DNA of 64,000 bases from positions 1-64,000 of the forward strand of contig NZ_PVBR01000003.1 of the NCBI RefSeq assembly GCF_002980495.1, written 5' to 3'. The notes under the pieces are model-generated. The model saw only the letters and a list, made by a program, of their open reading frames with translations, did not search any database and had not been told where the DNA came from. Numbering within the stretch: position 1 is the first letter of the stretch; each line of letters begins with the position of its first letter. A program made the position numbers and the translations under genes. The stretch comes from Phyllobacterium phragmitis. GTDB lineage: Bacteria; Pseudomonadota; Alphaproteobacteria; Rhizobiales; Rhizobiaceae. Below are positions 1 to 64,000 of the stretch, piece by piece.

Positions 1-46
1 CCTTGATCCGTTCCCATTGATCATCCCGAAGAACATCGCAATCCAT
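1..46 (-). CDS. IS5-family transposase, N-terminal fragment
   Basis: A minus-strand ATG at 44-46 opens a frame reading MDCDVLRDDQWERIK before the window ends. It is preceded by a strong GGAGG ribosome site six bases upstream. The pattern 'D-x-L-x-D-x-Q-W-x-R-I' at the very start is typical of IS5-family transposases, whose first helix begins with such a 'DEQW' motif. Only 15 residues are visible, so the family call is tentative. The gene reads out of the window, away from pobR. Confidence 0.5.
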   Translation of the reverse strand, partial: MDCDVLRDDQWERIK

Positions 47-62
47 CACTGACCTCCAAAAG

Positions 63-2863
<2,801 letters not shown>

Positions 2864-2872
2864 GCTTCTTTC

Positions 2873-2888
2873 ATAACCCATGAGTTAA
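2873..2888. promoter_or_regulatory. PcaQ box between pcaQ and pcaD
   Basis: The sequence ATAACC-CATG-AGTTAA fits the PcaQ operator reported for Sinorhizobium (ATAACC-N4-GGTTAA) with one mismatch. It lies 71 bases upstream of the pcaD start and just upstream of the chosen pcaQ start, as expected for activation of pcaD and autoregulation of pcaQ. Confidence 0.75.
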
Positions 2889-2958
2889 GAAAAGGCCATG
2901 AAATATCATTTTACCTAACCAGATTAAAACTCCAATCTGGACATGGAGGAGACTTCCC

Positions 2959-3771
2959 GTGCAATTCGCCCGCATCGATGACATCACGCTGCACTATCAG
3001 GTGATCGGCGCCACCGCCGAAAAACCGGTGATCGTCTTTGCCAGTTCGCTTGGAACGGACTTCCGGATCTGGCGGGATGTGATCGTGCGCCTCGTCGGCG
3101 ATTTTGCGATCGTCACCTATGACAAGCGCGGGCACGGCCTTTCCGATGTCGGGCACGCGCCCTATTCCATCGAGAACCATGTCGACGACCTGATCGCGCT
3201 CCTCGATCATCTGGCTGTCCAGAACGCCATCATCTGCGGTCTCTCAGTCGGTGGTTTGATCGCGCAGGGTCTCTATGCCAAGCGCCCGGATCTGGTGCGT
3301 GCGCTCATTCTCTGCGACACGGCACACAAGATCGGCACGGCGGATATATGGAACGCGCGCATTGCCACGGTCGAGGAAAGCGGCATTGAAAGCATTGCCG
3401 ACACCGTGCTCGAACGCTGGTTCACGCCCCCCTTCCGCAGCGAAACAAACCCTGCATTCACCGGCTATCGCAACATGCTCATCCGTCAGCCCGTGGCCGG
3501 CTATACCGGCACATGCGCCGCCGTCCGCGATGCCGATTATACCGAAGCGGCGGCCAGGATTGCCGTGCCTGCGATATGTGTCGTCGGCGATCAGGACGGA
3601 TCGACGCCGCCGGATCTCGTCCTCGAATTGGCAAAACTGATCCCGCGGGCGCGATATGAAGTCATTCGGGACGCCGGGCATATCCCTTGCGTGGAGCAGC
3701 CGGAAGCCCTGACCGCCGTCATTCGCGCATTCGTCGATCAAACATTAAACGGAGAGCAGCCCCATGGCTGA
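2959..3771 (+). CDS. pcaD: 3-oxoadipate enol-lactonase
   Basis: A 270-residue alpha/beta hydrolase that opens beta-ketoadipate enol-lactone to beta-ketoadipate. The nucleophile elbow G-L-S96-V-G is clear. The acid is probably D211 or D213 (VVGDQDGSTP) and the base is H241 (DAGHIPCVEQPE). It starts with GTG at 2959, with a GGAGGA ribosome site at 2945-2950. It is the first gene of pcaDCHGB and overlaps pcaC by 8 bases. Confidence 0.95.
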   Translation: MQFARIDDITLHYQVIGATAEKPVIVFASSLGTDFRIWRDVIVRLVGDFAIVTYDKRGHGLSDVGHAPYSIENHVDDLIALLDHLAVQNAIICGLSVGGLIAQGLYAKRPDLVRALILCDTAHKIGTADIWNARIATVEESGIESIADTVLERWFTPPFRSETNPAFTGYRNMLIRQPVAGYTGTCAAVRDADYTEAAARIAVPAICVVGDQDGSTPPDLVLELAKLIPRARYEVIRDAGHIPCVEQPEALTAVIRAFVDQTLNGEQPHG

Positions 3772-4168
3772 AATCGAGGCGCCGTCCGACCGCTACAGGC
3801 AGGGAATTGCCACGAGGCGCACCGTCCTCGGCGATCCGCATGTCGACCGGGTGCAATCGGCGGAAACCGATTTCGACCGGCCTTTTCAGGAACTGATCAC
3901 GGAAGCGGCCTGGGGCAGCGTCTGGTCGCGCCCGAACTGGACAAAACGCGAGCGGTCCATGGTGACGATCGCGCTCCTGGCAGCGCTTGGCCATGACGAG
4001 GAGGTGGCGATGCATGTGCGTGCCACCGCCAACACCGGCGCAACACGGGAGGATATCGGCGAGGCTTTGCTGCACGTGGCGATCTATGCGGGGGTTCCGG
4101 CGGCCAATCGCGCCATCAAGATCGCCAAGGACGTGTTCGCGCAGATGGATACGGAAAATGTCGGATAG
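3764..4168 (+). CDS. pcaC: 4-carboxymuconolactone decarboxylase
   Basis: A 134-residue protein of the carboxymuconolactone decarboxylase family. It decarboxylates gamma-carboxymuconolactone to the enol-lactone used by PcaD. Family features are the core region [20 protein letters not shown] (about 65-85) followed by the small helical domain with [24 protein letters not shown]. It overlaps the end of pcaD and the start of pcaH, which points to translational coupling. Confidence 0.95.
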
Positions 4169-4907
4169 ATCGAACATGAAAGCTGAAACGGGCGCCTTTT
4201 TTCCGCGCGACCGCAATTGGCATGCGCCGGCGCTGACGCCGGGTTACAAAACATCAGTGCTGCGTTCGCCGCAAAAGGCGCTTCTCTCGCTCGACAATAC
4301 GCTGTCGGAGATCACCGGACCGGTGTTCGGCCATTCGATACTCGGTGAGCTTGATAATGATTTGATCCATAATTTCGCCCGCCCCGGTGAATCCGCGATC
4401 GGCGAGCGGATCATCGTGCACGGGCGCGTCATCGACGAGCGCAGCCGTCCGGTCGCCGGCGCGCTGCTTGAATTCTGGCAGGCCAATGCCGGCGGACGTT
4501 ACCGCCACAAGAAGGAAAGCTATCTCGCGCCACTCGATCCCAATTTCGGCGGCTGCGGCAGGACGATCACCGACGAGGACGGCTATTATCGTTTCCGCAC
4601 CATCAAACCCGGCCCCTATCCATGGCCGAACGGTGTCAACGACTGGCGTCCGGCGCATATCCATTTCTCGGTGTTCGGCCATGGCTTCGCGCAGCGGCTG
4701 ATCACGCAGATGTATTTCGAGGGCGATCCGCTGATCTGGAGATGCCCGATCGTCAACACCATTCCCGACAGGCGCGCCATCGAGCAACTGATCGCCCCGC
4801 TCGACATGGCCAATACCATTCCCATGGACGCGCTTGCTTATAAATTCGATATCGTGCTGCGCGGACGCCGCTCCACATTGTTCGAAAACAGGCTGGAGGG
4901 CAATTGA
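4158..4907 (+). CDS. pcaH: Protocatechuate 3,4-dioxygenase beta subunit
   Basis: The 249-residue iron-bearing subunit of the intradiol ring-cleaving dioxygenase, which converts protocatechuate to beta-carboxymuconate. The non-haem Fe(III) ligands can be seen in order: Tyr in GGRYRH, Tyr in GPYPWPN, and two His in [11 protein letters not shown]. The start at 4158 ([10 protein letters not shown]) overlaps the pcaC stop; an alternative ATG lies at 4176. It ends with a TGATG overlap into pcaG, its partner subunit. Confidence 0.96.
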
Positions 4908-5521
4908 TGGTCCAGGCCCTTGGATTGCTGAAGGAGACTCCATCCCAGACCGCCGGACCCTATGTCCATATCGGCTGCACGCCGAATTATGCGGAAATCG
5001 CGGGCATCTGTGCGGCCGACCATGGCTCGGTCATGCTCGACGACAAGACGCGTGGCGAGCGCATTACCGTGCACGGCCATGTCATCGATGGCGCGGGAGC
5101 GCCGCTGAAGGACGCGCTGGTCGAGATATGGCAGGCCGACGGCGCCGGACTTTACAACAGCCCGTCGGAGATGCGCGGGAAGTCCGATCCGAATTTCACC
5201 GGCTGGGGCCGCTGCCCCACCAGCGCCGATACGGGAGAATTCCTGTTCGAGACGGTGAAGCCCGGGCGCGTGCCATTCAGGGATGGCCGGCCGATGGCGC
5301 CGCACATCACCTTCTGGATCGTGGCGCGCGGCATCAATATCGGTCTGCATACGCGCATGTATTTTCCTGACGAGGCAGAGGCCAATGCCGAAGACCCGTT
5401 GCTTGCCCGCATTGAACATCGGCACCGCGTTGCAACGCTGATTGCATCAGGCAAAAGCCCGCTCTACACCTTCGATATCCACCTCCAGGGCGAGAAGGAA
5501 ACCGTCTTTCTCGATATATGA
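4907..5521 (+). CDS. pcaG: Protocatechuate 3,4-dioxygenase alpha subunit
   Basis: The 204-residue structural subunit that pairs with PcaH. It has the same intradiol dioxygenase fold (TPSQTAGPYVHIG near the start, VEIWQADGAG in the core) but lacks the full Tyr/Tyr/His/His iron site, as expected for alpha subunits. The ATG at 4907 overlaps the pcaH stop by one base and follows a GGAGGG site; a TTG three bases earlier is less likely. Confidence 0.95.
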   Translation: MVQALGLLKETPSQTAGPYVHIGCTPNYAEIAGICAADHGSVMLDDKTRGERITVHGHVIDGAGAPLKDALVEIWQADGAGLYNSPSEMRGKSDPNFTGWGRCPTSADTGEFLFETVKPGRVPFRDGRPMAPHITFWIVARGINIGLHTRMYFPDEAEANAEDPLLARIEHRHRVATLIASGKSPLYTFDIHLQGEKETVFLDI

Positions 5522-5528
5522 CCCATTC

Positions 5529-6593
5529 ATGAGCTCTTCCGTTTTCGACCATCCCTTTCTTTCCGGCCTCTTCGGTGACGACGACATCGCGGCATGTTTT
5601 GCCTGGGATGCCGATCTGCGCGCCATGCTTATCTTCGAGGCGGCTTTGGCAAAGGTGCAGGGCGAGATGGACATCATCCCGGCGGAAAGTGCCGCGGACA
5701 TCGAGAAATGCTGCGCCAGGTTTCAGCCCGATCTCACCGAGTTGAAGCGGGCCGTCGCAACTGATGGTGTGGTCGTACCCGAACTCATCGGGCAATTGCG
5801 CCGGGCGATCGGCGGGACAAGTGCGGCGCATGTGCATTTCGGCGCAACCAGCCAGGATGTGATCGACACCAGCCTGATGCTGCGCCTGAAACCGGTATGC
5901 GAAATCTTTGTCGAACGTCTTTCCCGCCTGATCGAGACCATGGAAGAGCTGGAGCGGCGGTTCGGTGATAACAGGTTGATGGCGCATACGCGGATGCAGG
6001 CGGCGATCCCCATCCATGTTTGCGACCGGCTGCGTGCATGGCTTGAACCTTTGCTGCGTCACCGTGAGCGGCTGGCGGTTTTGAGCAAAACCGCGCTGGC
6101 CGTTCAATTCGGCGGCGCGGCCGGCACGCTGGAGAAATTCAACAATGCCGGGCCGACCCTGCGCGCCGCCCTGGCCGCTGAGCTCGCGCTGGCCGATCAG
6201 CCGCAATGGCACAGCCAGCGCGACCGCATTGCCGAATTCGCGGGGCTTTTTTCGCTGATCACCGGCAGCCTCGGAAAGTTCGGGCAGGACATAGCTCTTC
6301 TTGCGCTCGCCGGAGATGAAATCGAACTGGCGGGCGGCGGCGGCTCTTCGGTCATGCCGCACAAGCAGAACCCCGTCGCAGCCGAAACGCTCGTCGCGTT
6401 GGCCCGGTTCAATGCCGTCCAGCTCTCGGGAATGCATCAGGCGCTCGTCCATGAACAGGAACGGTCCGGCGCCGCATGGACACTGGAATGGATGCTGTTG
6501 CCGCAGATGGTGGGCGCCACCGCCGCGGCGCTCAGGCTGGCACAGGAGACGGCGGGCAACATCCGACGTCTTGGCGTCCCACCGGAAACATGA
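5529..6593 (+). CDS. pcaB: 3-carboxy-cis,cis-muconate cycloisomerase
   Basis: A 354-residue member of the fumarase/aspartase superfamily that lactonises beta-carboxymuconate to gamma-carboxymuconolactone. The superfamily signature GSSVMPHKQNP is intact, and the substrate-binding TSAAHVHFGATSQDVIDT stretch is present. The start at 5529 (MSSSVFDHPF) lies 7 bases after the pcaG stop. The length is at the short end of the family (350-450), as usual in rhizobia. It is the last gene of the pcaDCHGB operon. Confidence 0.95.
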   Translation: MSSSVFDHPFLSGLFGDDDIAACFAWDADLRAMLIFEAALAKVQGEMDIIPAESAADIEKCCARFQPDLTELKRAVATDGVVVPELIGQLRRAIGGTSAAHVHFGATSQDVIDTSLMLRLKPVCEIFVERLSRLIETMEELERRFGDNRLMAHTRMQAAIPIHVCDRLRAWLEPLLRHRERLAVLSKTALAVQFGGAAGTLEKFNNAGPTLRAALAAELALADQPQWHSQRDRIAEFAGLFSLITGSLGKFGQDIALLALAGDEIELAGGGGSSVMPHKQNPVAAETLVALARFNAVQLSGMHQALVHEQERSGAAWTLEWMLLPQMVGATAAALRLAQETAGNIRRLGVPPET

Positions 6594-6610
6594 ATTCTGC
6601 CGCCATATCC

Positions 6611-6626
6611 ATAATCTCTGGATTAT
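6611..6626. promoter_or_regulatory. Candidate PcaQ box upstream of the aromatic ABC transporter
   Basis: ATAATC-TCTG-GATTAT is a perfect inverted repeat with the same 6-4-6 geometry as the PcaQ box (5 of 6 and 4 of 6 matches in the half sites). It lies 115 bases before the binding-protein start. PcaQ control of a protocatechuate-inducible ABC transporter has been described in Sinorhizobium meliloti. The repeat could alternatively form a small hairpin after pcaB. Confidence 0.45.
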
Positions 6627-6740
6627 GATTCAGGCTTTTTATTTCATTTTACATTACTGTTCGACATGACAAACTTGGGACCAAATCAGCTGAAGCAGAG
6701 ACACCGGTTCGGGGAACGGGCCGATGGCGGGAGGAGAAAC

Positions 6741-7922
6741 ATGAAACGGATAGCCATGGCTGCGTTGGCGGCTCTTGCACTGACTACGATGAGCGGCATA
6801 GCCAGTGCGGACACGATCAAGGTGGGTGTCGTCGGCCCCTTCTCGGGACCATTTGCCTTGCAGGGCAAGAATTTCAAGGCCGGCATCGACGCCTATATGA
6901 CCCTCAACGGCAATACGGTCGGCGACGATACGATCGAGATCCTCTACCGCGACGTGCCGCAGCCCGACCCCGCGCAATCCAGGGCGCTGGCGCAGGAACT
7001 CGTCGTCAAAGAAGGCGTGCAATATCTCACGGGATTCTATTTCACGCCGGACGCCATGGCCGTGACGCCGCTTCTCGAACAGGCCAATGTGCCGCTGGTG
7101 ATCATGAATGCCGCAACCTCGGCGATCGTCACCAAGAGCCCGCTCGTCGTGCGCACGTCGTTCACCACCTGGCAGACCTCGACGCCGATCGCCAAGGTCG
7201 CCTATGATCGCGGGGTCAGCAAAATCATCTCGGTGGTCAGCGACTATGGTCCGGGCGTAGACGCGGAAAATGCGTTCAAGACCGCCTTCGAGGCGGCTGG
7301 CGGAACGGTCGTCGAAGCGATCCGCATGCCGCTTTCGACGAATGATTTCAGCCCGATCATGCAGCGTATCAAGGATTCGGGCGCCCAAGCCGTCTTCGCC
7401 TTTCTGCCGTCGGGACCAACGACGCTCGGCTTCGTCAAGGCCTACAACCAGAATGGATTGAAGCAGGCCGGCATTCAGTTCTTCGCACCCGGCGACCTGA
7501 CGCAGGAATCGGACCTGCCCGCGCTCGGTGATACCGCTGAAGGCATCCTGACCACCTTCCATTATGCCGTGTCGCATGACTCGCCCGAAAACAAGACTTT
7601 CGTCGAGGCGGCACAAAAGGCCATCGGCAACCCCGCCGAGCTTTCGTTTCCCGCCGTCGGGGCCTATGACGCCATGCATGTGATCTACAAGATGATCGAG
7701 GCGACAGGCGGCGAGCAGGATGCCCAAAAGGCCGTCGACGCGGTCAAGGGTCTTGCCTGGCAAAGTCCGCGCGGTCCGGTCGAGATCGATCCCGAGACGC
7801 GCCACATCACGCAGAATATCTATCTGCGCGAAGTTGGAAAAAACGAGGACGGGACGTACTACAACAAGGAAATCCAGACCTTCGAGAAGCAGGGCGATCC
7901 CGGATTGGCCGCCGCCAAATAA
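6741..7922 (+). CDS. ABC transporter substrate-binding protein, branched-chain/aromatic type (probable protocatechuate uptake)
   Basis: A 393-residue periplasmic binding protein of the LivJ/HAAT family. It has a cleavable signal peptide (MKRIAMAALAALALTT..ASA, about 22 residues) and the type I fold start DTIKVGVVGPFSGPFALQGK. The start at 6741 follows a GAGGAGA ribosome site. It heads a five-gene importer directly after pcaB, with a PcaQ-like box upstream. The ligand is therefore likely protocatechuate or a related aromatic acid; that is inference from context, as the fold alone does not tell. Confidence 0.85.
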   Translation: MKRIAMAALAALALTTMSGIASADTIKVGVVGPFSGPFALQGKNFKAGIDAYMTLNGNTVGDDTIEILYRDVPQPDPAQSRALAQELVVKEGVQYLTGFYFTPDAMAVTPLLEQANVPLVIMNAATSAIVTKSPLVVRTSFTTWQTSTPIAKVAYDRGVSKIISVVSDYGPGVDAENAFKTAFEAAGGTVVEAIRMPLSTNDFSPIMQRIKDSGAQAVFAFLPSGPTTLGFVKAYNQNGLKQAGIQFFAPGDLTQESDLPALGDTAEGILTTFHYAVSHDSPENKTFVEAAQKAIGNPAELSFPAVGAYDAMHVIYKMIEATGGEQDAQKAVDAVKGLAWQSPRGPVEIDPETRHITQNIYLREVGKNEDGTYYNKEIQTFEKQGDPGLAAAK

Positions 7923-7947
7923 AGACTGGCGGGAAGCAGATTGCGCT

Positions 7948-7980
7948 CGCCCGATCCTCCGCGATAATCAGGATCGGGCG
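7948..7980 (+). other. Stem-loop after the binding-protein gene
   Basis: CGCCCGATCC (7948-7957) pairs perfectly with GGATCGGGCG (7971-7980) across a 13-base loop. There is no U-run after it and the operon continues, so it more likely protects the 3' end of the binding-protein mRNA than ends transcription. Confidence 0.6.
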
Positions 7981-8018
7981 GGAAACATCTGCCTGCGGAC
8001 AGCATCGGGAATGGCTTC

Positions 8019-8882
8019 ATGCAAACCATCTTCAGTATAGCAGTCGATGCGCTCGCCTATGGCATGGTGCTCTTCGTCATCTCAATCGGGCTTTCGGTCA
8101 CCATGGGCCTGATGCGGGTCGTCAACCTGGCCCATGGCGCATTTGCCATGATCGGCGGCTATATCGCCTCCTATGCCGCCCGTGATCTCGGGCTCGGCTA
8201 TGGTTTCGCGGTGCTCATCGCCGTATTTGGCACCATACTGATCGCCATCCCTGTGGAGCGCCTGCTCTACCGGCGCATATATGGCGCGCCCGAACTGACC
8301 CAGGTGCTGATGACCATCGGCATCACCTTCTGCATTATCGGCATCACCAATTTCGTCTTCGGTCCGACGCTCAAGACGATCCCGCTGCCCGCGGAACTCC
8401 AGGGATCGGTCGACCTCGGCTTTCGCTCCATTGCCACTCAGCGGCTATTCGCCATCGTCTGTGGCCTGGCGGTCGCGCTGGCGCTCTGGTATCTGGTCGA
8501 GCGTACCTCTTTCGGCATAAAATTGCGTGCGGCCGTCGATGATGCCGCCATGGCTGCGGCTCTCGGCGTGAAGACGGAAATCGTCTATGCCGTCAGCTTC
8601 GCCATTGCCGTCGGCCTTGCCGCCTTCGGCGGTGTGGTCGGCGCGGAACTTCTGCCGGTCGAGCCTTATTATGCCTTGCGCTATATGGTGACCTTCCTCG
8701 TCGTCGTTTCCGTCGGCGGCGCGGGCTCCATACCGGGTGCGCTCCTGGCCTGCCTCCTGCTCGGCGGCATCGACACGGCGGGCCGTTATCTCATGCCGGA
8801 ATTCGGCGAGTTCTTCTTCTATCTGGCGGTGATCGCCATCGTCTGCATCTTTCCGCGCGGCCTGGCCGGGAGGGCCAAATAA
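8019..8882 (+). CDS. ABC transporter permease, LivH type
   Basis: A 287-residue inner-membrane permease of the branched-chain amino-acid (HAAT) family, with about eight hydrophobic segments. The LivH hallmark GLMRVVNLAHGAFAMIGGY lies near the N terminus, and the EAA-like loop and GGAGSIPGALLACLLLGG region lie near the C terminus. It pairs with the LivM-type permease, whose ATG overlaps its TAA by one base. It is probably part of the aromatic acid importer. Confidence 0.9.
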   Translation: MQTIFSIAVDALAYGMVLFVISIGLSVTMGLMRVVNLAHGAFAMIGGYIASYAARDLGLGYGFAVLIAVFGTILIAIPVERLLYRRIYGAPELTQVLMTIGITFCIIGITNFVFGPTLKTIPLPAELQGSVDLGFRSIATQRLFAIVCGLAVALALWYLVERTSFGIKLRAAVDDAAMAAALGVKTEIVYAVSFAIAVGLAAFGGVVGAELLPVEPYYALRYMVTFLVVVSVGGAGSIPGALLACLLLGGIDTAGRYLMPEFGEFFFYLAVIAIVCIFPRGLAGRAK

Positions 8883-9886
8883 TGGCGCTGCTCACCAATC
8901 GGGAAAGCGCCGCCGCGCCGCGCCGGAGCAGCCGATACAGCCGCGATCTCATCGGCATTGCCGTGATCCTCGTCTTCGCCGTGCTCGGCTATCTGCTCTT
9001 TCCCAACAACCTGGCGCTGCTTACCCGCATCACGGCGATTGCACTTCTCGTTCTGTCGCTTGACCTCGTCACCGGCTATTGCGGCGTGGCGACGCTTGGC
9101 CATGCCGCCCTCTTCGGCGCGGGCGCCTATGCCGCGGGAATGGCCGCCGTTCATGGCGGGATCACCGAGCCGGTCAGCATGGTGGTGATCGGCGCGCTCG
9201 GGGGAGCGGCCGCCGGCCTGATTTCCGGGCTTGTCATCCTGCGCGCGCATGGCCTGCCGCAATTGGTGCTGTCGATCGCGATCATCCACCTCTTCCATGA
9301 GGCGGCCAACAAGGCCTCGTCATGGACCGGCGGCAGCGACGGGCTTTCGGGCATCGCGCCGGATCCGCTTCTCGGGCTGTTCGCCTTCGATCTGTGGGGT
9401 CGTACCGCCTATGTCTTCGGCATCGTTCTCCTGCTTGCCGTTTTCATTGTGCTGCGCCAACTGGTGCGCTCGCCTTTCGGCATGCTGTGCCGCGGCATCA
9501 AGGAAGATCCAATCCGCATCCGCGCCATGGGCGGTTCCGTCCAGGCGACGCTGATCCGCATGTATGTGATCTCCGGCGCTGTGGCCGGCATTGGCGGAGC
9601 GCTCAGCGCCGTCTCGACGCAGGTCGTCGGCCTCGATAGCCTGAGCTTCACGCTTTCGGCGGAATCGCTGGTCATGCTGGTTCTGGGCGGCACCGGTTCG
9701 CTCTATGGCGCATTGATCGGAACGCTCGCCTTCATGTGGTTCGAGGACCTCGTTTCCGCCGCCAATCCTTTCCACTGGCTCACCATGGTCGGCGTATTGC
9801 TGATCGCGGTGGTACTGTTCGCCCCGCGCGGCCTGTTCGGCACGGCGTCCGCTCTCGCCGCGCGCTTGTGGAAAGGCCGGCCATGA
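8882..9886 (+). CDS. ABC transporter permease, LivM type
   Basis: A 334-residue inner-membrane permease, partner of the preceding LivH-type gene. It shows the LivM motif LGHAALFGAGAYAAGMAA and the C-terminal GGTGSLYGALIGTLAF region. It is predicted to have eight to ten membrane segments. Start and stop overlap the neighbouring genes (TAATG and ATGA), so the three genes are translationally coupled. Confidence 0.9.
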   Translation: MALLTNRESAAAPRRSSRYSRDLIGIAVILVFAVLGYLLFPNNLALLTRITAIALLVLSLDLVTGYCGVATLGHAALFGAGAYAAGMAAVHGGITEPVSMVVIGALGGAAAGLISGLVILRAHGLPQLVLSIAIIHLFHEAANKASSWTGGSDGLSGIAPDPLLGLFAFDLWGRTAYVFGIVLLLAVFIVLRQLVRSPFGMLCRGIKEDPIRIRAMGGSVQATLIRMYVISGAVAGIGGALSAVSTQVVGLDSLSFTLSAESLVMLVLGGTGSLYGALIGTLAFMWFEDLVSAANPFHWLTMVGVLLIAVVLFAPRGLFGTASALAARLWKGRP

Positions 9887-10647
9887 GCCCGATCTTCGAA
9901 GTCGAGAAGCTGAAAAAATCCTTCGGCGGTCTTGCCGTGGCCAATGACGTTTCACTGTCGCTTGCATCAGGCGACCGGGTTGCGTTGATCGGGCCCAACG
10001 GTGCGGGCAAGACGACCTTCGTCAATCTGGTCACCGGGAATCTGACGCCTGATTGCGGTGTCGTCCGGCTCGGTGGCGCAACGATCACGCATCTCGATGC
10101 GATGCGGCGGGTCCGCCTGGGCCTCGTGCGCTCCTTCCAGGTAACGCGGCTTTTCCAGGATATGACGCCACAGGAACATATCGCTCTTGCGATCCTGCAG
10201 CGTGACGGACGCTCCGGCCGCATGTTCGGCAGTTTTCTCGCCATGCCCGATGTCATGAGCGAAACCAATGATCACCTGTCGACCCTCGGCCTCCTGGAGC
10301 TTGCCGACAGAAAGGTCCGCGAGATCGCCTACGGCCAGCAGCGCCTGCTCGAGATCGCGCTGGCGCTGGCGCTGCACCCAAAGGTGTTGCTGCTCGATGA
10401 ACCCGCCGCCGGCGTGCCGCAGAGCGATACCGGCCGCATCGAACAGGCGCTGGCGCAACTGCCCGCCGATCTCGCCGTCCTGATGATCGAACACGACATG
10501 GACCTCGTCTTCCGTTTCGCCAGCCGCGTGGTCGTTCTCGCCGCCGGTCAGATCATCTTCGACGGGTCGCCGGCCGATGTCACACGCGATGCTCATGTCC
10601 GCGAAGCCTATCTGGGGAGCTATGCCAATGCCCGCAGCGTCACTTGA
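9883..10647 (+). CDS. ABC transporter ATP-binding protein, LivG type
   Basis: A 254-residue ATPase with Walker A GPNGAGKTT, Walker B LLLDEPAAG and the H-loop IEHDMD. The signature region reads YGQQRLLEI, the LivG form of the ABC motif. The LivG-type D-loop usually continues 'GLNP'; here it is GVPQ, a mild deviation. The start at 9883 overlaps the stop of the LivM gene (ATGA). It provides energy for the presumed aromatic importer together with the next gene. Confidence 0.9.
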   Translation: MSPIFEVEKLKKSFGGLAVANDVSLSLASGDRVALIGPNGAGKTTFVNLVTGNLTPDCGVVRLGGATITHLDAMRRVRLGLVRSFQVTRLFQDMTPQEHIALAILQRDGRSGRMFGSFLAMPDVMSETNDHLSTLGLLELADRKVREIAYGQQRLLEIALALALHPKVLLLDEPAAGVPQSDTGRIEQALAQLPADLAVLMIEHDMDLVFRFASRVVVLAAGQIIFDGSPADVTRDAHVREAYLGSYANARSVT

Positions 10648-11344
10648 GGTGCTCGATCTGAGCGCCGGATACGGCCCCACACGGGTTCTTGAAAGCGTGT
10701 CCTTCAGCGTCCCGGCGGGTGAGCGACTGGCCGTGCTTGGCCGCAACGGCATGGGCAAAACCACCCTGCTCGCCACGCTTGCCGGCCAGACGAGGCGATA
10801 TGAGGGTAAAATCAGCCTGGGCGGTGCCGATATCACGGGATTTGCGAGTGCAGACCGGGCCCGCACCGGCCTTGGATATGTTCCGCAGGCGCGCTGCATC
10901 TTTCCGACACTGACCGTCGAGGAGAATTTGTTCGTCGGCCTGAAGGGCAGACCGCGCAGCGCACTCCAGGAGGCCTACGACATGTTCCCGCGCCTGTTCG
11001 AGCGGCGCGGAAATCTCGGCTCCCAGCTCTCCGGCGGCGAACAGCAGATGCTTTCGACCGCGCGTTCCATCCTCGGCAGGCCGACCGTCCTTCTGCTCGA
11101 CGAGCCGCTGGAAGGCCTCGCGCCGGTGATCTGCGAGGAGCTTATGGCTGCCTTCACGCGCCTGGCGCAGACCAGCGACATGACCATCGTCCTGGTCGAG
11201 CAGCGCATCCAGAGCGCCATCGATTTCGCCGATCAGGTGATCATCCTCGAACGGGGCAGGCTGGCATGGTCGGGAACGCCCGGGGCGCTGGCTCAAAGCC
11301 ATGAGACGGTCGACAAACTGCTCGGCGTCGGCGGCCTCCACTGA
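10628..11344 (+). CDS. ABC transporter ATP-binding protein, LivF type
   Basis: A 238-residue ATPase with Walker A GRNGMGKTT, the signature LSGGEQQM, Walker B LLLDEPLEGLAP and the H-loop switched to VLVEQ, as is normal for LivF proteins. The ATG at 10628 is preferred over the one at 10622 because GGGGAG at 10614-10619 is correctly spaced only for it. It overlaps the LivG gene by 20 bases and ends the transporter operon. Confidence 0.9.
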   Translation: MPAASLEVLDLSAGYGPTRVLESVSFSVPAGERLAVLGRNGMGKTTLLATLAGQTRRYEGKISLGGADITGFASADRARTGLGYVPQARCIFPTLTVEENLFVGLKGRPRSALQEAYDMFPRLFERRGNLGSQLSGGEQQMLSTARSILGRPTVLLLDEPLEGLAPVICEELMAAFTRLAQTSDMTIVLVEQRIQSAIDFADQVIILERGRLAWSGTPGALAQSHETVDKLLGVGGLH

Positions 11345-11388
11345 TCCCTAAAGATGATTGAGGGGGTTCATGGCCATTGCGTTCACTG

Positions 11389-11610
11389 TTATCCGCCGGT
11401 GCGTCGCGCGCCGCGCCACTGGGTGGCATACGGCAGCACGAACATGTACAGGCCGGTGAACAGCAGCAAAAACAGCGGGAGTAGTGGTGAGTAGACGACC
11501 CAGCTGGGGGGCTCCCCCAATCCCATGGCGACGAAGTTGGCGATCACGGTCGCCGTAAAGGCCATGGACAGCCAGCGGTGGGACTGTCTGATATACTTGT
11601 TCCAATCCAA
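11389..11610 (-). CDS. Small two-helix membrane protein of unknown function
   Basis: A 73-residue protein with two hydrophobic segments (about 15-30 and 36-60), beginning DWNKYIRQSHRWLS after the initiator. Similar short proteins are commonly encoded after ArsR-SRPBCC pairs; their job is not known. The start is set at the TTG at 11610 because AAAGGAG lies six bases upstream; the longer in-frame ATG has no ribosome site. It is the third gene of the minus-strand trio, 44 bases after the SRPBCC gene. Confidence 0.7.
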   Translation of the reverse strand: MDWNKYIRQSHRWLSMAFTATVIANFVAMGLGEPPSWVVYSPLLPLFLLLFTGLYMFVLPYATQWRGARRTGG

Positions 11611-11654
11611 TCGAATCTCCTTTGAAGATGAGCCGAAGCGTAAGGCGGCAGGCT

Positions 11655-12086
11655 TCACTCCGTCCGCGCCAGAACCTCTTCCAATTTCGCAAAGAATTGC
11701 TGCCAGCCGAGCTTTGCGCCGCCATAGGCCTGTTTTTGATCCGGCCGGAAGCCTGACTGCTCCATGCGAAGGTGGGTGCCCGTGCTTGTCGGGGTAAGCG
11801 TGAAGGTCACCACACTCTTCAGATCGTAGGCAGGATCGTCATGCGTGAAATTCCAGGTGTAGGACAGCATTCTGTTCGGCTCGATGGCCAGAACCTCGCA
11901 GTCCAGCACGCCGCCCCAATCTCCGCGAAGATTGAAATGATGGCCCACTGACGGCTTGAAGTCGTTCTTCATGAGCCACGCCTCGATCAGGTGCGGCTGC
12001 GTGAGCGCGCGCCAGATCTTTTCCGGCGGAAACGGTACATCCCGTTCGACAACGACGGCGCGCATTTCAGTCGACGTTTTGTTCAT
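11655..12086 (-). CDS. SRPBCC-family protein (AHSA1-like START domain)
   Basis: A 143-residue hydrophobic-pocket protein with the typical opening VVVERDVPFPPEKIWRALTQPHLIEAWLM and closing GWQQFFAKLEEVL. Members of this ArsR-linked group bind unknown small ligands or act as stress proteins. Its ATG overlaps the stop of the arsR-type gene, so the two are coupled. The substrate cannot be predicted from sequence. Confidence 0.88.
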   Translation of the reverse strand: MNKTSTEMRAVVVERDVPFPPEKIWRALTQPHLIEAWLMKNDFKPSVGHHFNLRGDWGGVLDCEVLAIEPNRMLSYTWNFTHDDPAYDLKSVVTFTLTPTSTGTHLRMEQSGFRPDQKQAYGGAKLGWQQFFAKLEEVLARTE

Positions 12087-12406
12087 TGGTCCATCCTCTT
12101 CAACAGATCTTCGAGGTCATCGAACCGGTTCTCCCAGAACCCTGTCATCTCGCTCGTCCAATCGATCAGCGGGGTCAGCGCGCTGAGCTGTGCGCTATAA
12201 TGCGTCTGGCGACCTTCGTGGCGGTCGCGCACCAGCCCGGCCTGCTTCAAAACGCCAAGATGCTTCGAGACGGCCGGTTGCGAGACCCCGGCGTGAGCCG
12301 TCAGTTTCCCAACCGTCTGCTCTCCTTCGCGGCACAATCGCTCGAAGATAGCCCGCCTGGTCGGATCGGCGAGCATTCTGAAGAGCGTGTCATGGGCATT
12401 TGGCAT
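12083..12406 (-). CDS. ArsR-family winged-helix repressor
   Basis: A 107-residue regulator with the ArsR fold (LADPTRRAIFERL, VSQPAVSKHLGVLKQAGLV, RHEGRQTHY wing). No cysteine pair of metal-sensing ArsR proteins is seen, so the effector is probably not a metal. It belongs to the ArsR subgroup paired with SRPBCC proteins and likely represses its own three-gene operon. Confidence 0.9.
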   Translation of the reverse strand: MPNAHDTLFRMLADPTRRAIFERLCREGEQTVGKLTAHAGVSQPAVSKHLGVLKQAGLVRDRHEGRQTHYSAQLSALTPLIDWTSEMTGFWENRFDDLEDLLKRMDQ

Positions 12407-12532
12407 CGCAACATATAACTCGTTGGCTATTGATTGAACTCATAACCGACGGGATATATGTAAGTCAAGCGAGAAGGTGGTGCGGCATGATGATGCCCGT
12501 CACGGGAACGCCCGCCACTTCATCGGAAGCGA

Positions 12533-13561
12533 TCACCTTGAGCGCGCGGCCACCCATCTGTGCCATGCATCTTCGCTGCCATGGAACGCATTGAGGTCGA
12601 TCCTGCCATCGACGCCATGCGAAAGGCCGGAACCTGAATATTGCCAGAATACCCATTTCCTGCCGGGATAGACCTTTGAGGGGTGCTCGGCCACGGCGCG
12701 AAGCCAGAAGGGATAATCGCGAAATTTTCCGCGCAGATTGTCGCGGTAGAAATCGGGCGCTGTGTAGATGATCGGGCGTTGGCCGTAATGTCTCTCCAGC
12801 TTGTCCATGAAGACCTGCATCTTCTTCAGGACGTTTTTGCGCGACGGGCGCCGCTTGCAACGGGACTCGCCGTTCCATTCGACGTCGATGACCGGCGGCA
12901 GGGCGCCTTTCACCTTTGGAACATTGCGGATGAACCAGTCAGCCTGCTCGCCAGCGGTTCGGCACCAGTAGAAGAAGTGATAGGCGCCCCGCCTCAACCC
13001 GGCCTCGTGAGCCCGATGCCAGTTCTTCTTGAACATCGGATCAAGATGGTCGCCGCCATCCGTCGCCTTGATATAAACGAAATTCGCGCCCTGCGTGCGC
13101 AGCTTTCCCCAGTCTATCTCGCCTTGCCAGCGTGAAACGTCGACGCCGTGGACGGCCAGGGCCTTGGGCGAAGCACGACCGAAATTTATCGGCTTCGCGT
13201 CGCGAAAACGGCGGCTGTAGATCCGCCCCCGCGCAAAAGTTTTTGCCGATGGCTTCGACGGCACCACAAACGCGACCGGTTCAGCCTTGGGTACGCGCAT
13301 GTCCGGCGCCTTGACCGTGGGCACCAACGCATCGGGAATGGGAGCTGACGGCGCCATGGCCATCATCTGTTGCGGCGGCTCTTCATTCGAAGCGGCTGAA
13401 CCGATTTCAGCTGGCGGTATCACATTTACCGGTGGGGTGATGGAGCTTGTCGTCTCAAGCGACGGCTGCGCCAGAAGCTGGTCCACACCCGAACTGGTGG
13501 ACGTGCAACCGGCCGAGACCGCGCAGGCGAAGAGGATGGCTGACACGCCTGGGAAACGCAT
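12533..13561 (-). CDS. GH25 lysozyme-like lipoprotein
   Basis: A 342-residue secreted protein. A short signal peptide ends at a probable lipobox with Cys19 (VSAGC). A proline/alanine-rich linker of about 110 residues follows, then a glycoside hydrolase 25 domain (about 135-340). The domain shows HGVDVSRWQGEIDW, YIKATDGGDHLDP, GAYHFFYWC and the catalytic DxE in PPVIDVEWNG. GH25 enzymes cleave the muramic-acid side of peptidoglycan. In alphaproteobacteria such lipoproteins probably help remodel the wall; no phage genes are nearby. Confidence 0.88.
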   Translation of the reverse strand: MRFPGVSAILFACAVSAGCTSTSSGVDQLLAQPSLETTSSITPPVNVIPPAEIGSAASNEEPPQQMMAMAPSAPIPDALVPTVKAPDMRVPKAEPVAFVVPSKPSAKTFARGRIYSRRFRDAKPINFGRASPKALAVHGVDVSRWQGEIDWGKLRTQGANFVYIKATDGGDHLDPMFKKNWHRAHEAGLRRGAYHFFYWCRTAGEQADWFIRNVPKVKGALPPVIDVEWNGESRCKRRPSRKNVLKKMQVFMDKLERHYGQRPIIYTAPDFYRDNLRGKFRDYPFWLRAVAEHPSKVYPGRKWVFWQYSGSGLSHGVDGRIDLNAFHGSEDAWHRWVAARSR

Positions 13562-13729
13562 ATGTACCTTTACGCAAAACAGAACAGACTCGCGGCGAAA
13601 CCCGACACGGTCGAATCCCCCTTGCCGTAACTGCTAACGATAAATTACCAAGAAAGATTGAATCCAATTTTAACCATATGGAATAACCGATCGTGGGCTT
13701 TACGAAATTCCGTTTGCAAGGGCTGTTTC

Positions 13730-15082
13730 CTACTTTTGCAGCGACTGCTCCAGCTTTCCATCGCGTATCCGCACGAAGAAATCGTCCTTCCCCACCTGCC
13801 CGCCCTTGAGGACGATCTCGAAGCTGCCGGCATGGTCGGCGCGGTGGGCGAGACATACCGGCGAGCCGGGCGATTGCGGGATCGGATGGCGCAATGTCAG
13901 CGCGGCGATGCCGAGCGCGTCGAGCGCATGGCTCGATGTGTCACCACCTGCAACGATCACGCGATTGAGCGCCTGTTCGCCGGCGAGCCTCTGCAGCATG
14001 GCGCCGAGCCTTTGTCCGACCCGGTCATTGTCGAGGGGATGTGTATCGGCGGCCTGCTGCTTCGCGTCATCGCCCGGACCAAGTGCCGTGTAGAGCAAAG
14101 GACTGGCGCTTTCCCGCAACGCTTCCAGCGCCGCGGCCAGAGCCGCCTCCTCGGCCCGGTCACCGCCCTGCCCCGAAGCCAACGCGACGTAATCGACCGC
14201 GATGGGAACGAAGCCGTTTGCCGAGGCATGATTTATCTGCCGCTCCGTCGTCGGCGAACAACTACCCGAGACAACCGCAATGCGGGCTGCCGCATCGAGC
14301 GGTTCATAGGCCTTCCGAGTGCCTACGATGCCGACGGCGCGCCAGGCCTCGATGAGTGCATATTCTACCCCCGAAGATCCGACGACGAACGGCCCCAAGC
14401 GGTGACGTTCGTTCCACAGCATTTCGCCGGCAAGCCGCTGGCTGACCGGATCAGCCACATCGATCAGGACGGCTCGGACAGAGGCCGCAAGAGCGGCGGC
14501 GAGCCTATCCGCCACAGTGCCTGCATGCATGGCCGGCAGATCGACCAGACCGATCGCCAGTTTCGTCTGATGGGAAAGATGGAGGCGCAGGTCCGCCTCG
14601 TTCATCGGCGTCGCCGGATGCCGGCTCATGACGGGGTGGCGGTCGATGCGAAACACCGTCTCGCCATAGCGCGCGAACAATTCGCCGAAAAACGTATAGC
14701 GGCCGAGCTGATGCGCACCGACGATGATGGGAGCGACGCTCTGGCCGAATATTTCCAGTCCGATCTCCAATGCGCGGCCGATAGAGCCTTGACGCGGCGC
14801 GCTGTCGAAGGTCGAGCAGACCTTGTAATGACAGATCGGCGCGCCGAGACCGCCGAGCCAGCGAAATATGCCGGGAAGCTCTGCATCCATCCATTCCGGC
14901 GGCTTGCTGCGGCTAAATCCGGCTAGCCCTATGGCCCGGGCATGGGAGAAGCGTTGCAGCCATGCATCATCGGGTTTGCGGGTGAACAGCACCGTCTCGA
15001 CACCATTGGAGCTCAAGGCTTCCATGACGTCGGTCGAACCGGTGAAATCGTCGCCGTAATAGGTGAGAAGCGGAGGACTCAT
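13730..15082 (-). CDS. oiaK: Four-carbon acid sugar kinase family protein, probable 3-oxo-isoapionate kinase
   Basis: A 450-residue kinase of the DUF1537 two-domain family (N-terminal YYGDDFTGSTDVMEAL, C-terminal ATP-binding GGDTSSHALDAL). In described D-apiose pathways OiaK phosphorylates 3-oxo-isoapionate at C4 to make the substrate of a RuBisCO-like protein. Here its ATG overlaps the stop of exactly such a gene, and ApnO-, ApnL- and ApsD-like genes are next door. The specific substrate is inferred from this neighbourhood; related kinases act on threonate or erythronate. Confidence 0.8.
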   Translation of the reverse strand: MSPPLLTYYGDDFTGSTDVMEALSSNGVETVLFTRKPDDAWLQRFSHARAIGLAGFSRSKPPEWMDAELPGIFRWLGGLGAPICHYKVCSTFDSAPRQGSIGRALEIGLEIFGQSVAPIIVGAHQLGRYTFFGELFARYGETVFRIDRHPVMSRHPATPMNEADLRLHLSHQTKLAIGLVDLPAMHAGTVADRLAAALAASVRAVLIDVADPVSQRLAGEMLWNERHRLGPFVVGSSGVEYALIEAWRAVGIVGTRKAYEPLDAAARIAVVSGSCSPTTERQINHASANGFVPIAVDYVALASGQGGDRAEEAALAAALEALRESASPLLYTALGPGDDAKQQAADTHPLDNDRVGQRLGAMLQRLAGEQALNRVIVAGGDTSSHALDALGIAALTLRHPIPQSPGSPVCLAHRADHAGSFEIVLKGGQVGKDDFFVRIRDGKLEQSLQK

Positions 15083-16335
15083 GCAAGCCTCGAGCGGAAC
15101 GCACCGATCGCCGCGGCAAGGGCCGGATGGCTCTTTGCATAATCATCGAGAGATATGCCTTCGGCTGCTGCCTGCCAGCCCTCGCGCAGGCTGGCTATAC
15201 CGCCGGCGAGACCGTCCGGATGCCCCATGATGCCGCCGCCTGCGCAGTAGATGAGATCGGTCGATTGCAGTGCCGCATAGGTATCTTCGATCTGCTCGGC
15301 AGACTGCCCCGACGAGAACACCGGCATCGCCACATAGTCCCGGCCGCCATCGAACAGCGGCGTGAGGCACTGTTTGGCGGATGCAATGGATGACGCGCCG
15401 TCCTCGCTGAACTTGTTGCGAAGACCGTTGACGTGGAGATGATCCACACCTGCGAGCCGCCAGAATTTCTGCCAGGCGATGAAGCTGATGCCGATATCGG
15501 GCGAGCGGGAAAAGAGACCCCAGCCGTTGCGATGTCCATGGATTGGAAGGTCGGTATGGCGGCGCAGCGCCGCCACGCCGGGCAAGCCGACGCTGTGGAT
15601 GCCCACCATCACGCAGGTGCCCCCAGCATCGCGCACGAGATCGGCGCCGCGTTTCATCTCGTCGATCTCGCCGGTGATGTTGAAGGCGTACATCGGTTTC
15701 TTGCCGGTGCGTTCCGCGTGATCGTTGAGAACGCGCATGATAGCTTTGACGCGGGCATCGAGCGGACAATGCGGCCCGTTTGCCTGCAACTCATCGTCCT
15801 TGACGAAATCGATTCCGCCCTCGGCAAGCTTTTTCACCAGCGCAGCCGTCGCCTCCGGATCGAGGCCGACGCTCGGTTTGATGATGGTGCCGATCAGCGG
15901 ACCGCTTTCAACACCCGCAAGCCTGCGTGTGCCGGCAATGCCGGCGGCGGGACCGGGATAGGCCTTGGCGAAATCATCGGGAAAGTTGATATCGAGCAGC
16001 CGCAGCGCCGAGACTTCGCGCAGTTCGAACAGATTGCCGGCGACGGTCGCAAGCGTATTGGGCAGCGACGGGCCGATATTCTCCATCGGCCAGGACAGGC
16101 CGATGCGCCCGCGCGTATAGACCTTGCCCTGCATCTTGCACGGCAGCGCCGGCGTGTCGGAACGGCCGGTTTCGACGATGGATTCGATGCGTGCGCCATG
16201 CGCCGCCTTGAGTGCTTCGGTCTCGCCTTCGATCTTCAGGAATGTCCCCGACGATTGCTCGCCCGCAATGACCGCCGCCGTATATGCGAGGTCCAACGGT
16301 GTCTCAAGTTCATATTCCGCATAGAGCCTGCTCAT
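15079..16335 (-). CDS. oiaX: RuBisCO-like protein (form IV), probable 3-oxo-isoapionate-4-phosphate processing enzyme
   Basis: A 418-residue RuBisCO-large-subunit homologue. The carbamylated-lysine motif is kept (GGIDFVKDDE, K179/D181/E182, equivalent to RuBisCO K201/D203/E204), as are the first catalytic lysine (K153 in IIKPS) and the phosphate-binding CAGGGIMGH. RuBisCO K177 is replaced by Ser155, so CO2 fixation is unlikely. In apiose catabolism such proteins either decarboxylate 3-oxo-isoapionate-4-phosphate or act as transcarboxylase/hydrolase giving 3-phosphoglycerate and glycolate. The start at 16335 is chosen for its GGAAGG site and usual family length. Confidence 0.82.
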   Translation of the reverse strand: MSRLYAEYELETPLDLAYTAAVIAGEQSSGTFLKIEGETEALKAAHGARIESIVETGRSDTPALPCKMQGKVYTRGRIGLSWPMENIGPSLPNTLATVAGNLFELREVSALRLLDINFPDDFAKAYPGPAAGIAGTRRLAGVESGPLIGTIIKPSVGLDPEATAALVKKLAEGGIDFVKDDELQANGPHCPLDARVKAIMRVLNDHAERTGKKPMYAFNITGEIDEMKRGADLVRDAGGTCVMVGIHSVGLPGVAALRRHTDLPIHGHRNGWGLFSRSPDIGISFIAWQKFWRLAGVDHLHVNGLRNKFSEDGASSIASAKQCLTPLFDGGRDYVAMPVFSSGQSAEQIEDTYAALQSTDLIYCAGGGIMGHPDGLAGGIASLREGWQAAAEGISLDDYAKSHPALAAAIGAFRSRLA

Positions 16336-16406
16336 CGCTTCCATCCTTCCCGGCAACAGTATCTTTGTCCGATTTCTTATCAGGCGATCCGTCATCAGAT
16401 CAACTC

Positions 16407-16445
16407 ATTATACCAGTTGACATGATGATAATTGCTGGACATATT
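16407..16445. promoter_or_regulatory. Back-to-back promoters for oiaX (minus) and apnO (plus)
   Basis: On the plus strand TTGACA (16417-16422) is followed after 17 bases by CATATT (16440-16445), a fair sigma70 promoter for apnO. On the minus strand TGGTATAAT reads across 16407-16415, an extended -10 element for oiaX. The promoters overlap, so a single bound regulator, perhaps the GntR protein at 24976, could control both directions. Confidence 0.5.
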
Positions 16446-16487
16446 TCCCCGAACAAAATTCATTTGTCTTGCCGCATTTATGCGGAC

Positions 16488-16506
16488 GTCAGGTGTTCCA
16501 CCTGAC
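16488..16506 (+). other. Perfect hairpin in the apnO 5' leader
   Basis: GTCAGGTG-TTC-CACCTGAC is a perfect 8-base-pair stem with a three-base loop, ending 24 bases before the apnO start. It could be an operator or a leader structure; no further evidence decides. Confidence 0.45.
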
Positions 16507-16530
16507 TGCAAAATGCTCGGAGGGTCTTTC

Positions 16531-17355
16531 ATGAAAATCGCATTGCTCGGCGCCGGTGGAAAAATGGGTGTGCGCCTTGCGACCAATCTGAAGGGCTCGC
16601 GCTTCGACGTCGCACATGTCGAGATCAGCGAAGCCGGTCGAAAACGGCTGAAGGAAACTCTCGGTTTCGACTGCGTGCCGACCGACGAGGCCCTGGCGGG
16701 TGCAAAGGCGGTCATCCTTGCCGTGCCCGACACCGCGATCGGCGCGGTTTCGGGCTCGATCATCGACAAGCTCGATCCCGGCACCATGGTCATCGCGCTC
16801 GACGCCGCCGCGCCTTTCGCCGGCCATTTGCCGGTTCGCGACGACATCGTCTATTTCGTCACCCATCCCTGCCATCCGCCGATCTTCAACGACGAGACCG
16901 ATCCGGCAGCACGGCGCGACCATTTCGGCGGCATAGCGGCCGCGCAGTCGATCGTCAGCGCACTGATACAGGGGCCGGAAGAAGCGTTCGGCCTCGGCGA
17001 GGAGATTGCCAGGACGATCTATCAGCCGATCCTGCGCTCGCACCGCGTCACGGTCGAGCAGATGGCGTTGCTTGAGCCAGGCCTGTCGGAAACCGTCTGC
17101 GCCACGCTTCTGGTGGTGATGCGCGAGGCGATGGAGGAGGTCATCCGCCGCGGCGTCGATCGCGAGGCGGCGCGCGACTTTCTATTGGGACACATGAATA
17201 TTCTGGCCGCCGTCGTCATGGGAGAGATCGACGGCGTCTTCTCGGATGCCTGCAACAAGGCGATCGAGAACGGCAAGCCACGCCTGATGCGGCCTGATTG
17301 GCTGGGCGTGTTCGAGCCTGCGGAAATAGCGGAGAGCATCCGCCGCATCACCTGA
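16531..17355 (+). CDS. apnO: Probable D-apionate oxidoisomerase (6-phosphogluconate dehydrogenase-like fold)
   Basis: A 274-residue NAD-binding protein with the Rossmann motif LLGAGGKMG at the N terminus and an all-helical C-terminal domain. ApnO enzymes have this build and convert D-apionate to 3-oxo-isoapionate by oxidation with migration of a hydroxymethyl group. The gene is divergent from oiaX and upstream of the transporter and the ApsD- and ApnL-like genes, which strongly supports the call. The ATG at 16531 follows GGAGGG. Confidence 0.82.
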   Translation: MKIALLGAGGKMGVRLATNLKGSRFDVAHVEISEAGRKRLKETLGFDCVPTDEALAGAKAVILAVPDTAIGAVSGSIIDKLDPGTMVIALDAAAPFAGHLPVRDDIVYFVTHPCHPPIFNDETDPAARRDHFGGIAAAQSIVSALIQGPEEAFGLGEEIARTIYQPILRSHRVTVEQMALLEPGLSETVCATLLVVMREAMEEVIRRGVDREAARDFLLGHMNILAAVVMGEIDGVFSDACNKAIENGKPRLMRPDWLGVFEPAEIAESIRRIT

Positions 17356-17414
17356 GAAAAGGTGGGCGAAACCGGATGCAACGAAGCTAAAAAGAGGTGA
17401 AATCGTTGAAGTAA

Positions 17415-18392
<978 letters not shown>

Positions 18393-18394
18393 GT

Positions 18395-18566
18395 GAGGCA
18401 ACACCCCCCTCTGCCCTGCCGGGCATCTCCCCCTCAGGGGGGGAGATTACGCCTTCATAAACGCCCGGCACCAATCGCTGCCGTTGGAGGACGATAGGCG
18501 TGGTTCGTGTCAGCCAATCTCCCCCCTTGAGGGGGAGATGTCCGGCAGGACAGAGGGGGGTGCTTC
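18395..18566. repeat. Rhizobial palindromic intergenic element, about 170 bp (copy 1)
   Basis: The element begins two bases after the stop of the binding-protein gene. Its outer arms (18401-18435 and 18530-18564) are near-perfect inverted repeats rich in C and G runs, and inside them are smaller hairpins (ATCTCCCC...GGGGAGAT). A second copy of the same family lies at 29942-30110 inside nasA. It resembles the long palindromic mosaic repeats known from rhizobia and Brucella. Confidence 0.85.
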
Positions 18567-18589
18567 GCTATGACGGATGGAATTCGCAA

Positions 18590-19267
18590 ATGACCACGCG
18601 CATGAAAATGCTTGCTGCTATCGCCATGGCCGGGATCGTGCTGGGCGTTACCGGCTGCAAGATCAAGAAAAACGAGCCGTCGGCCAAAAAGGCGGATAAC
18701 GGCGTCGAAATCTTCTTCGACAATGGCGGTTTCAACGCCGATGAATTTATCGCTAAGGCCTGGCCGGAAAAGATCGAACCTTATTTTCGCGACAATGCGC
18801 ATGATTTTACCGAGGTCAGGGCGCTCATAGCGACAGACCCGGAGGCCGCCGGCAAGAAATACGGCCACAGCGAAAACCCGGTCCAGACACCGTGGAGCTT
18901 CGCCGTCCGTCTCGAAGGCCAGATCGTCGACGCCAACACCAAGTCGCGCGCCGCATTCGTCTCGGTCGATACGGATGGCGACACCAAGGCCGATGCCAAG
19001 ATCCAACTGGGCCCGGTCATCAAGGGTACGTCGCTGCGCGATGTGCTGCCGTTCATCCCTTTCAGCGCCTTCAAGAACCAGATCGAATACGCCAATGTCG
19101 GCCGGGCGCTGAACAAATATGTCTATGAGAACAATCTCTCCAAACTGCCGCGCGACGATCTCGTCGGCCAGCATGTCTCAGCGACAGGCGCATTCACTCT
19201 GCCCGCACAGGGACAGGAAATCCTCGTTACGCCTGCCGAGATCAAACTTACTGGAGGCGCGCAATGA
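18590..19267 (+). CDS. DUF2291 family periplasmic lipoprotein
   Basis: A 225-residue lipoprotein with a signal peptide ending in a lipobox (GVTGC, about Cys21 from the 18590 start). DUF2291 proteins are found almost only inside ribose-type sugar ABC operons, and their role is unknown. The ATG at 18590 is chosen since the frame further upstream reads through the palindromic element. Its stop overlaps the ATPase start (ATGA). It may help the binding protein dock or fold; that is a guess. Confidence 0.82.
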   Translation: MTTRMKMLAAIAMAGIVLGVTGCKIKKNEPSAKKADNGVEIFFDNGGFNADEFIAKAWPEKIEPYFRDNAHDFTEVRALIATDPEAAGKKYGHSENPVQTPWSFAVRLEGQIVDANTKSRAAFVSVDTDGDTKADAKIQLGPVIKGTSLRDVLPFIPFSAFKNQIEYANVGRALNKYVYENNLSKLPRDDLVGQHVSATGAFTLPAQGQEILVTPAEIKLTGGAQ

Positions 19268-20814
19268 GCGAAGTCGCGCATGAGACCGCGCTGAGCGTCC
19301 GCAAGGTGACCAAGGTCTATCCCGGCACGATCGCCCTCAAATCGGTGGATTTCGACGTGCGCCGGGGTGCCGTCAATGTGCTTGTCGGTGAAAACGGGGC
19401 GGGGAAATCGACGCTGATGAAGATCATCGCCGGCGTCGAGCAACCGAGCGAAGGCGAGATCCTGCTCGATGGCGAGCCGATCCGGCTGGCAAACACGCAG
19501 GACGCGATCCGCCATGGCATCGGCATCGTCTTTCAGGAACTGAACCTCTTTCCCAACATGACGGTGGCGGAAAACATCTTCATCACCCGCGAGCGCTGCC
19601 GGCTTGGCTTCGATATCGATGCGGCGGCGATGCGCGACGAAACCCGCAAGCTGATGCTGCGGCTCGAACACGACATCCCGCCCGACGCCATCGTCGGGGA
19701 TTTGCGTATCGGGCAACAGCAGATCGTCGAGATCGCCAAGACGCTGTCGCAGGACGCCCGCATCCTCATCATGGACGAGCCCACCTCCGCGCTCAGCGCA
19801 GCCGAGGTGGAAATCCTGTTCCGCGTCATCAAGGAGCTGAAAAGTCAGGGCGTCGCCATCGTCTACATCTCGCACCGGCTGGAAGAACTGGTGCGCATCG
19901 GCGATTACATCACCGTGCTTCGCGACGGCAACATCACCGGTTCGCGGTCGATGCAGGATGTCGATGTTCCCTGGATCGTCAAAAGCATGATCGGCGCAGC
20001 CTCGAAAGATTATGCCAAGGCCGAGGATCATGTGTTCGGCGATGAAATTTTCCGAGCCGAGGATATCGCGCTTGCCCGCCAGGGCGGCGGCTTTACGGTC
20101 GATCATGTTTCGCTGTCGCTCAAGGCGGGAGAGATTGTCGGCATCTACGGGCTGATGGGCGCCGGGCGCACCGAGCTGTTCGACTGTATCATGGGCCGCC
20201 ATCCGAATGCCGGCGGCAGAATTTTCATCACGGGCAAGCAACTGGCAAAAGCCGATGTGGCGACAAGGATCGCCGGTGGGCTCGCGCTGATCCCCGAGGA
20301 CCGCAAGGCGGAGGGTCTCGTGCAGATCATGTCGATCAGCGACAACATGACTCTGGCAAGCCTGTGGAATTATGTGCGCGGCATCCATATCGACCGAGGC
20401 AAGGAGCGCTCGGCGGTCCAGCGTTTCGTCAGCGACCTCGCCATCAAGATCGCCAGTCCGGATCACGAGGTCGCATCGCTATCGGGCGGAAACCAGCAGA
20501 AGGTAGTGATCGGCAAGGCGCTGATGACCGGGCCGAAGGTCCTTCTCATGGACGAGCCCAGCCGCGGCATCGATGTCGGCGCCAAGGCCGAGGTGTTCCG
20601 CACCATGCGCAAGCTCGCCGCCGACGGGCTGGGTATCCTGTTCGTCACGTCAGACCTCGAAGAGGTGATGGCGCTGTCGGACCGCATCATCGTCATGTCC
20701 GGAGGCCAGATCACCGGCGAATTCGACCGCGCGCACGCCACCGAAGAAGCCATCGTCGCCGCGTCCAGCATCGGCCATGACGTTACAACCCATAAAATGG
20801 AGCTTGCCCAATGA
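19264..20814 (+). CDS. Sugar ABC transporter ATP-binding protein, RbsA type
   Basis: A 516-residue protein of two fused ATPase domains. The first has Walker A GENGAGKST, the signature reading LRIGQQQIVEIAK and Walker B LIMDEPTSAL. The second has the degenerate Walker A GLMGAGRTE usual in RbsA proteins, the signature LSGGNQQK and Walker B LLMDEPSRG. It powers pentose uptake, here probably D-apiose, and is coupled by 4-base overlaps to both neighbours. Confidence 0.93.
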   Translation: MSEVAHETALSVRKVTKVYPGTIALKSVDFDVRRGAVNVLVGENGAGKSTLMKIIAGVEQPSEGEILLDGEPIRLANTQDAIRHGIGIVFQELNLFPNMTVAENIFITRERCRLGFDIDAAAMRDETRKLMLRLEHDIPPDAIVGDLRIGQQQIVEIAKTLSQDARILIMDEPTSALSAAEVEILFRVIKELKSQGVAIVYISHRLEELVRIGDYITVLRDGNITGSRSMQDVDVPWIVKSMIGAASKDYAKAEDHVFGDEIFRAEDIALARQGGGFTVDHVSLSLKAGEIVGIYGLMGAGRTELFDCIMGRHPNAGGRIFITGKQLAKADVATRIAGGLALIPEDRKAEGLVQIMSISDNMTLASLWNYVRGIHIDRGKERSAVQRFVSDLAIKIASPDHEVASLSGGNQQKVVIGKALMTGPKVLLMDEPSRGIDVGAKAEVFRTMRKLAADGLGILFVTSDLEEVMALSDRIIVMSGGQITGEFDRAHATEEAIVAASSIGHDVTTHKMELAQ

Positions 20815-21875
20815 GCGCCACGCTAGCAAGACCGGCCAGCGCCTATAATTCCTCGTCGATGCTGATGATGCTCCTGCATCTGCGCACCTTCATCGCGCTC
20901 ATCGCCGTCATCATCTTCTTTTCCTTTGCCGCGCCGAATTTTCTCAGCACCGCCAACATGATGATCATGTCGAAGCATGTGGCGTTGAACGCATTCCTGG
21001 CGATCGGCATGACCTTCGTGATCATCACCGGCGGCATCGACCTTTCCGTCGGTTCGATCGTCGGCCTGTCCGGCATGGTCGCCGGCGGGCTGATCCTCAA
21101 CGGGCTGGATCTCGGCATCGGCTATACCGTCTATTTCAACGTCATCGAGATCATCATGATCACGCTCGCGCTGGGCGTTGTCGTCGGCGCGATCAATGGC
21201 CTTCTCATCACCAGGCTCAACGTCGCACCCTTCATCGCGACGCTTGGGGTCCTCTATGTCGCCCGTGGCCTGGCGCTGCTCTCCTCCGACGGGCGCACGT
21301 TCCCAAATCTGGTGGGCAATCCCGAACTGGGCACGACGGGATTTCCGATCCTCGGTTCCGGCACGTTTCTCGGCATACCGATCTCGATCTGGCTGCTGGT
21401 CGTGGTCGGCCTCGCGGCCGCCTATCTCGCCGCGCGCACGCCGCTCGGCCGCCAGATCTATGCGGTGGGCGGCAATGAGCGGGCCGCTGCCTTGTCAGGC
21501 GTCCGCGTCACCAGAGTCAAGATGTTCGTCTACATGTTCTCCGGCTTCTGCGCGGCCATCGTCGGGCTGATCATTTCTTCGGAACTGGTCGCTTCCCATC
21601 CGGCGACCGGCGAGACATTCGAGTTGAACGCCATCGCCGCCGCCGTGCTCGGCGGCACATCGATGTCCGGCGGGCGCGGCAAGATCGGCGGGACCATCGT
21701 CGGCGCCTTCGTCATCGGTATTCTCTCCGACGGCCTCGTCATGATGGGCGTCAGCTCGTTCTGGCAGATCGTCATCAAGGGGCTCGTCATCATCGCCGCC
21801 GTCGTGGTCGATCAGTTCCAGCGCCGCATGCAGCAGCGCATCGCCCTGCAGAGCCAAGCGGCGGTGGGAGGCTGA
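20811..21875 (+). CDS. Sugar ABC transporter permease, RbsC type
   Basis: A 354-residue inner-membrane protein with eight to ten hydrophobic segments. RbsC motifs are present: FVIITGGIDLSVGSIVGLSG and, near the C terminus, AAAVLGGTSMSGGRGKIGGT. It forms the channel of the ribose-type importer with the preceding ATPase. Its stop overlaps the start of the ApsD-like gene. Confidence 0.93.
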   Translation: MSATLARPASAYNSSSMLMMLLHLRTFIALIAVIIFFSFAAPNFLSTANMMIMSKHVALNAFLAIGMTFVIITGGIDLSVGSIVGLSGMVAGGLILNGLDLGIGYTVYFNVIEIIMITLALGVVVGAINGLLITRLNVAPFIATLGVLYVARGLALLSSDGRTFPNLVGNPELGTTGFPILGSGTFLGIPISIWLLVVVGLAAAYLAARTPLGRQIYAVGGNERAAALSGVRVTRVKMFVYMFSGFCAAIVGLIISSELVASHPATGETFELNAIAAAVLGGTSMSGGRGKIGGTIVGAFVIGILSDGLVMMGVSSFWQIVIKGLVIIAAVVVDQFQRRMQQRIALQSQAAVGG

Positions 21876-21877
21876 TG

Positions 21878-22918
21878 ATGGCTAGGGTAAAGCAAAAAGG
21901 CGGCCTGATCGGTTGCGGCTTCTTCGCCCACAATCATCTCCATGCATGGCAGGAAATCGAAGGCGCCGAAATCGTCGCCTTATGCGATCGTGACGAAAAG
22001 CGGCTCAAAGAGGCCGGCGAAAAGTTCGGCATCGCCAATCTCTATACCGATGCAGCGAAAATGCTCGCCAGCGAAAAACTGGATTTCGTCGATATCGCCA
22101 CGACCGTTGCCACGCACCGCCCGCTGGTCGAACTGGCGGCAAAGGCGGGCGTTGCCGTGATATGCCAGAAGCCGTTCGCGGAAACGCTTAGTGATGCGCA
22201 GGCCATGGTGGATGCGTGCAAGACCGCTGACGTGCCACTCATGGTGCATGAGAATTTCCGTTGGCAATCGCCGATAAGAGCCGTCCGTGCGGTGCTCGAT
22301 GCCGGGACACTGGGAGACATCTTCTGGGGGCGGGTATCGTTCCGCTCCGCCTATGATGTCTTTTCCGGCCAGCCCTATCTCGCTACCGAGGAACGCTTCA
22401 TCATCCAGGATCTCGGCATCCATATCCTCGATATCGCCCGTTTCCTGTTTGGCGATGTGGCGCAGTTGAGCGCGACGACGCGCCGGGTCAATCCCGCCAT
22501 TCGCGGCGAGGACGTCGCCACCATCTTGCTGGACCACGAAACCGGCGCGACCAGCATATGCGATTGCAGCTATGCAACGCAGCAGCCCGAGGAGCTTTTC
22601 CCGCAAACGCTGGTCGAGATCGACGGCAGCAAGGGAACGCTGCGGCTCGGAGCGAACTACCAGATGATCGTTCATGCCGATGGCCAAACGCAAACGCTCG
22701 ACGTGTCGCCGAAGCTCCACGCCTGGGCGAGACGGCCATGGCACAACATCCAGGAAAGCGTGTTCAACATCGAACGGCACTGGACCGATTGCCTCAACAG
22801 TGGGCATGAGCCGGAAACGTCAGGTGCCGACAATCTGAAGACCATGGCGCTGGTTTTCGCGGCGTATGAATCCGCCGCCGCCGATCAGAAAGCAATAGAT
22901 GTGAGGCGGATGGCATGA
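21878..22918 (+). CDS. apsD: Gfo/Idh/MocA oxidoreductase, probable D-apiose dehydrogenase
   Basis: A 346-residue NAD(P)-dependent enzyme with the Rossmann motif LIGCGFFAHNHLHAW, the cofactor motif ICQKPFAE (Q-K-P instead of the usual E-K-P) and the catalytic helix IIQDLGIHILDIARFL. In described apiose pathways ApsD of this family oxidises D-apiose to the apionolactone that ApnL then opens, and apnL follows directly. The ATG at 21878 fits the GGGAGG site better than the one at 21875. Confidence 0.8.
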   Translation: MARVKQKGGLIGCGFFAHNHLHAWQEIEGAEIVALCDRDEKRLKEAGEKFGIANLYTDAAKMLASEKLDFVDIATTVATHRPLVELAAKAGVAVICQKPFAETLSDAQAMVDACKTADVPLMVHENFRWQSPIRAVRAVLDAGTLGDIFWGRVSFRSAYDVFSGQPYLATEERFIIQDLGIHILDIARFLFGDVAQLSATTRRVNPAIRGEDVATILLDHETGATSICDCSYATQQPEELFPQTLVEIDGSKGTLRLGANYQMIVHADGQTQTLDVSPKLHAWARRPWHNIQESVFNIERHWTDCLNSGHEPETSGADNLKTMALVFAAYESAAADQKAIDVRRMA

Positions 22919-24852
22919 TGTCCGCCGGTCTGAGCGAAGCAATCGCACTCTACGGCACGGAAGAACCGCCGCAGACGTTCAGGCAGCTTCGCGCCGGCGA
23001 TCTTTCAGCAGAGCTGGTCGATGGAAATCTCCGCTATATCCGTTTTCGCGGCCATGAGATTCTGCGCGCCATATCCTATGTGGTGCGCGACGAGAACTGG
23101 GGCACCTACGCCTCTGAGATAAGCGGCCTCGTCATCGAACAGGAGCCTGATCGTTTCACGGTGCGCTACCGCGCCGATTGCGGCGGTACGCTCGCCTACG
23201 AGGCCCGCATCTCAGGACATTGCGACGGGCGCCTCGTTTTCGAAGCCATCGCCACGCCCGACAAGGATTTCACCACCAACCGCTGCGGCTTCTGCGTGCT
23301 GCATCCCATCCTCAATGTCGCCGGCAGGCCTGTGGCGGTTGGACATAATGACGGTTCCTTGCAGGAGACGGCTTTCCCCGATCTGATCGAACCGTGGCAG
23401 CCCTTCAAGGAAATCAGCGCACTGACGCACCAGGTGGCTGAGGGCATCACCGCCATTTGCAGCTTTGCCGGTGACGTTTTCGAGATGGAGGATCAGCGCA
23501 ACTGGTCCGATGCCTCCTACAAGACCTATGTCCGCCCGCTGGCGCTGCCATGGCCCTATGTGATGTCGGCTGGCCAAGAGAGCCGGCAGGCCGTCGATTT
23601 GCGGATCACGACGCAAGACAATGCACCGGCGGCTCCCGCGCGCGACGGCCCGGTCACGATCGCGATCAGCGAGGCGGATTCCGCACCAAGGCACCCCGAA
23701 ATCGGCCTGCTCATCGAGCCCGACGAACTTGCCGCCACCATGGACGGCATTGCGGCTTTGCAAGACCTCGCCCCGCAATTCCTGCTTTTGCATTTCGATC
23801 CGACAGTTGGGCATGGCCCCGGCGAACTGGAGGCTTTCGCCCATTTGCAGCGGGAAGCCGGTTGTCCGGTCACGCTCGAATATGTCGTGGCCTGTGAGGG
23901 CGACCTGACGGAAGAATTCTCCGGGCTTGCCACGATGGTGCAAACCGCCGGCCTCAAGCTCGCCGCTCTCGCCGTCTGTCCTTCGGTCGACCGGCAATCG
24001 ACACCACCGGGCAGCGAATGGCCGGAATGCCCTTCCCTTAGCCATATCTACAATGCTGCGCGCCGTGTATTTCCCGATACGCCTCTCGGCGGCGGCATGT
24101 TCAGCTATTTCACCGAGTTGAACCGCAAGCGTCCGCCGGTTGATATGCTGGATTTCGTCACCCACGGCACAAACCCGATCGTCCATGCCGCCGACGATAT
24201 CTCCGTCATGGAGACACTGGAGACTTTGCCCGACATTTTCCGCTCTGCCCGCGCCATCATCGGGAATGGCACGACCTATCGCCTCGGCCTCTGCTCGATC
24301 CCGATGCGGCAGAACCCTTATGGCACGCATACGATGGCAAACCCGGACGGCCGGCGCGTTACAATGGTGCGAACAGACCCGCGGCAGCGGGGGCTGTTTG
24401 CCGCCGCATGGATGCTGGGTTATGCCGCGCGTGTCGCCGATCACGACATTGCCTCCATGGTTCCAGCGGCGCTGACCGGACCGCTCGGGATCTTGAGCAG
24501 CAAACAATCTCGAATACTGCCGATCCATTCGGTTCTTCGGGAGCTATGCAGATTGTCGGGCAAGAGCGCACCCAAATGCCGCTCGTCCGATCAGGCACGC
24601 GTGCTGGCGCTGGCAGCCGATGAACACGACGGCAGCCGAGCCCTCTTCATTACCAATCTCACACCAGCGGTGCAGCAGGTGGAATTTTACAACGATCATG
24701 GCTCCAAGCCGGTTGCTGTATCGGTGCTGCACGCGGAAAATTTCGGCGCGACCTTCGATGAAGCAGAGCAGGACTGCGTGGCAGGCAGCCTGTCACTGCC
24801 ACCCTATGCGGTAGCGCGCATGCGGCTTTGCCGGGGAGCATCCGGCGTTTGA
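22915..24852 (+). CDS. apnL: Probable D-apionate lactonase
   Basis: A 645-residue protein of a little-studied family assigned to D-apionolactone hydrolysis in apiose clusters. Visible landmarks are a beta-rich N-terminal half, the PTVGHGPGELEAFAHLQREAG stretch and a conserved middle block with GGGMFSYFTELNRKRPP and DFVTHGTNPIVHAADD. There is no signal peptide, so it is cytoplasmic. It starts with an ATGA overlap with apsD and ends the apiose transport/dehydrogenation operon. Confidence 0.8.
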   Translation: MMSAGLSEAIALYGTEEPPQTFRQLRAGDLSAELVDGNLRYIRFRGHEILRAISYVVRDENWGTYASEISGLVIEQEPDRFTVRYRADCGGTLAYEARISGHCDGRLVFEAIATPDKDFTTNRCGFCVLHPILNVAGRPVAVGHNDGSLQETAFPDLIEPWQPFKEISALTHQVAEGITAICSFAGDVFEMEDQRNWSDASYKTYVRPLALPWPYVMSAGQESRQAVDLRITTQDNAPAAPARDGPVTIAISEADSAPRHPEIGLLIEPDELAATMDGIAALQDLAPQFLLLHFDPTVGHGPGELEAFAHLQREAGCPVTLEYVVACEGDLTEEFSGLATMVQTAGLKLAALAVCPSVDRQSTPPGSEWPECPSLSHIYNAARRVFPDTPLGGGMFSYFTELNRKRPPVDMLDFVTHGTNPIVHAADDISVMETLETLPDIFRSARAIIGNGTTYRLGLCSIPMRQNPYGTHTMANPDGRRVTMVRTDPRQRGLFAAAWMLGYAARVADHDIASMVPAALTGPLGILSSKQSRILPIHSVLRELCRLSGKSAPKCRSSDQARVLALAADEHDGSRALFITNLTPAVQQVEFYNDHGSKPVAVSVLHAENFGATFDEAEQDCVAGSLSLPPYAVARMRLCRGASGV

Positions 24853-24975
24853 AAGCGCGGCGAAAACAAACGCGGGATTGGGCTATAAGCCTGACCGGCC
24901 TATGTTTATATGACGATATGAATCATACGCAGTGATTCCCAACGGATTCTCTTGTCGAGGAGGCCGTCGAACTGA

Positions 24976-25698
24976 ATGACGCAGCACGATGAACGCATAG
25001 TCCGGCGAAAGCTCTCCGACGAGGTTTTCGATCGCTTGCGCGATCTGATCGCCAGCGGCGAGCTTGGCCCAGGCGACCTCATGCCTTCCGAACGCGATCT
25101 GATGGAGCGTTTCGGCGTAGGGCGGCCCGCCATTCGCGAGGCGATGCAGACATTGCACAATATGGGGCTGATCGTGGTGTCGCATGGCGAACGCGCCAGG
25201 GTCAGCGAACTGACCGCCCGCACCATGTTCAAGCAGATCGATGTGGTGGCGAGGATGCTGATCTCGACCACGCCCGAAGCGCTGGATCATCTGAAGGAAA
25301 CAAGGCGTTTCTACGAGCGGGGCCTCGTCCGTCTGGCAGCGGAGCGCGCTGGCGAAACCGATATCCGTGAGCTGGAGGAGATCCTGGCGCGCCAGGAGGG
25401 CCATTTCGGTGATCCGCGCATGTTCATCGCCGATGACCTCGCCTTTCACCGCAAGATTGCAGCCATATCGGGCAATCCGATGCTGGAGGCCTTGAGCGAA
25501 TCCTTGCTCAACTGGTTGTTCGAATATCATACTGAAATGCTGATCTGGACCGGCAAGGAAAAGGTAACGCTGCGTGAACATCACGCCATTCTCGACTGCA
25601 TCCGTCAGAAAGAGCCCGATGCCGCGGAAACGGCGATGATCGTCCATATCGACCGCTCGGGAACGCTTTATTCCTATCCCCCGCAGGGCAAACGATAA
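24976..25698 (+). CDS. GntR-family regulator (FadR/NanR-like, FCD domain)
   Basis: A 240-residue regulator with an N-terminal winged helix (LSDEVFDRLRDLIASGEL..GDLMPSERDLMERFGVGRPAIREAMQ) and a C-terminal all-helical FCD ligand-binding domain containing DLAFHRKIAAISGNPML and the metal-site His in REHHAIL. Sequence style is close to NanR. It lies 123 bases after apnL in the same direction and is the only regulator in the apiose island, so it most likely controls that island. A terminator follows. Confidence 0.85.
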   Translation: MTQHDERIVRRKLSDEVFDRLRDLIASGELGPGDLMPSERDLMERFGVGRPAIREAMQTLHNMGLIVVSHGERARVSELTARTMFKQIDVVARMLISTTPEALDHLKETRRFYERGLVRLAAERAGETDIRELEEILARQEGHFGDPRMFIADDLAFHRKIAAISGNPMLEALSESLLNWLFEYHTEMLIWTGKEKVTLREHHAILDCIRQKEPDAAETAMIVHIDRSGTLYSYPPQGKR

Positions 25699-25738
25699 TG
25701 GCTGGAAAGAGCCCGGAGGTTCATCTGGGTGTTACATG

Positions 25739-25781
25739 CGGCTCCTACAGTTTGAAAACGCTCTAAACTGGAGCCGTTTTT
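25739..25781 (+). terminator. Rho-independent terminator after the GntR gene
   Basis: CGGCTCC..CAGTTT pairs with AAACTG-GAGCCG across a short loop and is followed by five T residues (25777-25781). It closes the apiose island and separates it from the phoX gene. Confidence 0.8.
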
Positions 25782-25799
25782 CATATTGAGGATAGCCAG

Positions 25800-27791
25800 A
25801 TGAACGAACACGTTTCACAGCAAGCCCTGTTTAAGACAAGCCAGCTGGAGGACGCCGACAGCGCACCGCGCAACCCGACCGACAACCCGACCATGGGCGA
25901 GATCATCAGCACGCGTTTTTCGCGGCGCGGTTTTCTTCAGGGCTCGCTCGCGGTTTCCGCCATCGCGGCAACGGTCAGCCCGCTGGCGCTCCTGACCGCC
26001 GAGGATGCCAAGGCAGATACGGGCTCCGCCTTCTCGTTTAGGGAAGTCGAAGCCGGCGTCGATGCCAATCATCATGTCGCCGAAGGCTATGATGCCGATG
26101 TGCTGCTGCGCTGGGGCGACCCGCTTTTCCCCGATGCGCCCGCATTCGATCCGACCAAGCAGACCGCCGAGGCGCAGGCCAGGCAGTTCGGCTACAACAA
26201 TGATTATGTCGGCTATATCCCTCTCGAGGGTTCCGCCACCCATGGCCTGCTCGTGGTCAACCACGAATATACCAACCCGCATCTGATGTTTGCCGGTCTC
26301 GTCACCGTCGCGGATGGCAAGATCAAGCAGAACCCGCTCACCAAGGATCAGGTCGATATCGAGCTCGCGGCCCATGGCGGCACGATCGTCGAGATCGAGA
26401 AGGTCGACGGCAAGTGGCAGCCCGTGCTCAGCAGCCCCTATAACCGCCGCATCACCGTCAATACCGAGATGATGCTGTCCGGCCCGGCGGCCGGCAACGA
26501 CAGGTTGAAGACCAGTGCTGACGCGACCGGCACACGAGTCTTCGGCACCGTCAATAATTGCGCTGGCGGTGTCACGCCCTGGAACACCTACATCATGGCC
26601 GAAGAGAACATTCACGGCTATTTCAGCGGCGAACTGCCGGCAGGTCATCGCGAAGCCGCCAATTATGAGCGCCTCGGCATCCCCAACGGCTCTTACGAAT
26701 GGGCGAACTACTATGATCGCTTCGACGTCTCCAAGGAGCCGAACGAAGCCAACCGCTTCGGCTGGGTGGTCGAGGTCGACGCGCTCGATCCCAACGCCAT
26801 GCCGAAAAAGCGCACCGCGCTTGGCCGCGTCAAGCATGAAGGCGCGGAATCGATCGTCAGCAAGGATGGCCGCGTCGTCTTCTATCTCGGCGATGACGAG
26901 CGCTTCGACTATGTCTATAAATTCGTGACGGCGGGCAAGTTCAATCCCGACGATCGCGCCGCCAATATGGACCTGCTCGATGAAGGCACGCTTTATGTCG
27001 CCAAATTCTCCGAGGACGGCACCGTGGAATGGATGCCGCTCGTCTTCGGCCAGGGTCCGCTGACTGCCGAAAACGGTTTCCAGAGCCAGGCCGACGTGCT
27101 GATCGAGACGCGGCGTTCCGGCGATCTTCTGGGCGCCACCAAGATGGACCGTCCAGAGGACATCCAGCCCAATGGCGTCACCGGCACGGTCTATGTCATG
27201 CTGACCAACAACACCAAGCGCACCGACGAACAGGTCGATGCCGCCAATCCGCGCGCCAAGAACGCCTTCGGCCATATCATCGAGATCATGGAAGCCGATG
27301 GCGATTTCGCCGCCACCACGGGCAAATGGGAAGTGCTGCTGAAATGCGGCGACCCGTCCATTGCCGATGTCGGCGCGACCTTCTCGACCGAGACGACGAA
27401 GAACGGCTGGTTCGGCATGCCGGACAATTGCGCCGTGGATGCAGCCGGGCGTCTGTGGGTTTCCACCGATGGCAACAGCAACAAGGCGACCGGTCGCACC
27501 GATGGTCTGTGGGCTGTCGATACGCAGGGTGAAGCCCGCGCCACGTCGAAGCTGTTCTTCCGGGTTCCGGTCGGCGCCGAGATGTGCGGACCGCTGTTCA
27601 CGCCCGATGATGAGACCGCCTTTGTCGCGGTACAGCATCCGGCCGATGGTGGAGACGACTGGGACGGCCACGGTCGTCCGTCCTATTACGAGGATCTCTC
27701 GACCCGCTGGCCTGATTTCCGCGACGGCATGCCGGTGCGCCCCTCGGTCGTCGCCATCACCAAGCAGGGCGGCGGCAAGATCGCTGTCTAG
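25800..27791 (+). CDS. PhoX-family phosphatase (DUF839), Tat-exported
   Basis: A 663-residue secreted enzyme. The Tat signal has SRRGFLQ at residues 41-47 followed by a hydrophobic stretch. The PhoX-type beta-propeller shows GYIPLEGSATHGLLVVNHEYTNP near the start, GRVVFYLGDDERFDYVYKFV in the middle and GMPDNCAVDAAGRLWVSTDGN late. PhoX enzymes are Ca/Fe-dependent periplasmic alkaline phosphatases; members of this longer group have not all been tested. No clear Pho box was seen in the upstream gap. Confidence 0.88.
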   Translation: MNEHVSQQALFKTSQLEDADSAPRNPTDNPTMGEIISTRFSRRGFLQGSLAVSAIAATVSPLALLTAEDAKADTGSAFSFREVEAGVDANHHVAEGYDADVLLRWGDPLFPDAPAFDPTKQTAEAQARQFGYNNDYVGYIPLEGSATHGLLVVNHEYTNPHLMFAGLVTVADGKIKQNPLTKDQVDIELAAHGGTIVEIEKVDGKWQPVLSSPYNRRITVNTEMMLSGPAAGNDRLKTSADATGTRVFGTVNNCAGGVTPWNTYIMAEENIHGYFSGELPAGHREAANYERLGIPNGSYEWANYYDRFDVSKEPNEANRFGWVVEVDALDPNAMPKKRTALGRVKHEGAESIVSKDGRVVFYLGDDERFDYVYKFVTAGKFNPDDRAANMDLLDEGTLYVAKFSEDGTVEWMPLVFGQGPLTAENGFQSQADVLIETRRSGDLLGATKMDRPEDIQPNGVTGTVYVMLTNNTKRTDEQVDAANPRAKNAFGHIIEIMEADGDFAATTGKWEVLLKCGDPSIADVGATFSTETTKNGWFGMPDNCAVDAAGRLWVSTDGNSNKATGRTDGLWAVDTQGEARATSKLFFRVPVGAEMCGPLFTPDDETAFVAVQHPADGGDDWDGHGRPSYYEDLSTRWPDFRDGMPVRPSVVAITKQGGGKIAV

Positions 27792-27821
27792 AACCCGGAG
27801 CGGTTAAACGACTTCAATTCT

Positions 27822-27847
27822 TGCGCTCCCGTCCTAGCGGGAGCGCA
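27822..27847. terminator. Bidirectional hairpin between phoX and cysG
   Basis: TGCGCTCCCG and CGGGAGCGCA form a perfect 10-base-pair stem with a six-base loop, midway between two converging genes. U-runs are weak on both sides, so it is a likely but imperfect terminator. Confidence 0.7.
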
Positions 27848-27860
27848 TTGCTATACACGA

Positions 27861-28952
27861 TCAAAACCTGGAGTTTGCGACGATCCGCTGATCGTCAGCC
27901 GGGATTGCTGCGATTCCGGGAATAATGTTCACTGCGATGCCGGTTCTTTGCAATTGAGCCGCGGTCTCATGTGCTGATCCAAATTCGTCGGATTTGAGCC
28001 ATACCACCCGCTGGCCGCCCTCGCGGACCATTGCCATCAGATGTTGCGGCGGCTTGCTGGAGCCGGTTGCCGCAACCCGTTTTGCCTCGCGACGGGCAAG
28101 TTGCAGGATATCCGTCGAGATGCCCTCGTCGAACAGGATGATTTCGGCCGCCTGCAGCGCCCTCACCGCCTTCAGTGGTAAAAGCTCCGCGTCGTGCGAC
28201 TTCACCTCAATGATCGTCGTATGCGTAGGCTCAGTACGGCCTGCCCCGGATGACAATTCCTCCAGGAAAAGCTGTTCGTCCCGCCGGGAAGGTGCTTCTT
28301 CCGCGGTGAAGGCACGATCGACGAAGCGCTCCCAGAATTGCCGCCTGCCCTCACCGGGCGCGAGCCGCTCCACCACCGCCATGCGCAGGCTTTGCGCCAG
28401 GTCGGTCCAAGCGGAGAGTGATTGCGGTAGCACGGCCTCGATCCTGCGGCGGATCGCCTGCGCCAGGATTGGGGCTGCGCCATCCGTCGAAATGCTGATC
28501 ACTGCCGGCGACCGGTTGACGATCGAGCCGAACTGGAACTGGCAATAGGCCGGTCTATCGATGACATTGAAGGGAACACCGGCCGTCCTTGCCGCGCTGG
28601 CGAAGGCCGCCGCCTCATCGTCACTCGCGGCGTCCGCGATGGCAATAGCGAAGGCAGGCCAATCGGCGCTTTGCCAGGAAGAATTGCGATGGAAAATCTT
28701 GCCGGGTCCGTGCGCCGCCAGGAGCCCGATCATCTCTTCGCAGAGATCGTCTGTCGCATGAACCTCCACCATTGCGCCGCTCATCACCAGCAGCTCCGCC
28801 TTCCAGGCGGCGGCTGCCGACCCGTGGGCAATCAAGGCCCTTTTTCCCTTCAGCGATATGAACAGCGGGAGGACGGATAGAGGAGCAATCCGCGATCGGC
28901 CGTCGGCTGTATTACTCGGCCGCCTGAACCGGGTGTTTTCGATGACGCGCAT
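27861..28952 (-). CDS. cysG: Siroheme synthase-like protein with a degenerate methylase domain
   Basis: A 363-residue protein, last gene of the nitrate operon. The N-terminal half matches the precorrin-2 dehydrogenase/ferrochelatase part of CysG (LPLFISLKGKRALIAHG, NVIDRP, VNRSPAVISISTDGAAPILA, GRRQFWERF). The C-terminal ~110 residues align only with the first third of the uroporphyrinogen methyltransferase domain. The GAGPGD and GGDPFIFGRG motifs are lost and it stops just after PGIAA, so methylase activity is unlikely. The start at 28952 (AGGGAG upstream) overlaps nasA by 41 bases. Siroheme is the cofactor of NirB. Confidence 0.8.
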   Translation of the reverse strand: MRVIENTRFRRPSNTADGRSRIAPLSVLPLFISLKGKRALIAHGSAAAAWKAELLVMSGAMVEVHATDDLCEEMIGLLAAHGPGKIFHRNSSWQSADWPAFAIAIADAASDDEAAAFASAARTAGVPFNVIDRPAYCQFQFGSIVNRSPAVISISTDGAAPILAQAIRRRIEAVLPQSLSAWTDLAQSLRMAVVERLAPGEGRRQFWERFVDRAFTAEEAPSRRDEQLFLEELSSGAGRTEPTHTTIIEVKSHDAELLPLKAVRALQAAEIILFDEGISTDILQLARREAKRVAATGSSKPPQHLMAMVREGGQRVVWLKSDEFGSAHETAAQLQRTGIAVNIIPGIAAIPADDQRIVANSRF

Positions 28953-31896
28953 CCAGTATCTCCCTGATTTCGGAGCGGCATGACCCGCAATTGGTTCCGG
29001 CATTGAGGGCGGTGCCGACCTCCTGCACCGAGCGGCAACCATTATCGATGGCCGCCACGATCTGGTTGATGCCGACGGAAAAGCATGAGCAGACGATGGC
29101 GCCAGAATCCGGCTGATCCGCCCCGGGCCGTCCGGCCATCACCGCGATGCGGCGACGGATCTCCGTATGCGCTATGCCAAGCTGCGTGACGGCCCATGTG
29201 CGCGAAACGGCCACCGGCTGGCGCGCGGCATAAAAGGCGAGCATAAGCTGTTCCCCGTCGAAAAAGGCAATCCGGCTATCGCCATTTTCCCGGTCGAAAT
29301 AGGCGAGCGCCTCCAGTTCATCCGGGAGCCGCCAGGTTTCCCGGCACCATGCCTCCCAGCCTCCCGGCTGCTCGGCAAAGGCGCATTCCATGCGGAAGCC
29401 ATGATCGACCTTGGCGATGGCGAAATAATCGGCGTTGTCGGGTATTGGCCGGTTCATCGACACCGCGAAGCCGTAGGAAGCCGTGGCGTATGGCTCTACG
29501 GAAACCCCGACATGCTTCAACGCGGGCTGACCGGAAACCGAATCGGTGATTGATGGCACCAGCACATCGACGCGGGCATTGGAGGCAAATTGGTCCGTCC
29601 AGTGGATCGGCACAAAGATAGAACTACGCGGTTGCCGGGCCGTGATCAGAGCGCGGACGACGATCTTGCCGTGAGGGCTGGCGATGCGGATAAGCGTCGC
29701 ATCGCCAGCCCCGAGCGCTCTTGCATCCGCCGGATTGATCTCGGCGAATGGCTCGGCAAGGTGGGCGGACAGCCGGGCGCTTTTGGCCGTTCGCGTCATG
29801 GTGTGCCACTGGTCGCGGATCCGTCCAGTGTTGAGAACCAGCGGGTACGCTGCATGGACACGCTCCGTCGCCATCGCTCGAACCGCGATGAAGCGCGCTT
29901 TGTGATCCGGGGTATAGAAGCGGCCATTGGCGAAAAAGCGCGAGGCACCCCCCTCTGCCCTGCCGGGCATCTCCCCCACAAGGGGGGAGATTGGCTGACG
30001 CAAATGTTGGTGCTTACCTTTCAACGCTTGTGATTTGGGGCCAGCATCTATGAAGGCCTGATCTCCCCCCTTGTGGGGGAGATGGCTGGCAAGCCAGAGG
30101 GGGGTGCCTCGGGCAGTTGCGGGCCATTGGAAGGGCTTCAACGTTTCATAAACGGCGTCAGAAATCCTCGCATAATCCCCAATATCGAAATCGCGCTCCC
30201 CCCCATTCTCAAAACCCGAAAGCGCCGCATGTTCTGCAAAAATCTGCGCCGGGTTCTCGAATGCGAAAGCCTCGCCAAACCCCATGCGCTTCGCCACATC
30301 GCAGATGATGCGCCAATCGCCGCGCGCCTCGCCGGGGAGCGGCAGGAAGGGGCGCTGGCGGGAAATCCGCCGTTCGGAATTGGTGACCGTGCCGTCCTTT
30401 TCGCCCCAGCCCGCCGCCGGAAGCAGCACATGGGCATATTGCGTCGTGTCGGTGTCGCGCATGATGTCGGAGACGACAACAAACGGGCAATTGCGGATCG
30501 CCTCGGCCACGCTATCGGCATCAGGCATGGAAACCACGGGATTGGTGCCCATGATCCACAGCGCCTTGATCCGCCCATCAGCCACGGCCTTGAACATGTC
30601 CACGGCCTTGAGGCCGGGCTTTTGGGCGATGGCAGGCGCATTCCAGAAACGCTGGACGCGCTCGCGATGCTCAGGCTTTTCGATTTCCATATGGGCGGCG
30701 AGCATATTGGCGAGCCCGCCGACCTCGCGCCCACCCATGGCGTTCGGTTGGCCGGTAAGCGAAAACGGCCCCATGCCCGGCCTGCCGATGCGCCCTGTCG
30801 CCAGATGGCAATTGATGATGGCGTTCACCTTGTCCGTACCGGATGAGGACTGGTTGACGCCCTGGCTATAGCAAGTGACGACCTTCTGCGTGGTCTCGAA
30901 CAGCCGGTAGAACGCGATGATTTCCTCGATGGAAAGGCCAGTGAGCGCGTGGGTCTCAGCCTCGCCTTTTTGCGCCGCCGCAAGCGCTTCGGCAAAACCG
31001 TTCGTATGGTCGCGGATGAAATCATCATCCATCGCCGGACTGCGGGCGAGATGCGCCAACAGACCGTTGAACAGCGCCACATCGCCATCCGGGCGAACGC
31101 TCAAATGCATGTCGGCGATATCGCAGGTCATGGTGCGACGCGGGTCGATGACCACGATCTTCATCGCCGGACGCTTTTCCTTGGCGCTGGCGATCCGCTG
31201 GTAGAGGACCGGATGGCACCAGGCGAGATTGGAGCCGGTGAGGATGATGAGATCGGCCTCTTCCAGATCCTCATAAACGCCCGGCACCGTATCCGAACCG
31301 AAGGCGCGCCTGTGACCTGCCACCGACGAGGCCATGCACAGTCGGGAATTGGTGTCGATATTGGCGGTGCCGATGAAGCCCTTCATCAGCTTGTTGGCCG
31401 CATAATAATCCTCGGTCAGCAACTGACCGGAAACATAGAACGCCACGGAATCCGGCCCATGCTCGGCAATTGCCTCAGAGAATTTCCGCGCCACGAGATC
31501 AAGCGCCTCGTCCCACGTCGCGCGGTTGGAATGCCGCGCTTGCCCCTCACCCTTACCCTCTCCCCGCACGCGGGGAGAGGGGGACATAGATATTGTCGCC
31601 ATTTCTTTTGAGCCAGGCACAGAAGAAGAAAGATGGGAAGCAACACCGATGCCCCCCTCCCCCCGTTCTTCACGGGGAGAGGGTAAGGGTGAGGGGCTAA
31701 TTTCGGGATAAAGCAGCCGTCCGTCGAGATCGAGCGTTTCGGCCAGCGCCGAACCCTTGGAACAGAGCCGCCCAAAATTGGCCGGATGATCCGGATCGCC
31801 CTTCACGCTGACCGCCCCATCATCCGCAACGCTGGCAATGACGCCGCAGCCGACGCCGCAATAAGGACAGGCTGTCTTGACCTCTGCCGTCATCAT
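28912..31896 (-). CDS. nasA: Assimilatory nitrate reductase, catalytic subunit, carrying two palindrome-encoded inserts
   Basis: A 994-residue molybdopterin enzyme reducing nitrate to nitrite. It has the N-terminal 4Fe-4S site (C10, C13, C17, C45), Mo-bisMGD domains and a C-terminal BFD-like [2Fe-2S] domain (IVCSCFSVGINQI...NCGSCRSE). NasA is normally about 885 residues. The excess is explained by two in-frame insertions, residues ~67-118 and ~596-652, encoded by palindromic repeats; 994 minus these 109 gives 885. Whether the protein tolerates them is unknown. The start ATGATG overlaps the nirD stop. Confidence 0.92.
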   Translation of the reverse strand: MMTAEVKTACPYCGVGCGVIASVADDGAVSVKGDPDHPANFGRLCSKGSALAETLDLDGRLLYPEISPSPLPSPREERGEGGIGVASHLSSSVPGSKEMATISMSPSPRVRGEGKGEGQARHSNRATWDEALDLVARKFSEAIAEHGPDSVAFYVSGQLLTEDYYAANKLMKGFIGTANIDTNSRLCMASSVAGHRRAFGSDTVPGVYEDLEEADLIILTGSNLAWCHPVLYQRIASAKEKRPAMKIVVIDPRRTMTCDIADMHLSVRPDGDVALFNGLLAHLARSPAMDDDFIRDHTNGFAEALAAAQKGEAETHALTGLSIEEIIAFYRLFETTQKVVTCYSQGVNQSSSGTDKVNAIINCHLATGRIGRPGMGPFSLTGQPNAMGGREVGGLANMLAAHMEIEKPEHRERVQRFWNAPAIAQKPGLKAVDMFKAVADGRIKALWIMGTNPVVSMPDADSVAEAIRNCPFVVVSDIMRDTDTTQYAHVLLPAAGWGEKDGTVTNSERRISRQRPFLPLPGEARGDWRIICDVAKRMGFGEAFAFENPAQIFAEHAALSGFENGGERDFDIGDYARISDAVYETLKPFQWPATARGTPLWLASHLPHKGGDQAFIDAGPKSQALKGKHQHLRQPISPLVGEMPGRAEGGASRFFANGRFYTPDHKARFIAVRAMATERVHAAYPLVLNTGRIRDQWHTMTRTAKSARLSAHLAEPFAEINPADARALGAGDATLIRIASPHGKIVVRALITARQPRSSIFVPIHWTDQFASNARVDVLVPSITDSVSGQPALKHVGVSVEPYATASYGFAVSMNRPIPDNADYFAIAKVDHGFRMECAFAEQPGGWEAWCRETWRLPDELEALAYFDRENGDSRIAFFDGEQLMLAFYAARQPVAVSRTWAVTQLGIAHTEIRRRIAVMAGRPGADQPDSGAIVCSCFSVGINQIVAAIDNGCRSVQEVGTALNAGTNCGSCRSEIREILDARHRKHPVQAAE
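29942..30110. repeat. Rhizobial palindromic element, 169 bp, inside nasA (copy 2)
   Basis: The outer 16 bases are perfect inverted repeats (29942-29957 and 30095-30110), with nested hairpins inside. The sequence matches the element at 18395-18566 closely in both arms. It lies between the codons for FQWP and FFANGRFYTPD of nasA and keeps the frame open, adding about 57 residues. Confidence 0.88.
31542..31697. repeat. Second-family palindromic element, 156 bp, inside nasA
   Basis: A perfect 24-base inverted repeat bounds the element (31542-31565 and 31674-31697, GCCCCTCACCCTTACCCTCT... and its complement). Each arm carries its own hairpin (CTCCCCGCACGCGGGGAG and CCCCGTTCTTCACGGGG). The length is exactly 52 codons, so it inserts 52 residues between LLYPEI and ATWDEALDL of NasA without a stop or frameshift. 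Confidence 0.88.
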
Positions 31897-32225
31897 TCCG
31901 CGGCTGCCAGCATCAGGCTTTCGAGCGCGATGAAGAGTTTTCCATCTTCGTTGCGCACGGGGATTGTCCGCACCTCGCCCTCGTCCGCGCCCAGCGCCCT
32001 GCCGGTCTCCAGCGAAATCACCCAATTGTGCAGCGGGCAGGTGACGGCGCGGCCATGGACGATGCCTTGGCTGAGCGGGCCACCCCTGTGTGGACAGTGG
32101 TCTTCGATCGCGAAGACATCATTCTCCGCCGTGCGGAACACCGCGATCTTGCCCTGCGGCGTCTTCACGCAGCGCGCGCCACGCAGCGGGATATCCGAGA
32201 GTTCGCCGATTTCGATCCAGTTCAT
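31893..32225 (-). CDS. nirD: Nitrite reductase small subunit
   Basis: A 110-residue Rieske-type [2Fe-2S] protein with both cluster motifs (CPHRG and CPLHNW; Cys-His pairs). It partners NirB in NADH-dependent reduction of nitrite to ammonium. The start at 32225 (MNWIEIGEL) is preferred over upstream in-frame ATGs because it matches the family start. It is separated from nirB by about 200 bases largely filled by a repeat, and overlaps nasA by 4 bases. Confidence 0.94.
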   Translation of the reverse strand: MNWIEIGELSDIPLRGARCVKTPQGKIAVFRTAENDVFAIEDHCPHRGGPLSQGIVHGRAVTCPLHNWVISLETGRALGADEGEVRTIPVRNEDGKLFIALESLMLAAAE

Positions 32226-32261
32226 CGCTTGCTCTTTTCTCATTTCCATCATGTCCTTCAT

Positions 32262-32402
32262 CCTCGTCCCTCGAGGCTCATTTCGCTTCGCTTCATTCGT
32301 ACCTCAGGATGAGGATGAAGGACGTCGCAGTAGCCCTCATCCTGAGGTGCATAGTGGACCCTGAGTTTGTCGAAGGGGGAACGAAGCCTCGAAGGACGAG
32401 GG
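32262..32402. repeat. Third-family palindromic repeat between nirB and nirD
   Basis: Imperfect outer arms (CCTCGTCCC-TCGAGGC near 32262 and GCCTCGAAGGACGAGGG near 32386-32402) enclose an exact inverted pair, ACCTCAGGATGAGG (32301-32314) and CCTCATCCTGAGGT (about 32334-32347). It fills most of the nirD-nirB gap. Sequences of this look are common intergenic repeats in the order. Confidence 0.75.
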
Positions 32403-32423
32403 CGCCTGGCAAATCCGTCAGCA

Positions 32424-34874
32424 CTATTCCGCCGCTCCGGCATATTCCACCGTCGCCATCGGCTTGAACTCATGCTTGTCCTTGCCCGAGACGCGCTCGG
32501 ACCAGGGATCGACCTGGGCGAATTTCTGGGAAAAGACGAAGCGCTCGTAATACATCTTGCGCTTGTCGTGATCGGTCATGATCTGGCGGCGAATCTCTTC
32601 AAGGCCGATGCGCTTTGCCCATTTGTAGATGCGTTCGAGATAACGGCCCTGCTCGCGATACATCTGCGTCAGCGCCACGATATGCTCCAACGCCTCGTCC
32701 TCGGTCTTCACCAACCCCAGCACGTCGGTGCCCTTGATATCGAGGCCCGCTGCGCCGGCGAAATGGATCTCGTAGCCTGAATCGACGCAGATAACGCCAA
32801 TGTCCTTGCAGGTCGCCTCGGCGCAATTGCGTGGGCAGCCCGAGACCGCCAGCTTCAGCTTGGCCGGGGTCCACGACCCCCACATGAATTTCTCGATGCG
32901 GATGCCGAAGCCCGTTGAATCCTGCGTGCCGAAGCGGCACCAGTCGGAGCCGACGCAGGTTTTCACCGTGCGCAAGCCCTTGGCATAGGCCTGGCCTGAG
33001 ACGAACCCCGCCTGCCCCAGATCGGCCCAGACAGCGGGAAGATCCTCCTTCTCGATGCCGAGCAGGTCGATGCGCTGGCCGCCCGTCACCTTGACCAACG
33101 GCACGTTGAACTTGTCCACCACATCGGCGATGGCGCGCAGTTCTTTAGCGTTGGTCACACCGCCCCACATGCGCGGCACGACCGAATAGGTGCCGTCCTT
33201 CTGGATGTTGGCGTGGACGCGCTCGTTGATGTAGCGCGACTGGTAATCATCGGCATATTCATCCGGCCAGTCGCAGACGAGATAATAATTGAGCGCCGGG
33301 CGGCATTTGGCGCAGCCGCAGGACGTCTTCCATTCCAGTTCCTGCATGACGGCGGGAATGGTCTTCAGCCCCTTGGCCTTGATCAGCCGGCGCACATCGT
33401 CATGGCCCAGATCCGTGCAGGTGCACATCGGCGTGACGGCGGCGGGGTTGTAGGCATCGCCGAGCGTCAGCTTCATGAGCTGTTCGACCAGCCCGGTGCA
33501 GGAGCCGCAGGAGGCGGACGCCTTGGTGTGCGCCCTGACATCGTCGAGCGAGGTCAGGCCCTTGGCTGTGATGGTCGAAGTGATCGTGCTTTTGCACACG
33601 CCGTTACAGCCGCAGATTTCCGCATCATCTGGCAAGGCTGCAACGGCCGCCATAGGGTCCAGGGGGGCGCCTCCCTGATAGGCCTGGCCGAAGATAAGCG
33701 TGTCGCGCATTTCCGAGACATCGGTCTGTTTACGCAACAGGTCGAAGAACCACGCGCCATCGCCGGTTTCGCCGTAAAGCACGGCGCCGAGGATGCGGTT
33801 TTCCTTCAGCACCAACCGCTTGTAGATGCCCGCGCTCGCATCGCGCAGCACGATCTCCTGACGGTCGTCGCTATCTGCGAAATCGCCGGCGGAATAAAGG
33901 CTGACGCCGGTGACTTTCAGCTGCGTCGCGGTTTCCACCGGACGGAAGGCGGCGTCCTGCTTGAGAAGCGTCTTCGCCGCCACCTTGGCCATGTCATAGA
34001 GCGGGGCGACGAGGCCGTAGCAGATGCGCTCATGCTCGACGCACTCGCCGAGGCTAAGAATGTCCGGGTCAGACGATACCATCTGGTCATTGACGACGAT
34101 GCCGCGCTCGACATAGAGGCCCGCATCGGTCGCGACGCGCACTTCCGGGCGAATGCCGACCGCCATCACCACGATGTCGGCTGGATAGACGGTGCCGTCA
34201 TCAAGCCCCACCGCCTCGACGCGATCCTTGCCGAGGATCGCCGTGGTCTGCGCCTTGCAGTGGACCTTGATCCCCCTGCCCTCAAGCTCTTTCTGCAGGA
34301 GATAGCCCGCCGCCGGATCGAGTTGGCGTTCCATCAAATGACCCATCAGGTGGAGAACGACCACCTCCATGCCACGCAAGCGAAGCGCCGCCGCCGCCTC
34401 CAGGCCCAGAAGACCGCCGCCGATCACCACTGCCTTCGCATTGGGCTTGCCCGCCGCCTCCACCATGGCATCGACATCGTCGAGATCGCGGAAGGCGCGC
34501 ACGCCGGGCAGATCCTTGCCCACTATGGGGATGATGAACGGCGCGGAGCCGGTGGCTACCACCAATTTGTCGTAGGGTGTTTCGCCCTTCGCGGTGGTGA
34601 TGAACTTGTTCTGGCGATCGATCCTGGTGACCGTCTCACCGAAGCGGCAGTTGACACCGTTTGAGGCATACCAGTCGGCGTCATGCGTGACGATCTGCTC
34701 GTAGGTCTTCTCGCCGGCGAGCACCGGCGACAACATGATGCGGTTATAGTTTCCGCGCGGTTCGGCCCCGAAGAGCGTCACGTCGAAAGCGCCGGGCGCT
34801 ACCTCGAAAAGATGTTCGAGCATACGCCCGGAGGCCATGCCGGCGCCGACGACGACGAGTTTCTGTTTTACCAT
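32424..34874 (-). CDS. nirB: NADH-dependent nitrite reductase large subunit
   Basis: An 816-residue enzyme reducing nitrite to ammonium. N-terminal FAD (VVGAGMASGRML) and NADH (VVIGGGLLGLEAA) domains are followed by a BFD-type [2Fe-2S] segment (ICGCNGVCKSTI, CGSCTGLV). The sulfite/nitrite reductase domain comes last with the siroheme-4Fe4S cysteines (TCVGSDWCRFG and SGCPRNCAEA). The start at 34874 follows AGGAGG. It depends on siroheme, hence the link with cysG at the operon end. Confidence 0.95.
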   Translation of the reverse strand: MVKQKLVVVGAGMASGRMLEHLFEVAPGAFDVTLFGAEPRGNYNRIMLSPVLAGEKTYEQIVTHDADWYASNGVNCRFGETVTRIDRQNKFITTAKGETPYDKLVVATGSAPFIIPIVGKDLPGVRAFRDLDDVDAMVEAAGKPNAKAVVIGGGLLGLEAAAALRLRGMEVVVLHLMGHLMERQLDPAAGYLLQKELEGRGIKVHCKAQTTAILGKDRVEAVGLDDGTVYPADIVVMAVGIRPEVRVATDAGLYVERGIVVNDQMVSSDPDILSLGECVEHERICYGLVAPLYDMAKVAAKTLLKQDAAFRPVETATQLKVTGVSLYSAGDFADSDDRQEIVLRDASAGIYKRLVLKENRILGAVLYGETGDGAWFFDLLRKQTDVSEMRDTLIFGQAYQGGAPLDPMAAVAALPDDAEICGCNGVCKSTITSTITAKGLTSLDDVRAHTKASASCGSCTGLVEQLMKLTLGDAYNPAAVTPMCTCTDLGHDDVRRLIKAKGLKTIPAVMQELEWKTSCGCAKCRPALNYYLVCDWPDEYADDYQSRYINERVHANIQKDGTYSVVPRMWGGVTNAKELRAIADVVDKFNVPLVKVTGGQRIDLLGIEKEDLPAVWADLGQAGFVSGQAYAKGLRTVKTCVGSDWCRFGTQDSTGFGIRIEKFMWGSWTPAKLKLAVSGCPRNCAEATCKDIGVICVDSGYEIHFAGAAGLDIKGTDVLGLVKTEDEALEHIVALTQMYREQGRYLERIYKWAKRIGLEEIRRQIMTDHDKRKMYYERFVFSQKFAQVDPWSERVSGKDKHEFKPMATVEYAGAAE

Positions 34875-34884
34875 GTTGTTCCTC

Positions 34885-36645
34885 CTATTCCGCCGCTTCC
34901 GTGCGGACCACCTTCTGGCGGGCAATGCGTGCAAGACGCCTTTCCTTGATCGAGCAAAGCTGATCTTCGTCAGGATTGGCGCCACCTTCATAGGCTTCCA
35001 AAAAATCGAGAAGTTCCTCGCGATAGGCGTAGTAATCGGGGTGGGCGAGCAGTTGCTTGCGGGTTCTCGGCCGCGGCAGGTCCACTTCCATGATGTTACC
35101 GATCCGGGCATTCGGTCCGTTCGACATCATCACCACGCGGTCAGCGAGAAGAATGGCCTCGTCGACGTCGTGGGTCACGCAGATCGCCGTCACCTTGGTG
35201 CGCTTCCAGACATCCATCAACACTTCCTGCAACTCCCACCGCGTCAGGCTGTCGAGCATGCCGAAAGGCTCGTCGAGAAGCAGAAGCTTCGGCGAGAGCG
35301 CAAAGGCCCGGGCGATGCCGACACGCTGCTTCATGCCGTTGGAAAGATCAGCGGCAAACCTGTGCATGGCATCTCCGAGACCGACGCGCGCGAGATAGTA
35401 TTCGACGATATCCTTTCGCTCGCCCGGCGAGGCTTTGGGGTAGACCTTGTCAACGCCGAGGGCGACATTCTCGCGGGCGGTGAGCCACGGCATGAGCGAA
35501 GGCGCCTGGAACACGACGGCACGGTCGGGACCCGCTCCGCTCACTTCGCGATTGTCGAGGATGATGCCCCCCGATGTAATCGGATTGAGGCCGGCGACCA
35601 TCGACAGAACAGTGGACTTGCCGCAGCCCGAATGACCGATGATGGAGACGAACTCGCCCTTTTTCATCTTCATGTCGAAGCCGTCGACAACCGTCAGCGG
35701 ACCCTTCGGCGTCGGGTATACCTTGCTTACCTCGAAAAACTCGACATAGCCTTTTTCCACCGTGGAGCGTGCCTTTTGGGCATAGGCGGCGGGCAGTTTA
35801 TCCGGCTGGGGTTTTTGGGTGATCGGCACGACATTCGGCAGATCGATCAGCCGTGCGCCCTCGCCGGACCGGCTGGTACCGAGATCGATCAGATATTCCG
35901 TCACCTCCGCGCGGATGCGGACGAATTCGGGATTGGAATTGAGCTCGCCGCGATCGCGCGGACGCGGAATATCGACCTTGAAGCTCTTGCCGAGTGTGGC
36001 TCCGGGGCCCGGCGTCAAAGGTATGATGCGATCGGCAAGCAGGATGGCCTCGTCCACGTCATTGGTGATGAGAACGATCGTCTTCTTTTCCCTTTCGCAG
36101 ATCTCGGCGAATTCGTCCTGAAGCTTCGACCGCGTCAGCGCGTCGAGCGCGGAAAGCGGTTCGTCGAGCAGAAGCACTTCGGGCTGCATGGCGAGCGCCC
36201 TGGCGACCGAGACACGCTGGCGCATGCCTCCCGACAATTCTGCCGGCTTGCGGTCAACCGCATGGGCGAGCCCCACCATTTCAATATACCGGCTGACCAG
36301 CTCGCGCCTTTCGCGCTTCGGCTTCGCCTTGTGAACGCTGTTAACCGCGAGCGCCACATTGCCCTGCACGGTGAGCCACGGCATCAGCGCATAGGACTGA
36401 AAGACAACCCCACGCTCCGGCTCGGGGCCTGTTACTTCCCGGTTTTTGAAAAGGAGCGCGCCGCTGTCCGGCACGGAGAGGCCCGCGAGCAGAGAAATCA
36501 ATGTCGACTTGCCGGACCCTGAAAAGCCGACAATCGCGACAAACTCGCCTTCCTCCACCTTCAGGTCCACATTGGCGAGAACCTCGTTGTGGCCCTTCCC
36601 CGTACCGAAGGACTTGCAAACGTCGCTTGCTTCGAGAATTGGCAT
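34885..36645 (-). CDS. Nitrate ABC transporter, fused double ATP-binding protein (NrtC/NrtD type)
   Basis: A 586-residue protein with two complete TauB/SsuB-like ATPase domains. Domain 1 has Walker [10 protein letters not shown] (40-48), signature LSGGMRQRV and Walker B LLLDEPLS, but Asn195 in place of the H-loop histidine (ITNDVDEA). Domain 2 has Walker [10 protein letters not shown], signature LSNGMKQRV (G to N) and a normal H-loop THDVDEA. It replaces the separate NrtC and NrtD proteins of cyanobacteria and has no NrtA-like C-terminal domain. It lies between nrtB and nirB with short gaps. Confidence 0.92.
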
Positions 36646-36654
36646 GCCGGCCCC

Positions 36655-37740
36655 TTAACGATTGGAGGAAAAGGTGAAGGCCTGCTGTAGCGCATACATG
36701 ACGCGATCCAGCATGAAGCCGATAATGCCGATGGTGAGGACCGCCACCATGATGCGGGCCAACGACGAGGACGAGCCGTTTTGGAATTCGTCCCAGACAA
36801 ATTTCCCAAGGCCCGGATTCTGCGCAAGCATCTCCGCGGCGATCAGCACCATCCAGCCGACACCGAGCGACAGGCGCAGGCCGGTGAAAATCAGCGGCAG
36901 GGCTGAGGGAAGCACCAGCTTGCGGATCGTCGTCGCCGTCGAAAGCTGCAGCACCTTGCCGACATTAACGAGATCCTTGTCGATCGAGGCGACACCGAGA
37001 GCCGTATTGATCAGGGTCGGCCACAGCGAGCAGAGCGTCACCGTGACGGCGGAAATGACCAGCGATTTCGGAAGCAGGTCCGACGTGTCGGTATAAAGCG
37101 CCGAGACAATCATCGTGACAATCGGCAACCATGCGAGTGGGGAAACCGGTTTGAAAATCTGGATCAGAGGATTGATGGCGCCATTGAACGTGCGTGAAAG
37201 CCCCGAGGCGATACCGAGCGGGACGGCGATGGCGGTCGCAATGACAAAGCCCAAACCAACGGTGAAAAGCGAAGTGATGATCTGATCGACGTAGGTCGGG
37301 CGCCCGGTATAGGTGCGATCCTTGACCTGATCCGCCTTTCCTTCCGTGATCAGCTTGGCATTGCGTGCATCCTGACGCTCGTAAAAGGCCGCAGCCTTAC
37401 GGCGCTCGGCAAGGTGATCGGCCCAGAGCGACTTGGCCTGCTGCGCCACCTCGACGGGGCCGGGAATGGCGCCAAGCGACGTCTGCACCTTCGGGGCAAG
37501 CACGCCCCATGCGAGCAGGAATGCCAGGATACCCGCCAGCGGGATGATCAGCACCTTCTTCAATTCGGTGAGTTGTTCGGAGAGGCTATCTCCCGCCAAT
37601 ATCCGCAGAATTGGCGTCAGCCAGCCAAGGCCGAAAGCATTCAGCCAGACGGCGGCCCTGTTGATGCGCTGAAACAGCGCTTCCCTGCGGGCCGCTCGTC
37701 GCGCGCTCGTCTGGCTGAGAATATCGGTAGCTTCTGTCAT
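36655..37740 (-). CDS. nrtB: Nitrate ABC transporter permease
   Basis: A 361-residue inner-membrane permease of the NrtB/TauC family. It has a long N-terminal cytoplasmic part with one membrane segment (about 85-105) and a C-terminal core of five or more segments. The central WLPIVTMIVSALYTDTSDLLPKSLVIS region and the EAA-type loop region near TIRKLVLPSALPLIFTGLRL are visible. It forms the channel with NrtA and the fused ATPase. Confidence 0.93.
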   Translation of the reverse strand: MTEATDILSQTSARRAARREALFQRINRAAVWLNAFGLGWLTPILRILAGDSLSEQLTELKKVLIIPLAGILAFLLAWGVLAPKVQTSLGAIPGPVEVAQQAKSLWADHLAERRKAAAFYERQDARNAKLITEGKADQVKDRTYTGRPTYVDQIITSLFTVGLGFVIATAIAVPLGIASGLSRTFNGAINPLIQIFKPVSPLAWLPIVTMIVSALYTDTSDLLPKSLVISAVTVTLCSLWPTLINTALGVASIDKDLVNVGKVLQLSTATTIRKLVLPSALPLIFTGLRLSLGVGWMVLIAAEMLAQNPGLGKFVWDEFQNGSSSSLARIMVAVLTIGIIGFMLDRVMYALQQAFTFSSNR

Positions 37741-37815
37741 ATTGCTATCCCTTGCAATGCAAACGCATCATCGACTGGCGCAGGCCCGCCCGCCGCCGTT
37801 TTCACGGCATCGGCC

Positions 37816-39207
37816 TCAGCCCCCGACAACGTCGGCTCCTTCGATCCTCTGATCGTCTTTCAAGCCGATCTTGAGGGAGCCGATGTATGCGTTGGGGTGG
37901 CGCCCGTCATAGGTGACGCCATCGATGAAATCGGAGGTGGCCGGCTTGTACCCGTCGGTCTGCCAGGGAAACTCTTCTTTCCTGGCCTTGCCTTCTTCGA
38001 CCAGCATTTTCGCGGCCTTCAAATAGATGTCGGGCAGATAGACCGACCGGGCCGTTTCCGCGTACCAGGCATCGTCCTTGCCGGACGGGATCTGGCCCCA
38101 ACGACGCATCTGCGTCAGGTACCAGATGGCGTCGGAATAATAGGGGTAGGTCGCGAAATGGCGGAAGAACACGTTGAAATCCGGGACTTCGCGCCTGTCG
38201 CCCTTCTCATATTCGAAGGTGCCGGTCATGGAGTTGGCGATCACCTCGGCGTCGGCACCGACGTAATCGGACCGCGACAGGATCTCCACCGCCTCCGGCC
38301 GGTTGGCGTTGTTGTTTTCATCGAGCCACATCGCAGCGCGGATCAGCGCCTTGGTCAGGGCCACCGTGGTGTTGGGATATTTCTCGGTGAACTCCTTGGT
38401 CAGGCCAAAAACCTTCTCCGGATTGTTCTTCCAGATTTCGTAATCGGTGATGACCGGAACGCCGATGCCCTTGAACACCGCCGCCTGGTTCCACGGCTCG
38501 CCCACGCAGTAACCATCGATGGTGCCGGCCTCCAGCGTCGAGGGCATCTGCGGCGGCGGCGTGACGGAGAGGAGCGCATCGGCCTTGATCTGGCCGGAAA
38601 CGTCGCCCGGCGAATAATAGCCGGGATTGATGCCGCCCGAGGCAAGCCAGTAGCGCAGCTCGTAATTATGGGTCGAGACCGGGAACACCATTCCGAGATT
38701 GAACGGCTTTCCCTGCGCCCTGTACTTGTCGATCACCGGCTTCAGCGTGTCCGCCTTGATCGGGTGCTGGGGCCTGCCATCCGCGTTCAGCGGGATGTTC
38801 GGCTTCATCATCTCCCAGACCGCATTGGAGACAGTGATGCCATTACCGTTCAAGTCCATGGAAAATGGCGTGACGATATGAGCTTTGGTGCCAAAGCCGA
38901 TGCTGGCCGCCAGCGGCTGGCCGGCCAGCATATGGGCACCGTCGAGTTCGCCGGTGATCACACGGTCGAGCAGCACCTTCCAGTTCGCCTGCGGCTCGAG
39001 CGTGACGAACAGCCCCTCATCTTCGAAATAACCTTTCTCATAGGCGATCGCGAGCGGCGCCATGTCGGTAAGCTTGATGAAGCCCAGCTTGAGCTCATCC
39101 TTTTCAACGTCCAGCATCTCGGCATGGGCGCTGCCCACCACAATACCGCCGGCGAAAAGTCCCGCCATCAGCAAAGAACAGCATTTCAGTCGTCTTCCCA
39201 TCGCCAT
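37816..39207 (-). CDS. nrtA: Nitrate-binding periplasmic protein
   Basis: A 463-residue binding protein of the NrtA/CmpA family with a signal peptide ([18 protein letters not shown]...GSAHA). Family landmarks are [22 protein letters not shown], the ligand-region [10 protein letters not shown] and [16 protein letters not shown]. The start at 39207 is chosen by the AAGGAGA site; the open frame upstream is the untranslated leader that carries the terminator. It is the first structural gene of the nitrate operon. A weak hairpin (37795-37808) follows it. Confidence 0.93.
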
Positions 39208-39281
39208 GATTTTGGTCTCCTTCGCCGGATCGCCGGCAGTTCCGTTTTGCTTTCCCATAAACGACAGAGAGAGCCGCAAAC

Positions 39282-39396
39282 AAAAAAGCTGCCAAAACGA
39301 GCAATCGCGCCCGAACAGGCAGCAATCGTCGCTTTGGCAGCCTTGCCTTTGAACGCCCTTCATTGGACGTTTGCGTATGCGGGTCCCCCTCTGGAC
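39282..39396 (-). promoter_or_regulatory. nrtA leader with ANTAR-type hairpins and attenuation terminator (NasT target)
   Basis: Read on the minus strand, the leader first forms GTCC-AGAGGG-GGAC (39383-39396) and later GGC-AAGGCT-GCC (39336-39347). Both loops are six bases with A at position 1 and G at 4, the hallmark of ANTAR-protein targets. The second hairpin overlaps the left arm of a strong terminator: GCTGCCAAAGCGA pairs with TCGTTTTGGCAGC over 13 bases, followed by six T (39282-39341). NasT binding should favour the hairpins and block the terminator. The second hairpin's stem is short (3 bp). Confidence 0.75.
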
Positions 39397-39410
39397 TTAA
39401 AAAAAGACGA

Positions 39411-39427
39411 AGCACGAACCGTGCCAA
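39411..39427 (-). promoter_or_regulatory. Sigma54 (RpoN) promoter of the nitrate operon
   Basis: On the minus strand TTGGCACG-GTTC-GTGCT has the invariant GG and GC ten bases apart and one mismatch to the TTGGCACG-N4-TTGCT consensus. Transcription would start near 39399, right before the first ANTAR-type hairpin. The same bases form a palindrome (GCACG-GTT-CGTGC), so a regulator site is an alternative reading. Confidence 0.6.
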
Positions 39428-39567
39428 TCTCAGAGATGGACTTTTTATTGTATAATTTCAATTAGTTGATCAGTTGCCGCGTTTGTCATGCGCTGAAGGT
39501 GCCGTGCTTCAGGGTAGCCTATTTTTCGCGCAAGGCTCATTTTTTGTGCAGCGCGGCGAAATGGGGC
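39428..39567. other. Upstream region of the nitrate operon promoter
   Basis: These 140 bases lie between the nasS stop and the sigma54-like promoter. They should hold NtrC sites if the promoter is RpoN-dependent. An inverted pair CTGAAG...CTTCAG (near 39493-39512) flanks GTGCCGTG, but no convincing NtrC consensus site was recognised by eye. Confidence 0.3.
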
Positions 39568-40803
39568 CTAGTTTCCGCGATGGCCGTTCTGGCCGGCAAT
39601 GTAGGCGTCGATTGCATCCGGATCGAATATGCGGCCGTCGAAGAAGCCGTCGGGACCGAGTACCAGGCCGGCCTTTGAGGCGCCGACGGGCTGCGGCCGC
39701 GAAAGCGCGCCCTCCACTTTGAGATTGGCGCCCGGAAGCGGAGCCGGAAGGGGCTTGAGCGCTCGGCGATAGATATCCGGCCGGTAGGAATCACGGGCGA
39801 TCACGGCATTTTTCGCCGAGTGCCCGCATTGTCCCCACCGCACCATCTGGCTGTAAAACCACAAGGCGTGGCTCTGCCAGGGAAATGTCGCCGCCTTGGC
39901 ATGCCTGACAAAAAAATCGTCGACCTGAACGATATGATCCGGCCGGGTGGCCAGCGCACCCGTCAGGCAGCCGAGAACGAGCTTCTCATCGACATTGAGC
40001 CATTGCGGCCGCGACAGGATGGCCGCCAATTCTTCCGCATTGTCCGAGCCCGCACACCATTCAGCCGCTCGATAGAGCGCCCTCAGCAAAGCATCGAGCA
40101 CGTCGCCTTGGGCATTTGCCCAGCGGGATGTTACGCCAAGCACTTTTTCCGGGCTGTTGCGCCATATCCGCGCCTTGACCGTGATGATGCGACCGCTTCC
40201 ACGGCTGACGGCCACGCTGTTCCACGGCTCACCTACGCAACACATATCGATATTCCCCGAAGCCAGGGCATCAGGCATGAGCGGCGGCGGCACGACAATG
40301 ATATCCACATCCCGCTCGGGGTCGACCCCGCAAGCGGTCAGCCAATAGCGCAATTCATAATTATGCCCCGAGAAAGGGTGCACCACAGCGATGCGCAGCC
40401 GCTCCATTCCCGCTTCGCTACGCGCTGCAATCACGGTCTTCAGCGCGCGGCCGGCGTCGGCTGGATCAAGATCCCCGGCCATGCCGCGGCCCGACATGTC
40501 TTCATAAAGAGGCACTGAGGCCGTGACGGCATTGCCGCCAAGCCCCAGCGCCATAGGCGCAATCAGCGGAACCGAAAGCGGCGAAAGCCCGAGATTGGAA
40601 GCTATCGGCATCGGCGCAAGCATATGGGCCGCCTCGAAATGCCCCACCGCAACACGGTCGCGTATATTGGCCCATGACGTCTCGCGGACGAGGTTCACAT
40701 CAATATGCTCGTCGCGCGCAAACCCTTTTTCCGCTGCCGCAATCAGGATCGCGCTGTCGAGAAGCGGCAAAAAGCCGATGGTGATCTCTGCCCCGTCCGT
40801 CAT
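39568..40803 (-). CDS. nasS: Nitrate/nitrite sensor NasS
   Basis: A 411-residue cytoplasmic NrtA homologue lacking a signal peptide (begins MTDGAEITIGFLPLLDSAILI). It keeps the ligand region ([30 protein letters not shown]). NasS binds NasT in the absence of nitrate and releases it when nitrate is bound. It lies 2 bases after nasT, with which it is co-transcribed. The lack of a signal peptide and the nasT neighbour separate it from true nitrate-binding transporter proteins. Confidence 0.92.
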   Translation of the reverse strand: MTDGAEITIGFLPLLDSAILIAAAEKGFARDEHIDVNLVRETSWANIRDRVAVGHFEAAHMLAPMPIASNLGLSPLSVPLIAPMALGLGGNAVTASVPLYEDMSGRGMAGDLDPADAGRALKTVIAARSEAGMERLRIAVVHPFSGHNYELRYWLTACGVDPERDVDIIVVPPPLMPDALASGNIDMCCVGEPWNSVAVSRGSGRIITVKARIWRNSPEKVLGVTSRWANAQGDVLDALLRALYRAAEWCAGSDNAEELAAILSRPQWLNVDEKLVLGCLTGALATRPDHIVQVDDFFVRHAKAATFPWQSHALWFYSQMVRWGQCGHSAKNAVIARDSYRPDIYRRALKPLPAPLPGANLKVEGALSRPQPVGASKAGLVLGPDGFFDGRIFDPDAIDAYIAGQNGHRGN

Positions 40804-40805
40804 CG

Positions 40806-41396
40806 CTATTCCTCCAGCAGTCCGGCAGCCATCACGAGGCTCTGCGCGATTTCAGCGATCTTGCGGTTCTGGTTCATGGCCGTTTTGCGCAGGAGCCGAT
40901 AGGCATCCTCTTCGCTCAGCCCCTTCGATTTCATCAGGATGCCCTTTGCGCGATCGATGATCTTGCGATTTTCCAGCTCGCTACGCGCTTCTTCCAGCTC
41001 ACGCGCCATCTTCGAAAAAGCATTGAAGCGGCTGATCGCCATATCGAGGATCGGCTTGACGCGCTCCTGCCGCAGACCATCGACGATATAGGCGGAAACC
41101 CCGGCCTCGACCGCCGCCTCGATCGTGCTTTGGTCGGAGCGGTCGACGAACATAGCAATCGGCCGGTTGACGGAGCGGGAAAGCTGAAACATGCTTTCCA
41201 GCATGTCGCGATTGGGGTTTTCGAGATCGATGACAATGACGTCGGGTCGCAGTGTCTCGATAATACGCCCGACACCTTGAACGTCGTGAATGACCGTGAC
41301 ATTGCCATGCCCCGCCTGCCGCAACCCCTCCTCGATCACGGAGGCGCGGATCGCGTTTTCGTCAATTACCAGAATGATCAGGTCGCGAAGCGTCAT
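40806..41396 (-). CDS. nasT: Nitrate-responsive antiterminator NasT (ANTAR)
   Basis: A 196-residue protein with a pseudo-receiver domain (LIILVIDENAIRASVIEEGL, DVIVIDLENPNRDML) and a C-terminal RNA-binding ANTAR domain (ENRKIIDRAKGILMKSKGLS..AYRLLRKTAMNQNRKIAEIA). Freed from NasS by nitrate, it binds paired hairpins in nas mRNA leaders and prevents termination. A matching leader lies upstream of nrtA. The start at 41396 (MTLRDL) fits family length; no strong ribosome site is seen. Confidence 0.92.
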   Translation of the reverse strand: MTLRDLIILVIDENAIRASVIEEGLRQAGHGNVTVIHDVQGVGRIIETLRPDVIVIDLENPNRDMLESMFQLSRSVNRPIAMFVDRSDQSTIEAAVEAGVSAYIVDGLRQERVKPILDMAISRFNAFSKMARELEEARSELENRKIIDRAKGILMKSKGLSEEDAYRLLRKTAMNQNRKIAEIAQSLVMAAGLLEE

Positions 41397-41470
41397 GACG
41401 GCATACATGCCGCAGGACGGATTTTTTCGCAATGCAATATTGCCAAAACAATTTGCAAGTCTTTTCATGA

Positions 41471-42487
41471 CTAAAAAATAGGCGCGCCCGGAACGATCAG
41501 GCTCTCATGCCCGCCCCAGCTCACACCGAGCTGAAACAGCGACAGCGCATTGGTGAAGGCGGGGACATCGACGCCCTCCTTGAAAATGAAGGAGAACAGG
41601 CCTGACGTGCCGGAAAGTCCCGGCGGCAGCTGATTGCCGAGACCGGGATGGCAGACCGTCTCAACCGCATCGTGAGCGGCGAGCCTGCGGGCGATGGAAA
41701 GGGCTGCCGCCTCATGCGCCTTCATGCGCATCGGCAGGGTGCGCAGGCGGCGGATCAGGAGCCAGGCATCGAAGGGCGAAAGCTTGCCGCCGAGATAGGG
41801 ATAGGCGACGCTTTTGATCTTCTGGATATGCGCCTTCGACCCGGCCACCACATCGCTATGGCCGCCGAGATATTTCGACGCCGAATGGACGACCAGATCG
41901 ACCCCGAGCGCCAAGGGCTGCTGGAAGATCGGGCTCGCCCAGCTATTGTCGATGAGGCTCGTCACGCCATGCCGGCGCGCGAGCGCGCGGGCATCATGGG
42001 CTTCCATCACCCAGTTCGTCGGGCTTTCCATGTAGAAGAGTTTCGCACCCGGCAGCGCCTTGGCAACGGCATCCTCGTCGAGACCATCCACATAGGTCAC
42101 TTCGATGCGGTAGCGCTTGAGCAGCGTGCCGAAGAGCCGGTAGGCGTCGGGATAGCAATGCCTGACGCAGACGATGCGGTCGCCCGGCTCGACGAAGCTC
42201 AACACGGTCGAGGAGATCGCCGCCATGCCGCTGGCAAATCCAAGCGCATCCTCCCCGCCTTCGAGCCTGGCAAGCATCTCCTCGAAATGCCTGACCGTGG
42301 GGTTCAGCCCGCGCGTATAGGTCGGGCGAACCTTTTCCCCGCGATAGGTCGCCTCCATTTCGCCATAGGATGAAAAGGTGAACAGCGAGGTCTGCACGAT
42401 GGGCGGCACCACAGCGTCGAAAGCATTGCCCTCATCATGGGCGACGATGAGGGAGGCCTGATCGATGATATCGACGCCGCTTTTTAT
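41471..42487 (-). pseudogene. Cystathionine gamma-synthase-like PLP enzyme, degraded at both ends
   Basis: The frame encodes about 338 residues of a Cys/Met-metabolism PLP enzyme with the PLP-lysine block VVHSASKYLGGHSDV. Family members here run to about 390 residues, but this one stops right after SWGGHESLIVPG, losing the C-terminal ~50 residues, three bases from the nasT reading frame. The natural start appears lost: the codon before KSGVDIIDQ is ATA (42485-42487), and no ATG with a ribosome site precedes it. Probably non-functional. Confidence 0.7.
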
Positions 42488-42500
42488 TTCGACCCGCTTT

Positions 42501-43220
42501 TCATTTCGACATGTCCTTGATGTCTTCCTCGACGATCTGAAGGATCGCCAATGTCTTTTCACGCGCCCTGGCGGGATCGCCGGCAGCGATCGCATCGTAG
42601 AGTTCGCGGTGAAAGGGGAAGGAGCGGCGGGCGAAATCCGGCCGGTCGAAAGGCCGGTCCCAGAAACGCTCGAACGCTTCGCGCATCTGCTCCAGCAATT
42701 GCGGAAAAAGCGAATTATGGGTGGCATCATAGATCGCCAGATGAAAGGCCAGGTCCTCGCGGCTCGACGTGCCTTTCACATTGTGCGCGTATTCCATCTC
42801 GTTCAGCCGCGCTTCGATGATGGCAAGGTCCTCCGGCGTGCGCCGGATCGCGGCGAGCGCGCCGGCCTCGGCCTCGAGTCCGCGGCGAACATCGAGCGTC
42901 TGCAACAAGGCATCGCGCAGATGCATGGCATCGATCGACAGGGGCATATGAACGGTGCCGGATGAAACGGTCCGCAGCAGATAGGTGCCGCTGCCCTTGC
43001 GGGATTCGACGACGCCGAGCGCCTGGAAATGGCGGATGACCTCGCGCACCGTCGAGCGGCCCACGGCAAGCGCCTGCATCAGCTCACGCTCGGCTGGCAG
43101 GCGATCGCCCGCCTTGAGCTTCGAGCGTTCGATATAATCGGCAAGCGCCTTGAGAACGGCGCGCGTTCGGTCGGCCGGCGGCAATGGCTGCAGATCATGC
43201 CTGGGAGCTTCGATGCTCAT
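42501..43220 (-). CDS. GntR-family regulator (FadR subfamily, FCD domain)
   Basis: A 239-residue regulator with winged helix (LKAGDRLPAERELMQALAVGRSTVREVIRHFQALGVV) and FCD ligand domain (REDLAFHLAIYDATHNSLF, FPFHRELYDAI). It lies just upstream of the decayed PLP-enzyme gene in the same direction, so it probably once controlled it. The effector is unknown. The start at 43220 (MSIEAPRHDL) is the family-like one. Confidence 0.85.
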   Translation of the reverse strand: MSIEAPRHDLQPLPPADRTRAVLKALADYIERSKLKAGDRLPAERELMQALAVGRSTVREVIRHFQALGVVESRKGSGTYLLRTVSSGTVHMPLSIDAMHLRDALLQTLDVRRGLEAEAGALAAIRRTPEDLAIIEARLNEMEYAHNVKGTSSREDLAFHLAIYDATHNSLFPQLLEQMREAFERFWDRPFDRPDFARRSFPFHRELYDAIAAGDPARAREKTLAILQIVEEDIKDMSK

Positions 43221-43292
43221 ACTGTCCAGCCTTGTCCCGGCATATTGTACGCCTGGTTCATTCAAATTGGTCTGACATCTGATAGATTGCAT

Positions 43293-43510
43293 CGGCGCCG
43301 GCGAGGCGTCAAGTGGCGAGCAGCCATAAATCCGCAGGGATAGCGATATCGCCGCTATCCTCCCGGATAGGTGCTGGCATATTCATTTGTGGAGGAGTGA
43401 AGAAGGTCGCAGCGAGACGCGCCGAAAGGGACCGTCAAGCAGTCCATCATCCCGCCAGAGCAGAGCAATGCTCGATTACCAGGGCCGTCAAAGGCTCCGG
43501 CTGTTTTGAT
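43293..43510. other. Intergenic stretch, nothing recognised
   Basis: About 220 bases (plus the leader of the GntR gene) between two minus-strand regulator genes. No gene, terminator or repeat family could be recognised. A short inverted sequence AGCGATATCGCCGCT-like lies near 43344-43358 but is weak. Confidence 0.4.
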
Positions 43511-43900
43511 TCAGAGGGCTCCCTTGCCTTCTGCCGTTTCCAGATTGCCGTTCGAATGCACACGGTTGAACGCTTCGATCTGCGCAACCAGATCCTGAAC
43601 GCGTTGCTGCGCCGACGCGGCATCCGTCATCGCAGCGCGAAGGCTGCGCAAGAGAACGTCAAGTTGGAGAGCGTTAAGTTCAACAGGACTATCTTCCGAC
43701 GGGCCGGGGCCTCTTCCCATCAACAGCCATGACGGGCTTACGCCCAGAATACCCGCCATCATCGCGACGCGGTTGGCGCGCGGTGCAGCGCTGTCGGTTT
43801 CCCAGGCTCTCCAGCTTGCGGTCTTGACGCCAAGCCTTCGCGCCGCCTGCGCGATCGAGAGCTGCATTGCCTCGCGGGCCAGCGAAATACGGCCGCCCAT
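43511..43900 (-). CDS. XRE-family helix-turn-helix regulator
   Basis: A 129-residue protein with an N-terminal Cro/CI-type helix-turn-helix (ISLAREAMQLSIAQAARRLGVKTASWRAWETDSAAPRANRVAMMAGILGVSPSWLLMGRGP) and a helical C-terminal tail that may mediate dimerisation. No phage or toxin-antitoxin partner is adjacent. Target unknown; a palindrome upstream at 44028-44043 might be its operator. Confidence 0.8.
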   Translation of the reverse strand: MGGRISLAREAMQLSIAQAARRLGVKTASWRAWETDSAAPRANRVAMMAGILGVSPSWLLMGRGPGPSEDSPVELNALQLDVLLRSLRAAMTDAASAQQRVQDLVAQIEAFNRVHSNGNLETAEGKGAL

Positions 43901-44027
43901 GGTGTTGTCCTGTGAGAATTCATTATCGGGATGTTGATCGAAAATCGCTCTATCCTCCAGTCTCGCCTAAGTTGTTCTGAATCTTCCGCGAAGCATCGGG
44001 GCGAGCGCCTGGGGTGCTTCGGAAACC

Positions 44028-44043
44028 CTACCCGAAACGGTAG
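44028..44043. promoter_or_regulatory. Inverted repeat upstream of the XRE gene
   Basis: CTACC-CGAAAC-GGTAG is a perfect 5-base inverted repeat 128 bases upstream of the XRE start. It could be an operator; the evidence is only its symmetry and place. Confidence 0.3.
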
Positions 44044-44234
44044 AATTTAATGGGCACGGGGCGCGCACCACGCTGCCCCGGGCAAACCGCAGGTTCGCCC
44101 ATGTGCTCCGCCGACTATATGCGGCCATTGTGTAAATTCTGCCACAGCGGCGCTGGGCGAAGGAAATATGCACAACTCCAAGTACCGGCGAACGACCGGC
44201 CGGGTCAACCCCCGGAGGCCTCAAAATGCGAAAG

Positions 44235-44259
44235 GGCCGAGCCTTGTCGAGGCTCGGCC
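44235..44259 (-). terminator. Terminator-like hairpin after the aminotransferase gene
   Basis: GGCCGAGCC (44235-44243) pairs perfectly with GGCTCGGCC (44251-44259). On the minus strand it is followed by a T-rich stretch (CTTTCGCATTTTG), as expected for the end of the asnC-ssd-aminotransferase unit. Confidence 0.6.
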
Positions 44260-44302
44260 ACCAGACATGCAGTTGTCAGTCACGGTGCGCCAGCATCCGG
44301 CA

Positions 44303-45682
44303 TCAAGGACGCGGCAGGACCGTCTCGACCGCATCGAGCGCTGCGGAAACCACGATATCGGCCTCCTCGCGCGTCAGGCAAAGCGGCGGTGCGAAGCCGA
44401 GAATATCACCCTGCGGCATGGCCCGGCCGATGACGCCGCGCTCCCCCAGCGCCGTTGCGATCTTCGCACCGATTTTCAGCGCCGGATCTAAGAACACCCG
44501 ATCGTCCTTGTCCGCGACGAATTCCACCGCCGCCATCATGCCATCGCCGCGCACCTCGCCGACATTGGGATGATCTGCCAGCGCATTGCTGAGGCTCTGG
44601 CGGAAATAGGCGCCGGTCTCGCCTGCATTGCGCACGAGGTCGAGCTTGTCGATCAGTTCCAGATTGGCGACGCCTGCAGCAGCACAGATCGGATGCGCCG
44701 AATAGGTCCAGCCATGGCCGATGGGGCCAAGCTCGTCCGAGCCCTTGACCAGCACTTGCCAGACCCTGTCGGAGACGATGGTGCCGGAGAGCGGTGCATA
44801 GGCCGAGGTCAGGCCTTTGGCGATGGTGATCAGATCGGGCTTGATGCCGTAATGGTCCGAACCGAACATGGTGCCGAGCCGGCCGAAGCCGGTGACGACC
44901 TCATCGGCAACGAGCAGGATGTCGTATTTCTGCAAAACGGCCTGGATCTTCTCCCAGTAGCCGGCTGGCGGCGGAACGATGCCGCCGGTGCCGAGAATCG
45001 GCTCGCCGATGAAGGCGGCGACGGTTTCCGGCCCCTCGGCCAGGATCATCTCCTCCAACTTGTCGGCACAATGTTGCGAAAACTGCTCTTCGCTCATCGA
45101 GCGGTCGGCGCGGCGGAAATAATAGGGTGCTTCGGTGTGCAGGATCGGCGCGCGCGGCAGGTCGAACGCATTGTGGAAGAGTTCCAGGCCGGTCAGGCTT
45201 CCGGTCATGACGCCGGAGCCGTGATAGCCGCGCCAGCGCGAGATGATCTTCTTCTTTTCCGGGCGACCGAGGATGTTGTTGTAATACCAGATGAGCTTGA
45301 TGTTGGTCTCGTTCGCATCCGATCCCGACAGGCCGAAATAGACGCGGCTCATGCCTTCCGGCGCGCGATCGATGATCATCTTGGCAAGCGTGATCGAGAC
45401 ATCCGTGCCATGCCCGACATAGGAATGGTAATAGGCGAGATTCTTCGCCTGTTCGGCGATGGCATCGGCGATTTCCTGCCGGCCATAGCCGACATTGACG
45501 CAGTAAAGACCGGCGAACGCATCGAGGCTTTTGCGCCCGGCGCTGTCGGTGATGTAGACGCCCTCGCCTTCTCGTATGATGCGTGTGGGAGTATCACCAC
45601 GCGCATGCATACCCATGTGGGTCGACGGGTGGAAGAAATGATCGCGGTCCCAGGCAGTGAGTTCGTTCGAACGGTCAAGCAT
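44303..45682 (-). CDS. doeD: Class III aminotransferase, probable L-2,4-diaminobutyrate transaminase of ectoine breakdown
   Basis: A 459-residue PLP enzyme of the omega-aminotransferase family with GLSGSDANETNIKL, the Asp motif LLVADEVVTGFGRLG and the PLP lysine in ITIAKGLTSAYAPLSG. In ectoine degradation DoeD (Atf) converts diaminobutyrate to aspartate semialdehyde. It lies downstream of ssd and asnC, matching the asnC-ssd-atf group of ectoine clusters. By sequence alone a GABA or beta-alanine transaminase is possible. Confidence 0.78.
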   Translation of the reverse strand: MLDRSNELTAWDRDHFFHPSTHMGMHARGDTPTRIIREGEGVYITDSAGRKSLDAFAGLYCVNVGYGRQEIADAIAEQAKNLAYYHSYVGHGTDVSITLAKMIIDRAPEGMSRVYFGLSGSDANETNIKLIWYYNNILGRPEKKKIISRWRGYHGSGVMTGSLTGLELFHNAFDLPRAPILHTEAPYYFRRADRSMSEEQFSQHCADKLEEMILAEGPETVAAFIGEPILGTGGIVPPPAGYWEKIQAVLQKYDILLVADEVVTGFGRLGTMFGSDHYGIKPDLITIAKGLTSAYAPLSGTIVSDRVWQVLVKGSDELGPIGHGWTYSAHPICAAAGVANLELIDKLDLVRNAGETGAYFRQSLSNALADHPNVGEVRGDGMMAAVEFVADKDDRVFLDPALKIGAKIATALGERGVIGRAMPQGDILGFAPPLCLTREEADIVVSAALDAVETVLPRP

Positions 45683-45705
45683 GTCGATTTCCTGTTATTC
45701 GTATT

Positions 45706-47199
45706 TCAGTTCAGGTCGAGGCAGAGATATTTGAGTTCGGTGAAGGCTTCGATGCCATGGCGCGATCCCTCACGCCCGAGGCCGGACTGTTTGACGCCGC
45801 CGAACGGAATGGGCGCGCCGGTGATCTTGACCCGGTTGAAGGCGATCATGCCGTATTCGAGCGCGCGCCCAAGCCTCGCCATGCGCGCGCCGTCTTTGGT
45901 GACGACATAGGCGACGAGGCCATATTCCGTGGCATTGGCGCGGGCGACGACCTCTTCCTCCGTCTCGAAGGACGTCACCGCCGCCACCGGCCCAAACGTC
46001 TCCTCGCGCATGATCAGCGCATCGTCGGGAACCTCGGTCAGAAGCGTCGGACGGTAAAAGAGCGGCCCCGCCTCGTGGCGGCTGCCGCCGGTCAGACAAT
46101 GGGCGCCGCGCTTCAGCGCGTCCTTGACCTGCTCCTCCACCTTGAGGACCGCGCGCTCATGCATCAGCGGCCCGATATCCACGACATCCTCCAGACCCGG
46201 CGCGACCTTCAGCGCCGCGATCCTCTCGGCAAAGGCCTTGCAGAAGGCATCATGCACCGGGCGTTCGACATAGATCCGGTTGGCCGCGAGGCAATCCTGA
46301 CCCGAGGTGGCGAATTTGGCGGCGATGGCGATATCTATGGCGCGATCGATATCCGCATCGGCAAAGACGATCAGCGGTGCATGGCCGCCAAGCTCCATGA
46401 CGAGGTTCTTCATCGTCGGCGCGCATTGCGCCGCGATCAGCCGCCCGATTTCGGTCGATCCGGTAAAACTCATGGCCCGGACGCGGGCATCCTCGCACAG
46501 ACGCCCGACGATCGTCGCGGCATCGCCGGTGACGATATTGAACACGCCTGCGGGAATGCCCGCCCGGTCGGCCAGTTCGGCAAGCGCCAACGCTGATAGC
46601 GGCGTTTCGGAGGAAGGATGTGCGACGATGGTGCAGCCTGCGGCGAGAGCCGCCGCGGCTTTTCGCGTCAGCATGGCAGCCGGGAAGTTCCACGGCGTCA
46701 CCACGCCGACCACACCCACCGCCTCACGCCGGATCATCATCTCGGCATCGGCGAGATGGCTGGTGACGCTTTCGACATTGAGCCGCTTCGCCTCTTCCGC
46801 ATACCATTCGATAAACGAGGCGGCATAGTCGATCTCGCCGCGTGATTCCGCCAGCGGCTTGCCCTGTTCCAGCGTCATGATCAGCGCCAGATCTTCCTTC
46901 GCCGCGAGAATCAGATCGTGCCAGCGGCGCAGCCTGGTGCTGCGTTCGCGCGGAGGTAAATCCCGCCATGCGGGAAACGCCCTTGCCGCGGCATCGATGG
47001 CGCGGCTGGTCTGCTCCGCATCGATCTGCGCCACCCAGCCGATGGCGGCGCCCGTCGCGGGATCGCGGACCTCGAATGTCTGGCCCGCCTGCCCTGCCGT
47101 CCAGTGCCCGTCGATATAGGCAAGTTCGCGCAGCATGCGACGGTCGGCCAGGCGGTCGATAGCCGCATGACGGTCCGGGCGTGCAAAATGAGCGGACAT
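45706..47199 (-). CDS. doeC: Semialdehyde dehydrogenase, probable DoeC/Ssd of ectoine breakdown
   Basis: A 497-residue NAD(P)-dependent aldehyde dehydrogenase of the GabD type. It has VTPWNFPAAMLTRK, the catalytic glutamate in MELGGHAP and the catalytic cysteine in SGQDCLAANR. In ectoine pathways it oxidises aspartate semialdehyde to aspartate. It lies between asnC and the aminotransferase on the minus strand. Close relatives act on succinate semialdehyde, so specificity is inferred from context. Confidence 0.8.
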   Translation of the reverse strand: MSAHFARPDRHAAIDRLADRRMLRELAYIDGHWTAGQAGQTFEVRDPATGAAIGWVAQIDAEQTSRAIDAAARAFPAWRDLPPRERSTRLRRWHDLILAAKEDLALIMTLEQGKPLAESRGEIDYAASFIEWYAEEAKRLNVESVTSHLADAEMMIRREAVGVVGVVTPWNFPAAMLTRKAAAALAAGCTIVAHPSSETPLSALALAELADRAGIPAGVFNIVTGDAATIVGRLCEDARVRAMSFTGSTEIGRLIAAQCAPTMKNLVMELGGHAPLIVFADADIDRAIDIAIAAKFATSGQDCLAANRIYVERPVHDAFCKAFAERIAALKVAPGLEDVVDIGPLMHERAVLKVEEQVKDALKRGAHCLTGGSRHEAGPLFYRPTLLTEVPDDALIMREETFGPVAAVTSFETEEEVVARANATEYGLVAYVVTKDGARMARLGRALEYGMIAFNRVKITGAPIPFGGVKQSGLGREGSRHGIEAFTELKYLCLDLN

Positions 47200-47320
47200 G
47201 AAGCTCTCCCAAGCTGTTGGTCAGGCTTCATTCTGGCAGGAATACGCGGAGAGAGAGGCCGTTTGCGGCAGGATTTGCGGAGAGATCGTCTCGATATCAC
47301 GCATTTTGCGGAGAGATGGA

Positions 47321-47809
47321 CTACCCCTCAAGCGGAATGAGATCGGCCACCGGCAGGACGGCGTCGTCCTTGACCGTTCTTGTCACGATATAGGTGAAAT
47401 AGCGGTCGATGCCGATTTCGCGCTGCAGGAGATCATCGATCAGCCGCTGATAGGCATCGATATCGCGCGCGACGACCTTCAGGATATAATCGACGCCGCC
47501 GCCGACCGACCAGCAGGCCACCACTTCGGGAACGGCCTTGATCGCACGCTCGAACCGGTCGAAATCCGCCTGCCGATGTGCACCCAGCGTCACCTCCACC
47601 AACACGGTGGCCACCGGCGATACCAGGCGCAGCGCGATGCGGGCGTGATAGCCGGTGATAACGCCGGCTTTCTCCAGCCGCCGCAGCCGCGTCCAGCACG
47701 GCGTCGGCGAAAGCCCGACGCGTTCGGCGAGCGCCAGCTTGGTGATGCGGCCGTCACGCTGGATTTCGTCGAGAATGCGGATGTCGATCGGATCGAGTTT
47801 TAAAGTCAT
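47321..47809 (-). CDS. AsnC/Lrp-family regulator of the ectoine genes (DoeX-like)
   Basis: A 162-residue Lrp-type regulator with N-terminal helix-turn-helix (LDPIDIRILDEIQRDGRITKLALAERVGLSPTPCWTRLRRLE) and C-terminal RAM domain (TVLVEVTLGAH, EVVACWSVGGGVDYILKVVARDI). Such a regulator is a standing part of ectoine catabolic loci (asnC or doeX). It is divergent from enuR with an 85-base gap. The start at 47809 (MTLKLDPIDI) is the family-like one. Confidence 0.88.
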   Translation of the reverse strand: MTLKLDPIDIRILDEIQRDGRITKLALAERVGLSPTPCWTRLRRLEKAGVITGYHARIALRLVSPVATVLVEVTLGAHRQADFDRFERAIKAVPEVVACWSVGGGVDYILKVVARDIDAYQRLIDDLLQREIGIDRYFTYIVTRTVKDDAVLPVADLIPLEG

Positions 47810-47886
47810 TTCATGTCCATTGTGGATAGACAATGAACATGACGTTGTGATTTTTCGATTGTCAATTGCACTGACTTCGATCACTT

Positions 47887-47902
47887 ATGAAATCATGACA
47901 AT
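47887..47902 (-). promoter_or_regulatory. Candidate EnuR operator overlapping the enuR start
   Basis: On the minus strand ATTGTCATGATTTCAT matches the two direct repeats at 49315-49354 (ATTGACATGATTTGAT) at 14 of 16 positions. It covers the enuR ATG (47895) and the asnC-enuR gap edge, which would fit autoregulation. Confidence 0.5.
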
Positions 47903-49280
47903 ATGGCGACCAGATCCCACCACCTTGCGCAGGCCGGCCTATCTCTCGCTTGCCGACCAGATCGCGCAAGCCATCGGAGATGGCAGGCTGGAAAGCGGCG
48001 CCCGCCTGCCGCCCCACCGGCGGATGGCCTATGAGCTGAACCTGTCGGTGCAGACGGTAAGCCGCGCCTATGAGGAACTGATCCGCCGCGGCCTGCTTTC
48101 CGGCGAGACAGGGCGCGGTACGTTCGTGCGCGCACAGCGGCGCGAACCCGACCCGCCCTATCTGCCCGAGCGGCTCGGCGAAGTCATCGATCTGTCGATC
48201 CTCAAGCCGGTCTGTGAGACAATGCATCTGGAGCGGATGAAGAAGGCGCTCGGCTGGCTGGCGGAAACGCTTCCGGCGAGCGCCGCCCTGTCTTTCCGAC
48301 CCAATGTGGTTTTCCCCCATCACCGCGCCGTAGCGGTCGAATGGCTGAAGATCTGCGGTCTCGATGTGCCCGCCGCCAACATAAGCGTTACCAATGGCGC
48401 GACGGCGGCGATGACGGTCGCCTTGATGAGCGCCGCGCCTCCCGGCTCGACGGTCGCGACAGAAGGAATCGGCCATCATACGCTGCCGCCGCTCGCATCC
48501 TATCTCGGGCTGACGCTGCAGGGCCTCGCCATCGACGAGGAAGGTATATTACCGGAAGCGCTAGACTTATGCTGCAGAACGACCGGAATCCGGGCGGTTT
48601 TCATCCAGCCTTCCGCGATCAGCCCCACCGCGACATTGATGGGGGCCGAACGCCGGGCAGCAATTGCCGAAGTGGCGCGGCGGCATGACATCGCGATCAT
48701 CGAAAGCGATGTTCTCGGCGCGCTCGTCGAAAATCGCCCAGCCCCCATTGCGGCCTTCGCGCCCGAACGGACCTTCTATTTCACCAGCTTCACCAAGACC
48801 GTCATTCCCGGCCTGCGTATCGGCTATCTCGTGGCGCCCGACCGGTATGTCGCAGCAGTGGCGAACCGGCATCTGGTCTCGAACTGGATGGCGACCCCCA
48901 TGGTGGCCGAGATCGCGACCCGCTGGATCACCGACGGCACCGCGCTGGAACTGGTCCGCTGGCAAAGGGAGGCACTGCACAAGCGCCACCGGATCGTCTC
49001 GGAAGTGCTTCCCGATATCCCGTATCTCTCCCATCCACAAAGCCTGCATATCTGGCTCCCCTTGAGCGGAGAACGTACCGAGGAGGCTTTCGTGGCGCAT
49101 GCGCGCCTGCAGGGCGTGGCAATCGCGCCCGGCGCTTCATTCCGCATTTCGCCGGATGAAAAAGGACGCGCCGTTCGTATCTCACTCGGCTCCACGACCG
49201 AGGAAGAACTGCGCTCAGGGCTCGGCGTCGTCGCCAATCTGCTGCGCGGAGACCCGGAACATCTGTTGCTCGCGATTTGA
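47895..49280 (+). CDS. enuR: MocR/GabR-type regulator of ectoine catabolism
   Basis: A 461-residue fusion of an N-terminal GntR winged helix (LADQIAQAIGDGRLESGARLPPHRRMAYELNLSVQTVSRAYEEL) and a type I aminotransferase-like domain. The PLP lysine is Lys301 in TSFTKTVIPGLRIG. EnuR proteins repress ectoine genes and respond through PLP to diaminobutyrate and its acetylated form. Its place directly before ehuABCD supports the name. The start at 47895 is chosen by family length. Confidence 0.88.
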   Translation: MTIWRPDPTTLRRPAYLSLADQIAQAIGDGRLESGARLPPHRRMAYELNLSVQTVSRAYEELIRRGLLSGETGRGTFVRAQRREPDPPYLPERLGEVIDLSILKPVCETMHLERMKKALGWLAETLPASAALSFRPNVVFPHHRAVAVEWLKICGLDVPAANISVTNGATAAMTVALMSAAPPGSTVATEGIGHHTLPPLASYLGLTLQGLAIDEEGILPEALDLCCRTTGIRAVFIQPSAISPTATLMGAERRAAIAEVARRHDIAIIESDVLGALVENRPAPIAAFAPERTFYFTSFTKTVIPGLRIGYLVAPDRYVAAVANRHLVSNWMATPMVAEIATRWITDGTALELVRWQREALHKRHRIVSEVLPDIPYLSHPQSLHIWLPLSGERTEEAFVAHARLQGVAIAPGASFRISPDEKGRAVRISLGSTTEEELRSGLGVVANLLRGDPEHLLLAI

Positions 49281-49314
49281 GCGATAAGGTGGTTTTTTCA
49301 TCACGATCATTTAA

Positions 49315-49354
49315 ATTGACATGATTTGATTTTTCGAATTGACATGATTTGATG
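49315..49354 (+). promoter_or_regulatory. Two 17-bp direct repeats upstream of ehuA, candidate EnuR operator
   Basis: AATTGACATGATTTGAT occurs twice exactly (49315-49331 and 49338-49354), start-to-start 23 bases, about two helical turns. Paired direct repeats spaced this way are typical for GabR/MocR regulators. They lie 51 bases before ehuA; TTGACA inside each copy may also act as a -35 element. Confidence 0.7.
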
Positions 49355-49404
49355 ACTACCCCATCGTCTATGCATAAGCCTGTCTCAATCAGGGGGAGAC
49401 ACGC

Positions 49405-50202
49405 ATGGCATCAGCCAATGCAGCACCGATCATCGAAATTGACGGCATCAGCAAGAGTTTCGGCTCGTTCAAGGTCCTCGATGAATTGTCGTTCAAAGTC
49501 GCGCCGCGTGAAAAGCTGGCGCTGATCGGGCCGTCCGGTTCGGGCAAGACGACGATCCTGCGTATTCTCATGACGTTGGAGGGCATCGACAGCGGCGATA
49601 TTCTCGTCGAAGGCGATAACCTCTATCGCATGCCTGGGAATGGCGGTCTGCGGCCCGCCGACGAGCATCATCTGCACAAGATGCGCACCAAGATCGGTAT
49701 GGTTTTCCAGCTCTTCAACCTGTTTCCGCATAAAAGCGTGATCGACAATGTGACGCTCGCGCCGATGCTGACCAAGGGGGTCAAACGAGCCGACGCCGAG
49801 CGCCATGCCATGGAATTGCTTGATATGGTCGGCCTCGCGGACAAGGCGAAGGCCATGCCGGCGCAGCTTTCCGGCGGCCAGAAGCAGCGCGTGGCGATCG
49901 CCCGCGCGCTGGCGCTTAGCCCCAAGATCATGCTGTTCGACGAGGTCACTTCCGCGCTCGACCCTGAACTGGTCGAGGAAGTTCTCAATGTGTTGTGGCG
50001 GCTTTGCGAGGAGACTGACATGACCATGCTTCTCGTCACCCACGAGATGGGATTTGCCCATGATTTTGCCGACCGCATCCTGTTCTTCGACCGGGGCCGG
50101 ATCGTCGAGGAGGGTAAACCCGACGAGATTTTCCGTCATCCGAAGCAGGAAAGGACGCAAACCTTCCTGAAGAAGATCATCGCGGCCGGGCACCGCGTCT
50201 AG
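49405..50202 (+). CDS. ehuA: Ectoine/hydroxyectoine ABC transporter ATP-binding protein
   Basis: A 265-residue polar amino-acid type ATPase with Walker A GPSGSGKTT, signature LSGGQKQRV, Walker B IMLFDEVTSALDPE and H-loop VTHEMGFAHDFADR. It powers uptake with EhuB, EhuC and EhuD. The order ehuABCD followed by eutABC matches the Sinorhizobium meliloti locus. It begins after a GGGGGAG site and is preceded by the direct-repeat operator. Confidence 0.93.
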   Translation: MASANAAPIIEIDGISKSFGSFKVLDELSFKVAPREKLALIGPSGSGKTTILRILMTLEGIDSGDILVEGDNLYRMPGNGGLRPADEHHLHKMRTKIGMVFQLFNLFPHKSVIDNVTLAPMLTKGVKRADAERHAMELLDMVGLADKAKAMPAQLSGGQKQRVAIARALALSPKIMLFDEVTSALDPELVEEVLNVLWRLCEETDMTMLLVTHEMGFAHDFADRILFFDRGRIVEEGKPDEIFRHPKQERTQTFLKKIIAAGHRV

Positions 50203-50203
50203 A

Positions 50204-50246
50204 GCATGATCCCGAAAAGTTGCAGACTTTTCGGACAAGATCATGC
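50204..50246. repeat. Fourth-family rhizobial palindrome between ehuA and ehuB
   Basis: GCATGATC-CCGAAAAGT-TGCAG-ACTTTTCGG-...-GATCATGC forms a long hairpin directly after the ehuA stop. Sequences beginning 'GAGCATGATCCCGAAAAGT' are a very common short palindrome in Rhizobiales genomes. Confidence 0.85.
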
Positions 50247-50305
50247 GGCTAAAACAATGCAATCCGCCCGTCGCGAGAAACTCAAAAACCAAAGGAGTTG
50301 GGAAC

Positions 50306-51157
50306 ATGATCAACATCAATCGACTGACCGGCGCAGTAAGCACTGCGGTTCTTTCATCCCTTCTTTTCGCCATGCCTGCGAAAGCCGAAGATACGCTGGA
50401 CAGATTGAAGGAGCAGGGCTTCGCGCGCATCGCGATCGCCAACGAGCCGCCATTTACCGCCGTCAACCCGGACGGAACCGTTTCGGGCGCTGCCCCTGAT
50501 GTCGCCCGCGCCGTTTTCGAAAAGCTCGGCGTCAAGGACGTCGTGGCCTCCATTTCCGAATATGGCGCCATGATCCCCGGCCTTCAGGCCGGCCGGCACG
50601 ATGCCGTCACCGCCGGCCTGTTTATGAAGCCGGAGCGCTGCAACGCCGTTGCTTATTCCGAGCCGATCCTCTGCGACGCAGAGGCATTCCTGGTGAAAAA
50701 GGGCAATCCGAAGGGCTTCAAGAGCTATGCCGATATCGCCAAGGATGCATCAGCCACCATCGGCGCGCCGGGCGGCGGCACCGAGGAGCGGCTTTCGCTT
50801 GAAGCCGGCGTTCCGCGCGACCGTGTCATCGTCGTTCCGGATGGCCAGAGCGGGTTGAAGATGCTGCAGGATGGCCGCATCGACGTCTATTCGCTGCCGG
50901 TCCTTTCGATCAATGATCTCGTCAAGAAGGCCAATGATCCGAACCTCGAAGTCGTCGCGCCCGTCGTCAATGCTCCGGTCTATTGCGATGGAGCAGCCTT
51001 CCGCAAGGACGACACCGCATTGCGTGACGCCTTCGACAAGGTCCTGGCCGAGATGAAAACCTCCGGTGAATTCGCCAAGATCATCGAGCCATATGGCTTC
51101 TCGGCGCAGGCGGCGATGTCGACAACGCGCGAAAAGCTCTGCGCCGCATCGAACTGA
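50306..51157 (+). CDS. ehuB: Ectoine/hydroxyectoine-binding periplasmic protein
   Basis: A 283-residue type II binding protein with a signal peptide (MININRLTGAVSTAVLSSLL..AKA). Family landmarks are RIAIANEPPFTAVNPDGTVSG, ISEYGAMIPGLQAGRHDAV and GAPGGGTEERL. EhuB binds both ectoine and hydroxyectoine. The start at 50306 has AAGGAGTTGGG upstream. A strong hairpin follows the gene. Confidence 0.93.
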   Translation: MININRLTGAVSTAVLSSLLFAMPAKAEDTLDRLKEQGFARIAIANEPPFTAVNPDGTVSGAAPDVARAVFEKLGVKDVVASISEYGAMIPGLQAGRHDAVTAGLFMKPERCNAVAYSEPILCDAEAFLVKKGNPKGFKSYADIAKDASATIGAPGGGTEERLSLEAGVPRDRVIVVPDGQSGLKMLQDGRIDVYSLPVLSINDLVKKANDPNLEVVAPVVNAPVYCDGAAFRKDDTALRDAFDKVLAEMKTSGEFAKIIEPYGFSAQAAMSTTREKLCAASN

Positions 51158-51174
51158 TCCCTCTCCGTCCATAA

Positions 51175-51202
51175 CGCTCCGGCCGCAAACCCGGCCGGAG
51201 CG
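51175..51202 (+). other. Stem-loop after ehuB
   Basis: CGCTCCGGCC (51175-51184) pairs perfectly with GGCCGGAGCG (51193-51202), with an eight-base loop and no U-run. It probably stabilises the ehuAB part of the transcript and lowers permease expression. Confidence 0.65.
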
Positions 51203-51228
51203 ACTATTCCCAAGTTCAGTAAAGAGGC

Positions 51229-51897
51229 ATGATGCCTATGGGCCAGTGGGCCGGTTATCTGCAGCTTATCCTCGACGGTGCGCTTGTCACGATCAAGCTG
51301 ACGCTGATGGGATCGGCTCTGGCGCTTGTGATGGCGTTTCTCGCCGGGCTGGGGCGACTTTCGCAGTTCGCAGCCGTGCGCTGGCTTGCGACGGCTTATA
51401 TCGAGTTCTTCCGTGGCACCTCGATTTTCGTTCAGCTCTTCTGGGCCTATTTCGTCCTGCCGCTGTTCGGTCTTTCGCTGACGCCACTGCAGGCAGGCGT
51501 GCTGGCGCTCGGTCTCAATGTCGGCGCCTATGGCGCGGAAGTGGTGCGCGGCGCGGTCAAATCCATCGGTAAGGAACAGTATGAGGCGTGCATCGCGTTG
51601 AATTTCAACCGATGGCAGAGCCTCCGCCATATCATCCTGCCGCAGGCTTTCGTGCTGATGCTGCCCACCTTCGGCAACAATGCGATCGAGCTTTTGAAAG
51701 CGTCCTCCGTGGTATCCCTCATCTCGCTTGCCGACATGACGTTCCAGGCGCAGGTGGTGCGCGCGCAGACCGGCAGCACGCTCGTTCCGTTCCTGACCAT
51801 CCTCATTCTTTATTTTGCCATGGCGAGCGTCATCTCTTTCGCCATCCGCTGGCTGGAGCGTTACATGACGCGCGGTCTTGACGGCATCAGGTCATAG
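51229..51897 (+). CDS. ehuC: Ectoine/hydroxyectoine ABC transporter permease
   Basis: A 222-residue HisM-type permease with about five membrane segments and the EAA loop (YEACIALNFNRWQSLRHIILPQAF). It forms the channel with EhuD. It begins ATGATGCCTATGGGCC after a GAGG site and is followed closely by ehuD. Confidence 0.92.
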   Translation: MMPMGQWAGYLQLILDGALVTIKLTLMGSALALVMAFLAGLGRLSQFAAVRWLATAYIEFFRGTSIFVQLFWAYFVLPLFGLSLTPLQAGVLALGLNVGAYGAEVVRGAVKSIGKEQYEACIALNFNRWQSLRHIILPQAFVLMLPTFGNNAIELLKASSVVSLISLADMTFQAQVVRAQTGSTLVPFLTILILYFAMASVISFAIRWLERYMTRGLDGIRS

Positions 51898-51906
51898 GAG
51901 GCCACG

Positions 51907-52563
51907 ATGGAATGGGATTGGGCCTTCGTCATACAGATCCTTCCGACCCTCTTTCAGGGCGTGAAGATCACCATTCTGGCAACATTGCTCGGCTCCGTCG
52001 TGGCGGCGGCGATCGGCCTCGTCATCGCTATTCTCCGGCGGTCGAAGAACCGGCTGGTGTCGATGCCGATGGGCTTCATCGCGGAGTTCATCCGAGGCAC
52101 CCCGCTTTTGGTGCAACTCTATTTCATTTTCTATGTGCTGCCTGACCTGGGCCTTACTCTGTCGCCGCTCGTTGCAGGCGTGATCGGTCTCGGGCTGCAC
52201 TACGGCACCTATACGGCCGAAGTTTATCGCGCCGGCATCGACAATGTGGCGCGCGGCCAGTGGGAAGCCGCCAAGGCGTGCAATCTCACGCCTTTCCAGA
52301 CCTGGACGCGGATCGTCCTGCCGCAGGCGCTGCCGCCGATGATCCCGGCGCTCGCCAATTACTTTATCGCCATGTTCAAGGAAACGCCGCTGCTCTCGGC
52401 AATCACGGTTCTCGAACTGATGAACCAGGCACGCAGTATCGCCAATTACAACTACCGCTATATCGAGCCGATCACGCTCGTCGGCGCGTTCTTCCTCGTC
52501 ATCAGCCTGATTTCGGTTGTCGGGCTGCGCTGGCTCGAACGCCGCTATGGCCGGATCGGCTGA
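51907..52563 (+). CDS. ehuD: Ectoine/hydroxyectoine ABC transporter permease
   Basis: A 218-residue HisM-type permease, partner of EhuC, with segments around IRGTPLLVQLYFIFYVLP and the EAA loop WEAAKACNLTPFQTWTRIVLPQA. Two permeases with one ATPase is the usual layout for this importer class. Confidence 0.92.
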   Translation: MEWDWAFVIQILPTLFQGVKITILATLLGSVVAAAIGLVIAILRRSKNRLVSMPMGFIAEFIRGTPLLVQLYFIFYVLPDLGLTLSPLVAGVIGLGLHYGTYTAEVYRAGIDNVARGQWEAAKACNLTPFQTWTRIVLPQALPPMIPALANYFIAMFKETPLLSAITVLELMNQARSIANYNYRYIEPITLVGAFFLVISLISVVGLRWLERRYGRIG

Positions 52564-52573
52564 GGAGAAGATC

Positions 52574-53353
52574 ATGGATATTTCCACGACTATCCGGCGC
52601 ACTGATTTGCCGCTCGATTATGATGCCCGCCCGATTGAAAAACGTATCGGCCTCATCATTCTTGCCACCGATCACACCACCGAGCCGGACTTCCGCAGGA
52701 TGGTGGCGAGCGACCGCATTGCACTTTATACGGCGCGCATCGCCTATGCCAATCCGACGACGTCGGAAAATCTGCGGCGCATGCAGCCCGAACTGACCAG
52801 GGCGGCAAGCCTGATCCTGCCCGACGAGAAACTCGACGCGATCTGCTATTCCTGCACATCGGCGTCCGTCGTCATTGGAGACAGGCAAATCCAGGCCGCG
52901 ATCTGGGCGGCCAAACCCGGCATTCCCGTCATCACCCCGACACTTGCCGCGATCAAGGCTCTTTATGCCGTGGGCGCGCGGCGCATCAGCATTCTCACGC
53001 CCTATACGATCGGCACGAGCGCGCCGATGGCCGATTATTTCGCAGCCAGCGGCTTTGACATTGCGCGCTTCACCTGTTTCGGCCTTGAAGACGATCGTCA
53101 GATGGCGCGGATCAGTCCCGCCTCGCTGGTCGCGGCTGCGCGCGAGGCGATGGCCGGGGATGCCGATGCGCTGTTCATTTCGTGCACGGCGCTTCGGGCG
53201 GCGGGCGTTGCCGCTGAAATCGAGCGCATCATCGGCAAACCCGTCATCACCAGCAATCTGGCGACAAGCTGGGCAGCACTTCGCATTTGCGGCGAGACGG
53301 AGCCGCAACCGGAGCTGGGCCGGCTGATGAGCCTACCGATGGCGGCTTGGTGA
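52574..53353 (+). CDS. eutA: Ectoine utilisation protein EutA (Asp/Glu racemase-like)
   Basis: A 259-residue protein of the maleate isomerase/aspartate-glutamate racemase fold. The paired cysteine sites are visible (ICYSCTSASVV and LFISCTALRAAGV). EutA, EutB and EutC are thought to convert hydroxyectoine to ectoine, but the individual reactions are not firmly shown. The start at 52574 has GAGGAGAAG upstream and lies 10 bases after ehuD. Confidence 0.88.
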   Translation: MDISTTIRRTDLPLDYDARPIEKRIGLIILATDHTTEPDFRRMVASDRIALYTARIAYANPTTSENLRRMQPELTRAASLILPDEKLDAICYSCTSASVVIGDRQIQAAIWAAKPGIPVITPTLAAIKALYAVGARRISILTPYTIGTSAPMADYFAASGFDIARFTCFGLEDDRQMARISPASLVAAAREAMAGDADALFISCTALRAAGVAAEIERIIGKPVITSNLATSWAALRICGETEPQPELGRLMSLPMAAW

Positions 53354-53356
53354 ACC

Positions 53357-54346
53357 ATGACTGACAATTTCGTCACGCTTGCCGAAATCGAAGAAGCGCG
53401 CCGCGCCATCGCCGGCAGGATCGTGCGCACGCCCACCATAGTCTCGCCGTCACTTTCGGAGCTGGCGGGGGTGCCGGTGTACCTGAAACTCGAACATCGC
53501 CAGACCACCGGCAGCTTCAAGTTGCGCGGCGCATCGAATGCGCTCAGCCACCTTTCGGATGATGAGAAGCGTCGCGGCGTGACCGCAGCCTCGACCGGCA
53601 ATCATGGCAGGGCGCTCGCCCATGCCGCCAGGCTGGAAGGCGTTCACACAATCATCTGTATGTCGCGGCTGGTGCCCGGCAACAAGGTCGACGAGATCCG
53701 CCGCCTTGGCGCCGAAATCCGCATTATCGGCAATTCGCAGGACGATGCCCAGGAGGAAGTCGACCGGCTTGTCAGCGAAGACGGGCTGGTCATGGTGCCG
53801 CCCTTCGACGATCCGGCTGTTATCGCCGGACAGGGGACGATGGGGCTTGAGATCATTGAGGACGTACCGGATGTCGATACCGTTCTCGTGCCGGTTTCCG
53901 GCGGCGGGCTTGCCGCCGGTGTCGCAGCGGCGATCAAGGGATTGCGTCCGCAGGCGAAGATCATCGGCGTTTCCATGTCGGCGGGAGCGGCGATGCGCGC
54001 CAGCCTCGATGCGGGGCACCCGGTGCTTGTCGAGGAAAGCGAAAGCCTGGCGGATTCGCTTGGCGGCGGCATCGGTCTCGACAATCGCCACACCTTCGCC
54101 ATGGTGCGCGATCTCCTCGACGACATCCTGCTCCTTTCCGAAGACGAGATCGCAGCCGGCATCACCCACGCCTATGCGATGGAGCGCGAGATCGTCGAGG
54201 GCGCGGCGGCTGTCGGTATCGGTGCAATCCTTGCCGGCAGGATCAGCGCTGCGGGCCCCATTGTCACCATCCTTTCAGGCCGCAACATCGATATGAACCA
54301 GCATCGTCATGTCGTCTGCGGCAACACGCACCCGCAAGAGGCCTGA
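53357..54346 (+). CDS. eutB: Hydroxyectoine utilisation dehydratase EutB
   Basis: A 329-residue PLP enzyme of the threonine dehydratase/serine racemase family. The PLP lysine is in TGSFKLRGA and the phosphate loop is VPVSGGGLAAGVAAAIKG. It is proposed to remove water in hydroxyectoine conversion together with EutC. It starts 3 bases after the eutA stop. Confidence 0.9.
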   Translation: MTDNFVTLAEIEEARRAIAGRIVRTPTIVSPSLSELAGVPVYLKLEHRQTTGSFKLRGASNALSHLSDDEKRRGVTAASTGNHGRALAHAARLEGVHTIICMSRLVPGNKVDEIRRLGAEIRIIGNSQDDAQEEVDRLVSEDGLVMVPPFDDPAVIAGQGTMGLEIIEDVPDVDTVLVPVSGGGLAAGVAAAIKGLRPQAKIIGVSMSAGAAMRASLDAGHPVLVEESESLADSLGGGIGLDNRHTFAMVRDLLDDILLLSEDEIAAGITHAYAMEREIVEGAAAVGIGAILAGRISAAGPIVTILSGRNIDMNQHRHVVCGNTHPQEA

Positions 54347-54349
54347 CCC

Positions 54350-55342
54350 ATGCCGCGCATGACGATCCTGACTGAAACCGATCTGCGAAAAATCGTGCGG
54401 CTCGATCTCGACGCGATCGCCTGTGTCGAATCCGCCTTCGAGGCTCTGGCGACCAAGGCCGTCGCCATGCCGCCGATCCTCAGGCTCGATATTCCCGAAT
54501 ATCGCGGCGAGGTCGACGTCAAGACCGCCTATATCCCCGGCGTCGAAGGCTTCGCGATCAAGATCAGCCCCGGCTTCTTCGACAATCCGAAACTCGGCCT
54601 GCCCAGCGTCAACGGCATGATGATGCTCTTGAATTCGCGCACCGGTCTGGTCGAGGCCCTGCTTCTCGACAATGGCTATCTGACCGATGTGCGGACCGCC
54701 GCAGCCGGCGCGGTCGCAGCCAAGCATCTGGCGAGGGCCGATGCGACCATCGCCGCGATTTTCGGCGCGGGCGTACAGGCACGGTTGCAACTCGAAGCGC
54801 TGGCCCTCGTGCGGCCCATCCGCGAGGCGCGCATCTGGGCGCGCGATCCGCAAAAGGCTCGACAAACAGCCGAAGAATTGCAGGCAAGGCTCGGTATCGA
54901 TGTGAAAGTCGAAAGCGACGCGGCAAGTGCTGTGCGCGGTGCAGACATCATCATCACCACCACACCGGCGAGCGAGCCGGTGCTGCGCGCCGAATGGCTG
55001 GAGCCCGGACAGCATATCACCGCCATGGGCTCCGATGCCGAACATAAGAACGAGATCGATCCCGCCATCATTGCAAAAGCCGAACCCTATATCGCCGACC
55101 GTCTCAGCCAGACGAGGTGCTTGGGCGAACTGCACCATGCCATCGCGGCGGGGCTTATCGCGCCTGATGCGCATTTCGCCGAACTGGGCGACATCATCTC
55201 GGGCAAGGCGACTGGGCGCTCCTCCCCCCAAGCCATCACGCTCGCCGACCTCACAGGGACCGGCGTGCAGGATACCGCCATCGCCTCGCTCGCCTGCGAA
55301 AGGGCGAAGCGCGCGCAGATCGGTACAGATTTCGAAAGCTGA
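54350..55342 (+). CDS. eutC: Ectoine utilisation protein EutC (ornithine cyclodeaminase-like)
   Basis: A 330-residue NAD-binding protein of the ornithine cyclodeaminase/mu-crystallin family with KISPGFFDNP, DNGYLTDVRTAAAGAVAAKHLA and the dinucleotide fold IFGAGVQARLQLEAL. It probably works with EutB on hydroxyectoine. It starts 3 bases after eutB. Confidence 0.9.
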   Translation: MPRMTILTETDLRKIVRLDLDAIACVESAFEALATKAVAMPPILRLDIPEYRGEVDVKTAYIPGVEGFAIKISPGFFDNPKLGLPSVNGMMMLLNSRTGLVEALLLDNGYLTDVRTAAAGAVAAKHLARADATIAAIFGAGVQARLQLEALALVRPIREARIWARDPQKARQTAEELQARLGIDVKVESDAASAVRGADIIITTTPASEPVLRAEWLEPGQHITAMGSDAEHKNEIDPAIIAKAEPYIADRLSQTRCLGELHHAIAAGLIAPDAHFAELGDIISGKATGRSSPQAITLADLTGTGVQDTAIASLACERAKRAQIGTDFES

Positions 55343-55377
55343 TAACGGGTTTTGCCCGAACGAGGAAACGACGGGAA

Positions 55378-56559
55378 ATGAGTGAACCAAATCTGAAATT
55401 CACCCGCGAGGAATATGCGCGGAGGCTGGAGAAAACCCGCGCGGAAATGCAAAGGCGCGGCATCGATCTGCTGATCGTCAGCGATCCATCCAACATGGCC
55501 TGGCTCACCGGTTATGATGGCTGGTCGTTCTATGTGCATCAGGCCGTCATCGTCCCGCCCGAGGGCGATCCCATCTGGTATGGTCGCGGGCAGGATGCAA
55601 ACGGCGCCAAGCGGACGGCCTATCTCTCGCACGACAATATCATCGGCTATCCCGACCATTACGTTCAGTCGACCGAACGCCATCCCATGGATTTTCTGGC
55701 GAAGGTCATCGCGGAACGCGGCTGGGACAAGATGATGATCGCCGTGGAGATGGACAATTACTGGTTTTCCGCCGCCGCCTTCGCCTCGCTGCAAAAGCAC
55801 CTGCCCAATGCGCGTTTCGTCGACGGCACGGCGCTCGTCAATTGGCAGCGCGCGATCAAGAGCGCTCGGGAACTCGACTATATGCGCAAGGCGGCGCGCA
55901 TCGTCGAACTGATGCATGAGCGCATCGCGGACAAGGCCGAGCCGGGGATGCGCAAATGCGATCTCGTCGCAGAAATCTATGATGCGGGCATTCGCGGCAC
56001 CAAGGAATTCGGCGGTGATTATCCGGCTATCGTTCCCTTGCTGCCATCGGGCGCAGATGCGGCTGCACCGCATCTGACCTGGGACGACAAGCCGATGAAA
56101 TCAGGCGAAGGCACGTTCTTCGAGATCGCCGGCTGCTATAATCGCTATCATGTGCCGCTGTCGCGCACGGTCTTCCTGGGCAAGCCGACACAGGAATTCC
56201 TCGACGCGGAGAAGGCAACGCTTGAGGGCATGGAAGCGGGACTTGCCGCAGCCAAACCCGGCAATACCTGCGAGGACATCGCGAATGCCTTCTTCGCCGT
56301 CTTGAAGAAATACGGCATCGTCAAGGACAACCGCACCGGCTATCCCATCGGTCTTTCCTATCCGCCGGATTGGGGCGAGCGCACGATGAGCCTGCGCCCC
56401 GGCGACAGGACCGAACTCAAGCCCGGCATGACCTTCCACTTCATGACCGGCCTGTGGCTGGAAACGATGGGGCTTGAGATCACCGAAAGCATTCTCATCA
56501 CCGAAACCGGCGTGGAATGCCTCGCCAATGTTCCGCGCAAGCTGCTCGTCAAGAATTGA
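55378..56559 (+). CDS. doeA: Ectoine hydrolase
   Basis: A 393-residue protein of the M24 (pita-bread) peptidase-like family, called DoeA or EutD. It opens the ectoine ring to N-acetyl-diaminobutyrate. Landmarks are LIVSDPSNMAWLTGYDGWSFYVHQ, GGDYPAIVPLLPSGADAAAPH and LSYPPDWGERTMSL. Its length and neighbours (eutABC before, doeB after) support the role. Confidence 0.93.
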   Translation: MSEPNLKFTREEYARRLEKTRAEMQRRGIDLLIVSDPSNMAWLTGYDGWSFYVHQAVIVPPEGDPIWYGRGQDANGAKRTAYLSHDNIIGYPDHYVQSTERHPMDFLAKVIAERGWDKMMIAVEMDNYWFSAAAFASLQKHLPNARFVDGTALVNWQRAIKSARELDYMRKAARIVELMHERIADKAEPGMRKCDLVAEIYDAGIRGTKEFGGDYPAIVPLLPSGADAAAPHLTWDDKPMKSGEGTFFEIAGCYNRYHVPLSRTVFLGKPTQEFLDAEKATLEGMEAGLAAAKPGNTCEDIANAFFAVLKKYGIVKDNRTGYPIGLSYPPDWGERTMSLRPGDRTELKPGMTFHFMTGLWLETMGLEITESILITETGVECLANVPRKLLVKN

Positions 56560-56568
56560 GGCTACAGA

Positions 56569-57573
56569 ATGCTTGCAAGTCTTCTACCGCCCTCCCCGAT
56601 CGTGCCGACCGTCGCTTTCGACAGAGACGGCGTTCAACACGGTTTTCTGAGGCTGCCCTATAGCCGCGATGATTCCGCCTGGGGATCGGTGATGATCCCC
56701 ATCGCCATCATCCGCAACGGCAGCGGCCCGACCGCGCTGTTGACCGGGGGCAATCATGGCGATGAATATGAAGGTCCGATCGCGCTCTTCGATCTCGCCC
56801 GCACGCTCGACCCACAGGATGTGAACGGCACCGTGATCATCGTCCCGGCGATGAACTATCCGGCATTTCGGGCGGGAACACGCATATCGCCCATCGACAA
56901 GGGCAATCTCAACCGCAGCTTTCCCGGAAGCCCCGACGGGACCGTAACGCACAAGATCGCGGATTATTTCACCCGCGAATTGCTGCCGCGCGCCGATATC
57001 GTGCTCGACTTCCATTCAGGCGGCAAGACACTGGATTTCGTGCCGTTCGCGGCAGCGCATATCCTTGCCGACAAGAGCCAGGAGGCTCGCGCCTTCGAGG
57101 CCGTGAAGGCGTTTTCTGCCCCATGGTCGATGCGGATGCTCGAGATCGATGCGGTCGGCATGTACGACACGATCGCGGAAGACCTCGGCAAGATCTTCGT
57201 CACCACGGAACTTGGCGGCGGCGGTACGGCACGCGCCGAAACCATCGCCATCGCCAAGCGCGGCGTGATGAACGTACTGCGCCATTCCGGGATTGTTTCC
57301 GGCGAGGTCGAGCATCGGGAGACGCAATGGCTCGACATGCCATCGGGCGATTGCTTCGCCTTTGCCGAAGACGAAGGCATGATCGAGACGATGGCCGATC
57401 TGGGCGACCCTGTGTCAAAAGGCCAGATCGTCGCGCGCATCCATCCGATCGGCCGCACCGGCACGGCGCCGGCGGAAATCCATGCCAATATGGACGGCAT
57501 CCTCGCCGCGCGCCATTTCCCCGGACTGGTCAAGCCGGGCGATTGCGTGGCGGTGGCCGGCGTCGTTGGATAA
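56569..57573 (+). CDS. doeB: N-alpha-acetyl-L-2,4-diaminobutyrate deacetylase
   Basis: A 334-residue zinc hydrolase of the succinylglutamate desuccinylase/aspartoacylase (M14-like) family, DoeB or EutE. The zinc site is seen in TGGNHGDEYEGPIAL (His and Glu) and DFHSGG (His). It releases acetate and diaminobutyrate, the substrate of the DoeD transaminase encoded on the other side of enuR. It is the last gene of the plus-strand operon. Confidence 0.93.
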   Translation: MLASLLPPSPIVPTVAFDRDGVQHGFLRLPYSRDDSAWGSVMIPIAIIRNGSGPTALLTGGNHGDEYEGPIALFDLARTLDPQDVNGTVIIVPAMNYPAFRAGTRISPIDKGNLNRSFPGSPDGTVTHKIADYFTRELLPRADIVLDFHSGGKTLDFVPFAAAHILADKSQEARAFEAVKAFSAPWSMRMLEIDAVGMYDTIAEDLGKIFVTTELGGGGTARAETIAIAKRGVMNVLRHSGIVSGEVEHRETQWLDMPSGDCFAFAEDEGMIETMADLGDPVSKGQIVARIHPIGRTGTAPAEIHANMDGILAARHFPGLVKPGDCVAVAGVVG

Positions 57574-57623
57574 TCAAGGGCGGATGGGTCCGAGAGGGCT
57601 GCCGATCAGCTTCGGCGACCCTC

Positions 57624-58040
57624 TTACTTCTCCTGCTCCGGGCAAAATTTCAACACGACCGGCTTGCCCGGCTTGCTGCCGAGCACCTGACATGAGCCAT
57701 TGGCGCAAAGTGTCCAGCCACCGACGGTCGCCCCCGATGCCGCAAGGCTGACGGAGGGACGCGGCGGTATGTCGGGCCTGTATCGCCACCAGCCATCTTT
57801 CAGGACAGCATTTTCGGGTGGATCCATTCCGGCGCCGGAACCCTTGATCCTCGCCTCGACGATCTGCAGCCCCTGCGGGGTGACGAGCCAATCCTCCTGC
57901 CATGGGATCTTCTCGACGCTGTGCGTCCATGACAGCATGAAGGCGGCGGTGGCGATCCTTGTCACCGCCCCGCCCGCCAGGATGCACAGGCTCACGGCTG
58001 CGAGCCGAGCGGCGCGACCGTCTGTCTCGTGCGCCACCAA
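57624..58040 (-). CDS. DUF1850 protein, TRAP transporter accessory
   Basis: A 138-residue protein with one N-terminal hydrophobic segment (about 12-36) and the DUF1850 core MLSWTHSVEKIPWQEDW, LKDGWWRYRPDIPPRP. DUF1850 genes typically sit beside TAXI-type TRAP transporters; function unknown. It uses TTG (58040) or GTG (58037) as start inside the end of the permease gene, overlapping by about 49 bases, with no clear ribosome site; the exact start is uncertain. Confidence 0.75.
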   Translation of the reverse strand: MVAHETDGRAARLAAVSLCILAGGAVTRIATAAFMLSWTHSVEKIPWQEDWLVTPQGLQIVEARIKGSGAGMDPPENAVLKDGWWRYRPDIPPRPSVSLAASGATVGGWTLCANGSCQVLGSKPGKPVVLKFCPEQEK

Positions 58041-60106
58041 TGCCAGGCGATGAAGAGCACGCAGCCCGCGATACCGATCTCATCGGTAAGCGGCAGTGCG
58101 GCGATCATCAATGCGGCGGCTGCGAAGGCCCACAGGCGCTCCCACCATGTCAGCTTGCCGCGTAGATAACCGATCGCCGCCGCACCCCACATGACGATCG
58201 ACAGCAGCGCCTTGCCCACCATATAGATGACGGCTGGCCAGTAGCCCATTTCCGCAACGAGCGGTCCGCCATCCTGCAGCATGATAACAGGAGCATAGAC
58301 CGCCATGAACGGAACGGCGAAACCGGCCACCGCGATGCGAATGGCCTGCATGCCGATCTTCATGCCGCTTTCCCTGGCAATCGGAGCGGCAGCGAAGGCG
58401 GCAAGTGCCACGGGCGGCGTCAGGTCGGCCATGATGCCGAAATAGAACACGAACATGTGGGTCACGATCAGCGGCACGTCGAGTTGCAGCAGCGCCGGGC
58501 CGGCGATCGATGAGGTGATGATATAATTGGGGATCGTCGGGATGCCCATGCCGAGGATGAGGCAGGTGATCATCGTCAGGATGAGCGAGAGAAACAACGA
58601 GTTCTCCCCGATGGCGACGATGACGCGGGCAAAGCTCGATCCTGCCCCGGTCAGGGCCAGAACACCGATGATGATCCCGACCAATGCACAGGCGATGCCG
58701 ACGGGCAGCGCATTCTTGGCGCCTTCGCCCAGACTTTCCAAACACAGGCGCAATGTCTCACGTCCGCCGCGTATAAGGAAGTTCAAGGCCACCAGCACAC
58801 CAAGCAGGATGAGGATCAGCGTGATCCCTCGGAACTGGTAGCCCAGAACATTGAAGCTCGTGCCGAATGCTGCCGCCGACATCAGGCCGAGCGCAATCCA
58901 GAACAGGATGCGCAGCGGCATGGCGAGCCTGCCGGACACGGGCACGCCGAGGATGATCAGCGCCGTCAGGGCCAGACCGACAGTGCCGGCGAAAAGCGGC
59001 GTATAGCCTGAAAACAGCAGCCATACGAGGGCTGCGAGCGGCAGGATCAGATACCAGCGCTGCCGCAACGCACCAAGCGCGCTTGGACACTCACTTTTCG
59101 GCAGGCCTGCAAGCCCGAGGCGCCCGGCCTCCAGATGGACCATGACGAAGACGGTGATGAAGTAAAGCACGGCGGGAACGATCGCCGCCTTGACCACCTC
59201 GATATAGGGGACGTTGAGGGTTTCGGCCATGATGAAGGCGACCGCGCCCATGACCGGCGGCATGATCTGGCCACCCATCGACGACACGGCCTCGACGCCG
59301 CCGGCAAAGGCCGGGCGGAACCCGAAGCGCTTCATCAGCGGAATGGTGAAGGCGCCCGTCGTCACCACATTGGCGACGCCCGAGCCGTTGATGGTCCCCA
59401 TCAGTGCTGAGGAAAAGACCGAGACCTTGGCCGGACCGCCCTTGGTGTGACCAACGGTTCCAAGCGCCACATCGGTGAAAAGCTGGATCATGCCGGCGCG
59501 CTCCAGAAACGCGCCGAAGAGGATGAAGAGGAAGATATAGCTCGACGACACATAAATCGGCGTGCCGTATATGCCTTCCGTGCCGAGATAAAGCGCCTCG
59601 ACGACCTGCGAAAAATCATAACCCCGATGATTGAGCGGGCTTGGCAGATACTGGCCGAACAGGCCATAGGACAGGAATATCGCGCAGATGACCGGCAGCG
59701 CCCAACCCATCATGCGCTGGCCGGCAATGAAAACCAGCGCGGTAACCAGCACGCCGGCGACGAGATCGGCCGTGCTCGGATCGCCGGCCCGCAAGATGAG
59801 GTCCGCATAAAAGACCCAGTGATAGAGGCTGAGCACGAAGGCAAGCACCGCCAAAGCCCACCAGAAGGCCGACCGCGCGCCGGTGGCCGTCCGGGAATTG
59901 GCGTAAAGCCCGAAGAGCAGCAGCATCAGGAAGCCGACATGGACCGACCGGACGACCTGGCTTGGAAGCGGCGAATAGGCTGCCGTCCACAGCTGGAATG
60001 CGGAAAAAGCAACCGCAATGCCAAAAAGGAGGCGCGCGGCAGTGCCTGCACCCCAGCCTGGAATATGTTCAGCGGCCTCCGCAGCCGTCCGTTCGCTTGA
60101 AGACAT
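57992..60106 (-). CDS. TRAP transporter fused permease (4TM/12TM)
   Basis: A 704-residue membrane protein combining the small (DctQ-like) and large (DctM-like) TRAP permease parts, as in TAXI-type systems. Typical DctM motifs are GTINGSGVANVVTTGAFTIPL, GGQIMPPVMGAVAFIMAE and CLILGMGIPTIPNYII. It uses ion gradients to import a substrate delivered by the TAXI binding protein encoded upstream. Related systems carry glutamate, C4-dicarboxylates or other acids; the substrate is unknown here. Confidence 0.92.
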   Translation of the reverse strand: MSSSERTAAEAAEHIPGWGAGTAARLLFGIAVAFSAFQLWTAAYSPLPSQVVRSVHVGFLMLLLFGLYANSRTATGARSAFWWALAVLAFVLSLYHWVFYADLILRAGDPSTADLVAGVLVTALVFIAGQRMMGWALPVICAIFLSYGLFGQYLPSPLNHRGYDFSQVVEALYLGTEGIYGTPIYVSSSYIFLFILFGAFLERAGMIQLFTDVALGTVGHTKGGPAKVSVFSSALMGTINGSGVANVVTTGAFTIPLMKRFGFRPAFAGGVEAVSSMGGQIMPPVMGAVAFIMAETLNVPYIEVVKAAIVPAVLYFITVFVMVHLEAGRLGLAGLPKSECPSALGALRQRWYLILPLAALVWLLFSGYTPLFAGTVGLALTALIILGVPVSGRLAMPLRILFWIALGLMSAAAFGTSFNVLGYQFRGITLILILLGVLVALNFLIRGGRETLRLCLESLGEGAKNALPVGIACALVGIIIGVLALTGAGSSFARVIVAIGENSLFLSLILTMITCLILGMGIPTIPNYIITSSIAGPALLQLDVPLIVTHMFVFYFGIMADLTPPVALAAFAAAPIARESGMKIGMQAIRIAVAGFAVPFMAVYAPVIMLQDGGPLVAEMGYWPAVIYMVGKALLSIVMWGAAAIGYLRGKLTWWERLWAFAAAALMIAALPLTDEIGIAGCVLFIAWHWWRTRQTVAPLGSQP

Positions 60107-60153
60107 CAGCGGCGCTCTCTACAAAGACTGTCTATCGTTTGGTCGGAAAAGCC

Positions 60154-60176
60154 AAAGGCGGGGAATCCCCGCCTTT
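60154..60176. other. Strong hairpin between the TAXI protein and permease genes
   Basis: AAAGGCGGGG-AAT-CCCCGCCTTT is a perfect 10-base-pair stem with a three-base loop, 11 bases after the binding-protein stop. It may partially end transcription (U-rich TTT in the stem and TTTGGCTTTT after it on the minus strand) or protect the upstream mRNA. Confidence 0.75.
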
Positions 60177-60187
60177 GCGCTACGGGA

Positions 60188-61141
60188 TCACTCGATCCCC
60201 TTTTCCTTGAAATAACGTTCAGCCCCCGGATGCAACGGAGCCGGCGAGACGATGGAATTCTTGTCGAGCTTGATCATCTTCGCCGCCGAATGGGCAGCGG
60301 CAAGCTGGTCGAGATTCTCATAGAACCGCTTGGTCATCTGATAGACCAGTTCTTCGTCAAGATCTTCGCGCGTCACGAGATAATTGATGACGGTCGCGGT
60401 CGGAACATCCGCGTCCTGGCCCTGATAGGTGCCGGCGGGGATGGTATTGGCCACGTAGGGAGCGCCGATCTTGTTGACGATTTCGGCAGGAACCTCGACG
60501 ACCGTGATAGCGACCGAATTGGCGAGGTCACGCAGGGACGCCACGCCCAGGCCCGCCGATTGCAGCGTTGCGTCAAGCTGACGGTTCTTCATCAATTCAA
60601 CGGATTCGGCAAAAGGCAGATATTCGACCTTCCCCAGATCCTCATAGCTCAGACCGGCTGCCGCGAGAATGGTGCGCGCATTGAGCTCCGTGCCTGACTT
60701 CGGTGCGCCGACCGAAAGGCGTTTGCCCTTGAGATCCGCAAGGGTCTTGATGCCGGACTCCTTGGACGCGACGATCTGGACATAGTTCGGATAGATCGCG
60801 GCGACGGTGCGCAATTTGTCCAGTTTCTTGCTGAAACCCGCTTCCGTATTGCCTTCCCAGGCGTCGCGCAGTGAATCGCCGAGCGTGAAGGCGATCTCGC
60901 CGCGGCCGCTATTGATCAGGTTGAGGTTCTCGATCGATGCCTTCGTCGACTGAACCGATGGACGCGCATCGGGAATGTCGGCATAGATCTTCTCCATGGC
61001 GACACCGAGCGGATAATAGACGCCGCTCGTTCCGCCCGTCAGGATATTGATGAAGTCCTGCGATTTCGCCGCGACCGCGCCAAACCCGATCGACAAGGCC
61101 GCCGTCGCGGCTATCAGCAGTTTGCTTTTTATCCCATGCAT
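60188..61141 (-). CDS. TAXI-family TRAP transporter solute-binding protein
   Basis: A 317-residue periplasmic protein with a signal peptide (MHGIKSKLLIAATAALSIGF..AKS). The TAXI signature is clear (FINILTGGTSGVYYPLGVAM, then QSTKASIENLNLINSGRGEIAF). It delivers an organic acid or amino acid to the fused TRAP permease that follows. Ligand unknown. Confidence 0.92.
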   Translation of the reverse strand: MHGIKSKLLIAATAALSIGFGAVAAKSQDFINILTGGTSGVYYPLGVAMEKIYADIPDARPSVQSTKASIENLNLINSGRGEIAFTLGDSLRDAWEGNTEAGFSKKLDKLRTVAAIYPNYVQIVASKESGIKTLADLKGKRLSVGAPKSGTELNARTILAAAGLSYEDLGKVEYLPFAESVELMKNRQLDATLQSAGLGVASLRDLANSVAITVVEVPAEIVNKIGAPYVANTIPAGTYQGQDADVPTATVINYLVTREDLDEELVYQMTKRFYENLDQLAAAHSAAKMIKLDKNSIVSPAPLHPGAERYFKEKGIE

Positions 61142-61230
61142 ATGAATAAACCTCCCTTTTCAATGTCCCATCGATCGCCTGCACGATCTCCTTATTTCAA
61201 TTAGTTCGCCATCAAGCAGGAATGCAACCA

Positions 61231-61362
61231 TTAATGCATTTTTTCCAAGCTGTCGTGCCAGTGATGCCGGCGCCACTGACATTGCCCAGCGAGAAAACCT
61301 GAAAAGCAGCCGACGAACGCCAGACCGATAGCGAAGGGAAGCAGGAAGGCGATACTGGACAT
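61231..61362 (-). CDS. Possible 43-residue single-span membrane protein
   Basis: A minus-strand frame from ATG at 61362 to TAA at 61231 encodes MSSIAFLLPFAIGLAFVGCF followed by SGFLAGQ and a basic/histidine-rich tail. The first 27 residues could form one membrane helix. No ribosome site is visible, and the frame lies in the promoter gap before the TAXI gene, so it may be chance. Confidence 0.28.
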   Translation of the reverse strand: MSSIAFLLPFAIGLAFVGCFSGFLAGQCQWRRHHWHDSLEKMH

Positions 61363-61435
61363 AAAACGCGGCCCGTGAACCCGCCTGCCTGGCAAACGCG
61401 TCAGGCTGCGGATGGTGGAGGCAAATCGGAAGAAA

Positions 61436-62143
61436 TCACACGACGCGGGTGTGTATCTCGCCGACCCCGTCTATGCCGCCATCGATCCTGTCGCCGCGCA
61501 CCACCGCGCCGACACCGGCGGGCGTGCCGGCGAAGATCAGGTCGCCCCCCTGAAGCGCGAAGAGCCCCGAGAGATAGGAAATCATCTCCGGCACTTTCCA
61601 GATCATCTGGTTGAGATCGCCGCTCTGGCGCATCTGGTCGTTCACCTTGACCCAGATGGCGCCGGCGGTCGGGTGACCGATCTTCGAAGCCGGTATCAGC
61701 GGCGTGCAGGGCGCCGACGCCTCGAACGATTTGCCGGTTTCCCAGGGACGGCCGAGCTTCTTGGCCTCGCCCTGCAGATCGCGCCTGGTCATATCGAGGC
61801 CGACGCCATAGCCATAGACATGCTCCAATGCCTTTTCGACCGGAATGTCGATGCCGCCCTTGTTCAGCGCCACGACCAGTTCGATTTCGTGATGCACATC
61901 GCTGGTCTGCGAAGGATAGGGAAAATCCTCGCCTGAAAGCAGCAGCGCATCGGGGTTCTTCTGGAAGAAAAACGGCGGCTCACGGTTCGGATCATGACCC
62001 ATTTCGATGGCGTGGTCGGCAAAATTGCGGCCGACGCAATAGATGCGGTGAACCGGAAACAACGCATCGCTCCCCGAGACCGGCAGGGTCGGAATGGGCA
62101 ATGGCGCAAAGAGGTATTTTTCTCCAGAGGTATGCACGTTCAT
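61436..62143 (-). CDS. Fumarylacetoacetate hydrolase (FAH) family protein
   Basis: A 235-residue hydrolase/decarboxylase of the FAH family. The motif order is IYCVGRNFADHAIEMG, PFFFQKNPDALL, the metal site DVHHEIELVVAL with GYGVGLDMTRRDLQ, and the closing DLIFAGTPAGVG. Family members cleave fumarylpyruvate, acylpyruvates or related beta-diketo acids, or decarboxylate oxaloacetate. It overlaps the permease gene by one base (TAATG), so it probably acts on the imported compound. Confidence 0.88.
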   Translation of the reverse strand: MNVHTSGEKYLFAPLPIPTLPVSGSDALFPVHRIYCVGRNFADHAIEMGHDPNREPPFFFQKNPDALLLSGEDFPYPSQTSDVHHEIELVVALNKGGIDIPVEKALEHVYGYGVGLDMTRRDLQGEAKKLGRPWETGKSFEASAPCTPLIPASKIGHPTAGAIWVKVNDQMRQSGDLNQMIWKVPEMISYLSGLFALQGGDLIFAGTPAGVGAVVRGDRIDGGIDGVGEIHTRVV

Positions 62144-62895
62144 TATCTTTCTCCAGCATAATATTCGACACGTTTTTCGAAGAGTTCTATCAGCGCGGAC
62201 AGCAGCATCGCCGCCACGAAAAGGATCATGGTCAGGGCCCAGAAGCTTTCCATTTCAAAGCTGCGGGAAAAGAGCTCGAACAGTTCTCCATAGCCGATGA
62301 TCGATACCAGTATCTGGCCGATGACAACGCCTTTGACCCCACGGATCAATCCGATGCGGATGCCCGCCAGGATTTCCGGCAAGGCCGAAAGCAGGATGAT
62401 CTTGGTGAAGAGCGTCCAGCCATTCGCGCCGTAACTGCGCCCCATTTCGATGAGCGATTGCGGCACCTGCGTGACCCCCGCCCGTGCATCGAGAACAATG
62501 ATCCACACCGCGAACAGGAAGACCGTGACGACGACCGTCGTCTCGCCGAGGCCAAAGAGGATCATCAGCACCGGAACCAGGGCCGACAGCGGCGCGCTGA
62601 CGAACATATTGACCCACAGGCCCATCAGATTGTCGACGGCCTTGAAGCGGCCCATGAGAATGCCGAGCGGCACGCCGATGCCGATTGCCAGCGTCATGCC
62701 GAGGGCGAAGCTGCGCAGCGTGATCATCGAGGCGGCCTGCCAGGACCCGGTCTGCACCAGATGCACCCCCGCCTCGAATATCCCGCTCAGCGGCGGGATC
62801 AGGAAGATCAGGTCGAGCCGGCCGACGATTTCCCAGAGCAGTCCCCATACGATGAGCGACGCCATCATCGGGATGCGATATCCGAACAGTGTCAT
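62143..62895 (-). CDS. ABC transporter permease, SsuC/TauC family
   Basis: A 250-residue inner-membrane permease with about six segments and the family EAA loop (MGRSYGANGWTLFTKIILLSALPEILAGIRIGL). It lies between the ATPase gene and the FAH gene. A second permease of the same family precedes the ATPase, giving a heteromeric channel. Confidence 0.9.
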   Translation of the reverse strand: MTLFGYRIPMMASLIVWGLLWEIVGRLDLIFLIPPLSGIFEAGVHLVQTGSWQAASMITLRSFALGMTLAIGIGVPLGILMGRFKAVDNLMGLWVNMFVSAPLSALVPVLMILFGLGETTVVVTVFLFAVWIIVLDARAGVTQVPQSLIEMGRSYGANGWTLFTKIILLSALPEILAGIRIGLIRGVKGVVIGQILVSIIGYGELFELFSRSFEMESFWALTMILFVAAMLLSALIELFEKRVEYYAGER

Positions 62896-62904
62896 TGCCC
62901 CACC

Positions 62905-63711
62905 TCAATCCGCATATTGCCTGAGCCCGTCCCAGATTTCCTCGACAGTGTCGAGATAGGCTGGTGCGCGGCGAATGTCATCCGGCGAGGCGCTTCGATC
63001 GATAGCGGGATCGATCACCTGCGATACCCGTCCGGGACGCGGCGATAGCAACACGATGCGGTCGGAGACATAGACGGCCTCCTCGATCGAATGGGTAACG
63101 AAGATGAAGGTCTTCTTCTCGAGATCGACCAACCGGAGCAGATCCTCCTGAAACTTGCGGCGGTTCTGCTCGTCGACAGCCGAGAACGGCTCGTCGAGAA
63201 GCAGCACATCGGCATTGACGGCAAAGGCGCGGGCAATGCCGACGCGCTGGCGCATACCGCCGGAGAGTTCATGCGGATATTTGTCCTCGAAACCGGTAAG
63301 GCTCACCTTTTCGATATATTGCATTGCCACCCGCTTGCGCTCGGCGGCGCTCACGCCGCGCAGTTCGAGACCGAAGGCGACATTGCGCATCACGGTCGCC
63401 CAGGGCATCAGGGCGAAATCCTGGAAGACGAAGGCACGCTCTGGCCCGGGGCCGGTGACGACCCGGCCATTGACGCGGACTTCCCCGGCACTGGCCGGGA
63501 TCAGCCCTGCGATGATCTTGAGCAGCGTGGTCTTGCCGCATCCCGACGGCCCCAGAAGCGTCGTCAGCTTGCCGCGCGCGAAATCCAGGTCGATATTGCG
63601 CAGCGCTTCCACGTCATTATAGGTCTTCGAAATGCCGCGGACCTGGACGACGGCATCGTCACTGGCCGCCGGAGCGCCGGCGCGGACAGGGGATTGGACA
63701 GCTTGCGGCAT
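62905..63711 (-). CDS. ABC transporter ATP-binding protein, SsuB/TauB family
   Basis: A 268-residue ATPase with Walker A GPSGCGKTT, signature LSGGMRQRV, Walker B LLLDEPFSAVD and H-loop VTHSIEEAVYVSDR. The start at 63711 (MPQAVQSPVR) is preceded by GAGGAAG-like sequence. The importer class carries nitrate, sulfonates, pyrimidine precursors or aromatic acids; the binding protein is outside the window. Confidence 0.92.
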   Translation of the reverse strand: MPQAVQSPVRAGAPAASDDAVVQVRGISKTYNDVEALRNIDLDFARGKLTTLLGPSGCGKTTLLKIIAGLIPASAGEVRVNGRVVTGPGPERAFVFQDFALMPWATVMRNVAFGLELRGVSAAERKRVAMQYIEKVSLTGFEDKYPHELSGGMRQRVGIARAFAVNADVLLLDEPFSAVDEQNRRKFQEDLLRLVDLEKKTFIFVTHSIEEAVYVSDRIVLLSPRPGRVSQVIDPAIDRSASPDDIRRAPAYLDTVEEIWDGLRQYAD

Positions 63712-63712
63712 G

Positions 63713-64000
63713 TTACCTCTTCCTCTTTTCAGGGCGCAGGAACCGGAGCTCGAAACGTTGCAGTCCGGCGAGCGTGACGGTCGAGACGACGATGATCGAC
63801 GCCACCGCGGCATACATATGCGCGTAATTGGCGACGGAACGGTGATAGGTGATCAGATCGCCGACACCCGTCGGCGTGATCAGCAGTTCGGCCAGCATGA
63901 CGCCGATGAAGCCGGCAGCGATGCCGAGCCGCAGGCCGGCGAACATCACCGGTGACGCATCGGGAATGATGATCTTGACGATCTGCTGCAGGCGCGTGCC
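63713..64000 (-). CDS. ABC transporter permease, SsuC/TauC family (5' part outside window)
   Basis: The C-terminal 95 residues of a second permease of this transporter. The EAA loop end (TRLQQIVKIIIPDASPVMFAGLRLGIAAGFIGVML) is visible, followed by one or two membrane segments. The stop lies 1 base before the ATPase start. The rest of the gene is beyond the window edge. Confidence 0.88.
   Translation of the reverse strand, partial: GTRLQQIVKIIIPDASPVMFAGLRLGIAAGFIGVMLAELLITPTGVGDLITYHRSVANYAHMYAAVASIIVVSTVTLAGLQRFELRFLRPEKRKR

Follow-up and report, generated by a model that had tools for sequence, protein, structure and literature searches.

Palindromic elements in frame within nasA of Phyllobacterium phragmitis: probable recurrent capture at tolerant places in enzymes

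How does a conserved metalloenzyme come to carry two unrelated palindromic elements within a single reading frame? The question is raised by nasA, the assimilatory nitrate reductase gene of Phyllobacterium phragmitis (whose genus is related to root-nodule bacteria), which lies in the window analysed here, a stretch of 64,000 nucleotides at the start of contig NZ_PVBR01000003.1. The best-documented cases of palindromes that serve as protein sequence come from Rickettsia and Wolbachia, where, according to the passages cited here, elements of ~100-150 bp in several families (RPE and WPE, respectively) lie within existing genes and leave the frame intact, orthologues carry inserts at the same locus, and the encoded segments are solvent-exposed (PMC3767692, PMC10969869). 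Those passages leave open the use of hotspots by the Rickettsia inserts (PMC3767692), and a 2024 review terms a similar mechanism elsewhere “conceivable” (PMC10969869). Our literature search found no report of palindromes translated within rhizobial genes.

By Pfam, NasA comprises Fe4S4, molybdopterin, dinucleotide-binding and C-terminal BFD [2Fe-2S] domains; the leading NCBIfam models are formate dehydrogenase alpha, NasC, NasA and NapA (among the best 25 of 30 models none reaches its curated cut-off), and among 80 named loci the nearest NasA are rhizobial. Both inserts (Table 1) fall between Pfam domains, site A at the Fe4S4/molybdopterin junction and site B at the molybdopterin/dinucleotide-binding junction. 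The inverted arms are 25 nt long and 100% complementary at site A, 61 nt long and 87% complementary at site B, and the coding-strand RNAs have predicted folds of -114.1 and -116.9 kcal/mol (z -11.9 and -10.9), respectively, values equalled by 0 of 200 shuffles in each case. The 994-residue frame runs uninterrupted across both palindromes.

Table 1. Positions of nasA, its inserts and a further element copy in the window.
Feature	Positions	Strand	Basis or remark
nasA, assimilatory nitrate reductase, 994 aa	28912..31896	minus	Pfam, NCBIfam, relatives
Site B insert, family-1 palindromic element, 169 bp	29942..30110	minus	translated TPLWLASHLPHKGGD...QPISPLVGEMPGRAEGG
Site B, entire variable linker, residues 593-652	29941..30120	minus	QWP to RFFANG
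Site B, inverted arms	29931-29991/30061-30121
Site A insert, family-2 palindromic element, 156 bp	31542..31697	minus	translated SPSPLPSPREERGEGG...SPSPRVRGEGKGEG
Site A, entire variable segment, residues 65-127	31516..31704	minus
Site A, inverted arms	31542-31566/31673-31697
Second full-length family-1 copy	18402..18562	minus (as matched by family model)	no long open frame across

Arms, folds and frame thus bear out the earlier note, which had placed two unrelated palindromes in frame at these coordinates; its estimates of about 57 (site B) and 52 (site A) added residues and an 885-residue product without them need a small correction. Site B measures 60 residues vs the usual 10 (+50) and site A 63 vs the usual 8 (+55), leaving ~889 residues; insert-free relatives mostly have 883-901, the exceptions being L006 (928) and the contig-end fragment L011 (706). 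The suggestion that the inserts occupy tolerated loops is supported by their position between domains and by an AlphaFold model of NasA (mean pLDDT 85.9), in which both long segments with pLDDT below 50, predicted to be disordered, lie in the inserts.

The two palindromes belong to different interspersed families. A first look at the window's genome (coded G000) gave 129 candidates for family 1, 40 of them scored, and 32 for family 2, all 32 scored; half of the own-genome sample was picked for element density. Any given frame is open in only 5-20 of 55 family-1 copies. Terminal inverted repeats and many dispersed copies, by which MITEs are recognised, are both present. No target-site duplication was identified by eye in the flanks of 51 full copies, 13 of which have, by a motif test, an outer inverted repeat on both sides that could mask one. 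A known RNA family is set aside, since positions 28900-32500 gave no Rfam match at cut-off and a single sub-threshold one (ylbH, 20 of 50 bits).

Family 1 is, at a guess, a relative of RIME, reportedly described by Osteras et al. in 1995. Like RIME, it is a repeat found in the intergenic regions of rhizobia, with matches on 184 plasmid records, of which 144 come from Rhizobium or Sinorhizobium. RIME are mentioned as a repeat in the passages cited under their full name of Rhizobium-specific intergenic mosaic elements (PMC2245857, PMC2873474), which places them between genes, in contrast to the in-gene copies here. MITEs, ERIC and Yersinia repeats are non-autonomous inverted-repeat elements that are sometimes fused in frame with genes (PMC2759123, PMC10969869), but the fusions in those passages show no turnover of multiple families at a single protein position. 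A REP unit, as defined in the passage cited, is an extragenic palindrome of 20-40 bp (PMC3733652), whereas the units here measure ~150-170 bp.

Beyond nasA, G000 carries in-frame palindromes in cobN (two), pbpC, polA and cydD. These were sought via open frames, a search that broken genes escape, and of 24 rows of repeats in open frames 9 were read, together with the family-1 rows. Across G000 and five congeneric species (G001-G005; together the genus group g1), cydD, cobN, polA and nasA site B are occupied by different families. At nasA site A, family 2 is present in G000 and G001 (84% DNA identity over 157 nt), with 6 residues in the other four species; at site B four species have family 1 and G001 has family 3, G005 retaining a short scar. 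The pbpC place holds family 1 in all six. The first cobN place holds family 1 in five species (G001 by eye) and a short scar in G005, and the second holds family 1 in four, shortened in two of them, and family 2 in G002 and G004; a cobN comparison took in 30 loci, 21 of them parsed. In polA there is a family-2 half in G000 and a family-1 remnant in G005, with no insert recognised in the other four species, and in cydD we find family 4 in G000, family 3 in G001, family 2 in G002 and G004 and none in G003, the gene being unmatched in G005. The claim of two independent events involving different families is supported, and the pattern extends to other genes and genera. Among named plasmid records, match lengths leave no space for the inserts in the best 20 of 66 and in the best 20 of 232.

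In G001-G005, where an open frame was no selection criterion, all 25 occupied or scarred sites are frame-open; the stop reported for G005 in polA precedes the PolA part. The frame in which the pbpC and cobN elements are read varies among species. Removal of the inserts from the product by RNA splicing or ribosome bypass, which such extreme hairpins within coding sequence might suggest, is highly improbable: the lengths too are frame-keeping in 25/25 congeneric cases, and a bypassed segment needs neither an open frame nor such a length. Palindromes are difficult to assemble, but the chance that these are assembly errors, a doubt that the earlier note had itself voiced, is negligible, as six species whose genomes were assembled separately carry inserts at the same sites, and the site B insert is also present in a named Mesorhizobium temperatum record.

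Two large inserts within one metalloenzyme could be drift in a gene that is losing its function, and recent loss of selection on nasA had been proposed. Outside site B, however, all six pairings of the g1 species that carry family-1 inserts give a dN/dS of 0.13-0.15, and G000-G001, once both sites are excluded, gives 0.13. A 10-sequence alignment shows no variation in the cysteines of either cluster motif or in the NSRLCM segment, the nasA frame is open in 6/6 species, and DNA polymerase I and cobN bear like inserts. We reject loss of function on dN/dS and regard decay as very unlikely.

The site B inserts have a dN/dS of 0.56-0.93 (g1 pairs) and their loops, where calculable, of 0.31-0.60, values below 1 that possibly reflect weak constraint. 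Between species the hairpin arms differ at 5-12 of 96-99 nt, the loops at 17-31 of 60. Arms that stay near-constant while loops diverge require some process, be it conversion, re-insertion or selection on the hairpin. Selection would be expected if the hairpins or peptides were useful, by pausing translation, stabilising RNA or providing a binding peptide, and the little-changed arms, the highly stable predicted RNA hairpins and the filling of pbpC in 6/6 species are in keeping with this. Such usefulness nevertheless appears improbable: families are swapped between species, inserts in G005 are cut to short scars, dN/dS of the site B inserts exceeds that of the rest of the gene, and nonsynonymous changes are no rarer in the arms (dN 0.04-0.16) than in the gene (0.06-0.14). 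A peptide kept by selection is rejected because the frames in pbpC and cobN differ among species.

Site B was compared across a set of 149 NasA sequences, 147 of them measurable; L037 and L094, missed by the pattern, are not part of the 149. The insert-containing query matched 145 of 394 genomes, with 30 loci listed and 20 more added, and since loci were ranked by that query the set is enriched for inserts. Site B stands out as an insertion hotspot: in this enriched set its linker has 8-14 residues in 125/147 sequences and 44-121 in 15/147. By match, the long linkers comprise 11 with family 1, two with family 3 (G001, G208) and two unclassified: G398, with exact inverted arms of only 10 nt, and G254, whose DNA folds better than 100 shuffles (z -2.95). 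Site A has 8 residues in 131/147 sequences, and only G000 and its congener G001 carry the insert (2/147). The same insert residues in many distant NasA proteins, an outcome considered in the earlier note, are thus not seen at site A; at site B, family 1 does occur in several genera, in a minority of sequences.

In 11/11 cases, across all clades, the family-1 insert at site B starts at a codon position shared to within one residue and uses the same reading frame, a point against pure tolerance. QWPAP precedes the insert in 10/11 (QWPAT in G000), and the right flanks are alike in G002, G004 and M. temperatum (RQPI/RQPV). These features would fit one old family-1 insertion at site B, inherited, spread laterally by short recombination tracts and lost many times. 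Against it, carriers are spread over three or more distinct NasA clades of a quick tree with long-branch warnings, on which the family-1 state requires 9 changes, at least 6 of them forced by starred branches, counting losses and replacements and with gain and loss indistinguishable. Three of the five Mesorhizobium-type loops (M. temperatum, G312, G117) are mutually nearest, though for G219 and G268 the nearest sequences are G000 copies; among the g1 nasA loops, two of four (G000, G004) are closer to unrelated G000 genomic copies than to other nasA loops. The family-3 inserts of G001 and G208 require separate events regardless. We consider a single old insertion less likely than not.

We consider it likely, on the sequence comparisons, that mobile palindromes have been captured recurrently at tolerant places, retained only in frame, and then eroded, replaced or nested. 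Both nasA inserts are copies of high-copy, hairpin-forming interspersed elements that would have moved in and be translated through. Such elements probably land at many places, and within genes the survivors would be those that leave the frame intact, at positions where the protein can accommodate 40-60 disordered residues. Because survival would be limited to in-frame events at tolerant spots, a few places in conserved enzymes would be hit repeatedly, namely nasA site B, the cydD and polA linkers, two places in cobN and one in pbpC. The occupant would be whichever palindrome family abounds in the lineage; family 3, found at nasA site B and in cydD of G001, has a high copy number in that genome (103 first-look candidates, 40 of them scored). 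As a point against, family 1 can be common where nasA is insert-free, as in G008. The middle of an insert would then drift under little constraint, its arms would stay near the genome-wide family sequence via conversion with other copies or re-insertion, and its later fate would be in-frame shortening, replacement or invasion by another palindrome. We infer that the elements are mobile in trans and that sites are picked by tolerance, not by targeting; the hairpins are presumably translated rather than skipped. More tentatively, enzyme linkers and loops may be shared docking sites at which a resident palindrome attracts others through nesting, exchange or conversion, the content being swapped between lineages and the enzyme remaining functional. 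If so, the turnover of palindromes would continually supply the proteins of Rhizobiaceae with new loops.

Recurrent capture of this kind would operate like that of RPE, which the elements resemble in architecture: at 156 and 169 bp, slightly above the range given in the passage cited (PMC3767692), they have complementary arms and lie in frame in existing genes. What differs is the host, a member of the Rhizobiaceae with a 5.6-Mb genome and neither a Rickettsia nor a Wolbachia, and the turnover of different families at fixed sites, with nested elements and frames that vary between species. In-gene palindromes of the Rickettsia kind are seen here in large-genome Rhizobiaceae, and the enzymes concerned include core ones, DNA polymerase I among them. 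Comparing the six congeneric genomes amounts to a natural experiment that shows where an enzyme can accept ~50 extra residues, and it makes the hotspot question from Rickettsia directly testable. For annotation, such inserts are neither frameshifts nor domains.

Several minor observations concern site B. A first count by eye of at least five families was abandoned; matching gives two, with a third likely in G130, where a family-2-like half spans 19 residues. In G268, family 1 is followed by a family-3-like piece. Scars backed by a match occur in G005 (17 nt), G309 (13 nt in a 24-nt perfect palindrome) and G427 (30 nt, partly flank); L048, compared as a possible scar, matches no family. Rhizobium sp. 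RU36D (L037), considered as a NasA with a very long insert on account of a 3.6-kb match, proved to have an unremarkable NasA whose linker is 10 residues long; stretches of family-1-like peptide lie in the DNA upstream of its nasA. In the tree alignment, G022 (same family code, f1, as the window) and Rhizobium skierniewicense have identical NasA sequences (L010 and L039).

The two in-frame palindromes within the assimilatory nitrate reductase gene (nasA) of Phyllobacterium phragmitis (genome G000) are members of families interspersed in that genome, and folding of the coding strand yields a very stable hairpin for each (z of -10.9 at site B and -11.9 at site A), with inverted arms of 61 nt at 87% complementarity and 25 nt at 100%, respectively. 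In an AlphaFold2 model of the intact protein built with 58 relatives (mean pLDDT 85.9, pTM 0.87), pLDDT falls below 50 at residues 77-119 and 601-650, as well as at residues 384-386 and the final five; the two long stretches lie inside the inserts. Foldseek ranks periplasmic nitrate reductase 2jio first for the model (target-length TM 0.90); by sequence, residues 66 and 79 of the 2jio chain flank site A, and residues 523 and 579 flank site B.

Features of NasA, in-frame palindromes in other P. phragmitis genes, and further palindromic stretches
Feature	Position	Strand	Element or basis
nasA, assimilatory nitrate reductase, 994-residue frame	window 28912-31896	minus	Pfam
Fe4S4 domain of NasA	residues 5-54		Pfam
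Site A of NasA	residues 65-127		Fe4S4/molybdopterin gap
Molybdopterin domain of NasA	residues 124-537		Pfam
Site B of NasA	residues 593-652		molybdopterin/dinucleotide-binding gap
Dinucleotide-binding domain of NasA	residues 686-796		Pfam
BFD [2Fe-2S] domain of NasA	residues 934-982		Pfam
cobN, two in-frame palindromes	inside PF02514		family 1
pbpC, in-frame palindrome			family 1
polA, in-frame element	between 5'-3' exonuclease part and remainder		family-2 half
cydD, in-frame palindrome	before ATPase part		family 4, CTCATCCTGAGG-type
Palindromes upstream of nasA	window 32253-32408; arms 32253-32269/32307-32323 and 32301-32314/32335-32348		CTCATCCTGAGG-type
Stretches upstream of ordinary nasA, Rhizobium sp. 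RU36D	L037:3950-4300		family-1-like peptides
Single open frame with CbiG_C and TP_methylase domains	L195:15506-16852; repeat at 16294-16343	minus	partial family-1 element between the two domains

Comparison of six congeneric species (G000 and its congeners G001-G005) shows that the nasA inserts are not a recent accident. Site A holds family 2 in P. phragmitis and G001 (84% DNA identity), and in the other four species consists of 6 residues between PEI/PEV and a WD motif. Family 1 occupies site B in P. phragmitis, G002, G003 and G004; G001 has another palindrome there, family 3, and in G005 the site is 14 residues long and retains 17 nt of one family-1 end. Family 3 gave 103 first-look candidates in G001 (40 of them scored) and one place in a 0.864-Mb sample of P. 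phragmitis, made up of the window, positions 1-400000 of contig C1 and twenty chosen stretches of 20 kb.

In a wider set of NasA sequences, site B is a hotspot. It was measurable in 147 of 149 NasA sequences drawn from genome searches, contigs and direct stretches, spanning 8-14 residues in 125, 16-24 in 7, and 44-121 in 15; insert-bearing sequences are over-represented here, and 15 of 147 therefore gives no frequency. Of the same 147 sequences, 2 have a long site A. The long site-B linkers match family 1 in eleven cases (G000, G002, G003, G004, Mesorhizobium temperatum (L043), G117, G219, G312, G268, G322 and G362) and family 3 in two (G001, and G208 at 79% over 100 nt), and two (G254, G398) are unclassified. 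A family-3-like piece follows the family-1 element in G268, and the family-1 elements of G322 and G362 each have a second palindromic stretch nested inside. At site B of G130, a 19-residue stretch matches one half of family 2 (81% over 31 nt). The scar in G309 (L166) consists of the outermost 12 bases of each family-1 arm, directly abutting one another with the frame kept, as if the centre of the palindrome had been deleted.

A single old site-B insertion, spread laterally, would be the rival to repeated insertion. A maximum-likelihood tree built quickly from 88 NasA sequences, after removal of columns filled in <60% of rows, requires 9 changes of the family-1 state (losses and replacements included), of which starred branches force at least 6. 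In the tree alignment, NasA of G022, a genome with the same family code (f1) as P. phragmitis, is identical to that of Rhizobium skierniewicense (L010, L039), from which the family is taken to be Rhizobiaceae. Different families at one place cannot stem from a single insertion, and the case for repeated hits draws on cydD, cobN and polA no less than on the number of families at nasA site B. These genes emerged when repeats were sought within long open frames of the P. phragmitis sample and the host genes then checked. In the cydD linker, P. phragmitis has family 4, G001 family 3, and both G002 and G004 family 2; the linker is free in G003, and the cydD query found no match in G005. At cobN site 2, P. 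phragmitis and G001 carry family 1, G003 and G005 a shortened form of it, and both G002 and G004 family 2. The polA gene contains a family-2 half in P. phragmitis and a family-1 remnant in G005. The pbpC element is present in all six species, in a reading frame that differs among them. The cobN site-2 query matched 51 of 297 genomes of the bacterial family. In the locus list, ranked by this insert-containing query, 21 of the best 30 loci were parsable, and all 21 (five from the genus itself, sixteen from eleven other genera) show palindrome-type peptides by eye, in several frames; one further locus has a 36-nt exact inverted repeat at site 2.

The NasA enzyme is under selection, and the insert hardly is. 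By the Nei-Gojobori method, six pairs among G000, G002, G003 and G004 gave dN/dS of 0.13-0.15 for nasA minus the site-B region (dS 0.42-0.93) and 0.56-0.93 for the site-B insert; for site A, the G000-G001 pair gave 0.13 for the rest, 0.78 for the insert and 0.53 for its loop, with an arm dS of 0.04. Across the same six pairs, the site-B hairpin arms show 5-12 differences in 96-99 nt (dS 0.00-0.14, dN 0.04-0.16); the middle loop shows 17-31 in 60 nt, with dS of 0.82-1.26 or saturated and, where calculable, dN/dS of 0.31-0.60. By these figures the insert peptide has far more freedom than the enzyme, and the arms age unlike either the loop or nasA silent sites. With genomic copies drawn from P. 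phragmitis only, the nasA loops of P. phragmitis and G004 are each closest to an unrelated genomic copy (0.71 and 0.82), and those of G002 and G003 to each other (0.73). The arm and loop pattern is compatible with re-insertion and also with conversion by other copies, and proves neither.

Across 400 kb of C1, taken without choosing for elements, we found 32 family-1 matches, 24 of full length. Outer inverted-repeat motifs flank 13 of 51 full copies on both sides (motif test), and in pbpC of P. phragmitis the outer arms around the element also lie in the translated frame (by eye); palindromes within palindromes are thus common in this genome. The full copies often sit at the centre of a bigger, composite palindrome whose outer arms are of GTTTTGATGGAATCGCGAGGCA type, and base changes within the arms look paired (GCCC/GGGC, GTCC/GGAC, GGCT/AGCC). 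Presence of the element alone is insufficient for a nasA insert, since G008 has 45 family-1 matches, yet its NasA (L016) has an 8-residue site-B linker.

The simplest account is a filter, in which mobile palindromes probably land widely, copies inside genes persist at tolerant places when they leave the frame unbroken, and the inserted element may later shrink in frame, be replaced or receive another palindrome. Filled or scarred sites in G001-G005, congeners not picked for an open frame, are open in 25 of 25 cases, which through shared descent are not independent; among 55 family-1 copies, 5-20 are open in any given frame. Palindromes may also be drawn to places already holding palindromes. 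A model for these inserts is provided by the Rickettsia palindromic elements (RPEs), described as in-frame inserts of several families at exposed positions, with orthologues carrying inserts at the same locus and hotspots not excluded (PMC3767692, PMC10969869); here the host differs and the families turn over. The literature searched, whose coverage leaves out most subscription journals, yielded no report of palindromes translated inside rhizobial genes.

A candidate NasA with a very long insert in Rhizobium sp. RU36D was rejected, the tblastn match having been extended by the family-1-like stretches upstream of the gene. At locus L195, the family-1 remnant stands as if it had fused two neighbouring cobalamin genes. 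The palindromes upstream of nasA in the window, by eye of the same type as the cydD insert, lie between an ORF at 32424-35111 and a small ORF directly upstream of nasA, the two ORFs being NirB- and NirD-like by eye.
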